The notes under the pieces were generated by a model. The model did no database searches. It was not told where the DNA came from and saw only the letters and a list, made by a program, of their open reading frames with translations. DNA of 64,000 nt, taken from NCBI RefSeq assembly GCF_900537075.1, contig NZ_UNRA01000001.1, positions 954,191-1,018,190 of the forward strand. The letters are read 5' to 3'. The stretch is from Tropicibacter sp. Alg240-R139 (GTDB lineage: Bacteria; Pseudomonadota; Alphaproteobacteria; Rhodobacterales; Rhodobacteraceae). Below are positions 1 to 64,000 of the stretch, piece after piece. Position 1 is the stretch's first letter. Every line of letters starts with the position of its first letter. The translations under genes were made by a program, and so were the position numbers.

Positions 1-1528
1 ACGCGCGACCGGCGGCGCAAATCTCATTGGCCAGCTCGCGAAAGCTCAAGCCCCCCTCGAGCTCGCGGTCATATTTGAGGCCCTTGGCATCGCACCATTC
101 ATGCCAGTCGCGAAGGCCGTCCCAATCAACCTCGGCATCAGCCACGGGAAAGGGGTTTGACGGGCTTTGCAACAGGCCCACAAAGGCGGCGGCCGGGTTG
201 CGCGATGTGCCCTCGCTCCAGGCCGTGCCATCCCACCGCCTGCCGATCCGTTCAGCAATGACGTTCAGGCTGTCCAGCGGCCCGTTGAGCTGGTGAGTAG
301 CGCGAACACGCACGGCGAACAGCGCCAACGGCTGATCCATGTTGATCGGGTATTCCGGCCGGATCGACTGCAGGGCGGCCAGTTGCACAGTGCTGCCCGC
401 TGGCGTGTCCTGCACATCGTCGGACATGCGGGTGATCTCGATCTCCCATTTGCCCCGGCTCGGCATTTGCCAGCGGTGCTGACGGAACATAGAGCTGTTC
501 TCGTTGCCCCAGATGTCCAGCGTGGCCACGTCCTGCCAATCCTGATCGCCCTTCAGGCGTTGACGGATGCGGATGGTGATCTCGCGCCCGACACGGCGTC
601 CTTTGTCGTCATACGCGTGCAGGCCTTGCGGGAACTGCAGGATCACATTGACGTCTTGTGTGTCCGCCGCTGTTTCTCGCACCACAGGGGTTTCCACGTT
701 GGGCCCGGCGATTACTTCACCCGCGTCGTCATATTGGGGCGGGCGCACAAGCTCGGCCCCTTCGCTGTCCTCCAAAACCTGCTGGGGGTAGAGCGTCAAC
801 GGGGCATCGCCTGGATAGCCTTCGCGGATCTCGATCTCGACATCCTTGTATTCGTCGATCGACGTGTTGCCGATCCGAATGTCACTGATCTTGACCGGCC
901 CGACGCCCAGGCAAAACAGCGCCCGGATGAACTGCTGATCCCCGACAATCTCGGAATAGCTGCGCGCGGCAAATGGCGGGGCAACGCGATGCCGGCCAAA
1001 GACCTCGGGCAGTGCCTCATTGGGTCGCGCCGTGTTCTGCCAGCCGGAAATCGAATAGCTGTTCTTCTGCCGTTCCTGTTCCGGTTCCGGCATTGGCACC
1101 AGGGCGTTGACCAGGAGGCTGCCGACAATCGTCAAACCCGCGCGAACCAGGGCCGTGCCGAAGGTAGAAGCCCCAACCCCCAAAGCACCTGCCAACGGAC
1201 CGGTGAGGGCAAAGGCCGCAACGGTCACCACGGCCAGCAGAACCGAGCGCAGCGATTCCTTGCCCGGCACAATGCGAATGACCACCTGCACACCGGGCTT
1301 GGGGCGGGTCATATGCCAATACCGCGCATCGATCGCGGCCGCGCCGATCGGCGTGACCAGGACAACGCGCAGCGCGCCATGATTGGCCCGGCTCATCCCC
1401 GGAAAAGCATGCTCCACCATCTGCGCCAGGCTCAGGCCCTCGGGCACCTCCAATTCTTGCCGCGCCATGCCCGGATCGATGAGCGGGGCCGTCAGGATTG
1501 GGACGGTCTTCTTGGGTGCTTTGCTCAT
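1..1528 (-). CDS. Phage tail tip / host-specificity protein J-like (partial, runs off window)
   Basis: The reverse frame is open from an ATG at 1528 to the window edge, about 509 codons, with no stop. The start overlaps the stop of the upstream NlpC/P60 gene by ATGA. Residues about 75-120 are hydrophobic and Ala/Gly-rich, as in the membrane-like N-terminal part of lambda gpJ/TipJ proteins. Later residues include a VFGRHRVAPPFAARSY stretch and a DIRIGNTSIDEY stretch typical of gpJ-type baseplate-hub proteins, which form the tail tip and contact the host. Being last in the tail module is the expected place for gpJ. The C-terminal receptor-binding part lies outside the window. Family call is by recall of the pattern. 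Confidence 0.8.
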   Translation of the reverse strand, partial: MSKAPKKTVPILTAPLIDPGMARQELEVPEGLSLAQMVEHAFPGMSRANHGALRVVLVTPIGAAAIDARYWHMTRPKPGVQVVIRIVPGKESLRSVLLAVVTVAAFALTGPLAGALGVGASTFGTALVRAGLTIVGSLLVNALVPMPEPEQERQKNSYSISGWQNTARPNEALPEVFGRHRVAPPFAARSYSEIVGDQQFIRALFCLGVGPVKISDIRIGNTSIDEYKDVEIEIREGYPGDAPLTLYPQQVLEDSEGAELVRPPQYDDAGEVIAGPNVETPVVRETAADTQDVNVILQFPQGLHAYDDKGRRVGREITIRIRQRLKGDQDWQDVATLDIWGNENSSMFRQHRWQMPSRGKWEIEITRMSDDVQDTPAGSTVQLAALQSIRPEYPINMDQPLALFAVRVRATHQLNGPLDSLNVIAERIGRRWDGTAWSEGTSRNPAAAFVGLLQSPSNPFPVADAEVDWDGLRDWHEWCDAKGLKYDRELEGGLSFRELANEICAAGRA

Positions 1529-1941
1529 GTCCGCCGCTCCAGATCGCGGTGGCGGTAGGCCCCGCAGAAGCGGGTTTTATGTCGGGGCAAGCTGACATCG
1601 ACATGGCAGGCCTGGCCGCTCTCATCCATATGCAGCATGCGCGGAAAATTGACCGCAAGCCCGACGTGCGAGCGGAACCGCCCACGCCTGAAGAGCAACA
1701 GATCGAAGGGGCGCACGGTCCCGGCCACCGCCCGCCAAGGCCCCCCGTCTTCGATCCGATCGACCAGGGCGGCGACCTCGCTGTGCTCATCGGGCGAGAC
1801 ATAATCGCCATCATAGCTCGGCAGTTTGATCCCCAGCTCTTGGCGATAGACCAGGCGCGTCAGCCCCCAGCAGTCACAGCCGCGCTCTGACGCCCCTTTG
1901 TCGGCCTGGGGAATGCCCACGTATGTGTTTGACCAGCTCAT
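1525..1941 (-). CDS. NlpC/P60-family tail assembly peptidase (gpK-like)
   Basis: 138 residues. A Cys-containing DCWGL motif near residue 24 and a downstream RSHVGLAV histidine motif match the Cys/His catalytic pair of NlpC/P60 cell-wall peptidases. In lambda-like phages this protein takes part in tail-tip assembly and may cut peptidoglycan locally during DNA entry. Both ends overlap the neighbours by ATGA, so translation is probably coupled from the DUF1833-like gene through to the J-like gene. The order tape measure, minor tail, gpL-like, gpK-like, gpJ-like is that of a siphophage tail module. Confidence 0.85.
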   Translation of the reverse strand: MSWSNTYVGIPQADKGASERGCDCWGLTRLVYRQELGIKLPSYDGDYVSPDEHSEVAALVDRIEDGGPWRAVAGTVRPFDLLLFRRGRFRSHVGLAVNFPRMLHMDESGQACHVDVSLPRHKTRFCGAYRHRDLERRT

Positions 1942-2462
1942 GAGAACAGCCCCGGAAAACGGTGTTTGGTGAACCGAAACTGCGGGATCGTCTCTTCCTC
2001 GATCATGGCCCGCGAGATCTGGATGCGAACTTCACCGGCATCACCGTCCGCGCTCATCATCCGCAGATCGCGGTATTCGACCTCGGCCAGATCCGGGCTG
2101 GAGGCCAGGACCACGGCCATATGCACCACGGGCCGATCGGTGAAGCTGCGCAGCTGCTCGGCGATCCGGTTGTCCACGTTCGACAGAACAATCGACCCGG
2201 CCGCGGGCGCGTCTTCCAGATCCGAGGGCACCTCGGCCGAGGCCAGGACAAACAGATACGGCTCGACCTGAGGGTCTGCTCCAAAGAGCCGCGAGCGGGT
2301 GGCGTACATCATCGGCGCGTCCGAGATCCGCTCGGTCGGATCGGTGGACAGGCGCACCGGCGTCTCGAGCGAGGGGTGTTCGATCGAGAACAGCGCCACC
2401 TCGACCTCGCCGCTATGGATGTCCTGGCTCGCGTTCCGGGCGTTCAGGGACACACGTCTCAT
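1938..2462 (-). CDS. Phage tail protein, DUF1833-like (gpL position)
   Basis: 174 residues. The N-terminal half has a VALFSIEHPSLETPVRLSTD stretch and a VLSNVDNRIAEQLRSF stretch, resembling the DUF1833 family of phage tail-tip proteins as I recall it. It sits where lambda gpL would be, between a minor tail protein and the NlpC/P60 peptidase, with 4-base overlaps on both sides. A structural role in the tail tip is inferred from position; no catalytic motif is visible. Confidence 0.75.
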   Translation of the reverse strand: MRRVSLNARNASQDIHSGEVEVALFSIEHPSLETPVRLSTDPTERISDAPMMYATRSRLFGADPQVEPYLFVLASAEVPSDLEDAPAAGSIVLSNVDNRIAEQLRSFTDRPVVHMAVVLASSPDLAEVEYRDLRMMSADGDAGEVRIQISRAMIEEETIPQFRFTKHRFPGLFS

Positions 2463-2881
2463 GGCATCACCGAAACACTAAAGCTGATTTCAAAGCGGAC
2501 ACCCCGAATGCGCTCACGCGGCATCTCGTCGCCAAACAGGCAGAGCCAGCGGGCCGACAGTTCGATCGGAGTGCCGTCCTCCGTCAGCAGCGGTGCGTTC
2601 GCGTCATCCAGGAACGCCCAGCCTTCGGTTGTTGGATCGGGCATGTAGAAGGTGCCGGAGCCATGGCCGGTCATCTCCGTCAGGAAATTGTCAAAGACCG
2701 CCTTTTCCGAGCGCTCAACCTTGATCATCAGCGACACCTGGCGCGCCACATTGGACCAACCGCGCCGATAGCCGGGCAAGCCCTTGTCCGCCTTGCGCTT
2801 GAGGCGCGGGTCCATGTCCTGCGCCTGCCACCCCGATCGGGTGGGGCGCGGCAGTGTCTCTGGCCAAACCGCCGGGCTCAT
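2459..2881 (-). CDS. Phage minor tail protein (gpM-like position)
   Basis: 140 residues with no recognised catalytic motif. The middle contains a GSGTFYMPDP stretch and the end an RFEISFSVSVMP beta-rich tail, in keeping with small tail-tip proteins between the tape measure and the gpL-like protein. It overlaps both neighbours by ATGA. The function is inferred from gene order rather than from sequence. Confidence 0.65.
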   Translation of the reverse strand: MSPAVWPETLPRPTRSGWQAQDMDPRLKRKADKGLPGYRRGWSNVARQVSLMIKVERSEKAVFDNFLTEMTGHGSGTFYMPDPTTEGWAFLDDANAPLLTEDGTPIELSARWLCLFGDEMPRERIRGVRFEISFSVSVMP

Positions 2882-3489
2882 CGTTTCGGCCCCTGTGGTT
2901 TCAGCCCGTATTTCTGCTTCAGCGTCTTGCGGGCACCACCGCCCGGAAGGTCGATGGCTTCAGCAACCTTGGACGACAGGCCAAATACGAATTTCCGCCC
3001 ACCATCAGCCTCACGCTCTTCCCCTTCAAACTTGGTTTGAACGCCCGATGAATAGTCGTTGAAGACGAATGTGTGAGCGCCGCCAGATGCACTACGAAGT
3101 GAGCCAGCGGCGGTACCCGCCACGGAAAGGGGGCCACCATTTGCGAAGCGGGGCAGGGTTCGGTTGCGAACGGCTTCCATGAAGTCGTGCCCATAATAGG
3201 CGACGGAGGCTTCTAGCTGCATGAACTCGCCAGCAGAGCCCCAGAACAGAATATCGTCCTGCTTGGGGCCGCCACGCCCGGCAAGCAGCCCGGCAGCCTG
3301 CCCGCCCATTTGCAGATCACCGCCACCCGCCAGGCAGGGGAGAGCGCTCAATGTCCGCAATGCAGGCAGCGAACGCAGCATGTCGGCACCGCATCGAGCG
3401 ACCGCAATGGGCCGTTCGGGCGGCTTTGCAAAGCCCGCTCTCTGCGCATCGCCACTGCTCAGGCAATGTTTCAAACTCCGTTTGAACAA
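2878..3489 (-). pseudogene. C-terminal remnant of a tail tape-measure protein
   Basis: Open for 203 codons from a TTG at 3489, but only the part from about residue 55 looks like phage protein. It has a Gly-rich run, then a GGPKQDDILFWGSAGEFMQ stretch followed by a YGHDFMEAVRNRTLPRFANGG stretch. That pattern is typical of the C-terminus of lambda-type tape-measure proteins. A real tape measure is usually 600 residues or more, so the bulk is missing. The first ~50 residues are Arg/Pro/Cys-rich and probably out-of-frame or foreign sequence. The remnant marks where the tail module was cut. It may still be translated and coupled to the next gene (ATGA overlap). Confidence 0.7.
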
Positions 3490-3550
3490 ACTCTACGCAG
3501 GGCAGGTGCGACCAAGAGCCTGACCTCCCCAGGTGTGTGGGTCTCTCCGA

Positions 3551-3812
3551 TTAGGTGGCGATAGTGGCGATGGACTTGAAGACAGCGGTCCCTCCCACGC
3601 CGCCCGTGGTGCAGATCCATCCCAAGTCTCCGCCGGGTGTGGGGGTATCGTTCCAGATCACGTCAGCGGCCACTTAGATCACGTCAGAATCGTTCGACAC
3701 GGCGTCTGCCACAGTGTGCGTTAGGTCGCCGAACTGTTTGAAGTTCGAGCAACCCTGCACCCGGCCGTTGATCACTTTGAAATAATGTTCGTAGGATGAG
3801 CCAAGACCACAC
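3551..3812 (-). pseudogene. Degenerate phage/tail-fibre-like fragment with internal stop
   Basis: Reading leftwards, one frame gives about 44 residues including GRVQGCSNFKQFGD, then a TAA. The same frame then continues for about 40 residues, through DVIWNDTPTPGGDLGWICTT to FKSIATIAT and a stop at 3551-3553. The PTPGGDLGWICTTGG pattern resembles C-terminal caps of phage tail-fibre or beta-helix proteins. No start or upstream body is present. Together with the truncated tape measure this marks the eroded edge of a prophage. The exact parent protein is not identified. Confidence 0.5.
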
Positions 3813-3970
3813 TCTCTCTATCAAATCACCCTATTTGAACCCATTGGCATTGACGTCAGACATTCGGTTCTAGGACGAAGGGCAATTTGGACGTCGATGA
3901 CACGAGGCAAAGTGTTTGCCGTTGCTTTGACGCATTGACGCGGGCGGCAGGGGGTGGTCACCCTGCGGGC

Positions 3971-6757
3971 ATGACCACACCGCTGCACATATCCCGGACG
4001 CCCCGACCTTTTGACACTGACCTTGGCAGTGAAACGTTAGACCGTTATCCCGCGCTGTCGCCCGAGCGAGCCGCGTTAATTGCTGGCACGGCAGGTAGCA
4101 GTCCCTATCTGAAGGGCGTGTTGGAGCATGAGTCTGAATGGTTGGCCGAGGCGTTGGATGATCCCGAGGGCGCAGTGGCACGTGTATTTGCTGATTGCCG
4201 AGCGCTGCCCTTTGATCAGCTCAAGCCGGGGCTGCGGCAAGCCAAGAGACGGATTGCGGGGCTGACAGCCTTGGCAGATCTGTCAGGCGGTTGGCAATTG
4301 GAGCAGGTGACGGGCGTGCTCACCGATTTTGGCGCGCTTGCTGCGGATGTGGCGGCCAAGGGCGAAATTGCCAACTTGATCCGCCGAAAGAAGCTGCCGG
4401 GTCAGGTCGAGGATGATGTCGAAACGGCCGGTGGTATGGTCATTCTGGCTATGGGGAAGATGGGCGCGCATGAGCTGAATTACAGTTCCGACATCGACCT
4501 GATCGTGCTCTTTGATGAAACCCGCTATGACCCGGACGATTTCTATGAGGCCCGCCAGGGGATGGTGCGCGCCACGCGAAACTTCTGCGCTACTCTCAGT
4601 GACCGAACGGCGGATGGCTATGTGTTTCGGACTGACTTGCGCCTGCGTCCTGATCCGGCGGTGACGCCTGTTTGCCTCGCGACCGAGGCGGCTGAGAGGT
4701 ATTACGAAAGCCTTGGACGCACTTGGGAGCGAGCTGCTTACATCAAGGCCCGTGCCTGCGCCGGCGATATCGCAGCGGGCGAGCAGTTTCTGCAAACGTT
4801 GACGCCCTTTGTCTGGCGGCGGCATCTGGACTTTGCCGCCATCCAGGACGCCCACGACATGCGTCTGCGCATCCGTGAGAACAAGGGCACTGGTGGGCCG
4901 ATCACGGTGCCCGGCCACGACATGAAGCTGGGTCGTGGCGGTATTCGTGAGATCGAGTTTTTCACACAGACGCGCCAGTTGATTGCAGGCGGTCGGGACC
5001 GTGATCTTCGGGTGAGGGGCACCGTGCCGGGGCTTGCGTCACTGGCGGACAAGGGTTGGATTCCACAGGACGTGGCCGAAAAGCTCGCCGATCACTACCG
5101 AGCACATCGCGATGTCGAGCATCGCATCCAAATGATTCATGACGCCCAAACCCACAGGGTGCCCAAATCCCAGGATGGGATGGAACGTGTGGCCTGTCTG
5201 ATGGATCTGAATTTGGCCGACTTGCAAGCCGAGCTCAAAGAACGCCTGACCGAGGTGCATGACTTGACCGAAGGGTTCTTTGCGCCTGATGCGGCGCCAA
5301 TTCCCGCACCTGAATCCGTGCCGGTGACGTTTGACACCGACGTCATTGCCCGGTGGCCCACCTATCCGGCGCTCCGGTCACAGCGGGGCGCGCAGATTTT
5401 CGAACGTATCAAGCCCGAGTTGCTGTCGCGCTTGTCGCGTACCGCCAAACCTGACGAGGCGCTGATGGCTTTGGACGGGTTTTTGTCGGGGCTGCCTGCC
5501 GGAGTGCAGCTGTTTTCTTTGTTCGAAGCCAATACACAGCTCATTGACCTGTTGGTGGATATTGTCGGCACTTCGCATGCTCTGGCGAGTCATCTGTCGC
5601 GCAATGCGTCCGTGTTTGACGCCGTCATTGGCGGTTCGTTCTTTGACGAGTGGCCAGGACAACAGGCCCTCCAGGCTGAACTCTCCGAGGCTTTGGGGGC
5701 CGAGGGCGACTATGAACGCCAACTCGACATGGCGCGACGCTGGACCAAGGAATGGCATTTCCGCATTGGAGTGCATCACCTGCGCGGATTGATCGACGGG
5801 GCCACGGCTGGACACCAGTATTCCGACCTGGCCAGTGCGGTGATCGCCTCGGTTCTTCCGATCGTCACGGCGCAGTTCGAGGCCAAACATGGGGCTGCAC
5901 CGGGGCGCGGCATGACGGTTTTGGGTATGGGATCGTTGGGGGCTGAACGGCTTAATTCCACCTCTGATCTGGACTTGATTGTGATCTATGACCCGCAAGA
6001 GGTCGAAATGTCAGATGGCAAGCGCCCTTTGTCAACACGACCATACTTTGCGCGTTTTACGCAGGCGTTGATCACGGCGTTGACTGCGCCCATGGCGCAA
6101 GGGCGGCTTTATGAGGTGGACATGCGACTGCGTCCATCGGGCAGCCAAGGGCCGGTTGCCACGAGTTGGAGCAGCTTTGCCAACTATCAGCAGAACGAGG
6201 CGTGGGTTTGGGAACATCTGGCGTTAACCCGAGCGCGCGCCGTAGCGGGCGATCAAACTCTTGGTGAGGATATCGAGGGGTTCCGGCAAGAATTGCTGAA
6301 GCAACCGCGAGACCGTTCAAAGGTATTGACCGAGGTGACCGAGATGCGGGCGCGTCTTGCTGCTGCCAAGCATCCTACAGGCATTTGGGACGCCAAGACC
6401 GGTCCGGGCCGGATGCTGGATATTGAACTGATGGCGCAGACCGGAAGCCTGTTGGCGGGCAATCCTGCGCGCGATGTGCACTCAGGTCTTGATGCGGCGG
6501 TCGCTGTTGAGGTGCTGAATGTCGCGCACGCTCAAACCTTGAAACAAGCCTATGACCTATGCTGGTCAGTGCAAACGGCGGGACGATTGCTGTCGGGGCA
6601 GGGCATCGAAGTCGAAAAGATCGGCGAGGGTGGCGGCGCATTTCTGTGCCGCAGTGCCGGGTTCGAACAGCTTGGGGACCTCGAGGGGGTGTTGACCGAC
6701 GGTTATGCACAGGCGGATGTGGTGATCACTGCAGCATTGGAGAAGGGGCAGAGATGA
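3971..6757 (+). CDS. glnE: Bifunctional glutamine synthetase adenylyltransferase/deadenylyltransferase
   Basis: 928 residues from the ATG at 3971. The frame is open from 3887, but the upstream codons look non-coding. Two nucleotidyltransferase domains are visible: a GMGKMGAHELNYSSDIDLIV motif near residue 160 and a GMGSLGAERLNSTSDLDLIV motif near residue 648. Each has the G-S-x-D-x-D metal-binding pattern. The N-terminal copy normally removes AMP from glutamine synthetase and the C-terminal copy adds it, under PII control, matching GS activity to nitrogen supply in the cytoplasm. Length is normal. The next small gene overlaps the stop by ATGA. Confidence 0.97.
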   Translation: MTTPLHISRTPRPFDTDLGSETLDRYPALSPERAALIAGTAGSSPYLKGVLEHESEWLAEALDDPEGAVARVFADCRALPFDQLKPGLRQAKRRIAGLTALADLSGGWQLEQVTGVLTDFGALAADVAAKGEIANLIRRKKLPGQVEDDVETAGGMVILAMGKMGAHELNYSSDIDLIVLFDETRYDPDDFYEARQGMVRATRNFCATLSDRTADGYVFRTDLRLRPDPAVTPVCLATEAAERYYESLGRTWERAAYIKARACAGDIAAGEQFLQTLTPFVWRRHLDFAAIQDAHDMRLRIRENKGTGGPITVPGHDMKLGRGGIREIEFFTQTRQLIAGGRDRDLRVRGTVPGLASLADKGWIPQDVAEKLADHYRAHRDVEHRIQMIHDAQTHRVPKSQDGMERVACLMDLNLADLQAELKERLTEVHDLTEGFFAPDAAPIPAPESVPVTFDTDVIARWPTYPALRSQRGAQIFERIKPELLSRLSRTAKPDEALMALDGFLSGLPAGVQLFSLFEANTQLIDLLVDIVGTSHALASHLSRNASVFDAVIGGSFFDEWPGQQALQAELSEALGAEGDYERQLDMARRWTKEWHFRIGVHHLRGLIDGATAGHQYSDLASAVIASVLPIVTAQFEAKHGAAPGRGMTVLGMGSLGAERLNSTSDLDLIVIYDPQEVEMSDGKRPLSTRPYFARFTQALITALTAPMAQGRLYEVDMRLRPSGSQGPVATSWSSFANYQQNEAWVWEHLALTRARAVAGDQTLGEDIEGFRQELLKQPRDRSKVLTEVTEMRARLAAAKHPTGIWDAKTGPGRMLDIELMAQTGSLLAGNPARDVHSGLDAAVAVEVLNVAHAQTLKQAYDLCWSVQTAGRLLSGQGIEVEKIGEGGGAFLCRSAGFEQLGDLEGVLTDGYAQADVVITAALEKGQR

Positions 6758-7035
6758 TGGGTGAACGGGACATGTTGGACCCCAAGGGGCTGATCCGCGA
6801 ATCCTATCGGATCGAGGGTATCGTGGCATCGCAATGCCGCAGCATCTTTTTGGACTGGGCGCTGAGCCTGCCGGACGGTCAGGATTCGCGTGATGCGATC
6901 ACTGCGCTATTGGACCGTTATGCGGACCAGCCTGATGACCATCCGATGACTGTCGTTCTGCGTCAGGGGTTGGCTGAAATGAAATCTCCAAAGCGTCGAG
7001 GGGGCTGGCGCTCAAGACCTAGGAGCCAGGTTTGA
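6754..7035 (+). CDS. Small conserved-looking hypothetical protein downstream of glnE
   Basis: 93 residues from the ATG at 6754, which overlaps the glnE stop (ATGA) and has AAGGGG a few bases upstream. The sequence includes an RESYRIEGIVASQCRSIFLDW stretch and ends in a basic tail. I do not recognise a named domain. The overlap and the ribosome-binding site argue for a real gene co-translated with glnE. A role in nitrogen control would be guesswork. Confidence 0.7.
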   Translation: MMGERDMLDPKGLIRESYRIEGIVASQCRSIFLDWALSLPDGQDSRDAITALLDRYADQPDDHPMTVVLRQGLAEMKSPKRRGGWRSRPRSQV

Positions 7036-7200
7036 GCGAATTTCTGGCGTTCGAAACAATCACCAAGTCAGCCTGAAATTGTCTCATAATCTCTAAATCG
7101 GTCAGAAATTGTCTCAAAGTTGCCTCAATTGGGCAGCAAACCTTGATGCATCAAAGGTGCAAAGAGTCCCATTTGGGGGCTCGTTCTAGGAGAAGAGACA
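7036..7200 (+). promoter_or_regulatory. Regulatory region with paired GAAATTGTCTCA direct repeats
   Basis: The 165-bp gap before the lipoprotein gene contains GAAATTGTCTCA at 7075-7086 and again at 7105-7116, exactly 30 bp apart start to start (about three helical turns). A third, partial TTGCCTCAATTG follows. The stretch is AT-richer than its surroundings. This is the layout of a binding site for a dimeric or cooperatively binding regulator. The regulator is unknown. An AGGAGAAGAGACA Shine-Dalgarno region sits just before the ATG at 7201. Confidence 0.4.
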
Positions 7201-7980
7201 ATGAAATCCATGCGAATGATTATGCTGATGGGTTTGGGGCTGACTGTCTCGGCATGTGCTGCTGTCGACGTGCCGACGCGCAACGCCCCTTACGAGCAAC
7301 TGCCTGATGGTGCCGTGTCGGCCCCCGCAGGTTATGAACTTACCCAAGCAGAACGCCAGCCCATCCCCACAGCCGCTGTAGGGCAGGTGTCCATTCAGGC
7401 ATCGCGCGCCGCGACCACCGACCCTTCGGCAGGCCTTGAAAACGCGCTGACCATCGTGCCGGGCCAAGCTCCGGTTTCGGTGAACTCGGTGACCGTGCTG
7501 GTGCCCCGTGCGCTAAAGGTGTCCGAGGCAAACCGGTATCTGCCGCGCGGTGATATCGTGTGGCGCGAAGATCCCATCGGCGACCGCCATGCTCAGGTGC
7601 AAAAAATCGTGCAGGACGCGATTGTTCGTGGCGTGACCCCTTTGAACGGTCCCGTGTCTGCCGACGTCGTGATCCAGGTGAAACGCTTTCATGCATTGAC
7701 CGAAAAGGCCCGCTACACCACTGGCGGCGTGCATTCGATCACATTTGATCTGGCCTTGAAGAATTCGAACACCGGCGAGCTTCTTGTTCCGGTCCGTGAA
7801 GTGCGCGCTGATCTAGATGGGTTTGGCGGCCAGCAGGCCCTACAAGCCGAGGCCCGCGGTCTGACCCAAAAGGTTCGCATCACCAATCACTTGGCCGAGG
7901 TAATCCGCCAGGAACTGACCAACCCCGAAGGGTACAAGAACGCCTCGCTTGGCTTCTTCCAGGTACTTAACAACATCTGA
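7201..7980 (+). CDS. Putative lipoprotein, possibly DUF6778
   Basis: 259 residues. The N-terminus has a positively charged start, a hydrophobic core and a VSAC lipobox (Cys about residue 19), so it is probably lipid-anchored, most likely at the outer membrane. The mature part contains LVPRALKVSEANRYLPRGDIVW and a DVVIQVKRFHALTEKARYTTGG stretch. I recall this type as a Rhodobacterales family of unknown function (DUF6778), but could not verify it. A strong terminator directly follows, so it is probably a single-gene unit. Confidence 0.75.
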   Translation: MKSMRMIMLMGLGLTVSACAAVDVPTRNAPYEQLPDGAVSAPAGYELTQAERQPIPTAAVGQVSIQASRAATTDPSAGLENALTIVPGQAPVSVNSVTVLVPRALKVSEANRYLPRGDIVWREDPIGDRHAQVQKIVQDAIVRGVTPLNGPVSADVVIQVKRFHALTEKARYTTGGVHSITFDLALKNSNTGELLVPVREVRADLDGFGGQQALQAEARGLTQKVRITNHLAEVIRQELTNPEGYKNASLGFFQVLNNI

Positions 7981-8009
7981 GCCTTTCACAGCCAGTCTAT
8001 TGTTAGTAA

Positions 8010-8036
8010 GAGGGCGCCATGACAGCGCCCTCTTTT
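8010..8036 (+). terminator. Rho-independent terminator containing the next gene's start codon
   Basis: GAGGGCGC (8010-8017) pairs perfectly with GCGCCCTC (8025-8032) around a 7-base loop and is followed by TTTT. It should end the lipoprotein transcript. The loop holds the ATG at 8019, the first possible start of the methyltransferase gene. Confidence 0.8.
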
Positions 8037-9242
8037 GCATCCCAAAGCCCCGCAGATCGCCCAACCGTCCGTATGAAACCCAAGACCAACGCCCGCGCCG
8101 TGCGGCATGGTTTCCCTTGGGTTTATGCCAACGAGATGGTCACCGACCGCCGCACCAAGAAACTCGCTCCCGGCACACTGGCGGTGCTAGAGGACGAAGG
8201 GCGGGTGCCTTTGGGGCTGGTGTCGGTTAATCCGAACTCAAAGATTTTCGCGCGGATGCTGGATCGTGATCCGAGTGCCGAATTGAACGCTGCCTGGTTC
8301 GAGGCGCGTTTGCGCAAAGCGCTGCAACTGCGTGAACAGATCTACGACGCGCCGTTTTATCGCCTTGTACATGCCGAAGCCGACGGGCTTCCGGGGGTAG
8401 TGATCGACCGATTTGGGGACGCTTGCGTTCTGCAGCCTAATGCGGCCTGGGCCGAAGCGAACCTGGATCTGTTGACGACTGCCATAGCTTCGGTCACGGG
8501 GGTCAGTACCATTCTTAAAAACGCCTCAGGGCGTACCCGTAGCCTTGAAGGATTGGATGACGTCAATACCGTGTTGTTGGGCACCGCGCCTGATGCACCG
8601 GTTCATGTGCCCATGAACGGGGCCACCTATATGGCCGACCTGACTGGCGGGCAAAAAACCGGTTTGTTTTTTGACCAACGCGAGAACCACGCCTTTGCGG
8701 CGCGATTGGTTCCTTCCTGCGCACGGGTTCTAGATGTCTTTTCACACGTCGGCGGCTTTGGTCTGGCGATGCTCGCCAACGGTGCAGGCGAAGCGGTGTC
8801 CGTCGATGGGTCTGCTGCCGCCCTGAGCCTAGCAGAACAGGGCGCCGAGGCGAGCGGATTGGGCGACCGGTTTGCCACCCGCAAGGGCGATGCATTCGAT
8901 GTGCTGGCAGCACTGGCCGACGAGGGGCAGACCTTTGACGTAGTGATCTGCGATCCGCCCGCCTTTGCGCCGTCCAAACAGACGTTGGAGGCGGGATTGC
9001 GCGCCTATGAACGTGTGGCCCGTCTGGCGGCGCCACTGGTGCGTGAGGGTGGTTATCTGGGTCTGTGCTCGTGCTCTCATGCGGCTGACTTGGGCAAGTT
9101 CCGCTCTGCCTCTGCGCGTGGCATTGGTCGGGCCGGGCGCAATGCGCAACTGCTGCACACCGGATACGCAGGCCCCGACCACCCGCAACTGCCACAACTG
9201 GCGGAAAGCGGATACCTAAAGGCCGTGTTCTTCCGCCTATGA
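8019..9242 (+). CDS. RlmI-like class I SAM-dependent rRNA methyltransferase
   Basis: 407 residues if begun at 8019. An N-terminal PUA-like region (KPKTNARAVRHGFPWVYANE, residues about 20-40) is followed by the EEHE-like substrate domain and a Rossmann methyltransferase. The latter shows LDVFSHVGGFGLAMLANGA (SAM site, about residue 240) and the catalytic-loop motif DVVICDPPAF (about 308). RlmI enzymes make m5C in 23S rRNA; the exact target here is unknown. The ATG at 8019 lies in the loop of a terminator hairpin, so an internal ATG at 8073 (MKPKTNAR) is an alternative start. It overlaps the PIN gene by ATGA. Confidence 0.88.
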   Translation: MTAPSFASQSPADRPTVRMKPKTNARAVRHGFPWVYANEMVTDRRTKKLAPGTLAVLEDEGRVPLGLVSVNPNSKIFARMLDRDPSAELNAAWFEARLRKALQLREQIYDAPFYRLVHAEADGLPGVVIDRFGDACVLQPNAAWAEANLDLLTTAIASVTGVSTILKNASGRTRSLEGLDDVNTVLLGTAPDAPVHVPMNGATYMADLTGGQKTGLFFDQRENHAFAARLVPSCARVLDVFSHVGGFGLAMLANGAGEAVSVDGSAAALSLAEQGAEASGLGDRFATRKGDAFDVLAALADEGQTFDVVICDPPAFAPSKQTLEAGLRAYERVARLAAPLVREGGYLGLCSCSHAADLGKFRSASARGIGRAGRNAQLLHTGYAGPDHPQLPQLAESGYLKAVFFRL

Positions 9243-9781
9243 GGGCCGTTCTGGACACCTGCGTCATCTTTCCAACGGTGATGCGCGAGATGCTGTTGGG
9301 CGCGGCACGGGCAGAGTTTTATACCCCGCTTTGGTCTGCCCGCATACTCGAGGAGTGGGCCCGCGCCAGTATCAAGCTGGGACCGACGGGCGAAGCTCAG
9401 GCCCGGTCCGAGATCGCGTTGATCCGGGCGAACTGGCCGGGGGCAGAGGTGGCGCCGGCACCAGGCATCGAGCAGCGTCTCTGGCTACCCGACGCGGCAG
9501 ATGTGCATGTGCTGGCGGCAGCTATTGCCGGATCGGCGGATACAATCGTCACGGTCAATCGTCGCGACTTTCCAAGACACCTGTTGGCAGAAGAGGATTT
9601 GGATCGGATCGATCCCGATACGATGCTTGTGCAGTTTTGGCAGGACCAGCCTGCTCAGATCGCCTCTGTCGCGGCAAAAGTACTGGATGAAGCCAATCGC
9701 CTGTCGGGAGGTACGTGGGAGATGCGCCCGCTGTTGAAAAAAGCCCGTCTACCGCGATTGGCGAAAGCGCTTACCAACTAA
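9239..9781 (+). CDS. PIN-domain protein
   Basis: 180 residues. An N-terminal VLDTCVIFP motif, a PDAADVHVLAAAI motif and a TVNRRDFP motif provide the acidic residues and the serine/asparagine positions of a PIN nuclease fold. The start overlaps the upstream methyltransferase stop (ATGA), so the two are translationally coupled. There is no small antitoxin-like gene next to it, and the protein is longer than typical VapC toxins (~130 residues). It looks more like an RNA-processing PIN protein than a toxin-antitoxin member. Substrate unknown. Confidence 0.8.
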   Translation: MRAVLDTCVIFPTVMREMLLGAARAEFYTPLWSARILEEWARASIKLGPTGEAQARSEIALIRANWPGAEVAPAPGIEQRLWLPDAADVHVLAAAIAGSADTIVTVNRRDFPRHLLAEEDLDRIDPDTMLVQFWQDQPAQIASVAAKVLDEANRLSGGTWEMRPLLKKARLPRLAKALTN

Positions 9782-9866
9782 GTGGCAGTAGAGGCGGAAA
9801 AGCGGTCAAGTTGTCTTGAAATAAGACTCTGCTACGAGCGTTGCTCAGCGATCAAGCGGCGCGCGG

Positions 9867-10553
9867 TTAGGCCAGATCCCAACGGGTTTCCAGAACTTCC
9901 AGCGCCGCGATGCGCTCTGTGGTTTTGGGATGGCTCATCAACCACGCAGGCGTGACACCGGCGCGTTGTCCCGTTAGCTCTTCGAGCTTGTGGAACAACG
10001 ACTTTTGCGGACCGATGCCGATACCTGCTTTGGTCAGAAGGGCAGCTGCGTATTCGTCGGCCTCGTATTCATCTGTTCGTGACAGGCGCGCGGCCAGCAG
10101 GGACGTTAGGCTGCCTGCGATCCACGCCCCAATAAACGGTATGAACCGGCTCAAAATCATCGCCAAAGCGGTGCGCATCGCGTTCTGGCCAGAAAAGTCG
10201 ATCATCCGGCGGCGCGAATGCCCAAGCGCCACGTGACCCATTTCATGTGCGATGACCGAAGCCATTTCAGGCCCCGTAATCTCGCCATTCTGGTATTTGC
10301 GATAAAACCCACGAGTGATGAAAATTCGCCCGTCTGGCGCAGCCAGTCCATTCACCGGGTCGATTTCATAGATGTAAACCGGGATGCGCCGCAGATCGAG
10401 GGCCGCCGCCAGCCGATCGGTTAGTCCCTTTAGCCCTGGATCTGCCAATTCGGTCGAGCGCGCGTCCAGCTCGCGGTTGGTGCGCCAAACAGAGAACCGA
10501 TACATTGCCAACGCATAGAGGATCGCCAGCAGGATTGGGGTGAATCTGATCAT
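9867..10553 (-). CDS. Membrane-anchored M48-family zinc metalloprotease
   Basis: 228 residues. One N-terminal transmembrane segment (about 4-20), then a catalytic IAHEMGHVALGH motif (HExxH) and a downstream DEYEADEYAA glutamate motif that supplies the third zinc ligand. A second hydrophobic stretch lies between them. M48 enzymes such as HtpX/Oma1-like proteases act in membrane protein quality control. It is convergent with the PIN gene across an 85-bp gap. No co-transcribed partner is obvious; the DUF3604 gene starts a separate unit upstream on the same strand. Confidence 0.88.
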   Translation of the reverse strand: MIRFTPILLAILYALAMYRFSVWRTNRELDARSTELADPGLKGLTDRLAAALDLRRIPVYIYEIDPVNGLAAPDGRIFITRGFYRKYQNGEITGPEMASVIAHEMGHVALGHSRRRMIDFSGQNAMRTALAMILSRFIPFIGAWIAGSLTSLLAARLSRTDEYEADEYAAALLTKAGIGIGPQKSLFHKLEELTGQRAGVTPAWLMSHPKTTERIAALEVLETRWDLA

Positions 10554-10608
10554 GGTTCAAAGATGGGGCGCAAAGGCGGGCAGGGCAAGGGACCTGCCCG
10601 CATTGTGA

Positions 10609-12540
10609 TCACCCCTTGGGCGCGTACCAGATGGGCGAAGTATAGGCGCGTTCTTGCCCGACGCGTACGGCATCGGTGGGAACGTCGGCCCCCAGGCGAA
10701 CCTGATCATAGAGCACCCATCGCGGCGTGGGGATTTCCAGCACGCGCGCGTAATAAAACGCCTGCTGACCTGCGTCGAAATCGGTGTCGGTCCAGACGGT
10801 GGCCAGTTCTGAAGCTCCGATTGTGTTGGTCCAGCTTGCAGCCTCTTCATCCACGGTGTTCCCGACGGGCGGAAGGTTTCCGTTTCCGTCCAGTTTCCGG
10901 TCGTCCGACCAGGCGACATCGTAGACCCGCTCGTGCAAGGCACCATCGGTATCCATCCATCCCTTGATGATCTGCACCCGGTCCAGATTGGCCCCGATGG
11001 GGTCGCGCAGGGCATAAACCATGAAGGTCGGCGCATCCGAGGTTGCCGCGCGCAAATCACCCCCCATGGGCACGCCTTTGTCATAGCCCACAAAGGCCGG
11101 GTTCCGGGTGCGCAGGTCAGCCTCTGAGAACTCCCAACCGCCAAAGAAACGCACCGCCATGCGGGGGCCGGTGGTGGCGTAAACCTCGCGCCGGACCATG
11201 GCGTCCCAGATGGACGCGCGGGTGTTTTCCTGGGCCCAGACCCCGGTGTAGCCCGATGCCACCAGAGACCAGCCGGGGAATTCGCCCTGATCGGTTTTGG
11301 TAAAGGGGTGGGCCATCCGGGTGGGGGATGGCTCCGCGTTGGTGGCTTTGCCGAAATAGTTGTCGCTGTCGGCAGTGGCCAACGAAGTGTGGCTGTCCGT
11401 GGCGCCAGAAAAGCCGAACCGATAGGGGTTGATGCCGAATTTCTTCTCCAGCGCAAACCCCTGTTTCAATGCCTCACGCGCATACTCCTGCCGAAGCATA
11501 GTCTCGGTCTTAGCTTCGCTAAGGTCCAGATTGCCCGCATCCCATGTCTCGTAATCGGCAAATTCGTCATCGGGGCTCAGGACCGGGTGGGTCTCGCCAT
11601 CACCCTTGATTTGGGTGATCTCATACAGCGGCTCCCACTTGGCGCGAGCCATGACATAAGCCTCGTCCACCATGTCGCCAGTAAAGCGTTCCTCTGTGGG
11701 GAACATGATGCCGTTCGACAGGTTCCCGTTATGCGCAAGAGCAAAGGCCTGACCCCCGGTTTCGGCCACATAGTCTTCAAGCCAGGCATAAAGCCCCATG
11801 GGATCTGTCGTGCCACCGGGTCCTTGGGTGACCATTGGTTCGACCTGCAACGCCTTGCTGGCGCCATCGCGCAGGATGACGTTTCGGTGCAGGTTGTTGC
11901 CTTTGTCCAGCGAGGTCCATTCGAACCCGTGAAAGGTCGTGAACCGGCCCGGCTCGTTGTAGGTCTCGGCCGTCTGGACCAGATCCTCCCAGACCGAGGC
12001 GTAGATGGGCGAACCGGGCGAGTAGTCGCCGATCAACTTGGGGTCCATTTCACCCTGAGAAAAGGTGGTGATCAGATCAAGCGTGGCGTTGACTGAGGCC
12101 TCTCCGCCTTCATTGATGGCCTCGCTCCAGCGTCGGCCCTGTTCGGTGGCCAGAACATTTGGTGCGCCATCCTGCAGATCAAAGATCATGCCCATGCCAT
12201 CGGAATGTTCCGTCACCACCAGCCAATCCAGCGGGCGGGCCAGCTTGACCGGTTGGCCAGAAGCTGCGGTGACTTCTTCTCCGCGCGCGAACTTATAGGC
12301 GGTGTCCGGGCCGGTGGTGTTGCCAAACAGGCCTGCATCCATCGAATACCCCGTGTGCAGGTGCGTATCGCCCCAGAACACGCGGCTGGGAAACGATCGC
12401 TTGGCGTAAGGCGAATAGGCCTTGCCGGGGTAAAGCCCCTGCAGCGATTCCTGCGAGGGGACGAACTGCGCGGCGGACGGCCCCGAAAGGGTCATTGCAG
12501 CAGCGGAAAGAAGCAATAAACGTCTCATGAAAACCCCCAT
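10609..12540 (-). CDS. Secreted DUF3604 (PHP-like) family protein
   Basis: 643 residues (ATG at 12540; an ATG at 12528 would give MRRLLLL). An N-terminal signal peptide ends near SGPSAAQ, so the product is exported. Metal-ligand motifs typical of DUF3604 follow: [12 protein letters not shown] (about 55), [28 protein letters not shown] and [11 protein letters not shown]. They imply a PHP-type metallohydrolase fold with several His/Asp ligands. Substrates of this family are poorly defined; phosphoester or sulfoester hydrolysis is only a suggestion. It lies alone between an M48 protease and the VWA gene. Confidence 0.9.
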
Positions 12541-12599
12541 GAGTCTGAAACAAAGTCATAGCAACGATGGCCACAGCTTTGCATGCAAGGGGCGGCATG

Positions 12600-12627
12600 T
12601 GAAAGAAAATCGAACCCGAAACGGGTT
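12600..12627 (-). terminator. Probable terminator at the end of the VWA gene
   Basis: AACCCG-AAA-CGGGTT (12613-12627) forms a 6-bp hairpin and, read leftwards, is followed by a T-rich run. The hairpin overlaps the stop codon of the VWA gene. The stem is short, so efficiency is uncertain. The remaining bases to 12540 must contain the promoter of the DUF3604 gene. Confidence 0.5.
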
Positions 12628-13810
12628 AGCGCGTCAACTCGCGCATACCTTGTTCCAGACCGGACAGGGTCATTGGCACCATGTTGTCAGCAAAGATTTC
12701 GCGGATCATGCCAATGGAATGGGTGTAATCCCAATATTTTTCTGGAACCGGGTTGATCCAGAGGTTTGAGTTCCACTGATCGCGCGCACGTTCCAGCCAG
12801 ACCTGACCTGCTTCGGGGTTCCAATGCTCGTTGGCACCGCCGGGATAGGCGATTTCATAAGGCGACATGCTGGCGTCACCTACAAAGATGCATTTGTAAT
12901 CCGGGCCATAAGTGCGCAGCACCTCATGCGTGGGCATCTGTTGGTCCCAACGACGGCGGTTATCGCGCCAGACACCTTCGTAGAGGCAGTTGTGGAAGTA
13001 GAAGTATTCCAGATGTTTGAACTCGGTACGGGCTGCTGAAAACAGTTCTTCTACCACTTTGATGTGGGGATCCATCGAGCCGCCCACGTCCAGAAACAAC
13101 AGCACCTTGACCGCGTTGTGACGTTCGGGGCGGGTTTTGACGTCCAGATAACCGTGCTCGGCAGTGGCGCGGATGGTGCCGTCCAGATCCAGCTCATCAT
13201 GTGCCCCTTCGCGCGCCCAACGGCGCAGGCGTTTCAGTGCAACCTTGATGTTGCGGGTGCCGAGTTCGACCGTGTCATCGAGGTTCTTGAACTCGCGCTT
13301 GTCCCAGACCTTGACCGCGCGCTTGTGGCGGCTTTCCTTCTGGCCGATGCGCACCCCTTCGGGGTTATAGCCATAGGCACCAAAGGGAGAGGTGCCGGCC
13401 GTGCCGATCCATTTGTTCCCGCCCTGATGGCGGCCTTCTTGTTCCTTGAGCCGCTCTTGCAGCGTCTCCATCAGCTTTTCAAAGCCGCCCATGGCCTCGA
13501 TTTCGGCCATTTCTTCTGGGCTCAGGTGCTTTTCGGCCATCTTCTCCAGCCATTCGCTGGGAATATCGACGGCTTCCATCACCTGCTGAAAGCTGATCTC
13601 TTCCAAACCTTTGAAGCTGTTGGCAAACGCTTGATCAAACTTGTCGATGTTGCGCTCGTCTTTCACCATCGACACACGGGCGAGGTAATAAAACGCTTCG
13701 ACATCATAGGTGGCCAGCCCTCGTTTCATCCCCTCCAGAAACGTCAGGTATTCGCGCAAGGAAACGGGAATGCTAGCTTTGCGAAGGTTTTCGAAAAAGG
13801 GCAGGAACAT
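12626..13810 (-). CDS. VWA-domain protein, CoxE-like
   Basis: 394 residues. The C-terminal half is a von Willebrand A-like domain with a LLFLDVGGSMD motif near residue 240, a variant of the DxSxS metal-ion site in which the first Ser is Gly. The N-terminal region is helical and charged. Proteins of this CoxE-like type work with MoxR-type AAA+ ATPases as metal-insertion or complex-remodelling chaperones; a MoxR gene lies 1.9 kb upstream on the same strand. The start is 4 bp after the stop of a small membrane-protein gene, so those two are co-transcribed. The target complex is not evident. Confidence 0.9.
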   Translation of the reverse strand: MFLPFFENLRKASIPVSLREYLTFLEGMKRGLATYDVEAFYYLARVSMVKDERNIDKFDQAFANSFKGLEEISFQQVMEAVDIPSEWLEKMAEKHLSPEEMAEIEAMGGFEKLMETLQERLKEQEGRHQGGNKWIGTAGTSPFGAYGYNPEGVRIGQKESRHKRAVKVWDKREFKNLDDTVELGTRNIKVALKRLRRWAREGAHDELDLDGTIRATAEHGYLDVKTRPERHNAVKVLLFLDVGGSMDPHIKVVEELFSAARTEFKHLEYFYFHNCLYEGVWRDNRRRWDQQMPTHEVLRTYGPDYKCIFVGDASMSPYEIAYPGGANEHWNPEAGQVWLERARDQWNSNLWINPVPEKYWDYTHSIGMIREIFADNMVPMTLSGLEQGMRELTR

Positions 13811-13814
13811 GAGA

Positions 13815-13982
13815 TCAGAGTGCCATTCGGTGAAGGATAAGTGTTGCTACCACCCCCACCAGCGCAAAGGCAATTCCGTAACCGGCGGCATACTGGGCAA
13901 TATCGGCCCGTGTGCCGTTACGTTTTTTGGCGGTCATTCCGCCCAGAACCGCCCCCACAAGGGCAAATCCGATAATGATCAT
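13815..13982 (-). CDS. Small two-helix membrane protein
   Basis: 55 residues from the ATG at 13982, too short for a routine ORF listing. It begins with a hydrophobic helix (IIIGFALVGAVLGG), then a basic loop (KKRNGTR), a YAAGYG segment and a second helix (FALVGVVATLIL). Its stop lies 4 bp before the VWA start and its start lies 6 bp after the DUF2927 stop, so it is in the middle of a tight three-gene unit. Two clean transmembrane segments and the spacing support a real gene. Function unknown. Confidence 0.75.
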   Translation of the reverse strand: MIIIGFALVGAVLGGMTAKKRNGTRADIAQYAAGYGIAFALVGVVATLILHRMAL

Positions 13983-13988
13983 CTGCGT

Positions 13989-15359
13989 TTAACCGCCCGC
14001 TCGCTTGTTGGGGTTCAGCGCCGAGATTTCACGCATCCGGGCGCGAACCGCGTGGTCCGAGCCAAATCCGTATCGTGCCCAACCCAGACTGTCCAGCCTG
14101 ACCGAACGTGCTTCGCTGCCGCGGCCCTGGATCTCAAGCGCTTCGGCCTTGAGCAGCATCAGCATCGACAAGAGTGAGGCGTTTTCAGCCTTGGCCGCGA
14201 TATTGATAGCTGGGTTTATCTGACGCAACGCGCCCTGGGCATTGCCGCGTGAGATTTCGTAGGCCGAAGTATACGTGGCGATATTGGCCTTGTGCAGTTC
14301 GGTTCCCGGGGTGCGGGCCAGGAACTGCTGGGCAGCACCAAAATACTGCTGGGCCTTGACCGGGTCTGTGGGTTGCGTCACGCGGCCCAGATTGAACAGG
14401 CTAAAGGCATGGCGGTGATCCTGCCAGCCTTCGCGCTGCGCGATGGCGACCGACCGCGAAGCGGCTGATTTGCGCTGACTGGTTGATGAACCGGGGCCAA
14501 ATGTCTTTTGTACGGCGTCGATCCAATCCCGTGGGGTGGGGGTGATCGGATTTGCTGCGATCGAGTTTCCGCGTGGGTTCATCCGGGCCAAAATGCCGGG
14601 CAGGGCGCGGGCGACTTGCTCGCGGCTCATGCCGGTGCGCAGCTCGGGCGCATAGGTGGCGCGCAGGATCAGCATGTCGAACCCGGTCAGGACGGTATGG
14701 ATGTTGTCGTCGTTGAACACGGAGTCGGGTAGGCGGTAAAGATCGTTGAGCGGTCCGATTGCCTGCGCCAGTTCCTCGTGCAGGCAATCGCGGATTTCTT
14801 GCGGGCTGGCGTTGTAAGGCAAGAAAATTCCCAAACGCTGGCGCGATTCAATTTCCAACCAATTGGTGCGTGATTTGCGTCGGTCGCGGCGGAATTCAGC
14901 CAGGCTGGACACGTTGGGGACCACGAAGCAGGCTGCTTGTGGCAGGGCCCGTCGGATCTCCGAGCGGCTGATCGCCTCGATCGTGATGTTTGCGGGCTGG
15001 TCCGAGCGGACCTGAGTGATGCTGATCCCGGCCTCGCGACGCAGGCGACCAAGCAGGCGTCCCAGGTCGCCGTTTAGTGTCGACGACGGCTGACCGGTGA
15101 CACGCACGGTGATGGGCGTTTCAAACCGGGTGAACATAGGCAGATCGCGCCCGCTTTCCAATTGGAAATGCAGCGACAGGAAATCTTGGGCGATGTTGCT
15201 ATTGGACCGGATCGGGGCCGTCGGATGGGGTGTCACAAAGGCCTTCATCGGCGGCAGCGAACTGTCGGCGATCTGGGCGCGAGTGGGCGTGTCTTCGAGG
15301 GGGACAGTGTTACAGCCAGCAACAAACAAGGCCATGGCCATCGCGGTTTTGCGGATCAT
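13989..15359 (-). CDS. DUF2927-domain lipoprotein
   Basis: 456 residues. The N-terminus has a short signal with an FVAGC lipobox (Cys 16), so it is likely lipid-anchored. The central part includes CLHEELAQAIGPLNDLYRLP and a DNIHTVLTGFDMLILRATYA stretch, characteristic of DUF2927, a Rhodobacterales family resembling zinc-protease relics. The C-terminal third is TPR-like and helical. It is the first gene of the DUF2927, small membrane protein, VWA unit. A role with the VWA/MoxR pair is inferred only from position. Confidence 0.82.
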   Translation of the reverse strand: MIRKTAMAMALFVAGCNTVPLEDTPTRAQIADSSLPPMKAFVTPHPTAPIRSNSNIAQDFLSLHFQLESGRDLPMFTRFETPITVRVTGQPSSTLNGDLGRLLGRLRREAGISITQVRSDQPANITIEAISRSEIRRALPQAACFVVPNVSSLAEFRRDRRKSRTNWLEIESRQRLGIFLPYNASPQEIRDCLHEELAQAIGPLNDLYRLPDSVFNDDNIHTVLTGFDMLILRATYAPELRTGMSREQVARALPGILARMNPRGNSIAANPITPTPRDWIDAVQKTFGPGSSTSQRKSAASRSVAIAQREGWQDHRHAFSLFNLGRVTQPTDPVKAQQYFGAAQQFLARTPGTELHKANIATYTSAYEISRGNAQGALRQINPAINIAAKAENASLLSMLMLLKAEALEIQGRGSEARSVRLDSLGWARYGFGSDHAVRARMREISALNPNKRAGG

Positions 15360-15652
15360 CTAGTTACCCCCAAGCATCAGACGGAAGATGCTGTTGTCCC
15401 GTCAAAATGAATTTGTTCTAATACGTAAAATAGCTCGCGCGGCCCAAAGGCCAGCCAATTTTTGTCACAAGCGCCCAAAGCGCGGCTGTTGTGCAATCTG
15501 GTCACTCTTGTTCCAGTCCAATTGGCGTGAAGTGCGAATTCGCTCAACCTGTAGCGCCTTCGCGTCAGCAGTATGGTCGCATTCTGACGCTGTTAAGGCA
15601 AGGTGACTTCGGATTGCAACTTTGGATAATGGCGCGGGACAGGCTGACACAA
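15360..15652. other. Intergenic region upstream of the DUF2927 gene
   Basis: About 290 bp with no convincing gene. The part nearest 15360 is AT-richer (around AATTTGTTCTAATACGTAAA) and is the likely promoter of the leftward DUF2927 unit. No paired operator-like repeats were found. Confidence 0.4.
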
Positions 15653-15684
15653 AAAAGCCCGCAAACTGTGTTGCGGGCTTTTGC
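15653..15684 (-). terminator. Bidirectional-looking terminator after moxR-like gene
   Basis: AAAAGCCCGCAA and TTGCGGGCTTTT pair around a 6-base loop, with A- and T-runs on both sides. Read leftwards it lies 18 bp after the MoxR stop and should end that transcript. It therefore separates the MoxR gene from the DUF2927/VWA unit. Confidence 0.85.
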
Positions 15685-15701
15685 ACAGGGGTGCGTTCGC
15701 G

Positions 15702-16547
15702 TCAGCGTTGGCCGCGCGCCATAAAGGCCAGACGCTCGAACAGATGGACGTCCTGCTCGTTCTTCAAAAGCGCACCGTGCAGTTTGGGCAGGGCGCTGGA
15801 CCCATCGCGTTTCAGGTCCTCAGACGTCAAATCCTCGGCCAACAGAAGCTTAAGCCAATCCAAAACTTCGGATGTCGAGGGTTTTTTCTTGAGCCCCGAG
15901 GTTTCGCGGATCTCATAGAACTGCGTCAGCGCTGTAGTCAACAATGCTTCTTTGATGCCGGGGTGATGCACTTCGACGATCTTGCGCATGGTGGTCTCAT
16001 CCGGGAAGCGGATGTAATGAAAGAAACAGCGACGCAGGAAGGCGTCGGGCAGTTCTTTTTCATTGTTCGAGGTGATGATCACGATCGGGCGCTGTTTCGC
16101 CTTGATGGTTTCGCCGGTCTCGTAGACGTGGAACTCCATCTTGTCGAGTTCCTGCAGCAGGTCGTTGGGGAACTCGATGTCCGCCTTGTCGATCTCATCA
16201 ATCAGCAGCACGACTTTTTCGTCTGCGTCAAAGGCCTGCCAGAGCTTGCCTTTCTTGATGTAGTTGCTGACGTCGTGGACCTTTTCCTCGCCCAGTTGGC
16301 TGTCGCGCAGGCGGCTGACCGCATCATATTCGTACAGGCCCTGCTGGGCGCGTGTGGTTGATTTGATGTTCCATTCGATCATGCGCAAACCCAGGGCACC
16401 GGCCACCTGTTTGGCCAGTTCTGTCTTGCCTGTGCCGGGTTCGCCCTTGACCAGCAATGGACGTTCCAGCGTCACGGCGGCGTTCACGGCAATCGTCAGA
16501 TCGTCTGTCGCCACATATTCGGCGGTTCCCTGGAAGCGTGCGGTCAT
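15702..16547 (-). CDS. MoxR-type AAA+ ATPase
   Basis: 281 residues. Walker A GEPGTGKT at residues 35-42, Walker B VVLLIDEIDKAD near 112, sensor-1 ITSNNEKELPDAF and an arginine-finger region RRCFFHYIRF identify a MoxR-family ATPase. These enzymes act as chaperones that remodel or load cofactors into protein complexes, usually with a VWA partner. The likely partner is the CoxE-like VWA protein 1.9 kb downstream, though a strong terminator lies between them. The length is standard for the family. Confidence 0.92.
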   Translation of the reverse strand: MTARFQGTAEYVATDDLTIAVNAAVTLERPLLVKGEPGTGKTELAKQVAGALGLRMIEWNIKSTTRAQQGLYEYDAVSRLRDSQLGEEKVHDVSNYIKKGKLWQAFDADEKVVLLIDEIDKADIEFPNDLLQELDKMEFHVYETGETIKAKQRPIVIITSNNEKELPDAFLRRCFFHYIRFPDETTMRKIVEVHHPGIKEALLTTALTQFYEIRETSGLKKKPSTSEVLDWLKLLLAEDLTSEDLKRDGSSALPKLHGALLKNEQDVHLFERLAFMARGQR

Positions 16548-16998
16548 GTTTGGCCCTCTTTCACTCGGATCTCGTGGCGCTCAGTGCGCGTTGCCTCTTT
16601 GCGTAGTTTGCTCCGGTGAATTTGACAAGATGCGCCGCTGCGTCTCAATTGCAGTATTTCTGCTGAATTTTTCAGCAGATCAGCTGTTTGGAAAGGCCAT
16701 TAATGTTTCGGCTTGTGACTGAGTCGCAAAGTGAGAGTTCAACTCGGCCAATTTGCAGCAGAATTCGGCCAGAGGCGGAAACAAACGGTAACCAATGGGT
16801 AAACAATACAGGGCACAATGGCCAAATTAAATTGGGGTTTGGCCCGCTTTTGCCACAGGTCGGACCTTCCCAGTTCTCTGATCGTGTTTGTGTAGTGACA
16901 TTCTTATTAGCGTCAGATAAATGCTGCGGCAGAAGGGGGAGCCAAATGTTCGGAGAAGCAAGATGACGGACGTTGTGGGCCATACCGAGGGAGCCAAG
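16548..16998. promoter_or_regulatory. Divergent promoter region between the MoxR gene and dksA, with a perfect palindrome
   Basis: 450 bp without a gene that I can support. CTGCTGAA-TTT-TTCAGCAG at 16660-16678 is a perfect 8-bp inverted repeat without a T-run, so it looks more like an operator than a terminator. Further right, two TCGGCCA copies flank a TTTGCAGCAGAA stretch. An AT-rich stretch before 16921 probably holds the dksA promoter, and GAGGGAG precedes the dksA ATG. Confidence 0.4.
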
Positions 16999-17421
16999 AT
17001 GAAGCAGGAAGCTTTTCTGCCGGAGGACTACCGTCCGGCCGAAGATGAACCTTTTATGAATGATCGTCAGGTTGAGTATTTCCGCCGCAAGCTGAACAAC
17101 TGGAAAACTGAACTTATGGCGGGAAGCCGTGACACCATCGAAGGTTTGCAAGACGGCACACGCAACATCCCAGATGTTGCCGACCGCGCCAGTGAGGAGA
17201 CTGACCGCGCGCTGGAACTGCGAACCCGAGATCGCCAGCGCAAGCTGGTTGCAAAAATCGACAGCGCACTGCGCCGGATCGACGAGGGTGAATACGGTTA
17301 CTGTGACGTGACCGGCGAGCCAATTTCGCTCAAACGTCTGGATGCCCGCCCAATTGCCACCATGAGCCTGGAAGCTCAGGAACGGCACGAGCGACGCGAA
17401 AAAGTTCACCGCGACGACTGA
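16999..17421 (+). CDS. dksA: DksA/TraR-family RNA polymerase-binding protein, one-cysteine type
   Basis: 140 residues from the ATG at 16999 (MKQEAFLPEDYRP), preceded by GAGGGAG; upstream in-frame ATGs lack this support. A coiled-coil region with DVADRASEETDRALELRTRD at its tip is followed by the globular C-terminal domain. DksA binds the RNA polymerase secondary channel and works with ppGpp to reset transcription under starvation. The zinc finger is degenerate: only the first Cys (YGYC) of the four usual cysteines is present, as in the Rhodobacter-type single-cysteine DksA. Confidence 0.95.
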   Translation: MKQEAFLPEDYRPAEDEPFMNDRQVEYFRRKLNNWKTELMAGSRDTIEGLQDGTRNIPDVADRASEETDRALELRTRDRQRKLVAKIDSALRRIDEGEYGYCDVTGEPISLKRLDARPIATMSLEAQERHERREKVHRDD

Positions 17422-17446
17422 GGTTTAGTCGCGGATTGCATGATCA

Positions 17447-17477
17447 AAACGCCGGGGCCGGATGCTCCGGCGTTTTT
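17447..17477 (+). terminator. Rho-independent terminator of dksA
   Basis: AACGCCGG and CCGGCGTT form the stem around an 11-base loop, followed by a run of five T. It lies 26 bp after the dksA stop and 18 bp before the start of the next gene, so it separates the two units. Confidence 0.85.
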
Positions 17478-17495
17478 CGGTTCAAGAGGCCTGAA

Positions 17496-18695
17496 ATGGA
17501 ACTGAGTGGTCAAAAAGTCATCGTCGTGGGTGCCGGTGTTGGCGGTCTGGTTGCGGCCCTGGCGTTTCGTCAAAAGGGTGCCGATGTCACCGTACTGGAA
17601 CAGGCCGAAGCCATTTCCGAAGTGGGGGCAGGTCTGCAGATCAGCCCCAATGGCGGCGCAGTGCTACAGGCTCTGGGTTTAGCTGACTGCTTGGCGCGGG
17701 GCTCGGTTCGGGCCGAGGCTGTGCAACTGCGGGACTATCGCCGGGGTAAGCCCGTGGTGACATTGGACCTGGCCCGCTTTGCCGCTGATCAAACCTATCT
17801 GTTCGTGCACCGCGCCGATCTGATCGGTGTTCTGGCAACGGCGGTGCGCAAGGCGGGCGCACAAGTGCGGTTGTTGCAACGGATGGATCACGTTGTGCCG
17901 GGGCGCGTTCCTGCCGTGTCTCTGGCCAACGGGGCGCAAATGCAGGCGGATCTGATTGTGGGCGCTGATGGGCTGCATTCCAAAGCCCGCACTGCACTGA
18001 ATGGTGACGCCGAGCCTCAGTTCACAGGTCAGGTGGCGTGGCGGGCAACCGTGCCCAATGATCTCGGCCTGGGGCCGCAGGCACAGGTTTTCATGGCACC
18101 GCATAGGCATCTGGTGTGCTATCCCTTGCGTGGCGGCGATCTGGTCAACATCGTTGCGGTGCAAGAGCGCGCGGCTTGGGTCGCCGAAGGGTGGAACCAT
18201 CAGGATGACCCGGATGCGCTGCGCGAGGTTTTTTTAGATTTCGGCGGGCAGGCGAAACAGTTGCTTGATCGGGTCGACCAAGTGCACCTGTGGGGGCTGT
18301 TCCGCCATCCGGTGGCCGAACGCTGGCATGGTGATGGTTTGGCCATCCTGGGCGACGCCGCGCATCCGACGCTGCCATTCCTGGCGCAGGGCGCCAATCT
18401 TGCGTTCGAAGATGCCTGGACGCTGGTCGACAGTCTTGCCCAAGCCGGATCACAAGCCGAAGGGCTGTCGCGATATCAAAGCCGCCGCCGTGACCGCGCC
18501 GTGCGCGTGATCGAAGCCGCCAACGGCAATGCCTGGAAATACCACCTGAGCTTTCCGCCCGTGCGGTTTGCCGCCCACACGACCATGCGGCTGATGGGAC
18601 GGTTTGCACCCGAAAAGATGGTCAGCCAATTTGACTGGCTCTATCGCCACGATGTGACGGATCAGAGGTCCAGTTCAACCCAGACCGGCACGTGA
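17496..18695 (+). CDS. FAD-dependent monooxygenase (salicylate/3-hydroxybenzoate hydroxylase-like)
   Basis: 399 residues from the ATG at 17496, with AGAGG upstream. An N-terminal GAGVGGL dinucleotide motif binds FAD, a DLIVGADGLHSKAR motif lies mid-protein, and the second FAD motif AILGDAAHPTLPFLAQGAN is near residue 285. This is the group A aromatic hydroxylase fold, which uses NAD(P)H and O2 to hydroxylate aromatic rings. The substrate cannot be read from sequence. No aromatic-degradation genes are adjacent. Its 3' end overlaps the convergent xthA gene by 34 bp. Confidence 0.9.
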   Translation: MELSGQKVIVVGAGVGGLVAALAFRQKGADVTVLEQAEAISEVGAGLQISPNGGAVLQALGLADCLARGSVRAEAVQLRDYRRGKPVVTLDLARFAADQTYLFVHRADLIGVLATAVRKAGAQVRLLQRMDHVVPGRVPAVSLANGAQMQADLIVGADGLHSKARTALNGDAEPQFTGQVAWRATVPNDLGLGPQAQVFMAPHRHLVCYPLRGGDLVNIVAVQERAAWVAEGWNHQDDPDALREVFLDFGGQAKQLLDRVDQVHLWGLFRHPVAERWHGDGLAILGDAAHPTLPFLAQGANLAFEDAWTLVDSLAQAGSQAEGLSRYQSRRRDRAVRVIEAANGNAWKYHLSFPPVRFAAHTTMRLMGRFAPEKMVSQFDWLYRHDVTDQRSSSTQTGT

Positions 18696-19468
18696 TCTGA
18701 CGGTTTCTCGCGTCCGCGCACTTCGGCGTCGATCTGGCAATCCTGCAGCAGGTCAGCCGCAGTTGGTGTTAGAAGGAAATGGTCGATGCGGATGCCGTCG
18801 TTGCGGTTCCAGGCGCCCGCCTGATAATCCCAGAACGAGTAATGCCCCGGACCTTGGGTTCGGGCGCGAAACGCTTCGGTAAAGCCCAGGTTCAAGATCC
18901 GGCGATAGGCAGCACGGCTTTCGGGGCGATGCAACGCATCCTCTAACCAGGCTTCGGGGCGTTTGGCGTCTTCGGCCTGTGGGATGATGTTGTAATCACC
19001 CGCCATCAGGGCAGGGGTCTCGTCTGCCAACAGCTCTTGCGCGCGGGCATACAGCCGATCCATCCAACGCAGCTTGTAGTCGTATTTGCCGTCGGGCATG
19101 GGCGAGCCGTCCGCTTGCAGCTCGACCGGGTTGCCGTTGGGCAGATACAGCCCACAAATCCGCAGCGCCTGTTTGCCCACCACAGTTGCCTCGATCCAGC
19201 GGGCCTGTTCGTCGCTATCATCACCCGGCAACCCGCGCGAGACATCCTCGAGCGGGAGTTTCGACAGGATCGCCACACCGTTAAAGCCCTTTTGACCGTG
19301 AGTTTCCACATTATAGCCGCGCTCTTCGAACAGCTCGCGAGGGAACGCCTCGTCCACGGATTTGATCTCTTGCAGTAGCACTACATCTGGTTGCGCTTCG
19401 TCCAGCCAGGCGGGCAAGGCCTGCGCGCGTGCTTTGATGCCATTGATGTTGAAGGTGGCGATTTTCAT
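18662..19468 (-). CDS. xthA: Exodeoxyribonuclease III
   Basis: 268 residues from the ATG at 19468 (MKIATFNINGIKAR). Motifs of the exonuclease III/AP endonuclease family are in order: NGIKAR, LLQEIK, GYNVETHGQKGFNGVAIL, CGLYLPNG, AGDYNI, IDHFLLT and the C-terminal SDHVPV. The enzyme cuts at abasic sites and removes 3' blocks during base-excision repair. The upstream frame extends to 19750, but that part looks non-coding. The 3' end overlaps the convergent monooxygenase gene. Confidence 0.95.
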   Translation of the reverse strand: MKIATFNINGIKARAQALPAWLDEAQPDVVLLQEIKSVDEAFPRELFEERGYNVETHGQKGFNGVAILSKLPLEDVSRGLPGDDSDEQARWIEATVVGKQALRICGLYLPNGNPVELQADGSPMPDGKYDYKLRWMDRLYARAQELLADETPALMAGDYNIIPQAEDAKRPEAWLEDALHRPESRAAYRRILNLGFTEAFRARTQGPGHYSFWDYQAGAWNRNDGIRIDHFLLTPTAADLLQDCQIDAEVRGREKPSDHVPVWVELDL

Positions 19469-19835
19469 GGTGGGCCTCCGGCTGAGTGCGGTTTGATCTA
19501 TCGCCGATGTGCGAGGACAGAGCAAGCGTTGGATCAGGAGAATCGGGGCAGGGGATTCGACCGGAATGGGGCCGAAATGTGACCGCAGTGTTATGTAATT
19601 AGAATTCAACCATGGGCAGAAAAAGGCAGAAAGCCATGAGAAACAGTGCTGTGGATAAGAATTTTTGTTCGACCCTCGGAAAGTTAAGAGTCCAGCTTTG
19701 CCATGTTTCTGCCCAATTTTCTTAATGTGGACAACTTTTGTTACCCACACCCTGTGATTGAAAAACTATTTTGAGATTCTCGTTTAAGCTGCAAGCGTGA
19801 AAGGGCATTCAACTTCGCAAAATAAGGAATTGACC
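19469..19835 (+). promoter_or_regulatory. Upstream region of the MFSSGS-repeat gene, with DnaA-box-like sites
   Basis: A 367-bp AT-rich gap between the divergent xthA and repeat-protein genes. TGTGGATAA at 19650-19658 is an exact match to the classic DnaA box, and TGTGGACAA at 19726-19734 differs by one base. GGGCAGAAA (19614-19622) and TTTCTGCCC (19706-19714) form a widely spaced inverted repeat around the first site. TTGAAA near 19758 with TTTAAG about 19 bp on is a possible promoter. AAGGA precedes the ATG at 19836. Confidence 0.35.
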
Positions 19836-20315
19836 ATGTCTGCTCAGCACAAGATCACCGCCACCACCGAAGCTCTGATCACTGGCCGTAACAGCCTGTT
19901 TGATGGCGAGGGCACTCAGATGTTTTCATCCGGATCCGCCCCCACAATGACCACCGATGCCTTTGGTGGTGACGCGACCGAAATGTTCTCGTCCGGTTCT
20001 GCGCCCACCCTGACCACCGAGGCCATCACAGGCGACGCGGTCGAAATGTTTTCCTCGGGCTCCACGCCTGTCACCACCTCTGCCACAGCTGGTGACCTGG
20101 TGCAAATGTTCTCGTCAGGGTCCGCGCCTGTAGCCGGCGCTGACGTAATCACCGGTGAAGGCACGCAGATGTTTTCGTCAGGTTCCGCGCCTTCGGCCAG
20201 CGCAGGTGCGACCACCGGCGAAGGCACTCAGATGTTCTCATCGGGTTCTGCACCGGTTGCCACGGCGGACACCACCGCGGGCGACGGCACCCACATGTTC
20301 TCATCGGGCAGCTGA
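19836..20315 (+). CDS. Tandem-repeat protein with seven MFSSGS hexapeptides (putative peptide precursor)
   Basis: 159 residues from the ATG at 19836, with AAGGA upstream. A 28-residue leader (MSAQHKITATTEALITGRNS then LFDGEGTQ) is followed by six units of 20-21 residues. Each opens with an invariant MFSSGS, then (A/T)P and a Thr/Ala-rich spacer ending in an acidic-polar motif such as GEGTQ. A seventh MFSSGS is the exact C-terminus. There is no signal peptide or transmembrane segment. The layout (leader, repeated invariant hexapeptide, variable spacers, end on the core) resembles multi-core precursor peptides. A repetitive structural protein is the main alternative. A family of unknown function may cover it (DUF6749 by uncertain recall). 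No cysteine is present. Confidence 0.85.
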   Translation: MSAQHKITATTEALITGRNSLFDGEGTQMFSSGSAPTMTTDAFGGDATEMFSSGSAPTLTTEAITGDAVEMFSSGSTPVTTSATAGDLVQMFSSGSAPVAGADVITGEGTQMFSSGSAPSASAGATTGEGTQMFSSGSAPVATADTTAGDGTHMFSSGS

Positions 20316-20347
20316 TCTGACGCGCATGTCCTAAATGTTGAAACGGG

Positions 20348-20364
20348 GGCGTTCAGGTAACGCC
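20348..20364 (+). other. Small hairpin between the repeat gene and the next gene
   Basis: GGCGTT-CAGGT-AACGCC forms a perfect 6-bp stem 33 bp after the repeat-gene stop and 21 bp before the next start. There is no good T-run, so it is more likely an mRNA-stability element or attenuator than a full terminator. Confidence 0.45.
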
Positions 20365-20385
20365 ATTTGAAACGGAGACCACCCC

Positions 20386-21459
20386 ATGACAAATGTGATC
20401 CACCTGAACGCGCCTGTTCAACGTTTGGACCCAAATGTGCGCAATGCCAATCTGGTGGCTGGCTTTGCCCGCCACCGGAGGTTCGGTGACGATGTGTTCT
20501 GGCTGAAAGAGAACGCGGAACTGCTGAATATTTTGGAATGCACCGGCTTGCCACTCACCGATGACGCCCTGGCCCCGCATCAGGGGTTTTATGACCGGAT
20601 CGAACAGCGGCTGGGGTTTTTCCCGCAATATTATCGCTTTCTTCTGTCGATCTGCCTGGATCTTGAGGATCTGGGAATGGATGGGTCCAAAGGAGAGGCC
20701 CTGTGCCACTGGATCGCCCGTGAGGGGGTGGCCGAGGCAGAGCTGTCGGACCTGCAACGCGCCGAAGCCCGGCGTTTGCTGGCACGGCGTGGCGTGGACA
20801 GCGGCGCAGATGACGGTCTGACCGAGCGCCTTCATGCATTTGTTAACCGTTCCGAAACTTTTGCGTTGCCCAATAAGAAAGCGGCGTACGAACTGACCCA
20901 CATCCTGTTTTACCTAAGCGAATACGGCCGCCGCGACCCGCAGGTGTCTGAACAGGCGATCACCAGCTTGGAGTATGCCGGACTGTTGGCCTATCTCGAT
21001 CAAAACGCCGATTTGTTGGCCGAGGTCTGCGTCGCCATGCGCTATGCCGGAGTTGCTCCGCCGCCTATCTGGGAGGGGTGGATCGAACGTGAAGTCGCCC
21101 GGTTCGCCATCCAGACCGAGGATCATGCTGATCCGCAAGACGATTATCACGACTTTTTTGTCTGCAACTGGCTGATGGCCATGTCGGGGCGCGAGGCGTT
21201 CAAACACACCGCCGGGGACACGAGAGTAAGCTTTCACCGCGCCAGCCACTGGCCGGGGCCGCTCCGGGACATGTCGGAATGCCTGTTCCAGCTTGACGAC
21301 CACCGCTGCGAGGATTGGCAAGTGATGCGCTTGCGGGTTGAACCGTCACTCAGCGAGATCGGTCATGATATACTGGCCGAGGCTGAGGAAAGCACCACTA
21401 AATTTGACAAATTTTTCAGAGCCTTCTCGCGGACTGGGCTGCGTGGAGTGGCTCTATGA
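20386..21459 (+). CDS. Helical protein of unknown function, partner of the MFSSGS gene
   Basis: 357 residues, with a GGAGA ribosome site before the ATG. It is predominantly helical with no signal peptide. Visible features are RHRRFGDDVFWLKENAELL near residue 30, AAYELTHILFYLSEYGRRDP near 165, PPPIWEGWIE near 225, and a His/Asp-rich stretch (DDYHDFFVCNW, SFHRASHW) near 250-285. The THxLFYxxxYG motif recalls all-helical toroid proteins linked to peptide biosynthesis, but this is a weak impression. A family of unknown function may cover it (DUF6902 by uncertain recall). Co-transcription with the repeat gene and 4-base overlap with the transporter gene suggest a modification or handling role. That is inference. 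Confidence 0.8.
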   Translation: MTNVIHLNAPVQRLDPNVRNANLVAGFARHRRFGDDVFWLKENAELLNILECTGLPLTDDALAPHQGFYDRIEQRLGFFPQYYRFLLSICLDLEDLGMDGSKGEALCHWIAREGVAEAELSDLQRAEARRLLARRGVDSGADDGLTERLHAFVNRSETFALPNKKAAYELTHILFYLSEYGRRDPQVSEQAITSLEYAGLLAYLDQNADLLAEVCVAMRYAGVAPPPIWEGWIEREVARFAIQTEDHADPQDDYHDFFVCNWLMAMSGREAFKHTAGDTRVSFHRASHWPGPLRDMSECLFQLDDHRCEDWQVMRLRVEPSLSEIGHDILAEAEESTTKFDKFFRAFSRTGLRGVAL

Positions 21460-22355
21460 AGGTTTCACTTACTGGCGCGTTTCTGGTCTCGCTTTACACT
21501 ATTCTGATTTCCTCTGCCGATGCAATTACCAAGCTGATTGCGGGCGGCTATGCGGCACCACAACTGTTCTGCCTATCTGGTTTGATCGTCGTTGCGCTCA
21601 GCCTGCTGGTGGATCGCTTGCCTTCGCAGCGTCAAGGGCTGCGCACCTGCAGCCCTTGGGCGATGGCGGTGCGGTCAGGGGCCACAGTGATGGCAGCGAT
21701 TTGTTTTTTCAATGCTTTTGGAGCTTTGCCCTTGGCGGATGTTTTTCTGTTCATAGGGTTGATGCCGCTGTTGTCGGGGCTGATGTCGGGTCTGATCCTG
21801 AGCGAGCAAGTACGCCCGTCGACCTGGTTTGCACTGACGGCGGGGTTCATTGGGGTGCTCAGCCTCTTTCCCGGTGGGTTGCCAGCGATCACGACCGGCC
21901 ATCTGTCTGGCTTGGGGGCCGCTGTTTTCGGGACACTTTCGATCGTGATGTCGCGTTACATCGGGCGGCATGAGTCGAACGTGCTGGCGCAGCTGTTTTA
22001 TCCGAACCTGGCACTTTTTGGTGCCATGGGGGCGGCGCTGCCCTTTGTCTGGGTGCCGATGCCACTATCTGACTTGGCGTGGATCTTTGTCTATGCGGTC
22101 GTGCTGTTTTCGGCCCGCTGGGTTTTGGTCCTGTCGCTGCGCAACCTTGCAGTCTATGTGGTGACGCCCCTGATGAACCTGCAATTTGTCTGGATGGTGA
22201 TCCTGGGCGCGGTGTTCTTTGGCGAATTACCCACGACCGCGACCCTGTTGGGGGTGGCGATTGTCATGGCCTCGGGGCTCTATCTGGTATGGGAACAATT
22301 CGCCCCGAAAGACGCCGGAAATATTCTGACGTATAACTTCAAGACAGATCCGTAA
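21456..22355 (+). CDS. DMT-superfamily (EamA) transporter coupled to the repeat-protein cluster
   Basis: 299 residues with about ten hydrophobic segments in two EamA repeats, typical of the drug/metabolite transporter superfamily in the inner membrane. The start overlaps the stop of the preceding gene (ATGA), so translation is coupled. DMT proteins usually move small metabolites or amino acids, so export of a small processed product from the cluster is conceivable but unproven. Its stop lies 9 bp from the convergent erpA stop. Confidence 0.9.
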   Translation: MKVSLTGAFLVSLYTILISSADAITKLIAGGYAAPQLFCLSGLIVVALSLLVDRLPSQRQGLRTCSPWAMAVRSGATVMAAICFFNAFGALPLADVFLFIGLMPLLSGLMSGLILSEQVRPSTWFALTAGFIGVLSLFPGGLPAITTGHLSGLGAAVFGTLSIVMSRYIGRHESNVLAQLFYPNLALFGAMGAALPFVWVPMPLSDLAWIFVYAVVLFSARWVLVLSLRNLAVYVVTPLMNLQFVWMVILGAVFFGELPTTATLLGVAIVMASGLYLVWEQFAPKDAGNILTYNFKTDP

Positions 22356-22364
22356 GATTTTGTT

Positions 22365-22688
22365 TTACATCGAAAATGAAGTGCCGCACCCGCACGACGA
22401 TGTGGCATTTGGATTCTCAATTACAAAGCGCGCGCCGATCAGCTCTTCGGTGAAATCAATCACTGCATTTTCCAGAAATGGCAACGATACGGCATCGACA
22501 ACAACCTTCTCGCCCTGACCTTCAAGGATCAGGTCCTCCGCTTCTGGCGCGTCCAAGGCAATCTCGTATTGAAAGCCGGAACACCCGCCACCTTCGACGG
22601 CCACGCGCAGGGCTTGGCCCTGATTGGACGCGCCGATTTCGGCAAGGCGGGCAAAGGCGCGGTCTGTGACTTTGGGAGGCAGTTTCAT
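22365..22688 (-). CDS. erpA: Iron-sulfur cluster insertion protein ErpA (A-type carrier)
   Basis: 107 residues from the ATG at 22688 (MKLPPKVTDRAF). The three cluster-ligand cysteines of A-type carriers are present: one in VEGGGCSGFQY and two in the C-terminal SSCGCGTSF. The protein receives Fe-S clusters and passes them to apo-enzymes. It is divergent from dgt across a 79-bp promoter region. Confidence 0.93.
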   Translation of the reverse strand: MKLPPKVTDRAFARLAEIGASNQGQALRVAVEGGGCSGFQYEIALDAPEAEDLILEGQGEKVVVDAVSLPFLENAVIDFTEELIGARFVIENPNATSSCGCGTSFSM

Positions 22689-22767
22689 GCCGGACTCCAA
22701 CGGTTTCTTTGTCGTGCATTGTGCAATATAGAAGTCTCAAGGACAGGCGACAAGGACGAGACTGCAT

Positions 22768-23922
22768 ATGAGGGCAGGTTTTGCCTCGGATCCGAACCAA
22801 GCGCGGGGGCGTCTGGTTCCTGAGGAGGAGAGTAGTTTCCGCTCCTGCTTTATGCGGGATCGGGACCGTATCATTCACGCAAGCGCCTTTCGGCGGCTCA
22901 AGCATAAGACGCAAGTGTTCGTCGAGCACGAAGGCGACAATTACCGCACGCGGCTGACCCATTCGATCGAGGTGGCGCAGGTGGCGCGCACAATTGCGGG
23001 CGCTTTGGGGTTGAACCCCGAACTGACCGAAGCTGTGGCTTTGGCCCATGACCTGGGCCACACGCCCTTTGGCCATACAGGTGAAGACGCACTACATGAA
23101 ATGATGTTACCTTATGGTGGGTTCGATCACAACGCACAGGCTATTCGTATCGTTACCAACCTAGAGCGGCACTATGCCGAGTTCGACGGTTTGAACCTGA
23201 CCTGGGAAACCCTTGAAGCCATTGCCAAACACAACGGACCAGTGACGGGCGACTTGCCTTGGGCCCTGGCCGAATGCAACACCGGTTTCGATCTGGAACT
23301 GCATACCCACGCGAGCGCCGAGGCGCAGGTGGCGGCGTTGTCCGACGACGTTGCCTATAACAACCACGATCTGCATGACGGGCTGCGGGCGGAACTGTTC
23401 ACTGATGACGAGATCGCCGAGTTGCCCATCGTTGGCGAATGTTTCGACGAAGTGGACCGGATGTACCCAAGTACTGATGCCTACCGCAGGCGGCACGAGG
23501 CTTTGCGCCGTGTGTTTGGTGTGATGGTGGGGGATGTGATCGACACGTCCCGAACTCTGTTGGCAAGGTCGGGCGCTGAAACGGTCGAGGATGTGCGCCT
23601 GCTGGGCTATCCGGTGGTGCAGTTCTCCCCCAAACTTTGGGCGCAGCTCAAGGTGATCCGCGTGTTCCTGTTCACCCGCATGTATCGCGCGCCATCGGTG
23701 ATGGTGAAGCGGGCCGAAGTGTCCAAGGTCGTCGAAGAGTTGTTTCCGATATATCTGAATGATCCCAGGCAGATGCCTGCACGCTGGCATGCGGAAATCG
23801 AAGCGGCCAACAGTGAAACTGCGCTGGCACGGATTGTTTCGGACTACATCGCGGGCATGACCGATCGCTTTGCGCTGCAGGACCACGCCCGGCTGACCGG
23901 AAGCGACCCTGCTCGCGTCTGA
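22768..23922 (+). CDS. dgt: dGTP triphosphohydrolase-like protein (HD domain)
   Basis: 384 residues. Early motifs are FRSCFMRDRDRIIHASAFRR and RLTHSIEVAQVART. The HD-domain metal site ALAHDLGHTPFGHTGE is near residue 105, and a later DDVAYNNHDLHDG motif completes the site. Family members hydrolyse dNTPs, mainly dGTP, to nucleoside and triphosphate. Start at an ATG with no overlap. The neighbour downstream is convergent. Confidence 0.93.
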   Translation: MRAGFASDPNQARGRLVPEEESSFRSCFMRDRDRIIHASAFRRLKHKTQVFVEHEGDNYRTRLTHSIEVAQVARTIAGALGLNPELTEAVALAHDLGHTPFGHTGEDALHEMMLPYGGFDHNAQAIRIVTNLERHYAEFDGLNLTWETLEAIAKHNGPVTGDLPWALAECNTGFDLELHTHASAEAQVAALSDDVAYNNHDLHDGLRAELFTDDEIAELPIVGECFDEVDRMYPSTDAYRRRHEALRRVFGVMVGDVIDTSRTLLARSGAETVEDVRLLGYPVVQFSPKLWAQLKVIRVFLFTRMYRAPSVMVKRAEVSKVVEELFPIYLNDPRQMPARWHAEIEAANSETALARIVSDYIAGMTDRFALQDHARLTGSDPARV

Positions 23923-24480
23923 TCACTTGATCCCGATATAGGCGATGGCCCAGACTTGCATGCTAGGGATAGCCTCTGCGTCCTTGGTATTGTTGGTTGG
24001 TGGAAAGACCACCATTGTCGGGCCAAAGCCGCCGATCCCCATTGGTGCGCCATCCGCATGGGTCGCCAAGATCGGGTTCAAGCGCTCGATCATGTCCCAG
24101 GGGATTTCAGCCTGATAGCCATCCATCGCCATCGGCAGGGCGGATTTGCCGCTGGCCCCAGCCAGGGCCATCACATCCGCCAAGACAGGCCCGGAAAAGA
24201 CATAGTCACGCTGATTGTCTTCGGGCCCGTAGGGGATGGTGATGGTTTGCTGCGGCAAGTCGCCTAACATCGCCGTATCTAGACCTACGGCCGCATCATA
24301 TTCGACCTCGAGAAACCCGAACAACCCGCCGTCGTCTGTACCGCGAGCGGGCAGGTTGCTGTGGCTGACCGCTCCACCGAGTGTCACCAGAACGGGGCCG
24401 ACAGGCGCGGAAATGTCGGCCATCACGGGCAGGGTGGGCAGCAAGGAGACGCACAGGGCGACGGTTCGTGCAAATGTCAT
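23923..24480 (-). CDS. Exported small molybdopterin-binding-domain-like protein
   Basis: 185 residues from the ATG at 24480. A signal peptide ends near VMADISA, so it is periplasmic. The mature part has FSGPVLADVMALAGASG, a MDGYQAEIPWDMI stretch and a GGFGPTMVVFPP stretch, resembling the truncated sulfite-oxidase-type molybdopterin domain found in small oxidoreductase-like proteins. The cofactor cysteine is not evident, so it may not be catalytic. It is convergent with dgt and divergent from argS. Confidence 0.7.
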   Translation of the reverse strand: MTFARTVALCVSLLPTLPVMADISAPVGPVLVTLGGAVSHSNLPARGTDDGGLFGFLEVEYDAAVGLDTAMLGDLPQQTITIPYGPEDNQRDYVFSGPVLADVMALAGASGKSALPMAMDGYQAEIPWDMIERLNPILATHADGAPMGIGGFGPTMVVFPPTNNTKDAEAIPSMQVWAIAYIGIK

Positions 24481-24613
24481 GAGAGGCTCCAATCGATTGA
24501 TCTGCCCTGACCCTAACCGGGAAATGACATGGGCCAAGTGAAACCTTGTGCGTGCCGACATTGACCTTGGCGCTTTGCGTGGTAAACCGCCATCCAAGCA
24601 AAAGGACATCGCA

Positions 24614-26359
24614 ATGAACCTGTTTTCCGAGATCCGCAGCCTCGTGCTGGACGCGCTTGCGCAAATGCAGGCCGAAGGGACCCTGCCCGAGGGGCTGAGC
24701 TTTGACAATGTCGCCGTGGAACCGCCGCGCGACGCAGCTCATGGCGATATGGCCACCAACGCCGCCATGGTGTTGGCGAAACCAGCCAAGATGAAGCCGC
24801 GCGACATTGCGGATGCTCTGGCCGCAAAGCTGGCCGATGATGCGCGTGTAACGTTGGCCGAGGTTGCTGGCCCAGGGTTTCTGAATCTGCGACTGGCGGA
24901 TGCGGCGTGGCACGGAGTTCTATCCACAATCCTGGAACAGGGCACGGCCTATGGCCAGTCCGACATGGGGCAGAGCAAGAAGGTCAACGTCGAATATGTC
25001 TCGGCCAACCCGACCGGTCCGTTGCACGTGGGCCACACCCGTGGCGCGGTCTTTGGTGACGCTTTGGCAAGCCTTCTGGATTATGCCGGATACAATGTGA
25101 CCCGTGAATATTACATCAATGACGGTGGCGCGCAGGTCGATGTCCTCGCGCGTTCGGTGTACCTGCGGTACCTTGAAGCGCACGGCGAGGCGGTCGAATT
25201 CCCCGATGGCACCTATCCGGGTGAGTATCTGGTCGAGGTCGGTCAGACGCTCAAGGACAAGGTCGGCGACGCCTATGTCGGCAAGGGCGAAGATGTCTGG
25301 CTGGAAGAGATCCGCAACTTTGCCACCGAGGCGATGATGGATCTGATCCGCGCCGACCTTTTGCAGCTTGGCGTCAAAATGGATGTCTTCTTTTCTGAAA
25401 AATCACTCTATGGCACCGGCCTGATTGAGGCCGCGTTGGAAAGTCTGGACAGCAAGGGCCTGATCTATGAAGGCGTGCTGGAGCCCCCCAAGGGCAAGAA
25501 GCCCGAAGACTGGGAGCCGCGGGAGCAGACCTTGTTTAAATCCACCGAACACGGTGACGACGTCGACCGCCCGGTGAAAAAGTCGGACGGCGGTTGGACT
25601 TATTTCGCACCAGATATCGCGTATCATTTCGATAAGGTTTCCAGAGGTTTCGACGAACTTATTGATGTGTTCGGTGCTGATCACGGCGGCTATGTCAAAC
25701 GGATGAAGGCGGCTGTATCCGCGCTGTCGGATGGCAAAGTGCCATTGGATATCAAGCTGACGCAGCTGGTGAAACTGTGGAAAAACGGCGAACCGTTCAA
25801 GATGTCCAAGCGTGCCGGCAACTTCGTCACCCTGCGTGATGTTGTTGATCAGGTGGGACCGGATGTGACCCGTTTCGTGATGCTGACCCGCAAGAACGAC
25901 GCCTCGCTGGATTTCGACTTCGACAAGGTGCTGGAACAAAGTCGCGAAAACCCGGTGTTCTATGTTCAGTATGCGCACGCCCGGATCCAAAGCGTTCTGC
26001 GTCGTGCGGCCGAGGCTGGGATCGCGACGGATGAAGCCACACTAAAAGCCGCCGATCTGGTCAAAGTGGGGCACGAGGCCGAGCTGACTGTGGCCAAGAA
26101 GCTGGCCGAATGGCCGCGCTTGGTCGAGATTGCGGCACGCACGAACGAACCACACCGCGTTGCCTTTTACCTCTATGAATTGGCTGGCGAATTTCACGCG
26201 CTGTGGAACCGTGGCAACGAATTGCATGAGCTGCGGTTCATCCAGGATGGCGATGCCGCCACAAGTCAGGCAAAAATTGCGTTGGCACAGACAGTTGCCG
26301 TTGTGATTTCGGCTGGCCTTGGTATTCTTGGCGTGAAACCGGCGCAGGAAATGCGGTAA
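24614..26359 (+). CDS. argS: Arginyl-tRNA synthetase
   Basis: 581 residues from the ATG at 24614 ([15 protein letters not shown]). An N-terminal Add1-type domain is followed by the class I signature [14 protein letters not shown] (HIGH motif, about residue 137) and the KMSKS-like [10 protein letters not shown] near 397. The DALR anticodon-binding domain forms the C-terminus. It charges tRNA-Arg. It is the first gene of the argS, SPOR, nagZ, scpA, scpB string conserved in related bacteria. Confidence 0.97.
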
Positions 26360-26446
26360 CAAACTCGCCAAACCGCCGGTCCGAGGCAGACGAAAAAGAG
26401 AACCTGAGCACGGCAACGTCCGTGCAATCGGGGCAGTGAGGCGGAC

Positions 26447-27556
26447 ATGGCAAGTTTTGACTATTCGGGGCAGGTGCCCCCGCAACAGGTGAATTACACC
26501 TATCAGATGCCCCAATTGGAGGCGTCTGAATATGTTGAAGACATCTATCCCGAGCCTGAGGGAGACTCGGCTAAATTCGGCCAGATCGCCGGGTTTTTGG
26601 GCGCAGCAGCCTCGATCGCGTTGGTCGTGGGCGTGGGGGTATGGGGCTATAAGCTGATCAGCCGTGATGTCAGTGGCGTGCCGGTTGTGCGCGCCATCGA
26701 AGGGCCGATGCGGGTTCAACCTGCTAGCCCCGGCGGAACGCCCGCGGATCATCAAGGCTTGGCAGTCAACACCGTTGCAGCCCAAGGCACGGCTGCGCCG
26801 CCGCCGGATCGTCTGGTTCTGGCACCCAAGCCTGTTTCACTAAGTGAAGACGACGCTCCGATGGGCGATTTGGAGCCGACTCCGGTCGCGTTGCAAACTT
26901 CCGCACAACCCGTTTCTTTGTCTGAACAGGCGGTTTCGTCGTTCCAGAACGGTGCTGTTGATGCGTTGGTGGCGGAACTGACAGAAGGGGTCGAGCCGCT
27001 GGTTGAAAGCAGTGACCCGGTATCGGCTGAAAACACCCAACTTGCCTCAATCGTGCAGCCAAGCCCGGTATCCCTGACGGATGCCGTGGAAGATGAAGTT
27101 GCCATTGATCCCGCCGATCTGATTGCATTGCAGCCTGACCCCGCAGTTCTGAGCGCTCCCGGCGTGCGACAATCCCTGCGCCCGCAGGTTCGCCCGGCTC
27201 GTGCTGTGCCGTCGACGACAAGCGAAAGCGCCACCTTGAACGCGGCCATCAACGCAGCCGTTGAAACTGCCGCTGGCTTGGATGTGGACCCTGAAGCCCT
27301 GCCAGTTGGCACGCGTCTGGCGCAGCTTGGCGCTTACGACACGCCCGAAGTTGCCCGTGTCGAATGGGATCGTCTGAACACACGGTTTGGCGATTATATG
27401 GACGGCAAAAAACGGGTGATCCAAAAAGCCAGCAGTGGCGGTCGTACCTTCTATCGCTTGCGCGCCATGGGGTTTGACGATCTGAGCGACGCGCGCCGTT
27501 TCTGTTCCGCCCTGGTGGCAGAGCGTGCCGATTGTATCCCGGTCACCGCGCGATGA
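26447..27556 (+). CDS. SPOR-domain membrane protein
   Basis: 369 residues. A cytoplasmic N-terminus is followed by one transmembrane helix (about 47-70, FLGAAASIALVVGVGVWGY). A long Pro/Ser/Val-rich linker leads to a C-terminal SPOR domain (about 285-365: RLAQLGAYDTPEVARVEWDR and FYRLRAMGFDDLSDARRFC). SPOR domains bind denuded peptidoglycan at division sites. The stop overlaps the nagZ start (ATGA), pairing it with a cell-wall recycling enzyme. Confidence 0.92.
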   Translation: MASFDYSGQVPPQQVNYTYQMPQLEASEYVEDIYPEPEGDSAKFGQIAGFLGAAASIALVVGVGVWGYKLISRDVSGVPVVRAIEGPMRVQPASPGGTPADHQGLAVNTVAAQGTAAPPPDRLVLAPKPVSLSEDDAPMGDLEPTPVALQTSAQPVSLSEQAVSSFQNGAVDALVAELTEGVEPLVESSDPVSAENTQLASIVQPSPVSLTDAVEDEVAIDPADLIALQPDPAVLSAPGVRQSLRPQVRPARAVPSTTSESATLNAAINAAVETAAGLDVDPEALPVGTRLAQLGAYDTPEVARVEWDRLNTRFGDYMDGKKRVIQKASSGGRTFYRLRAMGFDDLSDARRFCSALVAERADCIPVTAR

Positions 27557-28560
27557 GGTTTGGCGCCTCGATCCTGGGGGCCGAAGGTCTGCGGCTGACA
27601 ATCGAAGAAAAAGCTCTCTATCGCGCGGTGAACCCTTTTGGGTTTATCCTGTTTGCCCGCAACATCGACACCGCTGATCAGGTTCGCGCGTTGTGTGACG
27701 AGCTGCGCGAGACCGTGGGCTACAACTGCCCCATCACTATTGATCAAGAAGGCGGGCGCGTGCAGCGCCTGCGCCCGCCGTTGGCGCGTGGGTGGTTACC
27801 GCCGTTGGAACATGTGAAGATTGCGGGCGGCAATGCTGCACGCGCGATGTATCTACGCTATCGCCTTATCGCGCACGAGCTTTGGTCGCTGGGAATAGAC
27901 AGCAACTGCGCGCCCATGGTGGATATAGCTGGGGCTCAGACCCACGAATTCTTGCGCAACCGCTGTTACGGGGAAACTGCGGCCGAGGTTTCGGCCTTGG
28001 GTCGTGCCGTGGCGGATGCACATTTGGACGGTGGCGTTCTGCCAATCGTCAAACACATTCCCGGACACGGGCGTGCGACGCTCGACAGTCACTATGATCT
28101 GCCGCGCGTGAACCAAGAGCCCGAAGAGCTGTTCGATACGGATTTTGAGCCTTTTCGCGCGTTGAACGACTTGCCTTTGGGCATGACCGCGCATCTGGTC
28201 TATGACCGCATTGACCCGCAACCCGCGACGATTTCGACGCGGATGATGCAGCTGATCCGCGAGGACATTGGCTTTGTCGGGCTGATCATGACCGACGACA
28301 TCTCGATGCAAGCGCTTGAAGGTACGCTGGCAGAGCGTTCGCGCGCGTCGATTGCCGCGGGCTGCGATGTGGTTTTGCATTGCAACGGACCGCTGTCGGA
28401 TCGGGCCGAGGCCGCCGAAGCTGCTGGCGAGATGGCCCAGACCGCGCAAACCCGCGCAGACCGCGCCCTTGCAGCGCGCAAAAAGCCCGATGAGCTTGAC
28501 ATAAAGGCCGCCGAAGCGGAACTATCTCAGCTCATGAACGGGCAGGTGTATGACGGATAA
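27553..28560 (+). CDS. nagZ: Beta-N-acetylhexosaminidase (peptidoglycan recycling)
   Basis: 335 residues from the ATG at 27553. Glycoside hydrolase family 3 motifs are visible: ITIDQEGGRVQRL, then the KHIPGHGRATLDSH loop carrying the catalytic His/Asp pair, and IMTDDISMQAL with the nucleophile Asp. NagZ removes GlcNAc from anhydromuropeptides in the cytoplasm. It overlaps the SPOR gene by 4 bp and scpA by 11 bp. An anmK gene in this window (43.3 kb) works in the same recycling pathway. Confidence 0.95.
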   Translation: MRFGASILGAEGLRLTIEEKALYRAVNPFGFILFARNIDTADQVRALCDELRETVGYNCPITIDQEGGRVQRLRPPLARGWLPPLEHVKIAGGNAARAMYLRYRLIAHELWSLGIDSNCAPMVDIAGAQTHEFLRNRCYGETAAEVSALGRAVADAHLDGGVLPIVKHIPGHGRATLDSHYDLPRVNQEPEELFDTDFEPFRALNDLPLGMTAHLVYDRIDPQPATISTRMMQLIREDIGFVGLIMTDDISMQALEGTLAERSRASIAAGCDVVLHCNGPLSDRAEAAEAAGEMAQTAQTRADRALAARKKPDELDIKAAEAELSQLMNGQVYDG

Positions 28561-29338
28561 CCTTTTCACCGAAGATCAGACATCGGTCGCCGAACGGCTT
28601 GCTGCCGAGGCGCTGATTGTTGATGTGGACGGGTTCGAAGGGCCCCTGGACGTGCTGCTGACGCTGTCGCGCACGCAAAAGGTTGACCTGCGCAAAATCT
28701 CGGTTCTGGAACTCGCCCGGCAATACCTGACTTTTGTGGAAAAAGCCAAGGAACTGAGGATCGAATTGGCGGCTGACTATCTGGTGATGGCGGCTTGGCT
28801 GGCGTTCCTGAAATCCCGCCTGCTGTTGCCCCCTGATCCCAGCGAAGACGGACCTACCGGCGAAGAACTGGCTGCACATCTTGCGTTTCAGCTGGAGCGT
28901 TTGCAAGCCATGCGGGACGCCGCTGCACGGCTTATGGGGCAGGACCGTTTGGGGCGTGATTTCTTTGCGCGCGGTCAGAGCGAGGACGTGACCCGCATCC
29001 GCACTGTGACCTATTCTGCAACGCTTTTGGATCTGATGCAGGGCTACGCCCGCATTCGCACACGCGATGAATTCCGTCCCTTTGTGATGGACCGCGATTC
29101 AGTTTTCACAATGGAACAAGCGCTGGATCGAATGCGTGGACTGATCGGTTTTGCAGGAAGCTGGACGGATATGGTCAGTTATCTGCCAGAGGGGTGGGGG
29201 GCCGACCCGATGCGCCGACGCTCGGCCACTGCCGCGACTTTTGCGGCCTCGCTGGAATTGGTCAAGGAAGGGCATCTGGAGATCAAGCAATCGGACAGCT
29301 TTGCACCGATCCAACTGCGAAAAAGGCCCAATTCATAA
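28550..29338 (+). CDS. scpA: Segregation and condensation protein A (kleisin)
   Basis: 262 residues. The N-terminal kleisin region has DVDGFEGPLDVLLTLSRTQK then KVDLRKISVLELARQYL, which binds the SMC neck. A C-terminal winged-helix region follows. It bridges SMC heads in the chromosome-condensing complex with ScpB. The start overlaps the 3' end of nagZ by 11 bp, so translation is coupled. Confidence 0.95.
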   Translation: MTDNLFTEDQTSVAERLAAEALIVDVDGFEGPLDVLLTLSRTQKVDLRKISVLELARQYLTFVEKAKELRIELAADYLVMAAWLAFLKSRLLLPPDPSEDGPTGEELAAHLAFQLERLQAMRDAAARLMGQDRLGRDFFARGQSEDVTRIRTVTYSATLLDLMQGYARIRTRDEFRPFVMDRDSVFTMEQALDRMRGLIGFAGSWTDMVSYLPEGWGADPMRRRSATAATFAASLELVKEGHLEIKQSDSFAPIQLRKRPNS

Positions 29339-29355
29339 ATGAGGACAGACCACGC

Positions 29356-30012
29356 GTGACGGACAAGACAGAAGACGCAATCGACAGCCTGTTCGAAGCC
29401 CCGCCTATGGCCGAGCAGGAACGGATGGTCGAGGCGGTGCTCTTTGCCAGCACCGAACCCGTCACCGTGCGTGATCTGGAACATCGTATGCCTCATGGGT
29501 GCGACGCGGGACAAGCTCTGGAGCATCTGCGTAGTCGCTACGAGGGGCGTGGTGTCCGCGTTGTCCGAGTGGGCGAAGCATGGGCCATGCGTACGGCGCC
29601 CGATCTGGGGTTCCTGATGCAGAAAGAAACGGTCGAGACCCGCAAGCTTAGCCGCGCCGCGATCGAAACACTGGCGATCATCGCTTATCATCAGCCCTGT
29701 ACGCGCGCCGAAATCGAAGAGATCCGTGGTGTGTCCGTATCGCGGGGCACCATCGATCAACTGATCGAGATGGAATGGGTTCGCCTGGGCCGTCGCCGCA
29801 TGACTCCAGGTCGTCCAGTGACCTTTGTCGTGACGCCTGTATTTCTGGATCATTTTGGTCTGGAAAGCGCCCGCGATTTGCCGGGTCTCAAGGAGTTGCG
29901 CGCGGCCGGGTTGCTGGAGAACCGTCCTCCGCCGGGTTCTATGCCGCTTGCTGACGACCGGAGCGAGGAAGACAGCGATGACGGCCAACCGGAACTCTTC
30001 GAGGAAGAGTGA
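29356..30012 (+). CDS. scpB: Segregation and condensation protein B
   Basis: 218 residues from a GTG at 29356, with GAGGA upstream; an ATG at 29407 is a possible later start. It has the ERMVEAVLFASTEPVTVRDLE region and the RKLSRAAIETLAIIAYHQP winged-helix signature, followed by GVSVSRGTIDQLIE. ScpB dimers bind ScpA and form part of the SMC condensin. It lies 17 bp after scpA. The C-terminus is acidic. Confidence 0.94.
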   Translation: MTDKTEDAIDSLFEAPPMAEQERMVEAVLFASTEPVTVRDLEHRMPHGCDAGQALEHLRSRYEGRGVRVVRVGEAWAMRTAPDLGFLMQKETVETRKLSRAAIETLAIIAYHQPCTRAEIEEIRGVSVSRGTIDQLIEMEWVRLGRRRMTPGRPVTFVVTPVFLDHFGLESARDLPGLKELRAAGLLENRPPPGSMPLADDRSEEDSDDGQPELFEEE

Positions 30013-30080
30013 TCGGTTCTGCGTGGAAAAATTGTGAAATTCATGTAGATTGTGGGTGAGCAGTCATAAAGGCAAATGCC

Positions 30081-30326
30081 ATGAATACGAACCAGATTAT
30101 CAACATGATCATGCGGACGGTGATGCGTAGGCTGGTCAATACTGGTGTTAACGCCGGGTTTGATGCCGCAGCAAAGATGGGTAAACCCAAGTCGCGCCGA
30201 GCGCCGCCGGCTCCTGATGTACAAGCCGATACCCAGACAAAACCCAAGGTGTCGCCAGAAGAGCGCGAACGCATCCGTGCAATTCGTCAAGCGCGTCGGG
30301 CGGCAAGGACCGAAAAGCAGGGTTGA
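30081..30326 (+). CDS. Small basic hypothetical protein downstream of scpB
   Basis: 81 residues. An N-terminal amphipathic stretch (INMIMRTVMRRLVN) is followed by a Lys/Arg/Pro-rich, probably disordered tail ending RAIRQARRAARTEKQG. I do not recognise the family. It does not resemble TatA, although tat genes often follow scpB in related bacteria. Codon use is like its neighbours, and it is spaced 68 bp from scpB. Confidence 0.65.
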   Translation: MNTNQIINMIMRTVMRRLVNTGVNAGFDAAAKMGKPKSRRAPPAPDVQADTQTKPKVSPEERERIRAIRQARRAARTEKQG

Positions 30327-30374
30327 GCGGGATCTACAGGTTTTTCAGTCGCCGCAACTAGTGAGCTTGCAGAC

Positions 30375-30514
30375 GGGGGAACTCCTGCGCCCGGGCGGTC
30401 CCGACTGTGTCGGCCACGCCAGCGGTCTGGGGCGTAGCGCCGTGCGGAGCACGGCGCCCGGCCCAACGGGAGGAGCTGTTTCGTCAGAAACATCGACGAC
30501 CGGCAGGAGTCCCC
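30375..30514. repeat. Dispersed palindromic repeat, family A, copy 1
   Basis: About 140 bp bounded by imperfect inverted arms (GGGGGAACTCCTGC at 30375 and GCAGGAGTCCCC at 30503). Inside are GCGCCGTGC-GGA-GCACGGCGC (30437-30457), the shared CCGGCCCAACGGGAGGAG block, and a GTTTC-GTCA-GAAAC hairpin. It has no ORF that I can support. It resembles the copy at 58.6 kb along most of its length, and the core of a third copy at 47.35 kb. Confidence 0.8.
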
Positions 30515-30598
30515 GAACGCTCAGAAATATTTACATTTAGGTTTCGCCACTGGGCACGCAGCCTCGCGACGTGAAATCGATGGTATATCAGTAATTTG

Positions 30599-31675
30599 TC
30601 AGGCGCTCTTGAAGTGTTTAGACAGCTTCAAACCCTGACCTTGATAGTTCGATGCAATGCCTGCGCCATAAAGTTGTGTCGGTAACTCTGACATTCGTTC
30701 ATAGACCAACCGCCCGACCACTTGACCGTGCTCCAGCACAAAAGGCGCCTCGTGACAGCGCACTTCAAGAACCCCGCGCGAGCCAGTTCCCCCCGCCGCA
30801 GCATGGCCAAAGCCGGGATCGAAAAAGCCCGCATAGTGAACCCGGAACTCCCCAACCATTGCCAGATAAGGAGCCATCTCGGCTGCGTATTGCGGTGGGA
30901 TGTGAACTGCCTCGCGGCTGACCAAAATGTAAAACGCTCCAGGATCAAGGATGATGCGCCCGTCGGAACTGCGCACTTCCTCCCAGTATTCGGCTGGGTC
31001 GTATTGCCCGATCAGATCCAAGTCGATGACGCCGGTATGGGGCTTTGCCCGATAGCCCACGAGATCGCTGCCCTCTAGACGCAGATCGACCGAAAATCCC
31101 AACCCGTCCTGAATGACAGCCTGGCCATCCACCAGCGGCGCCTGCGCGTGCAGGGCGCTCAACTCTGGGTCGGTCAGAACGGCTTGTCCTTTACGAAACC
31201 GAATCTGGTTCAAACGCATTCCCGGCCGCACCAGGACGGAAAAAGAGCGGGGGCAGATCTCGGCATAAAGCGGCCCGGTGTAACCTGCGGCCACCCGGTC
31301 GAATTCGGTTCCGCCGTCAGTGATTGTTCGCGTCAACAGATCCAGCCGCCCGGTCGAGCTTTTGGCGTTCGCCGCTGCGCTTACATCGCCCGGCAGAGCC
31401 AACGATTCGAGCAGCGGTACGAGATACACGCAGCCCTTTTCCAGAACCGCACCTTGGGACAGGTCAATCTGGTGCATTTCGAACTCTTTAAGGCGGTCCG
31501 CGACAGTGTTGCCGTCGCCTGCCAAGAACGAAGCACGCACGCGATAAGCTTTTGTTCCTAGACGTAAATCTAGGCTCGCAGGCTGAACCTGTTCAGGCAG
31601 AACTGCGACCTCGGCGCCGATGACGCCGTCGGTAATCATCGTTTCGATTTGCTGGTTTGGACACACGCCCGTCAT
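30599..31675 (-). CDS. dcd: 2'-deoxycytidine 5'-triphosphate deaminase (two-domain type)
   Basis: 358 residues from the ATG at 31675. It has two dUTPase-like halves, about twice the length of the classical enzyme. ANAKSSTGRLDLLTRTITDG in the first half supplies the Ser/Arg of the active site, and PGAFYILVSREAVHIPPQYAAE is in the second half. This matches the long alphaproteobacterial dCTP deaminase family, which makes dUTP for dTTP synthesis. It lies downstream of tRNA-Pro on the same strand. Confidence 0.88.
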   Translation of the reverse strand: MTGVCPNQQIETMITDGVIGAEVAVLPEQVQPASLDLRLGTKAYRVRASFLAGDGNTVADRLKEFEMHQIDLSQGAVLEKGCVYLVPLLESLALPGDVSAAANAKSSTGRLDLLTRTITDGGTEFDRVAAGYTGPLYAEICPRSFSVLVRPGMRLNQIRFRKGQAVLTDPELSALHAQAPLVDGQAVIQDGLGFSVDLRLEGSDLVGYRAKPHTGVIDLDLIGQYDPAEYWEEVRSSDGRIILDPGAFYILVSREAVHIPPQYAAEMAPYLAMVGEFRVHYAGFFDPGFGHAAAGGTGSRGVLEVRCHEAPFVLEHGQVVGRLVYERMSELPTQLYGAGIASNYQGQGLKLSKHFKSA

Positions 31676-31760
31676 CAGGCCTCTCCCCCTTGGCAGAGGC
31701 TCCGGCACCCGGTCCGGCTCCCCATTCGGGATCGCCTCAGTTTGTATCGTCGGTGTGATT

Positions 31761-31837
31761 TGGTCGGGCTAGCAGGACTCGAACCTGCGACCTTCCGTCC
31801 CCCAGACGGACGCGCTACCAGGCTGCGCCATAGCCCG
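31761..31837 (-). tRNA. tRNA-Pro (anticodon GGG), CCA encoded
   Basis: 77 bases on the minus strand. The acceptor arm CGGGCTA pairs with TAGCCCG, the anticodon loop reads CTGGGGGAC, and the T-loop GGTTCGAGTCC and a genome-encoded CCA are all present. The anticodon GGG reads CCC/CCU proline codons. Confidence 0.95.
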
Positions 31838-31896
31838 ACGATGTGGCGTTCATAACGGTTTTCACGGCAGGGGCAAGAGGAAATCATTGCCTTTTT

Positions 31897-32688
31897 TCAT
31901 CCTGCCGAAATTGCCTCTTGCCGCCCGACCCAGGCGCGCAATTGCGCCGCCAGTGGTTTCAAGCCGATCGCCTGCTCGGGCGTGAGTGTGCCAACGGCCA
32001 AGAGGCCTGTCAGCAGGCCACTATGGGCGTCGATCATGTCATCGGCAGGCACTTCGGGTACATCCACGCGGGCGGGCTTTGGATGTTCGGCGGGTTCGGC
32101 CACGGCGGCGGATTCGCCGTCCGGAGATACGGCTTCCAGAGCAGGGGCTCCGTCTTTGTCTTCGGCAACCGCAAGCTCGTCAGACGGGTCTATTTTCAGC
32201 GAGGCTTGCTGTGGTTCGGTCGGCAGTTCGGTTTTGATTCGGGATGGTTTGGTCAGGAACGAAGGCAGTTCCTGTGCGGGGGGCTCTGCGGCGTTGTCCG
32301 GGGCAGGGAGGTCCATACCCATCTGCCCGTCGGTTACATCATCTGGCGTGCTCCTGGCACGTAGTTGAACAACCGTGTCGTCAGTTTGCACCGGCTCAAC
32401 CACTGCCGCCTCATCCAGACCCTGCGACAGTTCGGATACATGGGCCACGCCTTGTTCGCGCAAGATTTTTTGCACACCCTTGATTGTCAGCCCATCATCA
32501 TGCAGCAGCCGCTTGATGCCACCCAACAGCAGCATGTCGGCAGGGCGGTAATACCTGCGCCCGCCTGCACGTTTGACGGGTTTGACCTGGGTGAATTTGC
32601 TTTCCCAGAACCTCAACACATGGGCCTGAATCCCCAGCCACTCCGCAACTTCGCTAATGGTGCGAAAGGCGTCAGGTGATTTGCTCAT
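31897..32688 (-). CDS. MerR-family transcriptional regulator
   Basis: 263 residues. The N-terminal winged-helix DNA-binding domain has [20 protein letters not shown] and a [21 protein letters not shown] stretch. The remainder is acidic, Pro/Ala/Glu-rich and probably disordered, without the usual effector cysteines. It lies 18 bp downstream of ihfA at the end of the lipid/IHF operon, a conserved arrangement in alphaproteobacteria. The ligand is unknown. Confidence 0.9.
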
Positions 32689-32706
32689 GGGTTTGTATTC
32701 CTAAAG

Positions 32707-33009
32707 CTATTTTCGGTTTCCGGCCGCGACCCGGTCTTTCATCAAATGCGACGGCCGAAAGGTCAGAACGCGTCGAGGCTGAATTGGCACCTCTTCACCC
32801 GTTTTTGGATTCCTGCCGATGCGGGCCGATTTGTCCCGAACGCTAAAAGTTCCAAATGAAGAAATCTTTACTTGCTCGCCGTTCACCAAAGCGTCCGACA
32901 TATGTTCGAGCATGCTTTCCACCAGCTGTGCGCTTTCATTGCGCGACAGGCCAACTTCGCGGAAAACCGCTTCGCTCAGATCCATCCGTGTTAGAGTTTT
33001 TTCACCCAT
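32707..33009 (-). CDS. ihfA: Integration host factor subunit alpha
   Basis: 100 residues from the ATG at 33009 ([15 protein letters not shown]). It has the HU/IHF fold with the arm motif [20 protein letters not shown], including the intercalating proline. IHF bends DNA in recombination, replication and transcription. It sits between fabH and the MerR gene, as usual in this group. The upstream frame to 33105 is not supported by a better ribosome site. Confidence 0.95.
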
Positions 33010-33131
33010 ACCGTCCCCCATGTCCTTGCAAGAGCATAGGGCGTCTGGAATTTCCCTGTCAATATCAATGAATTGCGTCAGGCGCTTTGCGCTGCATCGC
33101 GCCAAGTTGCCGCAGGGTCAGTTGTGCCGGA

Positions 33132-34103
33132 TCACCAGCGCAAAACAACCGCGCCCCAGGCCAACCCACCACCGATGGCTTCGGTTACGATCAGATCGCC
33201 TTGTTTGATTTGTCCGCGTGCCTTGCCAACGGACAGGGCAAGTGGGATCGAGGCCGCCGAGGTGTTGCCGTGATCCTGTACTGTGACGACCACCTTGTCC
33301 ATCGGCAAGCCCATCTTCTTGGCTGTGCCTTGAATGATGCGGATGTTGGCCTGATGGGGCACAATCCAATCGACATCGGCGTTTCCAAGACCTGCTTTGG
33401 TCAATGCTGATTCGGCGGTTTTCGCCAGTTTTTCAACGGCATGGCGGAACACTTGGTTGCCCTGCATCCGAAGGTGACCGGTGCTTTGGGTGGAGACACC
33501 CCCGTCAACATAGAGCAGATCCTTGTAGCGACCGTCCGAATTCAGATCGACCGACAGGATGCCGCGATCTTCGGTCGTGCCGGCGCTGTCCTGCTTTTCC
33601 AGAACAAGAGCACCTGCGCCGTCGCCAAAGAGAACACAGGTCGAGCGATCCGTCCAATCCATGATGCGCGAGAAGGTTTCGGCCCCGATGACAAGCACCC
33701 GGTTTGCCTGACCCGAAATTATCAGAGCATTGGCATTGCTGAGCGCATAAACGAATCCGGCGCAAACCGCCTGAACGTCAAAGGCAAAGCCACGCGTCAT
33801 ACCCAAAGTCGACTGCACCATGGTCGCGGCAGAGGGGAAGGTCAGGTCGGCTGTCGATGTGGCAACTACGATGGCGTCAATATCATCCGGTTCCAACCCA
33901 GCATCGGCCAGCGCCGCACGCGCTGCGTTGGCCGCGAGTTGCGAGGTTGTTTCACCCTCGGCCGCAAAATGTCGCTGCTCGATTCCCGAGCGGGCCCGAA
34001 TCCATTCATCGGACGTATCAAGCATCGTCTCGAATTCGGAATTGGGTACGACGCGTTCAGGCAGATAATGCCCGACACCTGTGACGACTGCGCGGCCTGT
34101 CAT
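33132..34103 (-). CDS. fabH: 3-oxoacyl-ACP synthase III
   Basis: 323 residues. The catalytic triad is visible: Cys in DVQAVCAGFVYAL (about residue 113), His in DWIVPHQANIRII (about 250) and Asn in QDHGNTSAAS (about 280). FabH condenses acetyl-CoA with malonyl-ACP to start fatty acid synthesis. It lies 3 bp downstream of plsX, so the two are co-translated, linking fatty acid initiation and phospholipid synthesis. Confidence 0.97.
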   Translation of the reverse strand: MTGRAVVTGVGHYLPERVVPNSEFETMLDTSDEWIRARSGIEQRHFAAEGETTSQLAANAARAALADAGLEPDDIDAIVVATSTADLTFPSAATMVQSTLGMTRGFAFDVQAVCAGFVYALSNANALIISGQANRVLVIGAETFSRIMDWTDRSTCVLFGDGAGALVLEKQDSAGTTEDRGILSVDLNSDGRYKDLLYVDGGVSTQSTGHLRMQGNQVFRHAVEKLAKTAESALTKAGLGNADVDWIVPHQANIRIIQGTAKKMGLPMDKVVVTVQDHGNTSAASIPLALSVGKARGQIKQGDLIVTEAIGGGLAWGAVVLRW

Positions 34104-34106
34104 GGG

Positions 34107-35225
34107 TTATTTTTGCCCTTCTTGTCCTTCTGCGTCTGCTGACGCTGGGTGAGCCTCATCTTGGGTAAGCTCGACGGTGGATGCAACCCGTGCGGCCAGT
34201 TTTTCGGCAAAACCTGACTGCGCCAGCGTAAATGCCAGTTTGACCGCAGACGACACGCCGGTGGCGTCAGCACCGCCGTGGGATTTGACCACCGTGCCGT
34301 TGAGACCCAAGAAAACGCCTCCGTTGACCCGGCGTGGATCAATACGTTTTTTCAAGCGGTTAAGCGATGTAATAGCCAAGACCGAAGCCAAGCGTGACAA
34401 GGGCGAGTACTTAAACGCCTCGCGCAGCAGTTGGCCAATCAGACTGGCGGTGCCTTCGCCCGTTTTGATCGCAACATTGCCGGTAAACCCGTCCGTCACG
34501 ATGACGTCAGCCTTGTTGCCAGGGATGTCGCCGCCTTCGACAAAACCAACAAAATCGAAACTTGCGGCCTCGGCAAAGCCCGAGATCATGGCATGCGCTT
34601 CTTTTAGTTCAGGTCGGCCCTTGTGCTCTTCGGTGCCCACATTCAGCAACCCGATGCGCGGGCGTTTCAGCTCAAGCCCATTTCGGGCGTATGAGGCGCC
34701 CATGAGCGCATATTGCAGCAAGTCCTTGGCGTCAGCGCGAATGTCGGCGCCCACGTCCAGCATCACGTTGAACCCTTGCGGGTTGGTTGACGGCCACAGA
34801 ACGGCGATGGCAGGGCGGTTCACGCCGGGCAATTTGCGCAGGCGCATCATGCTGAGCGCCATCAAAGCACCGGTATTGCCACACGAAACCGCACCAGCCG
34901 CGTCGCCTTTGCGCACCGATTCCAGCGTCGACCACATCGAGGTTCCCTTGCCATGGCGCACGACCTGGCTGGGTTTGTCCTCCATCGTAACAACGTCTTG
35001 AGAATCGCGAAAAGCGACGCGTCCATCCAGGATGCGTCGCTTGGCGACCAATGGGCGCAATGTATCCTCGGGGCCATGCAGAATGAAACCGATGTCCGGG
35101 TTCTTGTCTGCTGACTGTGCAATACCTGCCACCACGACCGACGGACCGGCGTCTCCGCCCATTGCGTCAACCGAGATAATGATGCGCCCGGCGGGAGTGC
35201 CGATCTGATCGGGCTGAGCCGTCAT
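34107..35225 (-). CDS. plsX: Phosphate acyltransferase PlsX
   Basis: 372 residues. ISVDAMGGDAGPSVVVAGIA is the N-terminal phosphate-binding signature. It is followed by CGNTGALMALSMMRLRKLPG, GANIRA-like LDVGADIRADAKDLLQYA and VTDGFTGNVAIKTGEG motifs. PlsX makes acyl-phosphate from acyl-ACP for PlsY. It sits between rpmF and fabH in the classic operon. Confidence 0.97.
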   Translation of the reverse strand: MTAQPDQIGTPAGRIIISVDAMGGDAGPSVVVAGIAQSADKNPDIGFILHGPEDTLRPLVAKRRILDGRVAFRDSQDVVTMEDKPSQVVRHGKGTSMWSTLESVRKGDAAGAVSCGNTGALMALSMMRLRKLPGVNRPAIAVLWPSTNPQGFNVMLDVGADIRADAKDLLQYALMGASYARNGLELKRPRIGLLNVGTEEHKGRPELKEAHAMISGFAEAASFDFVGFVEGGDIPGNKADVIVTDGFTGNVAIKTGEGTASLIGQLLREAFKYSPLSRLASVLAITSLNRLKKRIDPRRVNGGVFLGLNGTVVKSHGGADATGVSSAVKLAFTLAQSGFAEKLAARVASTVELTQDEAHPASADAEGQEGQK

Positions 35226-35252
35226 TATTGCGTGGCCTGTATCTGCAAGGAC

Positions 35253-35459
35253 TTAGGCTGCGTCTTCGTCCAGATCGATCTCGTCGGCCTGAGCGACGAT
35301 TTCTTTGTCGTCATAGTGGCCGCATGCTGCGCAAACGTGGTGCGGACGCTTCAGTTCGCCGCAGTTCGAACATTCGTTCGGGTTTGCAGCAACCAGAGCA
35401 TCGTGCGCACGACGGTTGTTGCGGCGCGACTTGGATACTTTGTTCTGTTGGACAGCCAT
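35253..35459 (-). CDS. rpmF: 50S ribosomal protein L32
   Basis: 68 residues starting [17 protein letters not shown]. Two Cys pairs (CSNC and CAAC) form a zinc ribbon. The acidic C-terminal extension ([11 protein letters not shown]) is common in alphaproteobacteria. It precedes plsX by 27 bp and follows yceD, as in many bacteria. Confidence 0.97.
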
Positions 35460-35480
35460 TGTCTCAACCTTTGTCTCAGT

Positions 35481-35506
35481 GGGCCCGGGAATTGTTCCCT
35501 TGGGCC
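35481..35506 (-). promoter_or_regulatory. Hairpin in the rpmF leader
   Basis: GGCCC-GGGAA-TTG-TTCCC-TT-GGGCC forms a two-part stem-loop about 22 bp upstream of the rpmF start within the 205-bp yceD/rpmF gap. It lacks a T-run on the leftward strand. It could be a leader structure for L32 expression or an mRNA-processing site. No gene is seen in the rest of the gap. Confidence 0.35.
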
Positions 35507-35664
35507 GAGTTTCAGTGTTCGTTCTCGTGGTGTGACGCGCGTTTAGGCCTGTGCCGCCGCAATGTCCAACCGTAATTCCGATGAGCGCGCGAAAATACTG
35601 CGATTCTCGGTTTGCGCAAGGGTGTTTTTCTGCAGGGCTGCTATGACAGCTTTCACAGGCGCTG

Positions 35665-36201
35665 TCATTCCTCTTTTTTCAGCTTGTCGCGCAAATCTGC
35701 AAGACCCGCAAAGGGTTTGACATCTTCGTCTGTCATAGCCGCCTTTCCGGGCTCAGTGATATTCAATTGTCCCAGTTCAGCCTCGCCTGCACGCGGATAC
35801 TCAGGCAAATTCAACGCCAAAGCTTCGACCATCATTGCAAAAATGTCGATTTCCGTGCCCAGTTGATCTGCGTCTTCATCTTGGGTCATTTCGATCTCGG
35901 GATCATCTGGGTCGACCCAGTCGGTCAGCAAAATGCGCCGCACGGAGGTATCCAGCCTCGTCGTCACAGGGTCGAGCGTGACCACGCAGGGCTGTACCAC
36001 GGTGGCACCCAGAACGGCTGTGACTTCCCAGTCTTTCTTACCACAGGCTGTGATCTGACCCGCAAAGCTGAGCTTGCGCAGGCCCAGCAACGCCAGGTCG
36101 CTCTGAATCTGGCTCTGGGTGCTTGCATCGGGGCGCAGCACAAAAGAAGTCGGCGCATTTTGCGGCAGATCCGCGACCCGCCACACAGTTTTGTCGGACA
36201 T
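35665..36201 (-). CDS. yceD: YceD/DUF177-family protein
   Basis: 178 residues from the ATG at 36201 ([15 protein letters not shown]). The DUF177 region includes [20 protein letters not shown], with the conserved Cys pair, and [13 protein letters not shown], then an acidic stretch and the [12 protein letters not shown] motif. The family is linked to 23S rRNA accumulation and is nearly always upstream of rpmF. It is divergent from bamE. Confidence 0.9.
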
Positions 36202-36285
36202 GAAACAACTTTCGTTGGTTGAACCAGAGGCTCGGTTTCTGTAATCGGGATAAAAGGCGTCTACAGCCAAGGCAAGAGGGCAGAC

Positions 36286-36756
36286 ATGTTCAAGACCGCA
36301 GACCTGCTGAAATCGGCGTACCGTATCGCCATTCTGGGCGCAACGGTTGGCATCTTGTCAGCCTGCACCTCAATGTACCGCAATCATGGCTATGTTCCCA
36401 GCGAGGAAGACCTGGCCCAGGTTCAGGTTGGAGTGGACACGCGAGACAGTGTGATACAGGCGGTTGGGGCGCCCACCTCTTCCGGCGTGCTTGAGCAAAG
36501 CGGATACTACTATGTCTCTACCCGGATGCGCCACTATGGGCCCGTCAAACCTCAGGTGGTCTCACGTCAGCTCGTTGCTATCAGCTTCGACCAACGTGGG
36601 GTGGTGCGCAATATCGAACGGTTCAGCTTGGCCGATGGCCGGGTGATCCCGCTTGAACGCCGCGTGACCGACTCGAGCATCGAGGACAAGACCTTCCTGC
36701 GTCAGCTGCTTGGCAACCTGGGTAACTTCAACCCCGGTTCGGTTCTGAGCCAGTAA
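36286..36756 (+). CDS. bamE: Outer membrane assembly lipoprotein BamE
   Basis: 156 residues. A signal peptide ends in an LSAC lipobox (Cys about 27). The BamE/SmpA domain includes GVDTRDSVIQAVGAPTSSG and SFDQRGVVRNIERFS. BamE is a small lipoprotein of the BAM complex that inserts beta-barrel proteins into the outer membrane. It is divergent from yceD and followed 34 bp later by the olsB gene. Confidence 0.9.
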   Translation: MFKTADLLKSAYRIAILGATVGILSACTSMYRNHGYVPSEEDLAQVQVGVDTRDSVIQAVGAPTSSGVLEQSGYYYVSTRMRHYGPVKPQVVSRQLVAISFDQRGVVRNIERFSLADGRVIPLERRVTDSSIEDKTFLRQLLGNLGNFNPGSVLSQ

Positions 36757-36790
36757 GCCGACAATCGGTCACCCCGGTGTCACATCTTGT

Positions 36791-37591
36791 ATGCTAGGCG
36801 GGGCTTGGCTACGGTTGAGACGTGATCTTGCGGAGGACGAGACCTTGGCATCTGGGACACTTCTGAGCAAAGGTCGCTACTGCGCTCGCGTTGGTCGTGG
36901 AGCGGGGGATATTCTGGCCGCCCAACACTTGCGGACAAGAGCCTTTGGTACGACTGCTCTGGATCGGGATACTTTTGATGATTTCTGCGCCCATATCTTG
37001 ATCGAGGATACCGAAGCGGACCAATTGGTGTGCTGTTTTCGAATGCTGATCATGGAGGGCGGGCACGAGGTCTCTAACAGCTACTCCGCCCAATACTATG
37101 ATCTCTCCGCGCTTGGTGATTTTCAGGGCCGCATGGTCGAGATGGGGCGTTTTTGCATCGACCCTGCGCTGAACGATCCCGATGTCCTGCGTGTTGCATG
37201 GGGTGCAATGACCACTTTTGTTGACGGCAACGGGATTGAAATGCTCTTTGGTTGCTCGTCCTTTGCTGGCACCGCGACCGAAGAGTATCTGGATGCCTTC
37301 GCCATGCTCAAACACCGCCACTTGGCCCCCAAATGCTGGTTGCCACGGGTCAAAGCCCCCGATGTGTTCCGCTATGCAGCTCGGCTACGGCGCAAGCCGG
37401 ATGCCAAAAAGGCAATGCTCGGGATGCCTCCGCTGCTGCGCACCTATCTGATGATGGGGGGGTGGGTCAGTGATCATGCAGTGGTCGACAAGCAGATGAA
37501 CACACTGCATGTTTTTACCGGAGTTGAAATCCAGTCGATTCCGCCCGCTCGCAAGAAGCTTTTGCGAGGTGTGGCGAGCGGCGTCACCTGA
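36791..37591 (+). CDS. olsB: Ornithine-acyl[ACP] N-acyltransferase (OlsB-like)
   Basis: 266 residues from the ATG at 36791; the exact start is uncertain and a downstream TTG is possible. It is a GNAT-type hemolysin/OlsB protein, with ILAAQHLRTRAFG near the N-terminus, EMGRFCIDPALNDPDVLRVA mid-protein and EMLFGCSSFAGT. OlsB acylates ornithine with 3-hydroxy fatty acyl-ACP to make lyso-ornithine lipid. No olsA gene is adjacent. Confidence 0.8.
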   Translation: MLGGAWLRLRRDLAEDETLASGTLLSKGRYCARVGRGAGDILAAQHLRTRAFGTTALDRDTFDDFCAHILIEDTEADQLVCCFRMLIMEGGHEVSNSYSAQYYDLSALGDFQGRMVEMGRFCIDPALNDPDVLRVAWGAMTTFVDGNGIEMLFGCSSFAGTATEEYLDAFAMLKHRHLAPKCWLPRVKAPDVFRYAARLRRKPDAKKAMLGMPPLLRTYLMMGGWVSDHAVVDKQMNTLHVFTGVEIQSIPPARKKLLRGVASGVT

Positions 37592-37631
37592 TCTTGTTGC
37601 AACGACCCGCGTGCTGACATAGTCAGCGCTT

Positions 37632-39437
37632 ATGTCGACTATACCTCTTTTGCAGATGTCTGGGATTTCGCTGACCTTCGGCGGTGATCCGGTGTTTTCC
37701 GAACTTGATCTGGTGGTTCAACCCAGTGACCGTGTGGCCTTGGTCGGGCGCAACGGTTCGGGGAAATCCACCTTGATGAAAGTCATGGCCGGTCTGGTTG
37801 AATCGGACGAAGGCACCATCGTTGTGCCGCCAGGAAAATCCGTGGGCTACATGGAGCAAGACCCAACGATGGCGGGCTTTGCGACGCTTGGCGATTATGC
37901 CACCAGTGCACTGGAACCCGGAGAACTGTACAAGGTGGAACGCGCGGGTGAAGGGCTGAAATTTGATCCCGCGCGTGCTGTCGAAACGGCCTCGGGTGGT
38001 GAACGACGGCGCGCAGCGTTGGCCAAGCTGATGGCGGAAGCGCCGGATCTGATGTTGCTGGACGAGCCGACCAACCATCTGGATATCGAGGCGATCGCCT
38101 GGCTGGAACGTGAACTGGGCGCGACTCGGGCAGGTTTTGTCCTGATCTCGCACGACCGTGCGTTCCTGCGTGCGCTGACACGGGCAACGCTTTGGATCGA
38201 CCGGGGGCAGGTGCGGCGGCAGGAGAAAGGGTTCGAAGCGTTCGAGGCCTGGCGAGACCAGGTCTGGGAAGAAGAGGACATGCAACGCCACAAGCTGAAC
38301 CGCCTGATCAAGTCCGAAGCCCGTTGGGCCGTGGAAGGGATCAGCGCCCGGCGCAAGCGTAATCAGGGACGGGTGCGCGCCTTGCAAAACCTGCGCGCAG
38401 AACGTGCGGGGCAGATCAAGCGGCAAGGCACAGCGGATTTTGCCTTGGACGCAAGCCCCAAATCCGGCCGCAAAGTGATTGAGGTCGAAGGCATCGCCAA
38501 ATCATATGGTGACAAGCAGATCGCACGAGATTTTGACCTTCAGGTGCAGCGCGGCGATCGGGTGGCTTTTGTCGGACCCAACGGTGTCGGCAAGACGACG
38601 TTGCTCAAACTGTTGTTGGGGCAGGAAACCCCGGACGAGGGAACAGTAAAGCTGGGCACCAACCTGGATATCGCCGTCTTTGATCAGGCCCGTGCGCAGT
38701 TGGACCCTGACATGAGCCTTTGGGACAGCCTGACGGGGGATCCCGAAATGCGCGTGTCCGGCAAGGCTGATCAGGTCATGGTACGCGGCACGCCAAAGCA
38801 TGTTGTGGGCTACCTCAAGGATTTTCTGTTTGACGAACGCCAGGCCCGTGCACCTGTTCGCTCGCTCTCGGGTGGGGAAAAGGCGCGGCTTTTGCTGGCC
38901 AAGCTGATGGCGCAAAGCTCGAATTTGTTGGTGCTGGACGAACCGACCAATGATCTGGACGTGGAAACATTGGATCTGCTGCAAGAGCTTATGGATGACT
39001 ATGACGGCACCGTTCTGCTGGTCAGTCACGACCGCGATTTCCTGGACAGGGTGGCCACGACGACCATCGCAATGGAGGGCGACGGTCGCGCTACGGTCTA
39101 TGCCGGTGGTTGGAGCGACTACATCGCGCAACGCGGTCCGTTGGGTGGGGAAAAGGCCACAAAATCAAAAGCAAACAAGCCAAATATCAAGCAAGAACCC
39201 AAGCCGAAATCCGGGCTTTCGTATACCGAAAAACACCGCCTTGAAAAGCTGCCCGCCGAAATCGAGCGCCTTGAGGCCGAGATTGCCAAACTCGAAGAAT
39301 TGATGGCAGACCCCGAGCTTTTCACCCGCGAACCAGTCAAGTTCCAAAAAGCGACCGAGGCTTTGGTGCTGCGGCAGGAAAAACTCGCTGCCATCGAAGA
39401 GGAATGGCTGCTGCTTGAGGAAAAGGCTGAGGGCTGA
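37632..39437 (+). CDS. ABC-F family ATPase (Uup-like)
   Basis: 601 residues with two ABC ATPase domains and no membrane segments. The first has GRNGSGKST, SGGERRRAALAKL and LLDEPTNHLDI; the second has GPNGVGKTT, SGGEKARLLLAKL and VLDEPTNDLDV. A Lys-rich linker leads to a C-terminal coiled coil (about 530-600), as in Uup. ABC-F proteins act on the ribosome; Uup-like members also influence DNA branch structures. It is transcribed alone, convergent with the acetyltransferase gene. Confidence 0.92.
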   Translation: MSTIPLLQMSGISLTFGGDPVFSELDLVVQPSDRVALVGRNGSGKSTLMKVMAGLVESDEGTIVVPPGKSVGYMEQDPTMAGFATLGDYATSALEPGELYKVERAGEGLKFDPARAVETASGGERRRAALAKLMAEAPDLMLLDEPTNHLDIEAIAWLERELGATRAGFVLISHDRAFLRALTRATLWIDRGQVRRQEKGFEAFEAWRDQVWEEEDMQRHKLNRLIKSEARWAVEGISARRKRNQGRVRALQNLRAERAGQIKRQGTADFALDASPKSGRKVIEVEGIAKSYGDKQIARDFDLQVQRGDRVAFVGPNGVGKTTLLKLLLGQETPDEGTVKLGTNLDIAVFDQARAQLDPDMSLWDSLTGDPEMRVSGKADQVMVRGTPKHVVGYLKDFLFDERQARAPVRSLSGGEKARLLLAKLMAQSSNLLVLDEPTNDLDVETLDLLQELMDDYDGTVLLVSHDRDFLDRVATTTIAMEGDGRATVYAGGWSDYIAQRGPLGGEKATKSKANKPNIKQEPKPKSGLSYTEKHRLEKLPAEIERLEAEIAKLEELMADPELFTREPVKFQKATEALVLRQEKLAAIEEEWLLLEEKAEG

Positions 39438-39441
39438 GAAT

Positions 39442-39987
39442 TCAGGGCAACAGACGGGCGGGGTTGCCGACAACCTGCCCGTCATCGGGAACATCCTTTA
39501 ACACGACGCTGCCCGCACCAACGATTGCCCGGTCACCGATGGTGACACCAGGCATGATGATTGCGCCGCCGCCGATCCACACGTTTTCGCCAATGGTGAC
39601 GGGCAGGGCAAATTCCATCCCGTCTTTGCGCGCTTGCGGCTCTTTGGCGTGTTGGGCGCAATAAATCTGAACGGTCGGTCCCAGCATTGTGTCGGTTCCG
39701 ATTTGAACAGTCGCCGAATCCAGAATGGTGCAGCCGGTATTCAGAAATACCCGATCCCCCAACGAGATATTCATGCCATAAGCGCAATGAAATTGCCCCT
39801 CAATATAACAATCCTCGCCAACGGTTTGGAACAATTCTACCAGTTCGGGAATCAAATCCCTGCGTTTATCGGGGGCGCGATGATTGTGCCGGAACAAGGC
39901 GGTCCGGGCACGATCGCGTAGCGCCTCCAATTCGGGATCTAGGCAGCTGTACCAGTCTCCGGTCAACATTTTTTGCAGCGGTGTCAT
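39442..39987 (-). CDS. Hexapeptide-repeat sugar O-acetyltransferase (Maa/LacA/NodL-like)
   Basis: 181 residues from the ATG at 39987 (MTPLQKMLTGDWYSC). The N-terminal Mac domain has DPELEALRDRART. Left-handed beta-helix hexapeptides follow (VFLNTGCTILDSATVQIG, then VWIGGGAIIMPGVTIGDRAI), with the QIYCAQHAKE segment that carries the catalytic His. It acetylates a sugar with acetyl-CoA; the acceptor is not known. It is adjacent to the SDR gene on the same strand. Confidence 0.9.
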   Translation of the reverse strand: MTPLQKMLTGDWYSCLDPELEALRDRARTALFRHNHRAPDKRRDLIPELVELFQTVGEDCYIEGQFHCAYGMNISLGDRVFLNTGCTILDSATVQIGTDTMLGPTVQIYCAQHAKEPQARKDGMEFALPVTIGENVWIGGGAIIMPGVTIGDRAIVGAGSVVLKDVPDDGQVVGNPARLLP

Positions 39988-40006
39988 CTGCGCCCCCTGT
40001 TTCGAC

Positions 40007-40762
40007 TCAACGCATCCGCAGCGCGCCGTCCAGACGGATGACTTCACCGTTCAAATAGCCCATCTCAACCATGAACCCAGCCAGACGCCCGTATTCGGCC
40101 GGATCGCCCAAGCGGGCAGGGTTCGGAACATCCGCAGCCAGCTGCGCTTGGATCTCTTCAGGGAGACCGGCCAGCATAGGGGTCATGAAGATGCCCGGTG
40201 CGATGGTATTTACGCGAATGCCGCTTGACGACAGATCACGCGCCATGGGCAGGGTCATGCCCACAACACCGCCTTTGGAGGCCGAGTAGGCGGCCTGGCC
40301 CTTTTGGCCGTCAAAGGCAGCGATCGAGGCAGTGTTGATGATCACGCCACGCCCGCCATCTGGCTCTGGTTCGTTCCTGCCCATTTCCATCGCAGCCAGA
40401 CGCGAAACGTTGAAGGTGCCCACCAGATTGATGTCGATGGTGCGCTGGAAAGCGTCCAACGGGTGCGGGCCGTCTTTGCCTACGGTCTTGATGCCATAGG
40501 CGATGCCGGCGCAGTTCACACAGGCTGTGATCTTGCCCATTTTGTCCATGGCATGCGCGATGGCAGCCGCGACCGAAGCTTCGTCGGTGACATCGGTCTG
40601 CGCGAAATAGCCGCCGATTTCTTCGGCAACTTTGGGGCCGCGTTCAGCGTCGCGGTCCAGGATGGTGACCAGCGCGCCCTTGTTGGCAAAGTGGCGGGCG
40701 GTGGCTTCGCCCAGACCCGAAGCGCCGCCGGTGATCACCGCGGCTGTGGTGGACAATTCCAT
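40007..40762 (-). CDS. Short-chain dehydrogenase (3-hydroxyacyl-CoA dehydrogenase-like)
   Basis: 251 residues from the ATG at 40762. It has the TGGASGLG cofactor-binding motif, the NCAG motif, catalytic Ser in IINTASIAAFDGQKGQAAY and the YSASKGG Tyr/Lys pair. The sequence between is close to the type II (HSD10-like) 3-hydroxyacyl-CoA dehydrogenases, which oxidise beta-hydroxyacyl-CoA with NAD. Substrate is inferred. It lies 19 bp upstream of the sugar acetyltransferase gene. Confidence 0.88.
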   Translation of the reverse strand: MELSTTAAVITGGASGLGEATARHFANKGALVTILDRDAERGPKVAEEIGGYFAQTDVTDEASVAAAIAHAMDKMGKITACVNCAGIAYGIKTVGKDGPHPLDAFQRTIDINLVGTFNVSRLAAMEMGRNEPEPDGGRGVIINTASIAAFDGQKGQAAYSASKGGVVGMTLPMARDLSSSGIRVNTIAPGIFMTPMLAGLPEEIQAQLAADVPNPARLGDPAEYGRLAGFMVEMGYLNGEVIRLDGALRMR

Positions 40763-40815
40763 TTTGGGTTCCTCTCCCCGTGATATGAACATATGTTCAA
40801 ATAATCACGCGGACG

Positions 40816-41682
40816 TCAGCCTGTCCAGTCACCACTCATCAGCTTGGCGTCCAGCGCCGCGAGGGGACGCAGCGTTCTGCCCAACGGGGGCCACCAGAGC
40901 CATGTTCCACCCAACCTGCGCATCTGTGCCCCAGTGCCTAGTTTGAACCGCGCGAGCCCCGGCGCGTCTTCGGTCGAAATCACGCCAAGGTCCAGCCGTT
41001 GTAATCCCTTGCGGGCGGCCCAGGTCATGGCCTGCCACATAAGCAGGTTCTGCGCGCAAAGGTGGCGTCCTTGCGCTATGGTATGGGACACGTGATAGGT
41101 AGCAACCGACCCGTGCCGCAGCAACAACAGCCCCGCGACAGGGGACTTGCCGACAAAGGCCGTGAACAACTTGGCCTGACCGGGATTCCTTTCCGCGAAC
41201 GCGCAGGTCAGCGCTGCAGGCCAATTGCGGTACCCGCGGTGACGTTGTCGGTGGGCATCTTCTTTTAGCAGCCAATGATGTGGGTCGGTGGGCATGTTTT
41301 GGCGGGCGACACGCAGGTTTTGCTGTTCTGCCTGCTTTAGGCGATTGCGCCACTTCTGATGGAGCCGGGCCCGCAGATCGCCAGTCAGGTCCAGTTCGGC
41401 GCATGTTGCTGGGCTGAAAAGAGGCAGGGCACCAATCTGCGACAGGTCAGGATCAAAGCGATCAGGATTCAACAGGATAGGCCCCCGAAAGCCCGCCAAC
41501 ACTTTGGGCAAATCCTGCGTTTTCGTCTGGTACCGTGACAACATCAGCAAGGGGCCGCGTTTCATGGCGACAGACCCGTCTGCCAGATATTTTGGGGCGC
41601 GACCAAATCGCACTAGCGCTGCGGCAAACTCTGCGCTTTGTTGCAGCGCGGGCAGGGGGTCAGTTGCGGCGAAATCGAACAT
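40816..41682 (-). CDS. GNAT/FemAB-like acetyltransferase
   Basis: 288 residues. The C-terminal half resembles the acetyltransferase domain of BioF2/FemAB-like proteins: LHQKWRNRLKQAEQ, then AFVGKSPVAGLLLLRHG, HVSHTIAQGRHLCAQNLLMW and GLQRLDLGVIS. No signal peptide. The substrate is unknown; related proteins modify cell-surface or peptide substrates. It is divergent from a small plus-strand ORF. Confidence 0.75.
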   Translation of the reverse strand: MFDFAATDPLPALQQSAEFAAALVRFGRAPKYLADGSVAMKRGPLLMLSRYQTKTQDLPKVLAGFRGPILLNPDRFDPDLSQIGALPLFSPATCAELDLTGDLRARLHQKWRNRLKQAEQQNLRVARQNMPTDPHHWLLKEDAHRQRHRGYRNWPAALTCAFAERNPGQAKLFTAFVGKSPVAGLLLLRHGSVATYHVSHTIAQGRHLCAQNLLMWQAMTWAARKGLQRLDLGVISTEDAPGLARFKLGTGAQMRRLGGTWLWWPPLGRTLRPLAALDAKLMSGDWTG

Positions 41683-41727
41683 CAGGCGATTAACGCATCT
41701 GAAACCTAAATCACGGTTAATGCGACC

Positions 41728-41856
41728 ATGCCTCGCGTTTACGGAAAATCGGCAGCCAGCGCCCGAATGACCAAAACTGCGGCCTTGCTATTGGCGGTTG
41801 CCTTGTCGGTGCCCGTCTTTGCAGGCCTGAGCTTGATCGACTGGCTTTGGCTGTAA
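41728..41856 (+). CDS. Possible tiny membrane or exported peptide
   Basis: 42 residues from the ATG at 41728. A basic N-terminus (MPRVYGKSAASARMTK) is followed by a hydrophobic run (TAALLLAVALSVPVFAGLSL) and a short WLWL tail. It sits between two minus-strand genes, with a hairpin 10 bp after its stop. Coding potential is plausible but rests on composition and context only. Confidence 0.45.
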   Translation: MPRVYGKSAASARMTKTAALLLAVALSVPVFAGLSLIDWLWL

Positions 41857-41865
41857 ACAAAGATG

Positions 41866-41896
41866 AACCGCCGCCTTTTTGAAAGCGACGGTTTTC
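41866..41896. terminator. Imperfect bidirectional terminator near the tyrS end
   Basis: AACCGCCGC and GCGACGGTT form a 9-bp stem with one mismatch and a TTTTTGAAA loop, and are flanked by A- and T-rich ends. It could serve the tiny ORF on the plus strand and tyrS on the minus strand. Confidence 0.55.
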
Positions 41897-41913
41897 AAAA
41901 ATAGTATAAGGGC

Positions 41914-43161
41914 TTAACCCAATTGCACTAGCGCGTGACGCTTTTTGCCCGCGCTCAGCTTGATCGGCGATGACAAAGCACCGGTGTCGATCATAAGGCC
42001 GCCGTCGGTCAAAGGCGCATCGTCCAGTTTGGCACCGTTTTCGGCGATCAGGCGCTTGGCCTCTTTGCCGGACTTGGCCAGACCAGATTTTACGATCAAC
42101 TGCACAATGGATACAGGCAAGTCGCTCGCGTTCATGGTCAGAGTGGGCAGATCGTCGCCCACACCACCTTTTTCGAACACTTCGCGTGCGGTCGCCGCTG
42201 CCGCAGTTGCAGCATCTGCACCATGACACAACGTGGTCACCGCATTGGCGAGCACAATTTTGGCATCATTGATTTCAGACCCGGCCAGCGCACCCAGGCG
42301 CTCGCATTCATCCACTGGCAGTTCAGTATAGAGTTTCAGGAACCGGCAAACGTCTGCGTCGGTCGTATTGCGCCAGAACTGCCAGAATTCATAAGGCGAG
42401 CGCATGTCGGGGTTCAACCAGACTGCACCGTCCTGAGATTTGCCCATCTTCTTGCCGTCGCTGGTGGTCAGCAGCGGAGACGTCAGGCCAAAGACTTCGC
42501 CTTCGATGGTGCGGCGGGTCAGGTCGATGCCGTTGACGATATTGCCCCACTGATCAGACCCGCCCATCTGCAGCACACAGCCATAGCGGCGGTTCAGTTC
42601 CATGAAATCATAGGCCTGAAGGATCATGTAGTTGAATTCCAGGAACGACAGCGACTGTTCCCGATCAAGGCGGGATTTCACCGACTCAAACGCAAGCATG
42701 CGGTTGACTGAAAAATGCCTCCCGATGTCGCGCAGGAATTCGAGATAGTTCAGCCCGTCCAGCCATTCAGCGTTGTTGAGCATCAGGGCCGCGTTGTCTG
42801 CACCGCTGTCGTAGTCGATGTAAGCCGAAAACACCTTTTTGATGCCGGCGATATTGTCGTCGATCTGTGCCTCGGTCAGCAGTGGGCGTTCGTCCGCACG
42901 AAAGGACGGATCGCCGACCTTGGTGGTGCCGCCGCCCATCAGGGTGATCGGTTTGTGGCCAGTCTTTTGCAGCCACCGCAGCATCATGATTTGGATCAGC
43001 GAGCCGACATGCAGCGATTTGGCGGTCGCATCAAAGCCGATATAACCCGGTTGCACACCCTTCATCAGTGCCTCATCAAGGCCCTGATAATCGGTGCAGT
43101 CAGCCAAAAAGCCGCGCTCGATCATCACAGCGATGAAATCCGATTTGGGATGATAGGTCAT
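41914..43161 (-). CDS. tyrS: Tyrosyl-tRNA synthetase
   Basis: 415 residues from the ATG at 43161 ([17 protein letters not shown]). Class I motifs: [20 protein letters not shown] (HIGH variant), [11 protein letters not shown] and the KMSKS variant [14 protein letters not shown] near residue 230. A C-terminal S4-like RNA-binding domain starts near 350. It charges tRNA-Tyr. It is divergent from anmK across 107 bp. Confidence 0.97.
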
Positions 43162-43268
43162 GTCTTGCCTCGGGTTTATGTTGCGGGGCAGTGTATAGAG
43201 CGCAAAGCCACGAGAGGGAAACCATTTTCCATGTGTTTTTGCGGTGCGGGACAACAAAGGATAGCGCC

Positions 43269-44381
43269 ATGAGCAGGGCCATCAGACAAGACGGGCCACT
43301 CCGGGCCTTGGGGGCGATGTCGGGAACGTCGCTGGATGGTGTGGATGCGGCCGTGATCGAGACCGATGGCGCCCGCATTTTCGGCTTCGGACCAAGTAGT
43401 TATCGGGCCTATTCCACTGAACAGCGCGCGGTCCTGAGGGCGGGCCTGGGACAGTGGACCGGGGACTCTGTTGATGCGGCGGGGCAGTTGGTGACCCAGG
43501 CGCATGCCACGGCCCTGGCGGGATTCGATGACGTGGAGCTTGTGGGCTTTCACGGGCAGACGCTGGCTCATGACCCTCAGGGGCGTCGCACATTACAGGT
43601 GGGCAACGGTGCCGAGTTGGCGCAGACTTTGGGGCGCCCGGTGGTCTGGGATTTCCGATCCGATGATGTGGCCATGGGCGGCGAGGGCGCGCCGCTGGCG
43701 CCGTTCTTTCACTTTGCCTGTGCCAAATGGGTGGGGGCGGATGCGCCTGTTTGTTTTCTGAACTTGGGTGGGGTTGGCAATCTAACGTATGTTGACCCGT
43801 CCTTTGATCAACCCGAAAAACCGGGCGCATTGCTGGCCTTTGATACTGGTCCGGCCAACGCGCCGATCAACGATCTGATGCAGGCCCGCCTTGGGTTGCC
43901 AATGGACAGAGACGGCGCTGTTGCGGCAGACGGCGAAGTTGAAACCGGCGCTCTGGAACTATTTCTCGCTGAGCCCTATTTCTCAAGAATGCCTCCGAAG
44001 TCATTGGATCGAAATGATTTTGATGAGATGATCGAATTGGTGAAGGAACTGGGAGACGCCGACGCTGTGGCAACCCTGACCGGTATGTGCGCCGCAGGCG
44101 TGGTTCAGGGGATCGAACACTGCCCCAAGCCGCCCTCCCGTGTTTTGGTTACCGGTGGCGGGCGTCACAACCCCGTGCTGATGGAGATGCTGCGGGTCTC
44201 GCTTGATTGCACGGTCGAGCCGGTCGAGGCCGTGGGGCTGGACGGCGACATGCTTGAGGCGCAGGCTTTTGCCTATCTTGCAGTACGCGTGGCTCGAGGG
44301 ATGGCGACGTCTTGTCCGGGAACAACTGGGGTTGGAGCATTGGTTGGTGGCGGGATTTTGAGCGTTCCGGATGCTGGATAG
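43269..44381 (+). CDS. anmK: Anhydro-N-acetylmuramic acid kinase
   Basis: 370 residues from the ATG at 43269. Motifs are [20 protein letters not shown] (phosphate 1), [45 protein letters not shown] and [15 protein letters not shown]. AnmK phosphorylates 1,6-anhydro-MurNAc to MurNAc-6-P in cell-wall recycling, downstream of NagZ activity. The divergent tyrS arrangement is common in this group. Confidence 0.96.
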
Positions 44382-44387
44382 CCGTTA

Positions 44388-44445
44388 GGGGCGCTGCCCC
44401 CGTCGCGTTGCGACTCCCCCGGGATATTTTTGGCCAGATGAAAGT
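44388..44445. repeat. Dispersed terminator-like repeat, family B, copy 1
   Basis: GGGGC-GCT-GCCCC then GTCGC-GTT-GCGAC give two tandem hairpins, followed by CCCCCGGGATATTTTT and an AGATGAAAG tail. It lies between the convergent anmK and desaturase genes and may terminate both. The same CCCCCGGGATATTTTT core is at 62.17 kb. I recall this motif as frequent between genes in Rhodobacteraceae. Confidence 0.75.
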
Positions 44446-44451
44446 TGGATC

Positions 44452-45342
44452 CTAGCGAATAAGCTTGCGGGTGTAGTCTGCCGTGAACTGGGTGTAGCCG
44501 TCTGATGTGGATTTCAGATGCTCTTGGGTCCAGCGGTGAAAGGCAGGGAGCTGGTGAAACGGCACGTTGGGGAAGCTGTGATGTTCGGCGTGATATGGCA
44601 TGTTCCAGGCCAGAAACCGCACGATCTGGTTGGTGAATGTGGTGCGCGAATTCTCCAGCATATTGGCCACGGGCGGGCAAAGTCCGTGTTCGGCCAGCAG
44701 ATAGAGGCGCAGAACCGGCTGGGCGGTGATCAGCGGCAGCAACCAGGCCCAGAACAGTAACGGTGACCAAATCAGGCTGAGGGCACCAAGAGCGTAGAGG
44801 CCAAGCAAAATGCGCGCCTCGTGTTGCATGGCGCCATGTTGGCGTTCGGGCAGGTAGGGGGCATCGAGCTGTCCCTTGGCGTTGGCGATTATCGTTTTTG
44901 CCATGCCGGACCAGTAGAACCAGCCGCTGAGGTAGATTAGCATATCTGGCCAGTTTCCGGGGCGCGGTTTGCCCGCCAGTTCCGGGTCACGCTTGGGATC
45001 GTTGGTCCATTTGTGATGGGCCAAGTGGAAATAGCGGAACCAGATAAAGGGGAGGGCGATCAGCAGGCCGACGATGTGGCCCACGAGTTCGTTCAGCCAG
45101 CGGCTTTTGAACGGGGTCTGGTGGGTGCATTCGTGGCTGAGTGTGAATAGGAACACCAACAGGATGCCTTGTGGCAAAATCAGCAGGCCCCAAAACGGGA
45201 CCTGCATGGCTATGCCAAGGGTGCACAGCCCCAGGGCGGCAACATAAAGCGACAGGTGTTTCAGGCCGGCCTGATCAGACCGTTCAGTCAACTGTGATTT
45301 GGCCTCGGGCGGCAGGCTGGCGATGAGCGTGCGATGATCCAT
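44452..45342 (-). CDS. Membrane fatty acid desaturase
   Basis: 296 residues with four hydrophobic segments and the three histidine boxes of diiron desaturases: HECTHQ (about 71), HLAHH (about 107) and HAEHH (about 255). It would introduce double bonds into fatty acyl or carotenoid-like chains in the inner membrane; the substrate is not known. It is convergent with anmK. Confidence 0.88.
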   Translation of the reverse strand: MDHRTLIASLPPEAKSQLTERSDQAGLKHLSLYVAALGLCTLGIAMQVPFWGLLILPQGILLVFLFTLSHECTHQTPFKSRWLNELVGHIVGLLIALPFIWFRYFHLAHHKWTNDPKRDPELAGKPRPGNWPDMLIYLSGWFYWSGMAKTIIANAKGQLDAPYLPERQHGAMQHEARILLGLYALGALSLIWSPLLFWAWLLPLITAQPVLRLYLLAEHGLCPPVANMLENSRTTFTNQIVRFLAWNMPYHAEHHSFPNVPFHQLPAFHRWTQEHLKSTSDGYTQFTADYTRKLIR

Positions 45343-45382
45343 AGCATCAACCTGTCAGCGGCATTTACCTTTGGCAAGCGCT

Positions 45383-45802
45383 TCATGCGCGGGGGATGTC
45401 GAATCCCTTGTCTGCCAATTCGAACCCTTCGAATCGGAAGCCAGGAGAGACTGTGCAACTGACCAGAGTGTAGTTCCCGGTGCTGCGCGCGGCCTGCCAG
45501 TGGCCTTCGGGCACAATCAGTTGCGGCGCACCCTCGTTCAAATCAGGGCTTAGGGTGTGGTCAGTGGCCGGGCCTTCATCGGTGGCACTCATTGACAGGA
45601 TCAGCGGTGCACCGGCGTGAAACAGCCAGATCTCGGTCGCATCGACCCGGTGCCAATGGCTGCTTTCCCCGGCTTGCAACAGGAAATAAATGCAGGTGCC
45701 TGTGGGGCGGCCTTCGTTCTCGGCTGCCCAAGTTTGGCGGTACCAACCACCCTCGGGGTGGCGGGAAAGGTCTAGATGGTCAATGATCTGCTCGGGGGTC
45801 AT
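45383..45802 (-). CDS. Cupin_5 (DUF985) family protein
   Basis: 139 residues from the ATG at 45802. [30 protein letters not shown] and [10 protein letters not shown] mark the cupin barrel of DUF985 proteins. The family function is unclear, possibly sugar- or metal-binding. It is divergent from selO across 91 bp. Confidence 0.88.
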
Positions 45803-45893
45803 AGTGGCCTCTGTGGTGGGTTTGCTGCGACTATGCCGGGGGCGGGCGCATTGTGCTATGGCAATCGTGAGTTCAGCACTTATGTTGCGGACC

Positions 45894-47312
45894 ATGACAC
45901 TGATGATCCCCTTCGACAATTCCTATGCGCTCCTTCCAGGCGTGTTCTATTCCAAACAGGCGCCGGTCCCTGTGCGCGCCCCGCGATTGATAGCGTTCAA
46001 CGCCGATCTGGCCGCCGTGATGGGCATTGCGCCTGGCGATGTTCAGGAAATGGCGCAGGTTTTTGCCGGCAATGAAGTGCCAGAGGGCGCTGACCCGCTC
46101 GCGCAGCTATATGCGGGGCACCAATTCGGCCATTATAACCCAAAACTTGGTGACGGGCGTGCGGTCCTGTTGGGTGAAACCGTGGGGGCGGACGGGCTGC
46201 GACGTGACTTGCAGCTCAAAGGTTCGGGGCGCACACCCTATTCGCGGCAAGGTGACGGGCGCGCCTGGCTGGGGCCGGTGCTTCGGGAATATGTGGTGTC
46301 TGAGGCGATGCATGCGCTTGGAATTGCGACGACCCGTGCGCTGGCTGCGGTTGAAACCGGTGAGACTGTTTTGCGTGAGGCACCGCTGCCAGGCGCTGTA
46401 TTGGCGCGCGTGGCGTCCAGCCACTTGCGGGTGGGCACGTTTCAAATATTCGCTGCGCGAGGTGAAATGGGCAACCTCAAACGGCTCACAGACTACGCCA
46501 TCGCGCGGCACTATCCGCACGCCAAGGGTCCGATGGGGCTGTTGCGCGCGGTTCGGGACGCACAGGTCAAACTGATTGCGCAATGGATGGGCGTGGGTTT
46601 CATCCATGGTGTCATGAACACTGACAACAGCTCGATCTCTGGTGAAACCATCGATTATGGCCCTTGCGCCTTTATGGACGGTTATCATCCCAACACGGTT
46701 TACAGCTCGATCGACCGGATGGGACGGTACGCCTATTCGAACCAGCCTGATATCGCGGTCTGGAATATGGCGCAGCTGGCGACGTCATTGATCCAACAGA
46801 TGCCCGACCGCGAGGCTGCAGTCGAAGAGGCGACCGAGGTTGTGCACGCGATGCCAGATCTGTTGCAAAAGGCTTGGCTGGAACAGTTCCGGCGCAAACT
46901 GGGCCTGACCGGTGCACACGACGGCGACGCCGAGTTGATCGCGGACCTGCTGCAGCGAATGGCGCAAAATCAGGCTGATTTCACCAATACATTTCGGGCG
47001 TTGGGGCGGCCGGAAGGGCGGGACCAATTCATTGATCCGGCAGCTTATGACGTGTGGCTGGCAAAATGGCAGGGGCGAGCCGAATCCGAGGCCAACCCGT
47101 TGGTCGTGATCACTGACACCAACCCGGCATTTATTCCGCGCAACCACCGGGTAGAGCAGATGATTCAGGCGGCCCTGGTTGGGGACTATGTTTTGTTTCG
47201 TAGGTTGCAATCCGTCTTGGCGACCCCGTTTGCCGACCAGCCGGATCATGCGGATTTGCAAAGCCCACCCGATGAAAGCGAAGTTGTGCAGGCGACATTT
47301 TGCGGAACCTGA
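45894..47312 (+). CDS. selO: Protein adenylyltransferase SelO (YdiU)
   Basis: 472 residues from the ATG at 45894; an ATG at 45903 is possible. Motifs include [74 protein letters not shown] and the C-terminal TFCGT. SelO is a pseudokinase-fold enzyme that transfers AMP to Ser/Thr/Tyr residues, linked to redox stress. The C-terminal Cys stands where selenocysteine occurs in eukaryotic homologues. Confidence 0.94.
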
Positions 47313-47344
47313 TCAACGCAGTCGCTCAACGATAAGCTTGACGT

Positions 47345-47396
47345 TTTGCGGTGCCGCGCCTCGCTGCAAGCGAGGCGCCCGGCCCAACGCCGCAAA
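47345..47396. repeat. Dispersed palindromic repeat, family A core, copy 3
   Basis: GCGCCTCGCT-GCA-AGCGAGGCGC (47356-47378) followed by CCGGCCCAACG, nested in an outer TTTGCGG/CCGCAAA stem (47345-47351 with 47390-47396). The hairpin arms differ from copies 1 and 2 but still pair perfectly, and the CCGGCCCAACG block is shared. It lies between the convergent selO and DMT genes. A GGGAGGAGCTCC block follows near 47424. Confidence 0.65.
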
Positions 47397-47440
47397 GGCC
47401 CGTCAGGGCACGAAGCGGGGGCGGGAGGAGCTCCGAATGA

Positions 47441-48316
47441 TCAGGGACGGTTGATCAAGTAGATGCCAGCGGCGACAAGTGCCAAAGCGGCCCAGATCTG
47501 CAGGCCGATTTGTTCGCCCAGCAAGGCCCAGCCGAGCAGAACCGCCAACACTGGTGACAGAAAGCTGAACGAGGCAACGGCGCTGGCCTGATAGACCGCC
47601 AGCAGGCGAAACCAGGCCAGAAAGCCAAGGCCCACAACACCGATCGACTGAAATGCCAGCCCGGCCAAATGGATGGGCTGTAGATCGCGGATCAATTCGC
47701 CAAACAAAGGCGCCGCGAGCAAAAGCAAGGGCGCGGAGACCACAAGCTGACACATCAGTTGCATTTCGGCGCTGGCCTTAGACAGATCCGTCATCCGCAC
47801 CACAAGCGCGATCCCGGCCCAACAAATAGCTGCCGCCAACGCAAGCAAATCGCCCAGCAGGCTGACGTGACCACCGTCCCGATCGGCAAAAGCCACGATG
47901 ATGCCGCCCATGGCCAGAACCAGCCCGAAAATGCGCATTCGACTGAGCCGCTCTCCCGGCAACAGCACGTGCCCGGCGAGTGTCAGCCACACAGGCATTG
48001 AGTAAAACAGGATCGAAGAGCGCGATACCGTGGTCCGGTCTAGTGCGGAAAAAATGCAGATAAACTCCACTGTAAACAGCAGTCCAGACAACGCACCGCC
48101 CCAGAGCGCGGCGCGCGGCAGTTCAATAGGTGACCGAAAGACTCGCATCCATATCAACAGAAAGACCAATGCGCCGACAGACCTAAGACCTGCCTGAAAC
48201 ACGGGGCCAAAACCACTGCCGGTGACTTTGATCACCACCTGGTTAAAAGCGAGTAGCAGCGCGATCCCGATAAGGGCGGCAGCACCAGAGGCGTCAATGG
48301 GACGTTTTTGATCCAT
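47441..48316 (-). CDS. DMT-superfamily (EamA) transporter
   Basis: 291 residues from the ATG at 48316. About ten transmembrane segments in two EamA repeats. Sequence features include FNQVVIKVTGSGFGPVFQAG and LDRTTVSRSSILFYSMPVW. Probable inner-membrane metabolite exporter; substrate unknown. It is divergent from the endonuclease/exonuclease-fold gene, with 136 bp between starts. Confidence 0.92.
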   Translation of the reverse strand: MDQKRPIDASGAAALIGIALLLAFNQVVIKVTGSGFGPVFQAGLRSVGALVFLLIWMRVFRSPIELPRAALWGGALSGLLFTVEFICIFSALDRTTVSRSSILFYSMPVWLTLAGHVLLPGERLSRMRIFGLVLAMGGIIVAFADRDGGHVSLLGDLLALAAAICWAGIALVVRMTDLSKASAEMQLMCQLVVSAPLLLLAAPLFGELIRDLQPIHLAGLAFQSIGVVGLGFLAWFRLLAVYQASAVASFSFLSPVLAVLLGWALLGEQIGLQIWAALALVAAGIYLINRP

Positions 48317-48452
48317 GTGCCCAAAGGATGAGCAATGTGTTGTTATGTCAACCCACAATGGAAGTGTCGCAGAGGGTGAGACCTTGCGTCCCTTGGACCT
48401 ATCCCTCAACATCCTGCAGATTGCGGACAACTTCGAATTTGGACATGATTTT

Positions 48453-49139
48453 ATGCTTCGATTGGCCAGCTACAACATCCAGAAATGCGTAGGCCTCGAT
48501 TTTCGACGTCTCCCTCGGCGCATCCTGCAGGTGCTGGACCGAGTCGGTGCACAAATCGTAGTACTGCAAGAGGCCGATAAACGCCTGCCGCCGCGTCCTG
48601 CGGCGCTGCCACATTTCGTTTTGGACGAAGCGGGCTGGAATATCGTCGATCTGGGGGGCGCGGGTAGCCTGGGCTGGCACGGCAATGCTGTGATCTGGCG
48701 AGGCGAAGGGGTGCATGAGCTGGAAACCGGGCAAATGGCGCTGCCGGGGATAGAGCCGCGCGGCGCTGTTTGGGTGTCTTTTGATACGCCCATCGGCCCG
48801 CTGCGCGTGGTGGGCACGCATCTGGGGCTGTTGTCTCATTCGCGGCAACAGCAGGTGATGCATATCAGCCGTCACATTCAGGGCCTGCCCGAGATGCCCA
48901 CCGTTTGGGCAGGGGACTTCAATGAATGGTCACGCCAGCCCGTGTTGGACCATCTGGCCCCTCAGATGCGGTTCCTTCCCCCGTTACCAAGCTTTCCATC
49001 GCCACAACCCATCGGGCCGCTGGATCGGATCGCGCTGGGGCCGGGTTTGCAGGCGACTGGACATGGGGTGCATTCGGACCGTCCGGCCCATATTGCGTCA
49101 GACCATTTGCCGATCTGGGCGGATATTCAGGCTGGATGA
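48453..49139 (+). CDS. Endonuclease/exonuclease/phosphatase (EEP) family hydrolase
   Basis: 228 residues from the ATG at 48453; the frame extends upstream but the core begins MLRLASYNIQKCVG. EEP motifs are SYNIQ, VVLQEAD, VVGTHLGLLS, WAGDFNEWS and the C-terminal ASDHLPIWAD. These give the metal-dependent phosphoesterase site. It may act on nucleic acid or lipid/phosphoester substrates; sequence alone does not decide. Confidence 0.88.
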   Translation: MLRLASYNIQKCVGLDFRRLPRRILQVLDRVGAQIVVLQEADKRLPPRPAALPHFVLDEAGWNIVDLGGAGSLGWHGNAVIWRGEGVHELETGQMALPGIEPRGAVWVSFDTPIGPLRVVGTHLGLLSHSRQQQVMHISRHIQGLPEMPTVWAGDFNEWSRQPVLDHLAPQMRFLPPLPSFPSPQPIGPLDRIALGPGLQATGHGVHSDRPAHIASDHLPIWADIQAG

Positions 49140-49217
49140 CGTCGCACCCATCGTGTTTTGAACATCCAGTTGCGTCATGGGTACGCTGTAAACCCCGCGA
49201 AACAGAACTTCATGCAT

Positions 49218-49436
49218 TTAGATGTCGTGGTCTTTCGCCATCAACAGGGCTGATTGGGCCAGCGCGTCTCGTCCCGCTGAATACTGGTCATGGGCTGGGT
49301 ATCCTTTGACTGAAGGGGCTTGAATGGTGCGTGTTCTGGAAAACAATCGCGATAAAAGCTTTGTAGTCTGGTTCGGCTTCTTTCGCTTGTTTCCTTGAAT
49401 ATGGCCAAAGAAGCGCACTGTATCAGAGAATAGCAT
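49218..49436 (-). CDS. Small basic hypothetical protein with a consensus Shine-Dalgarno site
   Basis: 72 residues from the ATG at 49436. TAGGAGGG lies 7-8 bases upstream, the best ribosome-binding site I saw in this window, and decides the start. The N-terminal half is basic (HIQGNKRKKPNQ), the C-terminal half contains KGYPAHDQYSAGRDALAQSA. No transmembrane segment or known domain. Divergent from the HxlR gene; 49140-49217 beyond its end holds no gene. Confidence 0.65.
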   Translation of the reverse strand: MLFSDTVRFFGHIQGNKRKKPNQTTKLLSRLFSRTRTIQAPSVKGYPAHDQYSAGRDALAQSALLMAKDHDI

Positions 49437-49577
49437 TTCGAACCCTCCTATGTTTTCCAGAAGGATCATCAAGCCGTCAATGCGCTTTGGATAGTTACAC
49501 GATGAAACCCGATCAGTACGCTTTTGGGACTGGACAGAAAATCGCCAACAGAACTAGCCTAGTTATTGGAGGATCAG

Positions 49578-50300
49578 ATGACATCAAGCAAGCCATACGG
49601 CCTTCTCTGTCCTGTGTCCAAAGCCTGCGATCTGCTTGGCGCCAGATGGACATTGCCAATTCTGTGCGAAATGTGGGCGGGGGAGACTCGGTTCAACGAC
49701 ATCCGGCGAGCTGTCGGAGGGGTTTCACCGACCGTTCTATCAAGGCGCTTGAGCGAAATGGAGCAGTCCGGATTGATTGCTCGGGTAGAAGATCGCGCTC
49801 AAGGCACAGTCGACTATGTCCGCACGCAAAAGGCAATTGATCTTGAACCGGCGTTGATGGCGCTTGGGCGTTGGTCACAGCGCAATATCGAGGCCGAAAT
49901 AGCCCTGTCGTATGATGTGTCAACGCTCATGTGGGCAATGCGTCGACTTGATACCAGTGCGTTTCCCAACCGCCGCATCGTGATCCGCTTCAAGTTCACT
50001 GAAAGTTCCGGCAGACACGATACGTATTGGCTTTTGTTCCGTCCCGGCCTTCCGCTAGAGATCTGCGTCGATGTTCCGGGTTTTGATGTCGATGTGTTTG
50101 TCGAGACCTCCGAGCAGTCGTTCGCGGCTGTCATTCTGGGGCGGTCTACAATCGAAAGAGAGGTTGGGGACGGTCGGCTATACTTAACCGGAGACGCGGT
50201 CATGATGAGAACTCTGAACGAATGGTTTCCGCGCTCCGGCTATGCCGATACCGACGAGATCCTCCCGACGCGAGAACCAGCGTACACTGAAGTGTCCTAG
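49578..50300 (+). CDS. HxlR-family regulator with C-terminal SCP2-like domain
   Basis: 240 residues from the ATG at 49578, with GGAGG upstream. The N-terminal winged helix of the HxlR type spans about 5-100 (CPVSKACDLLGARWTLPIL then GVSPTVLSRRLSEMEQSGLI). The C-terminal ~120 residues look like an SCP2 sterol-carrier-like domain that could sense a hydrophobic ligand. This two-domain architecture is known in actinobacteria and alphaproteobacteria. The target genes are unknown; the small divergent gene is a candidate. Confidence 0.85.
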   Translation: MTSSKPYGLLCPVSKACDLLGARWTLPILCEMWAGETRFNDIRRAVGGVSPTVLSRRLSEMEQSGLIARVEDRAQGTVDYVRTQKAIDLEPALMALGRWSQRNIEAEIALSYDVSTLMWAMRRLDTSAFPNRRIVIRFKFTESSGRHDTYWLLFRPGLPLEICVDVPGFDVDVFVETSEQSFAAVILGRSTIEREVGDGRLYLTGDAVMMRTLNEWFPRSGYADTDEILPTREPAYTEVS

Positions 50301-50350
50301 AGGCTTCGTTGGGGTGTGTTCGTGGTCCTTGACCGCAGTCGTTCACAGCG

Positions 50351-50384
50351 AAAAAAAAACGCGCCACAATCGGGCGCGTTTTCC
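50351..50384 (-). terminator. Terminator of the RNA helicase gene
   Basis: Read leftwards, AACGCGCC and GGCGCGTT form the stem, followed by a run of nine T (nine A on the plus strand). It lies just beyond the rhlE stop. On the plus strand TTTTCC follows the stem, so it may also stop the convergent HxlR transcript. Confidence 0.85.
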
Positions 50385-50389
50385 TTGCA

Positions 50390-51697
50390 TCATGCGGCTG
50401 AACGAGGTCCGCTTTTAGCGCCGCGTTTGGGGCTGCGACGGCGGCGGTTGCCGTTTCCACCCGGTTTGGCGCCCATGCCACCCTGTGGCCCGCCACGGTT
50501 GCCGCCGCGGTTTCCACCGCGACCAGGACCTTTGCCACGCGCGGGTTTGGCCTCTTCTTCAACCGGTTGCCACGGACGGCCCGAGGCGACGGGGATCTGC
50601 TGGCCGATCACCTTCTGGATGGCGCGGAATTCGTCCATCTCGTCTGGAGCACAGAATGCGATGGCGGCGCCGTCCTTGCCCGCGCGTGCGGTGCGTCCGA
50701 TCCGGTGCACATAGGCATCCGGAACGTTGGGCAAGTCATAGTTGTAGACGTGTTTGACGTCCGGGATGTCCAGACCACGCGCGGCCACATCCGTTGCCAC
50801 CAACACTTTGACATCGCCAGCCTTGAAGGCGGCAATTGCGCGTTCGCGCTGACCTTGGCTTTTGTTGCCATGCACGGCGGCAGTGGCATACCCGGCTTTC
50901 TCAAGCACACGCGCCAGCTTATCCGACCCGTGTTTGGTGCGGCCGAAGACGATTGCCCGTTCTTCGCGGTGACCATCCAGCAGCTCGATCAAGAGCTTGG
51001 ACTTTTCGGCCTTTGCGATGAAGTGGATCGCCTGCGTGACCTTGTCGGCGGTCTTGCCGGGGGGCGAGACTTCGATCCGTTTAGGGTTTTTCAGATAGCT
51101 TTGCGCGATCTCGTTCATCTGTTTGGGCATAGTGGCCGAAAACAGCATGGTCTGGCGATCCGTAGGCAGAACACCTGCAATCTTGCGCAGCGCGTGGATA
51201 AAGCCCAGGTCCAGCATCTGGTCGGCCTCGTCCAGCACCAGGAAAGAACATTCCTCCAGGTCCAGAGCCTTGCGGTCCATCAGGTCCAGCAAGCGTCCGG
51301 GCGTGGCCACCAGAATGTCGATGCCGCGTTCAAGCCGCTTGATCTGTGGGTTGATCGACACGCCGCCCACAACAATCGCAACTTTGATCGGAGTGTTTTC
51401 GGTTAACGTTTTGAGGGTCTCGGCAATCTGTTGAGCCAGCTCGCGGGTAGGGGCCAGGATCAGGCTGCGCACGACACCATGTGCAGGCTTGCGGCCGTAT
51501 TTCAGCATCAAGGTCACCAGCGGCAGGCCAAAGGCCGCCGTTTTGCCGGTACCGGTCTGGGCAAGGCCCATCACGTCTTCACCGTTCAGAGCGTGCGGAA
51601 TGGCACGTTTCTGGATCGGGGTCGGTTCGGTGATTCCCATGTCATTCAGACGGTTCACCAGGACCTTGGGCAGGTCCATCATGTCAAAATCGCTCAA
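50390..51697 (-). CDS. rhlE: DEAD-box RNA helicase (RhlE-like)
   Basis: 435 residues if begun at a TTG at 51697 (LSDFDMMDLPK, with AAAGGAA upstream); a GTG at 51724 is the other option. Helicase motifs are AQTGTGKTAAF (I), PTRELAQQ (Ia), ATPGRLLDL, VLDEADQMLDLGF (II), FSATMP (III) and HRIGRTARAG (VI). A C-terminal Arg/Gly-rich tail (about 395-435) binds RNA. It unwinds structured RNA, often in cold adaptation or ribosome assembly. Confidence 0.93.
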   Translation of the reverse strand: MSDFDMMDLPKVLVNRLNDMGITEPTPIQKRAIPHALNGEDVMGLAQTGTGKTAAFGLPLVTLMLKYGRKPAHGVVRSLILAPTRELAQQIAETLKTLTENTPIKVAIVVGGVSINPQIKRLERGIDILVATPGRLLDLMDRKALDLEECSFLVLDEADQMLDLGFIHALRKIAGVLPTDRQTMLFSATMPKQMNEIAQSYLKNPKRIEVSPPGKTADKVTQAIHFIAKAEKSKLLIELLDGHREERAIVFGRTKHGSDKLARVLEKAGYATAAVHGNKSQGQRERAIAAFKAGDVKVLVATDVAARGLDIPDVKHVYNYDLPNVPDAYVHRIGRTARAGKDGAAIAFCAPDEMDEFRAIQKVIGQQIPVASGRPWQPVEEEAKPARGKGPGRGGNRGGNRGGPQGGMGAKPGGNGNRRRRSPKRGAKSGPRSAA

Positions 51698-51747
51698 TTC
51701 ATTTCCTTTCACGCCTGCCAACACGGCAAACGCAACATGGCCGCCCC

Positions 51748-51876
51748 TTATGGGCGACCGCTTGGGGCGCGCGGAGCCTCGGGCTTGCGGGGCCGAATGC
51801 CCTTCAAGCCGGTCCGGCGCTTTGCCCCACGCGTGATTTTGGGAACATCAGGTTCAGGTCCATGACGGCAATCCAA
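51748..51876 (-). CDS. Possible small basic protein upstream of rhlE
   Basis: A 42-codon frame beginning at a TTG (51876), with PDVPKITRGAKRRTGLKGIR then PRKPEAPRAPSGRP, ending 50 bp before the helicase start. The Lys/Arg/Pro-rich composition is reminiscent of small RNA-binding or ribosomal-associated proteins. There is no ATG and no strong ribosome site, so the evidence is limited to composition and position. Confidence 0.3.
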   Translation of the reverse strand: MDCRHGPEPDVPKITRGAKRRTGLKGIRPRKPEAPRAPSGRP

Positions 51877-51947
51877 TGTCTGGATCGGTCGGTTTATCCG
51901 CTCTTTGGTCTTATCTGCTCACGCGGCAGAGGACAAAAACCTTTGGC

Positions 51948-53051
51948 TCACATGGAGGGGCCAAGCGGCTTTGTCAAGTCGCGGTTGGAAGAACGAATGT
52001 GATATGCGGCGTTCAGCACCCACCGTCGCATGGCGGGTAGGGGGCGTTCAAAGACGGCTGCAAATCCAAAGCAAATCACGATTGTACCCGTGAGCAGGCC
52101 GAGATTGCTCAAAGCGGGCAGGCTCGCGTCGAGCCATTGTAAGACAGGGTAGTGCACCAGATAGAGCGAGAAACTGCCACCTGCGCACCAGTTTGCCGGG
52201 CGTGCAAGACGCGTCAGATCGGCGTGACGTGCCAGACCGGCGGCCCCCAGCAGGTGCAGGGTGGTCAGGCCTCCTAAAACTGCGTTCCACAAGTATTCAT
52301 CCGAGAACCTCAGGTCATGACCGCCAAACACTGGTTGCATGTTGACCTGCAAAATATTTGGCAAGTCGATGGCCAAGCTTAGAGAATAGACCGCGACTGG
52401 AGCCAGCGTGAGAAGCATCAAGGCTTGTGGGGAAAGATCGTCGATCCGGTGCAAATTTCGATACAGCCAAACGCCCATCAGCCAGGCGGGCATCAGAAGC
52501 AGCACGTTCAGGCCAAACAGCAGGCAAAAAAGAACGAGCAAGGCCGCCCGGCGTAACCCGCTCAGGTAAAAGCAGACAGCAAAGAGAGCGTAATACGCGG
52601 CCTCGTAACTGAGCGACCAAAAGGGGCCGTTGCTGCCCAATCGGGCACTGAGCCCCGACCATTCGTTGGAAAAGCTCAAACCCCGCGCCAGCATCTCCCA
52701 CAGGGGTAGGGGCGCGAAATAGGGGGCAAAATAACTGCTCGGGTCAACGCTGCTGCCCATCTGGTCCAATATCCAGGTCAGCACCAATGCAGGCAGGGCG
52801 ACCGAGATCAGGCGCGATAGGCGCGAGAATGCAAAGCGGCCTATCGTGTCGTCTTTGCTTTCGGCGGTCAGCGCGATGACGAAACCGGACAGCACAAAAA
52901 AGATGACAACCGCGTCCGAGCCCAGGTTCAGCTCGCGCACCCACATCCAATCGCCGCCCGAAAAGCGGGGATAGGCAAAATGGGACAGCAGAACAACCAT
53001 GGCCGCACCAAAGCGCAGCAGGTTGAGATAGGTGGAAAAGCCTGGGTTCAT
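51948..53051 (-). CDS. Acyltransferase 3 (OafA-like) membrane protein
   Basis: 367 residues with about ten hydrophobic segments. N-terminal YLNLLRFGAAMVVLLSHFAY and VIFFVLSGFVIAL match the acyltransferase 3 family, which O-acylates surface polysaccharide or other exported molecules. GPFWSLSYEAAYYALFAV and a late SFSLYLVHYPVLQWL are also typical. It lies 5 bp downstream of the sterol-desaturase-like gene, so the two are probably co-transcribed. Confidence 0.9.
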   Translation of the reverse strand: MNPGFSTYLNLLRFGAAMVVLLSHFAYPRFSGGDWMWVRELNLGSDAVVIFFVLSGFVIALTAESKDDTIGRFAFSRLSRLISVALPALVLTWILDQMGSSVDPSSYFAPYFAPLPLWEMLARGLSFSNEWSGLSARLGSNGPFWSLSYEAAYYALFAVCFYLSGLRRAALLVLFCLLFGLNVLLLMPAWLMGVWLYRNLHRIDDLSPQALMLLTLAPVAVYSLSLAIDLPNILQVNMQPVFGGHDLRFSDEYLWNAVLGGLTTLHLLGAAGLARHADLTRLARPANWCAGGSFSLYLVHYPVLQWLDASLPALSNLGLLTGTIVICFGFAAVFERPLPAMRRWVLNAAYHIRSSNRDLTKPLGPSM

Positions 53052-53055
53052 GTGC

Positions 53056-54036
53056 TCACTCGGCTGGTGTGACGGATGATTTGGCGTTTGTACGCTTGCG
53101 GCGCAGCTTTTTGCGGATCTGGCCCAGGCTGTCGCGGATCGGCACGACCAGTGCCGCCGTCAGACTGTCATGGCGTTGTGCTAGACGGTTGCCATGGGCA
53201 TCGCCCAAGCCAAACTTCAGCTTCTCCGCTTCTTGCGGGACATAAAGCGTGCCGAACATCCAATCCCAGATGGCCAGAACCTCGCCATAATTGGTGTTGT
53301 GATGGGCCGGGTCGATGGAATGGTGGATCTGGTGTTGCGCGGGTGAAATCAGGATGTGTTCCATCACTCGGCCATAGCTGAGCCAGATGTGCGTGTGCCG
53401 GAAATTGGCGCCCAGCATATTGAACAGCAGATACCCTGTGTTCACTCCCAGCAACAGGCCCATTGTCACCCCTCCGGGGAACAGGGCCAGCAGCGCGCCT
53501 TGGGTCAGGCCGATCATGGCGCCATGGATAACCGATTTTGTCAGGTCATAGATCGGGTGCTTGCGATAGACGGTCACCGGCGTCATCACCTCTGCCGAAT
53601 GATGCAGAGAATGGAAGGGCCAGAGGATGTGAACCTCGTGATGTAAGCGGTGCACCCAATAGGTTGCGAAATCACTGACCACCAGTAAAAGCAACGCGAT
53701 AACAATCGGATGTGGTTGTACCTCGGCCAGTTGCGGCAAGGGCAGATGTGCCGCCACAAAGGGGGCAACAATCGTGCTGAGCGCTATCACGTTGAACGCG
53801 CCCGCCACAGTCAAAAGCCGCGACAGGGCAAAGACCTTGAGGTCAACGATGTGCGAGGGATGCAGCCAGACGGCCTTGGGCATCAACCATTGCAGAAACG
53901 GCTGCCGCTCGCCCCGCACACGGTATAGCGCCACTGCAATCACCAGAGTCGTGATCAGATACAGCGGCCAAAGACGGCTCTTGTTGCCAAAACCGGCATC
54001 CCACAGTTCGACTCCGATCCCAGTTAGATGTTCCAT
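53056..54036 (-). CDS. Sterol desaturase/fatty acid hydroxylase superfamily protein
   Basis: 326 residues with several membrane segments and the histidine clusters of the family: HRLHHEVHILWPFHSLHHS (about 130-148), NFRHTHIWLSYG, and QHQIHHSIDPAHHNTNYG near 235. A diiron site for hydroxylation or desaturation of lipids is implied. C-terminus is basic. It is divergent from the Fur-family gene and co-directional with the acyltransferase, suggesting a small lipid- or surface-modifying unit. Confidence 0.88.
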   Translation of the reverse strand: MEHLTGIGVELWDAGFGNKSRLWPLYLITTLVIAVALYRVRGERQPFLQWLMPKAVWLHPSHIVDLKVFALSRLLTVAGAFNVIALSTIVAPFVAAHLPLPQLAEVQPHPIVIALLLLVVSDFATYWVHRLHHEVHILWPFHSLHHSAEVMTPVTVYRKHPIYDLTKSVIHGAMIGLTQGALLALFPGGVTMGLLLGVNTGYLLFNMLGANFRHTHIWLSYGRVMEHILISPAQHQIHHSIDPAHHNTNYGEVLAIWDWMFGTLYVPQEAEKLKFGLGDAHGNRLAQRHDSLTAALVVPIRDSLGQIRKKLRRKRTNAKSSVTPAE

Positions 54037-54107
54037 ATCACCACGTCCGACTGCTCTTTTGTTATGCGGTCAGACTAGATGGCGTTTTCGTCAGCAATAT
54101 GGCGCGA

Positions 54108-54148
54108 TTTCCGGTTTTCCTGTGACATGTTATGGATTAAACCGGAAA
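54108..54148. promoter_or_regulatory. 10-bp perfect inverted repeat in the Fur-family promoter region
   Basis: TTTCCGGTTT (54108-54117) and AAACCGGAAA (54139-54148) are perfect inverted copies 21 bp apart, centred 48 bp before the Fur-family ATG. The spacing and position around a TTATGGATTAA stretch suggest a dimer-of-dimers operator or a leader hairpin. It does not resemble the classical Fur box. It could control the divergent hydroxylase gene as well. Confidence 0.45.
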
Positions 54149-54175
54149 GCCATTCGACCTCTGGGGGCCGCATAC

Positions 54176-54589
54176 ATGCCGGACACAATCATCTCGCGTT
54201 GCGAAGCCAAAGGCTTGCGCATGACCGGCCAGCGGCGTGTGATCGCTAAGGTTTTGCAGGAAAGCGACGATCATCCCGACGTCGAAGAGTTGTATGCGCG
54301 CGCAAGTGCGCTTGATTCCGCGATTTCGATTGCCACGGTCTATCGCACCGTCAAGCTGTTCGAAGAGGCGGGCATTCTCGAGCGGTTGGAGTTCGGCGAT
54401 GGCCGCGCGCGCTATGAGGATGCCGAACGCGATCATCATGACCACCTGATCGACATGAATTCAGGCGAAGTGATCGAATTTTGCGACCCAGAGATCGAGG
54501 CGTTGCAGGAAAAGATCGCAGCGAAGCTGGGGTATGAGCTGCGCGGTCACAAGCTGGAACTCTACGGCGTGCCGCGCAACAAGGATTAA
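54176..54589 (+). CDS. fur: Fur-family metalloregulator
   Basis: 137 residues from the ATG at 54176 (MPDTIISRCEAKGLRMTGQR). The winged helix contains SDDHPDVEELYARAS and ISIATVYRTVKLFEEAGI. The metal-binding region has AERDHHDHLIDMNSGEVIEF. C-terminal Cys pairs are absent. In Rhodobacteraceae this group acts as Fur or the manganese-sensing Mur, and the metal cannot be told from sequence. Its stop overlaps the convergent neighbour by 4 bp. Confidence 0.92.
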   Translation: MPDTIISRCEAKGLRMTGQRRVIAKVLQESDDHPDVEELYARASALDSAISIATVYRTVKLFEEAGILERLEFGDGRARYEDAERDHHDHLIDMNSGEVIEFCDPEIEALQEKIAAKLGYELRGHKLELYGVPRNKD

Positions 54590-54978
54590 TCCTTGATCGT
54601 TCTGTCGTAGCAGTACGCCCGCGCCTGAGCCGAGCTGAGGACGTTACCCACCAGATCAACCGTGTTCGAAGCCGAGGTGACTGCGCCCTGTTGTGGCGGT
54701 GTCAGGCTGAATTGCACGGATGTTTTGCCAGGCTCGCCGACGCTGGCGCCGCGACCCCTCCAGACAAAGATGCGGTCACTGGAGGATCTTGACAGCTGCG
54801 AGATCACATAGACCCCGGCACCACACCAATAGTCGCCGGGCGCGCGGCCACTTTTGACCACCACTTCGAACACGTTTGCAGCGACGGGATAGACGTTGAA
54901 GTTGTTGGCGTACCCGGCCTGTGCCATGTGGCCCGGCACCATGAGACCTGCCAATATGGCGGCTTTGATCATGTTCAT
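54586..54978 (-). CDS. Exported hypothetical protein
   Basis: 130 residues. A signal peptide ends near MAQAGYA, so it is periplasmic or secreted. One Cys near DYWCGAG and one in RAYCYDRT could form a disulfide. The mature domain (VYPVAANVFEVVVKSGRAPG) is beta-rich; I do not recognise the family. It is convergent with fur, overlapping at the stops. Confidence 0.78.
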   Translation of the reverse strand: MNMIKAAILAGLMVPGHMAQAGYANNFNVYPVAANVFEVVVKSGRAPGDYWCGAGVYVISQLSRSSSDRIFVWRGRGASVGEPGKTSVQFSLTPPQQGAVTSASNTVDLVGNVLSSAQARAYCYDRTIKD

Positions 54979-55028
54979 GTTCTCTCTCCCCTTTGGTGTG
55001 CATGTTACGCATCACGGAAGGGGACGGA

Positions 55029-55892
55029 TCACTCGCGCGCGCGGTTCACCGCCTCGCGGTGAAAGATGTAGAGCGATGAGGCGATGATGATTGCGGCCCC
55101 GAGCAGAGTCATCGCATCGGGTATTTCTGCAAAGAAAAAGAACCCAAAGGCTGAGGCATAGATCAGCTTCATGTATTGTACGTTGCCGATAATGCTCGCC
55201 TCGCCAAGGCGTAAGGCCTGCACCCCGATCCATTGCGCGACCGTGGCAATAACTCCCAGGGCAATCATGAACAGCAGATCGTCCATGTCCGGTGTTTGCC
55301 ACAGCCAGATTAAGGGAATGCCAGCCATTAGCCCGACAAAGAACGACTGATAGATCAGCAGCGTCGCGGTGTCCTCGGTCTGGGACAGTTTACGAATGCA
55401 CACACCCGCAGTGGCCGCACCCAAGGCCCCGACGACGGGGATCAAGGCATAGGGGTCGATGAACCCGTCCAGCCCGGGGCGCATGGCCACGAGAACGCCC
55501 AGGAATCCGATTCCAATGGCTGCAATCCGATGGCGGCCAACGTTTTCGCCCAGGAAAAAGGCTGCCAAGAGCGCGAGAAAGAATACCTGAGCAAAGGTCA
55601 GCGTCACGGCGGTGGCCAGTGGCAATACAGCCACTGCCCATATGCCGGTCGTCAACGCCACAAAGGCGGCAAAGATCCGAATGGCGTGAATGCCGGGTCG
55701 GCGGGTGCGCAGGCTGTTTGGAAAATCGCGGACTACCTGCGGTGTGGCAGACAGGAACACGACAATCTGGCGGATGAACAGGATCTGCAAAACGTGATAT
55801 TCTGTCACCGCCACTTTGGCCATGGCTGCAGTGGTGGAAAATAGGGCCACCGATACCATCGACCAAAGGACGCCCTGAAGGTTCCTGGACAT
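55029..55892 (-). CDS. DMT-superfamily (EamA) transporter
   Basis: 287 residues from the ATG at 55892 (MSRNLQGVLWSMVSV). Ten predicted transmembrane segments in two EamA repeats. Features include ATGIWAVAVLPLATAVTLTF-like signature residues and FAEIPDAMTLLGAAIIIASS near the end. Inner-membrane exporter of an unknown metabolite. It is divergent from a second DMT gene whose C-terminal repeat is similar (DERPDAMMLAGAVVIVGSG), suggesting paralogues. Confidence 0.92.
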   Translation of the reverse strand: MSRNLQGVLWSMVSVALFSTTAAMAKVAVTEYHVLQILFIRQIVVFLSATPQVVRDFPNSLRTRRPGIHAIRIFAAFVALTTGIWAVAVLPLATAVTLTFAQVFFLALLAAFFLGENVGRHRIAAIGIGFLGVLVAMRPGLDGFIDPYALIPVVGALGAATAGVCIRKLSQTEDTATLLIYQSFFVGLMAGIPLIWLWQTPDMDDLLFMIALGVIATVAQWIGVQALRLGEASIIGNVQYMKLIYASAFGFFFFAEIPDAMTLLGAAIIIASSLYIFHREAVNRARE

Positions 55893-56041
55893 GCGCTGCT
55901 CTCTCCCCTTGGCCTCGCCGAGCGCGAGTATCCGACACGGGCACCGCAATGAAAAGTCCGACCGCATTGCTGCTTGCACAAGTGATGCGAATTCGTCATG
56001 GCTTGCTCAGGACACGACCCTTTTCTGTGGGATCCCAGACA

Positions 56042-56911
56042 ATGGAAAATCTGCGCGGCGCCGGATTGATGACGCTGGCCATGCTTGGCTTTGCGTTCGA
56101 GGATATGCTCATCAAGCTGATGGCCGACGCCATGGCGACCTGGCAGATCATCTTGGTACTGGGCACAGGCGGGGCCGCGGTCTTTGCCTCGATGACGTTG
56201 CTGAAACGCCAGCCGCTGTTTACGCGCGCCTATCTGAGCGCACCGATCATAGTGCGCAATCTGGGCGAATTGATCGGCACTTTGGGCTTTGTCACTGCGA
56301 TCGCGCTCACTCCGATTTCACAGGCTTCGGCCATTTTGCAGGCAACTCCGCTGGCCGTAACTTTGGGGGCGGCGCTGTTTCTGGACGAACCGGTGGGCTG
56401 GCGGCGCTGGGTGGCGATCTTGGTGGGGTTTGCAGGGGTCATGTTGGTCATCCGCCCCGGTACCGAAGGGTTTGACATACGCTCGCTGTTTGCCGTGCAG
56501 GGTGTTTTGGGGCTGGCAATCCGCGATTTGGCGACCCGCAAGGTTCCTGCCGAGACGTCTTCGTTCCAATTGAGCTTTCTGGCCTTTTTGACGTTAATCC
56601 CGGCGGCTTCTATCCTGTCGATGTTTAGCGATCAGGCATGGGTCGAACCGACTCCTGTTTTGTGGGGGCTGTTCGTTGGGGTCGTTGGTCTAGGTGTAGC
56701 TGCCTATTACGCGATCGTGGCCGCGATGCGAATTGGCGAAGTGTCTTTTGTGACCCCGTTTCGCTATTCGCGGATGATCTTTGCACTTGCTGTCGGTTTT
56801 GCGGTCTTCGATGAGCGTCCTGATGCGATGATGCTTGCGGGGGCGGTGGTGATCGTGGGCTCGGGCATTTACACGATCTGGCGTGAGCGCAAACATCGCC
56901 CTGCGGCTTAA
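56042..56911 (+). CDS. DMT-superfamily (EamA) transporter, divergent paralogue
   Basis: 289 residues from the ATG at 56042. Ten transmembrane segments. VTAIALTPISQASAILQATP and FDERPDAMMLAGAVVIVGS are EamA-type motifs. It is head-to-head with the preceding DMT gene across 149 bp. It is also similar in length and C-terminal sequence. Eno follows 68 bp downstream as a separate unit. Confidence 0.92.
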   Translation: MENLRGAGLMTLAMLGFAFEDMLIKLMADAMATWQIILVLGTGGAAVFASMTLLKRQPLFTRAYLSAPIIVRNLGELIGTLGFVTAIALTPISQASAILQATPLAVTLGAALFLDEPVGWRRWVAILVGFAGVMLVIRPGTEGFDIRSLFAVQGVLGLAIRDLATRKVPAETSSFQLSFLAFLTLIPAASILSMFSDQAWVEPTPVLWGLFVGVVGLGVAAYYAIVAAMRIGEVSFVTPFRYSRMIFALAVGFAVFDERPDAMMLAGAVVIVGSGIYTIWRERKHRPAA

Positions 56912-56964
56912 GTGCCCCTTTTATCATGGGCTTTTGACCGGTATGAGGCGCGCAACGCATCTGA

Positions 56965-58523
<1,559 letters not shown>

Positions 58524-58633
58524 AAGCAGTTTCGACTGATCCGTTTTGGTTTGGCCGCGGAATGTAACCATGATTTCGTGCAACGACTGGCTTGAAGTCA
58601 GGCTGTGTTTCAAATGAAACCATGATGAAAGAC

Positions 58634-58775
58634 GGGGAAGCTCCCGCACCCGAGCGATCCCGACTTTGTCGGCACCGCTAGCGGCTTTGGGCCGGGCGCC
58701 GGGCAAAGCCCGGCGCCCGGCCCAACGGGAGGAGGTGTTTCGTCAGAAACATCGACGACGGGCGGGAGTTCTTCC
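58634..58775. repeat. Dispersed palindromic repeat, family A, copy 2
   Basis: 142 bp closely similar to the copy at 30.4 kb. It contains GGGCCGGGCGCCGGGC-AAA and its perfect complement (58689-58723, 16-bp stem), the CCCAACGGGAGGAG block, and the GTTTC-GTCA-GAAAC hairpin with ATCGACGAC. Imperfect terminal arms GAAGCTCCCGC / GCGGGAGTTCTTCC bound it. It lies between the eno operon and the split DUF1330 gene. 58524-58633 holds no gene. Confidence 0.85.
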
Positions 58776-58812
58776 TTTCCGGACGTCACGCCAAGCCCGA
58801 CCCAGCCGACGT

Positions 58813-58941
58813 TTACAGGCCATCCACCAGCATCAGGTCTGTGTCCGCCGCCTGTTCGCGTACCAGCCGGGCCGCGGAGTATTCCCGCGATTCGTAGAAT
58901 TTGCGCGCGCCAGTCATGTCGTCGAATTCGATCGCGATGGT
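58813..58941 (-). pseudogene. 3' part of a DUF1330 gene split by an IS element
   Basis: 42 codons reading TIAIEFDDMTGARKFYESRE and onward to DLMLVDGL and a TAA. This is the C-terminal half of a DUF1330 protein. It has no start. Joined to the 5' part at 59858-60016, with the IS and one TA removed, the frame runs through without a gap. Confidence 0.85.
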
Positions 58942-59091
58942 TAGGCTCAGGACCCATTGATTTCCATCTGTTGGCGTGATTCACGGTTTGGAAAACGAGC
59001 GGTGAACATGCCTGATCTAATTTGGTTATCCGATGCGCAGATGGAGCGTCTTGAGCCCTACTTTCCCAAATCCCATGGCAAGCTTCGCGTT

Positions 59092-59131
59092 CACTGCCCG
59101 GCAGGGCATCACGCAGTGATGTCCCGAGAGG
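59092..59131. repeat. Miniature palindromic insert 1 in the transposase
   Basis: 40 bp, interrupting the codons between KLRV and DDRR. It begins CACTGCCCGGCAG, contains the stem CATCA-CGCAG-TGATG, and ends GTCCCGAGAGG. It shifts the frame and adds a stop. It matches insert 2 (reverse complement) at 34 of 40 positions. Confidence 0.8.
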
Positions 59132-59684
59132 GATGACAGACGTGTTCTAAGCGGGATTATCTATTTTAATCGCAACGGCTTACGGTAGCGTGATGCGCCC
59201 AAAGAATATGGTCCGCACAAGACGCTATATAACCGTTGGAAGCGTTGGAGCGAAAAAGGCATCTTCGCACAGATGATGATTGGTTTGGCCGCTGAGCATT
59301 GCGAACAGACGACGGTCATGATCGACGCCACCTACCTCAAAGCCCATCGAACGGCGTCCAGTCTGGGCGTCAAAACGGGGGGCGTGGTCGCCTGAGTGGC
59401 CGCACCAAGGGCGGGATGAGCACGAAACAGCACGCGATCTGCGACAGTTACGGCCGTCCGCTAAATCTGTTCGTGACCGCCGGTCAGGTCAGCGACTACA
59501 TCGGCGCAAGGGCGCTGCTGAGCGGTTTGTCAGATGTCGAATGGTTGCTCGGTGATCGAGGTTATGATGCTGATTGGTTCAGAGAAGCGTTGAACGACAA
59601 AGGGATACGCGCCTGCATCCCAGGCCGAAAGCGACGAAAGACGGCCACCCGATACGACAAGCGTCGTTACAAACGACGCAACCG

Positions 59685-59726
59685 CCCCTCTCGTGACATT
59701 GCTGCGCAATGCACTGCCGGGCAGTG
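59685..59726. repeat. Miniature palindromic insert 2 in the transposase, opposite orientation
   Basis: 42 bp between KRRNR and EIMFG. Read on the minus strand it is CACTGCCCGGCAGTG, then stem CATTG-CGCAG-CAATG, then GTCACGAGAGGGG. The central stem differs from insert 1 at four positions, but every change keeps pairing. It brings an in-frame TGA. Confidence 0.8.
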
Positions 59727-59857
59727 ATGCGAGATCATGTTCGGTAGGCTGAAGGATTGGCAGCGCGTGGCAACACGATACGACCGCTGTCCTAAGGTCT
59801 TCCTCTCAGCAATCGCTCTCGCTGCACTCTTCATTTATTGGTTATGAGTCCTGAGCC

Positions 59858-60016
59858 TAGGCCCCGCAAATTGCCTTCGCGGTGTTCGGCGGTAGGGTTT
59901 CGTATCAAAACGCGACCACCGTATTGCTGGATAGCGGGGCTGGACATGGCTTTGAACTCTTCGAATTTTTCGGGATCGTGCACCCGAATATGGGCGACCA
60001 GATAGGCCTTGGGCAT
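59858..60016 (-). pseudogene. 5' part of a DUF1330 gene split by an IS element
   Basis: 53 codons from the ATG at 60016 (MPKAYLVAHIRVHDPEKFEE), preceded by AGAGG at good spacing. It reads through the DUF1330 N-terminal half (QYGGRVLIRNPTAEHREG) to the TA at the IS end. Within the IS the frame stops after a few codons. The reconstructed protein would be 95 residues, normal for the family. Confidence 0.88.
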
Positions 60017-60217
60017 GATGAACACCTCTTGTCTCGGTGTCTGATCCTACCACATGTTACGGCTGAAGAGTATGCAGCGGCCCGGCACGAGGTAATTCGC
60101 CGAGCCGCTGAAAAGTGCCGCCGACAGTGGCTGCGGGGCTGTCTCTAACTGATGTTGCCTGACGGGTTCAGGGGGAATGTCGGTCAACATTCGTCCATGA
60201 CGTATGGTGCACGACTA
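60017..60217. other. Intergenic region without recognised features
   Basis: 200 bp between the disrupted DUF1330 gene and the GNAT gene end. It must contain the former DUF1330 promoter. No tRNA, hairpin with T-run or credible ORF was found. Confidence 0.4.
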
Positions 60218-60667
60218 TTAGAGCGGTTTGCTCATCAGCACGAAGCGCTCACGGGGACGAAAACCGGTGCGCATGTACAGCCGCTGCGCGGTTTCGTTTT
60301 CGCGGTCAACCTCTAGATGCAGCGCGGTCAGGCCAGCCGCTGCGAGCGCTTTGGGTAATTGGATCAGAACTTCAGTGGCAATTCCGCGTCCCCGTATCGC
60401 GGGGCGGATATAGATTTCATCGATGAAACCATCCATGCCACCAAACTCGACCGACCAGCCGAAAGTGACGATGACATATCCTAACGGGGCACGGGCCGGA
60501 CCAATCAGGTAGATGCATCCATGTGGGATACCTTCGAGCAACGGCATCAGAGCAGCATAACGCGCCTCGTCGGTGCTCTCTAACCCTTCTTCTTCATGAA
60601 AGGCTGCGACGAGTGCCAGCACGCGTTCGATGTCTTCAGGGCGGGCGAGGTGCAGGGCTGCGCTCAT
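60218..60667 (-). CDS. GNAT-family N-acetyltransferase
   Basis: 149 residues from the ATG at 60667 (MSAALHLARPEDIERVLAL). The acetyl-CoA-binding motif is IDEIYIRPAIRGRGIATEVL, followed by LHLEVDRENETAQRLYMRTGF. Substrate unknown. Its start overlaps the stop of the GrpB-family gene by ATGA, so it is the last gene of a coupled series with the nucleoside hydrolase. Confidence 0.9.
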   Translation of the reverse strand: MSAALHLARPEDIERVLALVAAFHEEEGLESTDEARYAALMPLLEGIPHGCIYLIGPARAPLGYVIVTFGWSVEFGGMDGFIDEIYIRPAIRGRGIATEVLIQLPKALAAAGLTALHLEVDRENETAQRLYMRTGFRPRERFVLMSKPL

Positions 60668-61176
60668 GTATAGTGCTCCAGGGCCTTGGTTTCCGCCTTG
60701 TCGATCCAGGTTCCCTTGCAGGCGCCATAGGCCCGGTGATCGCCGGGATGCAAAGCTGCACATCGGGCTTTGACAGAGGTATAGGCCGCACGCAAGGGCG
60801 CGTTGTCACGAAGCGCATCGCGAAAGACCAAATGCCGGGTGATCTCGGCAGAGCCTTGCGCATAACAATGAGCTTGAAACAGGCGTTTTCCGGTGTCGGG
60901 GTCGATCAGGCGGAAATAACGACGACCCGGCAGGCCAAATTCGCCCAGCCATTCGTATCCCAGCGTTTCAATTCGTGCCTGAGCCGCATCGCAGGTTTCG
61001 ATTGCTTCGAACACGGGCAGCAGGTCGATGATCGGCTTGGCAGGCAAGCCGGGCACCGAGGTCGAGCCGATATGATGGATCGTCACCAACCCCGGCAGAT
61101 CAAGCGCGCGCCAGCGATCGGCCTCGGCCTGCACCTGCGCGGGCCAGTTGGGATCGGGGGCGACGATCGGGCTCAC
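60664..61176 (-). CDS. GrpB/UPF0157-family protein
   Basis: 170 residues from a GTG at 61176, which overlaps the stop of the nucleoside hydrolase gene (GTGA). IHHIGSTSVPGLPAKPIIDLLP is the family signature, similar to minimal nucleotidyltransferases, followed by FRDALRDNAPLRAAY. The biochemical role is not established. The overlap on both sides couples it with the hydrolase and GNAT genes. Confidence 0.88.
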   Translation of the reverse strand: MSPIVAPDPNWPAQVQAEADRWRALDLPGLVTIHHIGSTSVPGLPAKPIIDLLPVFEAIETCDAAQARIETLGYEWLGEFGLPGRRYFRLIDPDTGKRLFQAHCYAQGSAEITRHLVFRDALRDNAPLRAAYTSVKARCAALHPGDHRAYGACKGTWIDKAETKALEHYT

Positions 61177-62114
61177 AAATGGGCCAGGCGTTCGGTCAGC
61201 AGGGCAAAGAAGCCGTCGGCGTCCAGATCGCCCATGAACATGGCATTGGGTGCCCGGTCGGTGACGCGCCACCAGTCGGCGACGGTCATGCCAAGCGTCA
61301 GTTCAGATTGAGTTTCGATCTCGACGTTGATGTGGCGGCCCGTGAAAAGGTCGGGGCGGATCAGATAGGCGGTAACGCACGGATCATGGAGGGGGGCACC
61401 CACCGAGCCGTATTTTTCCTTGTCAAAGCGTTCGAAGAAGTCAGTCATCTCGGCCACGGCGATGCCGACTTTGGTGCCAAGAGCACGGAAGGCGTCGTTG
61501 CGCGGCTTGGTCACCAGCGCCTTATGAGTGACGTCAAGCGGCATGACCACAATCGGCACGCCAGATTTGAACGTTATTTCTGCGGCTTCTGGGTCGACGT
61601 AGATGTTGAATTCAGCAGCGGGCGTGATGTTGCCCACTTGGAAGTAAGCCCCACCCATGAGAACGATTTCCTGCACTCGATCGACAATATCCGGCGCTTT
61701 CTGAAAGGCGGTGGCGATGTTGGTGAGCGGCCCCAATGGACAGAGAGTGACGGTGCCAGCGTCCTGCGCGCGGAGGGTGTGGATGATGAAATCCACCGCG
61801 TGGCCGTCGGTCAGGGGCATCGAAGGGTCTGGCAGAACAGGCCCGTCGAGGCCGGTTTTTCCGTGCACATGCTCGGCAGTCACCAGCTTGCGGCTGAGCG
61901 GAACGTCGCAGCCGGCATAGACCGGAACGTCCGTCTTGCCCGCCAGTTCACAGACGATGCGGGCGTTTTTTTGGGTGAGCGGCAGGGGCACATTGCCGGC
62001 CACAGCCGTAATTCCCAGAACTTCGATCTCTTCGGGGCTGGCAAGCGCCAGCAGGATGGCAACCGCGTCGTCCTGGCCGGGGTCGGTGTCGATGATGATT
62101 TTGCGCGCTGTCAT
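61173..62114 (-). CDS. Inosine-uridine-preferring nucleoside hydrolase
   Basis: 313 residues from the ATG at 62114 (MTARKIIIDTDPGQDDAVAI). The N-terminal Asp cluster DTDPGQDD binds calcium, ITAVAGNVPLPLTQKNA follows, and a late APLHDPCVTAYLI motif closes the site. It cleaves N-glycosidic bonds of nucleosides for salvage. A repeat of family B lies just upstream of it. Confidence 0.93.
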   Translation of the reverse strand: MTARKIIIDTDPGQDDAVAILLALASPEEIEVLGITAVAGNVPLPLTQKNARIVCELAGKTDVPVYAGCDVPLSRKLVTAEHVHGKTGLDGPVLPDPSMPLTDGHAVDFIIHTLRAQDAGTVTLCPLGPLTNIATAFQKAPDIVDRVQEIVLMGGAYFQVGNITPAAEFNIYVDPEAAEITFKSGVPIVVMPLDVTHKALVTKPRNDAFRALGTKVGIAVAEMTDFFERFDKEKYGSVGAPLHDPCVTAYLIRPDLFTGRHINVEIETQSELTLGMTVADWWRVTDRAPNAMFMGDLDADGFFALLTERLAHL

Positions 62115-62142
62115 GGCGGTGCTCCGGATGTTGGGTGGGAAA

Positions 62143-62200
62143 GGGGGCTCTGCCCCCCGGACTGCGTCCTCCCCCCGGGATATTTTTAGCAAGAAGAAGA
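62143..62200. repeat. Dispersed terminator-like repeat, family B, copy 2
   Basis: GGGGGC-TCT-GCCCCC then GGAC-TGC-GTCC hairpins, followed by CCCCCCGGGATATTTTT and an A/G-rich tail. The CCCCCGGGATATTTTT core matches the copy at 44.4 kb, while the hairpin arms differ. It lies just after the mazG stop, upstream of the nucleoside hydrolase. Confidence 0.75.
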
Positions 62201-62202
62201 GG

Positions 62203-63039
62203 TCAGTTGGCGCCTTTTTCACGGGTTTTGGCGAGGTTCCAGAGGGTGTCCAATTCTTCGAGTGTTGAGGTTTGCGGGGTTTTGCCCTGATTGGTCAATT
62301 CGGCCTCGACCGCTTCGAACCGGCGGGTGAATTTGGCGTTGGTGCGGCGAAGGGCGGTTTCGGGCTCAACGCCCAGATGGCGGCCCAGGTTGACCAGGAC
62401 GAAGAGAAGGTCGCCAAACTCATCCTCCATCGCGTCGGCGTCCAGATTGTCGCGTGCCTCGACCAGTTCGCCGGCCTCTTCGGTGATCTTGTCCAGTACA
62501 TTGCTGGCATCGGGCCAGTCAAAGCCGACGCGGGCAGCGCGTTTTTGCAGCTTCAGCGCGCGCAGGAGCGCGGGTAGGTTGGGAGCCACGCCGTCGAGCG
62601 CGCCTTTTTGTGCCTTGCCTGCACGTTCAGAGGCTTTGATTGCCTCCCAATCAGCAGTTTGCTGATCGGCGGATTTGGCGTTGGATTCCTCTCCAAAGAC
62701 ATGCGGATGGCGGTTGACCATCTTGTCAGACATGGTGCGCACCACGTCCTGAAAAGTGAAATGGCCCGCTTCCTGTGCCATTTGCGCGTGAAACACCGAT
62801 TGGAACAGCAGATCGCCCAACTCGCCTTTCAGCTCATCCCATGCCTCGCGCTCGATTGCGTCGGCGACTTCATAGGCCTCTTCGATGGTGTAAGGGGCGA
62901 TGGTGGCAAAATCCTGCTCGACGTCCCAGGGGCAACCGGTTTCGGGATCGCGCAAGCGGCGCATGATTTCCAGCAGACGCTCTATCCCTGCGTCAGAGTC
63001 GTGGATCAGAGGGTTTTCGGGCATTGCGGCAGCTTTCAT
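62203..63039 (-). CDS. mazG: Nucleoside triphosphate pyrophosphohydrolase MazG
   Basis: 278 residues from the ATG at 63039; an ATG at 63024 (MPENPLIHD) is as likely. Two MazG domains are present: MRRLRDPETGCPWDVEQDF, EEAYEVADAIEREAWDELKG and ELGDLLFQSVFHAQMA in the first, ITEEAGELVEARD and EDEFGDLLFVLVNLGRH in the second. MazG hydrolyses NTPs, including dUTP and non-canonical nucleotides, to NMP and pyrophosphate. It is divergent from the M20 gene. Confidence 0.94.
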   Translation of the reverse strand: MKAAAMPENPLIHDSDAGIERLLEIMRRLRDPETGCPWDVEQDFATIAPYTIEEAYEVADAIEREAWDELKGELGDLLFQSVFHAQMAQEAGHFTFQDVVRTMSDKMVNRHPHVFGEESNAKSADQQTADWEAIKASERAGKAQKGALDGVAPNLPALLRALKLQKRAARVGFDWPDASNVLDKITEEAGELVEARDNLDADAMEDEFGDLLFVLVNLGRHLGVEPETALRRTNAKFTRRFEAVEAELTNQGKTPQTSTLEELDTLWNLAKTREKGAN

Positions 63040-63090
63040 TCCGGTGTCAGATGCATCAATTCCGCACCTTACCTCAGGAGTCCAGACCAT

Positions 63091-64000
63091 ATGCCCATCG
63101 TGAACCGCATTGCCGAGTTTGCCGCCGATATGGCGACCTGGCGTCAGCATTTGCACACTATCCCTGAGTTGGAGTTGGAGTGCCATCAGACGGCTGCTTT
63201 TGTCGCCGCGCGTTTGCGTGAGTTTGGGGTGGATGAGGTGCACGAGGGGATCGCCAAAAGCGGTATCGTGGCGATCATCGAAGGGCGAGGGGCAGGCCTG
63301 ACCATTGGATTGCGTGCCGACATGGATGCACTGCCCATAAGCGAGGAGACGCGGTTGGACTATGCCTCGACCCATCCCGGAAAAATGCATGCTTGTGGGC
63401 ACGACGGGCACACCACGATGCTGTTGGGCGCGGCAAGGTATCTGGCAGAGACGCGGAATTTTGCGGGTCGCGTGGCGTTGATCTTTCAACCGGGTGAAGA
63501 GGCCGGTGGCGGTGCCGATGTGATGGTGCAAGAGGGCATCATGGAACGGTTTGCGATCACGCAGGTCTATGCGTTGCACAATGCGCCAGGCACCGAGGAG
63601 GGAACGTTCTTTACCACGCCCGGTCCGATCATGGCTGCGGTGGACACTTTTCACGTGCATATCCAGGGCAAGGGCGGGCATGGAGCGATGCCGCATGAGG
63701 CCCGCGATCCGGTGATGGCTGCATGTGGCATTGCGCAGGCGATCCAGACGATTGTGAGCCGCAACCATTATGCGCTGGACGATCTGGTGGTGTCTGTGAC
63801 GCAGATCCACACGGGGACCGTCGACAATGTGATCCCCGATACTGCCTATATCAACGGAACAGTGCGAACGTTCGATCCGGCGGTGCAGAAAATGGTGATG
63901 GAGCGGATGGAGCAGATCGTGGCCGGACAGGCCGCGAGCTATGGGGTCGAGGCCGAACTGGACTACGACGTTGGGTATCCGGCAACCATCAACGATGCGG
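63091..64000 (+). CDS. M20-family amidohydrolase (hippurate hydrolase-like), partial
   Basis: Open from the ATG at 63091 (AGGAG upstream) to the window edge, 303 codons. RQHLHTIPELELECHQTA, GLRADMDALPISEETRLDY, KMHACGHDGHTTMLLGAA and FQPGEEAGGGADVMVQEG are the metal-binding and catalytic motifs of the M20D group, which hydrolyse N-acyl amino acids. The dimerisation domain begins near residue 185. The C-terminus is beyond the window. No transporter or regulator is adjacent. Confidence 0.93.
   Translation, partial: MPIVNRIAEFAADMATWRQHLHTIPELELECHQTAAFVAARLREFGVDEVHEGIAKSGIVAIIEGRGAGLTIGLRADMDALPISEETRLDYASTHPGKMHACGHDGHTTMLLGAARYLAETRNFAGRVALIFQPGEEAGGGADVMVQEGIMERFAITQVYALHNAPGTEEGTFFTTPGPIMAAVDTFHVHIQGKGGHGAMPHEARDPVMAACGIAQAIQTIVSRNHYALDDLVVSVTQIHTGTVDNVIPDTAYINGTVRTFDPAVQKMVMERMEQIVAGQAASYGVEAELDYDVGYPATINDA

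Follow-up and report, generated by a model that had tools for sequence, protein, structure and literature searches.

The yeast alpha-factor precursor is a secreted eukaryotic protein that is cut by Kex2. The locus described here resembles it in that a short peptide particular to the species is repeated many times in nearly identical form, with spacers between the copies. However, the alpha-factor system has no modifying enzyme of the DUF6902 kind, and we do not claim homology. The microviridin precursor AMdnA has three cores that are modified by an ATP-grasp ligase, AMdnC (PMC5934393). It is alike in having a single leader, several cores and one processing enzyme (PMC5934393), but here the cores number up to 20, each 4-5 residues long, and the protein beside them is unrelated. 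The only partners in the cassette are a DUF6902 protein and an EamA transporter, with no ATP-grasp ligase, so we rejected a microviridin or other graspetide.

MslH is the C-terminal epimerase of the lasso peptide MS-271. It has two His/Asp pairs, a calcineurin-like fold and Ca(II) (PMC10406935). These pairs are a suggested model for the two conserved histidines of DUF6902, which has a comparable residue set (PMC10406935), but DUF6902 is predicted to be almost all-helical. A DUF6895 protein has also been titled a lasso-peptide epimerase (Shi et al., ACS Catal. 2026; reference 371 in PMC13352647). Going by that title it acts in a lasso cluster, whereas the substrate here would be a multi-core precursor and there is no lasso precursor. 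A lasso peptide cluster was rejected since the lasso protease family PF13471 has no match in the whole genome and the conserved neighbours of the cassette are housekeeping-type genes.

The cassette lies in a 64,000-nucleotide stretch of DNA from Tropicibacter sp. Alg240-R139, which we call the window. We argue that it is a multi-core cassette of the RiPP type with a peptide-modifying DUF6902 protein, and we favour epimerisation as the reaction. This outline is probable as a whole, and the chemistry is its weakest step. A precursor with a dedicated modifying enzyme is very probable. The literature we searched makes no mention of DUF6902 or the core motif. Searches on the motif, on DUF6902 and DUF6895 and on multi-core RiPPs of the Rhodobacteraceae gave only the one DUF6895 title.

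The precursor and its pairing with DUF6902

A preliminary description of this DNA reported a 159-residue protein with a 28-residue leader and seven MFSSGS copies at a period of 20-21 residues, the seventh being terminal. It placed two more genes behind it on the same strand, the last two overlapping by 4 bases. All of this is exact (see the table). The copies start at residues 29, 50, 71, 91, 112, 133 and 154, which is a spacing of 21, 21, 20, 21, 21 and 21 residues. Shuffling the protein 20,000 times never produced a hexamer in more than 3 copies. All seven 18-base core DNAs are distinct and their differences are only synonymous. This implies that selection holds the copies identical, and that they are not the result of recent duplication. 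The highest 15-residue mean hydropathy of the leader is 0.31, near the N-terminus, and M1 and G24 are invariant in the leaders of 57 relatives. Since the leader has no hydrophobic stretch, processing is presumably intracellular. Pfam and NCBIfam searches of the repeat protein gave no match above cut-off, and neither did an Rfam search of window positions 18500-23000.

Features of the cassette in the window
Feature	Position	Strand	Remarks
Repeat precursor gene, 159 aa	19836..20315	+	M-x-A-x-x-K leader start, kept in relatives, backs the start
28-residue leader MSAQHKITATTEALITGRNSLFDGEGTQ	19836..19919	+	Without hydrophobic signal peptide
Core copy 1 (MFSSGS)	19920..19937	+	
Core copy 2 (MFSSGS)	19983..20000	+	
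Core copy 3 (MFSSGS)	20046..20063	+	
Core copy 4 (MFSSGS)	20106..20123	+	
Core copy 5 (MFSSGS)	20169..20186	+	
Core copy 6 (MFSSGS)	20232..20249	+	
Core copy 7 (MFSSGS), flush with C-terminus	20295..20312	+	
Possible hairpin GGCGTT-CAGGT-AACGCC	20348..20364	+	Precursor-enzyme intergenic stretch 20316-20385; read from sequence
DUF6902 protein, 357 aa, putative epimerase-like peptide-modifying enzyme	20386..21459	+	Pfam, conserved residues, profile comparison
EamA/DMT-superfamily transporter, 299 aa, putative exporter	21456..22355	+	4-base overlap with DUF6902 gene

Precursors across species share one layout. An M-x-A-x-x-K... leader is followed by 2-20 F-x-S-x-x cores (median 7) that are joined by variable spacers. 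A G[DE]xx[EQ][ML]-like stretch precedes each core, and AP or GP usually comes next after it. The last core is flush with the end of the chain in 44 of 69 precursors.

The distribution was examined in 296 genomes from the same family, the Rhodobacteraceae. DUF6902 is present in 83 of them (about 28%). A profile built from the precursor leader and first repeats matches 79 of these 83 genomes and none of the 213 that are DUF6902-negative. The p-value for this pairing, 9e-68, ignores shared ancestry and should be taken only to mean that the pairing is strict. Among the four DUF6902 genomes that the profile misses, G189 is a contig-edge fragment, and in G334 (locus L137) the precursor, whose cores are LSPSC, is divergent and was spotted by eye. 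In the other two, G339 (locus L124) and G042 (locus L140), no precursor is visible upstream of the DUF6902 gene. These are possibly decaying or diverged systems. By eye, the repeat protein is directly upstream of DUF6902 in 79 of 81 loci, with a median gap of 64 bp. DUF6902 is rare in a sample of the class outside the Rhodobacteraceae, and a search of plasmids gave zero matches. If our reading is true, a peptide-product system whose genes have no functional annotation is present in more than a quarter of the sampled species of the family.

The idea that all three genes co-occur thus stands for the repeat protein and DUF6902 but not for the DMT gene, which 19 of 81 loci lack. A repeat protein standing by itself, which had been named as a counter-example, was not found. 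None is without DUF6902, and it is the DMT gene alone that is often missing.

The gap between the precursor and enzyme genes holds a possible hairpin. A similar GGCGTT..AACGCC inverted repeat occurs in loci L064 and L113, with a shorter version in L065. It is possible that this is an expression-ratio element, but the case is statistically weak, as the stretch in the window is not more stable than its shuffles (z +1.7) and the mean z for the set is -0.82. The same gap in L132 has a terminator-like hairpin and then a T.

DUF6902 and its DUF6895 relatives

The preliminary description saw no recognised domain in the 357-residue protein. In fact it matches Pfam DUF6902 (PF21843) over profile positions 1-351 of 351, with an E-value of 1.5e-163 and 544 bits against a cut-off of 27. 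It also matches Pfam DUF6895 (E 4.9e-22). A profile-profile comparison of DUF6902 with four DUF6895 proteins (hhalign) gives 95.8% probability and an E-value of 6.7e-9. The two families have the motifs Y-x3-H-x2-F...G, D-x3-E and Y-H in common at about 20-27% identity. Judged from sequence, DUF6902 is homologous to DUF6895, though they share only about 20% identity, which weighs against our reading. The suggestion that the second gene processes or modifies the peptide has some support here, as its family appears to be related to a peptide epimerase, at least as the title of that report has it.

The residues conserved in the window protein are Y168, H172, D209, E213, Y254 and H255. Two His with Tyr, Asp and Glu is the pattern one would expect of an enzyme with two catalytic histidines. 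We infer an enzyme from these residues and the homology, and what is seen directly of a RiPP is the strict pairing of precursor with DUF6902 and the conserved anatomy of leader and core. We propose the following scenario. The first gene would give a cytosolic precursor with a leader and 2-20 identical short cores, which are FSSGS in the window. DUF6902 would bind this precursor and modify every core. The modification would most likely be L-to-D epimerisation of a core residue, with acid/base chemistry through His172 and His255 together with Asp209/Glu213. On the present sequence comparisons we regard epimerisation as evenly balanced between right and wrong.

One can imagine a scenario where the same multi-core precursor and enzyme undergo another core reaction, such as dehydration, acylation, prenylation or some Ser/Thr-directed change, before release and export. 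Most cores have Ser two places after F, and Ser/Thr are plentiful. The AlphaFold2 model of DUF6902 is almost all-helical (pLDDT 94.3), and its best structural neighbours are alpha/alpha-toroid proteins. These include class II terpene cyclases and protein prenyltransferase beta subunits, which would suit such a reaction, but the match extends to non-enzymes such as complement C3d. Most of the VIA-align rows have this fold. The best one has a Z of 12.5 and an rmsd of 3.7 over 222 residues, which is within the helical noise range. Foldseek against the PDB finds no match below E 0.1, and a sequence-profile search of the PDB with DUF6902 gave none. Since the VIA-align score is in the noise and Foldseek is silent, the alpha/alpha-toroid fold is a lead only. 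The core Ser is not absolute either (MMCCS, FTNWC, YIAGL), and the closest homologous family is reported, by title, as an epimerase. We consider another core reaction quite unlikely.

The DUF6895 relatives are worth considering alongside the epimerisation that we favour. Four of them lie outside the Rhodobacteraceae: L149 (Rhizobium sp. CF122), L150, L163 and L164. In all four one or two small precursor-like ORFs are directly upstream of the DUF6895 gene. These ORFs combine a leader-like helical motif with a Trp-aromatic motif close to the C-terminal end, and those of L150 and L163 have two motif copies per chain. This implies that the pairing of the superfamily with precursor-like peptides reaches beyond the Rhodobacteraceae. 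Searching GTDB contigs for DUF6895 recovered nothing beyond the record of the query itself (Rhizobium sp. CF122). In L163, at 4494-6185, the DUF6895 gene comes immediately after one for a precursor-like protein of 138 aa with two repeats (DWTFVSPNYVYK / DWTFISHNYVYK). In L149, at 2637-6888, two paralogous precursor-like ORFs are followed by DUF6895, and a C39/C70-like cysteine peptidase and a methyltransferase-like gene lie upstream. L149 may be a peptide cluster that includes a protease of its own.

Core variation within and between species

All repeat units were aligned on the core, and mean pairwise identity was compared within and between precursors. The F of the core has 0.91 within and 0.80 between, and the Gly six residues ahead of it has 0.91 and 0.84. 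The four residues after F have 0.99/0.37, 1.00/0.65, 0.97/0.33 and 0.97/0.38; the core was chosen as the commonest short word in each precursor, which somewhat inflates the within value and leaves the between value unaffected. The spacer positions have low identity both within and between precursors. On average 92% of the copies in a precursor match its dominant pentamer exactly. Since F and Gly are well kept between precursors they look like recognition marks. The four residues after F are fixed within and variable between, so this is the portion that each species holds constant. The fixed unit is F-x-S-x-x and the Met before it is not strictly kept. The window and three congeners have 7, 8, 9 and 8 copies of the same core, and one of the congener copies is IFSSGS. 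The core is thus the tetra- or pentapeptide (F)xSxx and not the hexapeptide MFSSGS. The expectation that the repeat count would vary while MFSSGS stayed fixed holds for the count and within a precursor, but not between species, where the core differs.

There are 38 distinct cores in 79 loci, including FSSGS, FTSWS, FTSGL, FTTSM, FSSCS, FTNWC, MMCCS, FCSAS, YIAGL and LSPSC. Ten of the assignments, in short or cut precursors, were set by hand. If our scenario is true, DUF6902 has 38 naturally occurring substrate variants from which its specificity could be learned. At least 51 core switches are needed on the DUF6902 tree, where shuffled cores give a mean of 60 and a minimum of 57. Changes in whether the core has a Trp need 6 steps (shuffled mean 16, minimum 14). 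The cores partly track the lineage of the enzyme, yet they switch often, even among near relatives. L070 (FCSAS) and L071 (FSSGS) are near relatives with different cores, and all copies have switched together. Two precursors are mixed. The one in L103 (6120-6536) opens and closes with FSSGS and holds FSTSC/YSTSC in the middle, and the one in L067 (6124-6786) has FSSCS together with VSSCS. These may have been caught midway through a core switch.

Residue 196 of the enzyme (window 20971-20973) is mostly Glu, and is His in most enzymes that are paired with Trp cores. It is Tyr in L094, whose enzyme is near the Trp-core group and whose own core has no Trp. It is possibly a specificity residue, but this is confounded by shared ancestry.

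It must be asked whether this is a structural repeat at all. The protein could serve a structural, binding or adhesive purpose, its repeats forming a fibre or solenoid, with DUF6902 as a chaperone or adaptor. A dominant core period of 20-21 residues across precursors would suit this, and AlphaFold does draw strands in the precursor. However, these are of low confidence. The model of the window precursor has a pLDDT of 53 with zero residues at 70 or above, so the continuous fibrous fold that had been raised as contrary evidence is not confidently predicted. Five precursors (L067, L073, L078, L088 and L128) have extra cores 8 residues apart, a spacing at odds with a regular solenoid. There is also no hydrophobic secretion signal, and it is the positions most constant inside each protein that change from one species to another. 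We rejected the structural repeat, chiefly on the 8-residue spacings and the low pLDDT, and consider it very unlikely. Cores that are fixed within and variable between are what marks a multi-core precursor off from a structural repeat. For a RiPP this pattern is unusual, as are the core size and the copy number.

Export, role and chromosomal site

In the rest of our scenario host proteases would free short modified peptides from the precursor, and the EamA/DMT protein would export them where it is present. No protease is conserved among the cassette neighbours in the family loci. The EamA gene is directly downstream of DUF6902 in 62 of 81 loci and overlaps it in 18. The 19 loci that lack it are mostly bare precursor and DUF6902, and a few are near a contig edge. 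This makes EamA accessory, not obligatory. DMT proteins are known chiefly for exporting amino acids and other small metabolites. We give export of the product by the DMT protein, where there is one, an even chance.

That background could also suggest a scenario where the core is a scaffold from which one residue is turned into an exported small metabolite and the remainder is recycled, which would suit very short cores on which many precursors end, but a constant small product does not need four species-variable residues that are fixed within each precursor, so this scenario is remote.

A peptide that is identical within a species and different between species is what one would predict for a family of peptide products that is uncharacterised. 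Since the core sequence varies between species, a signalling or self/non-self peptide is likelier than a cofactor of fixed chemistry. Even so, a role in signalling or recognition can be put forward only tentatively. If true, species-specific and fast-switching peptides would make signalling or recognition by peptides in the alphaproteobacteria a question that can be put to the test. The fullest version of the argument would be a new RiPP class with D-residue cores of 4-5 residues, an alpha/alpha-toroid epimerase and DMT export, serving as rapidly diversifying species-specific signals of alphaproteobacteria. We consider that version unlikely.

The cassette sits at a fixed site. At 18662-23922 of the window it is flanked by xthA on one side and by an iscA-like gene and then dgt on the other. 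Of the 81 cassette loci, 75 have xthA no more than about 5 kb away. In 15 of 18 DUF6902-negative loci examined xthA adjoins the iscA-like gene, with a gap of 36-1163 bp. Presence or absence at one site, as read from these sequences, fits vertical descent with repeated loss.
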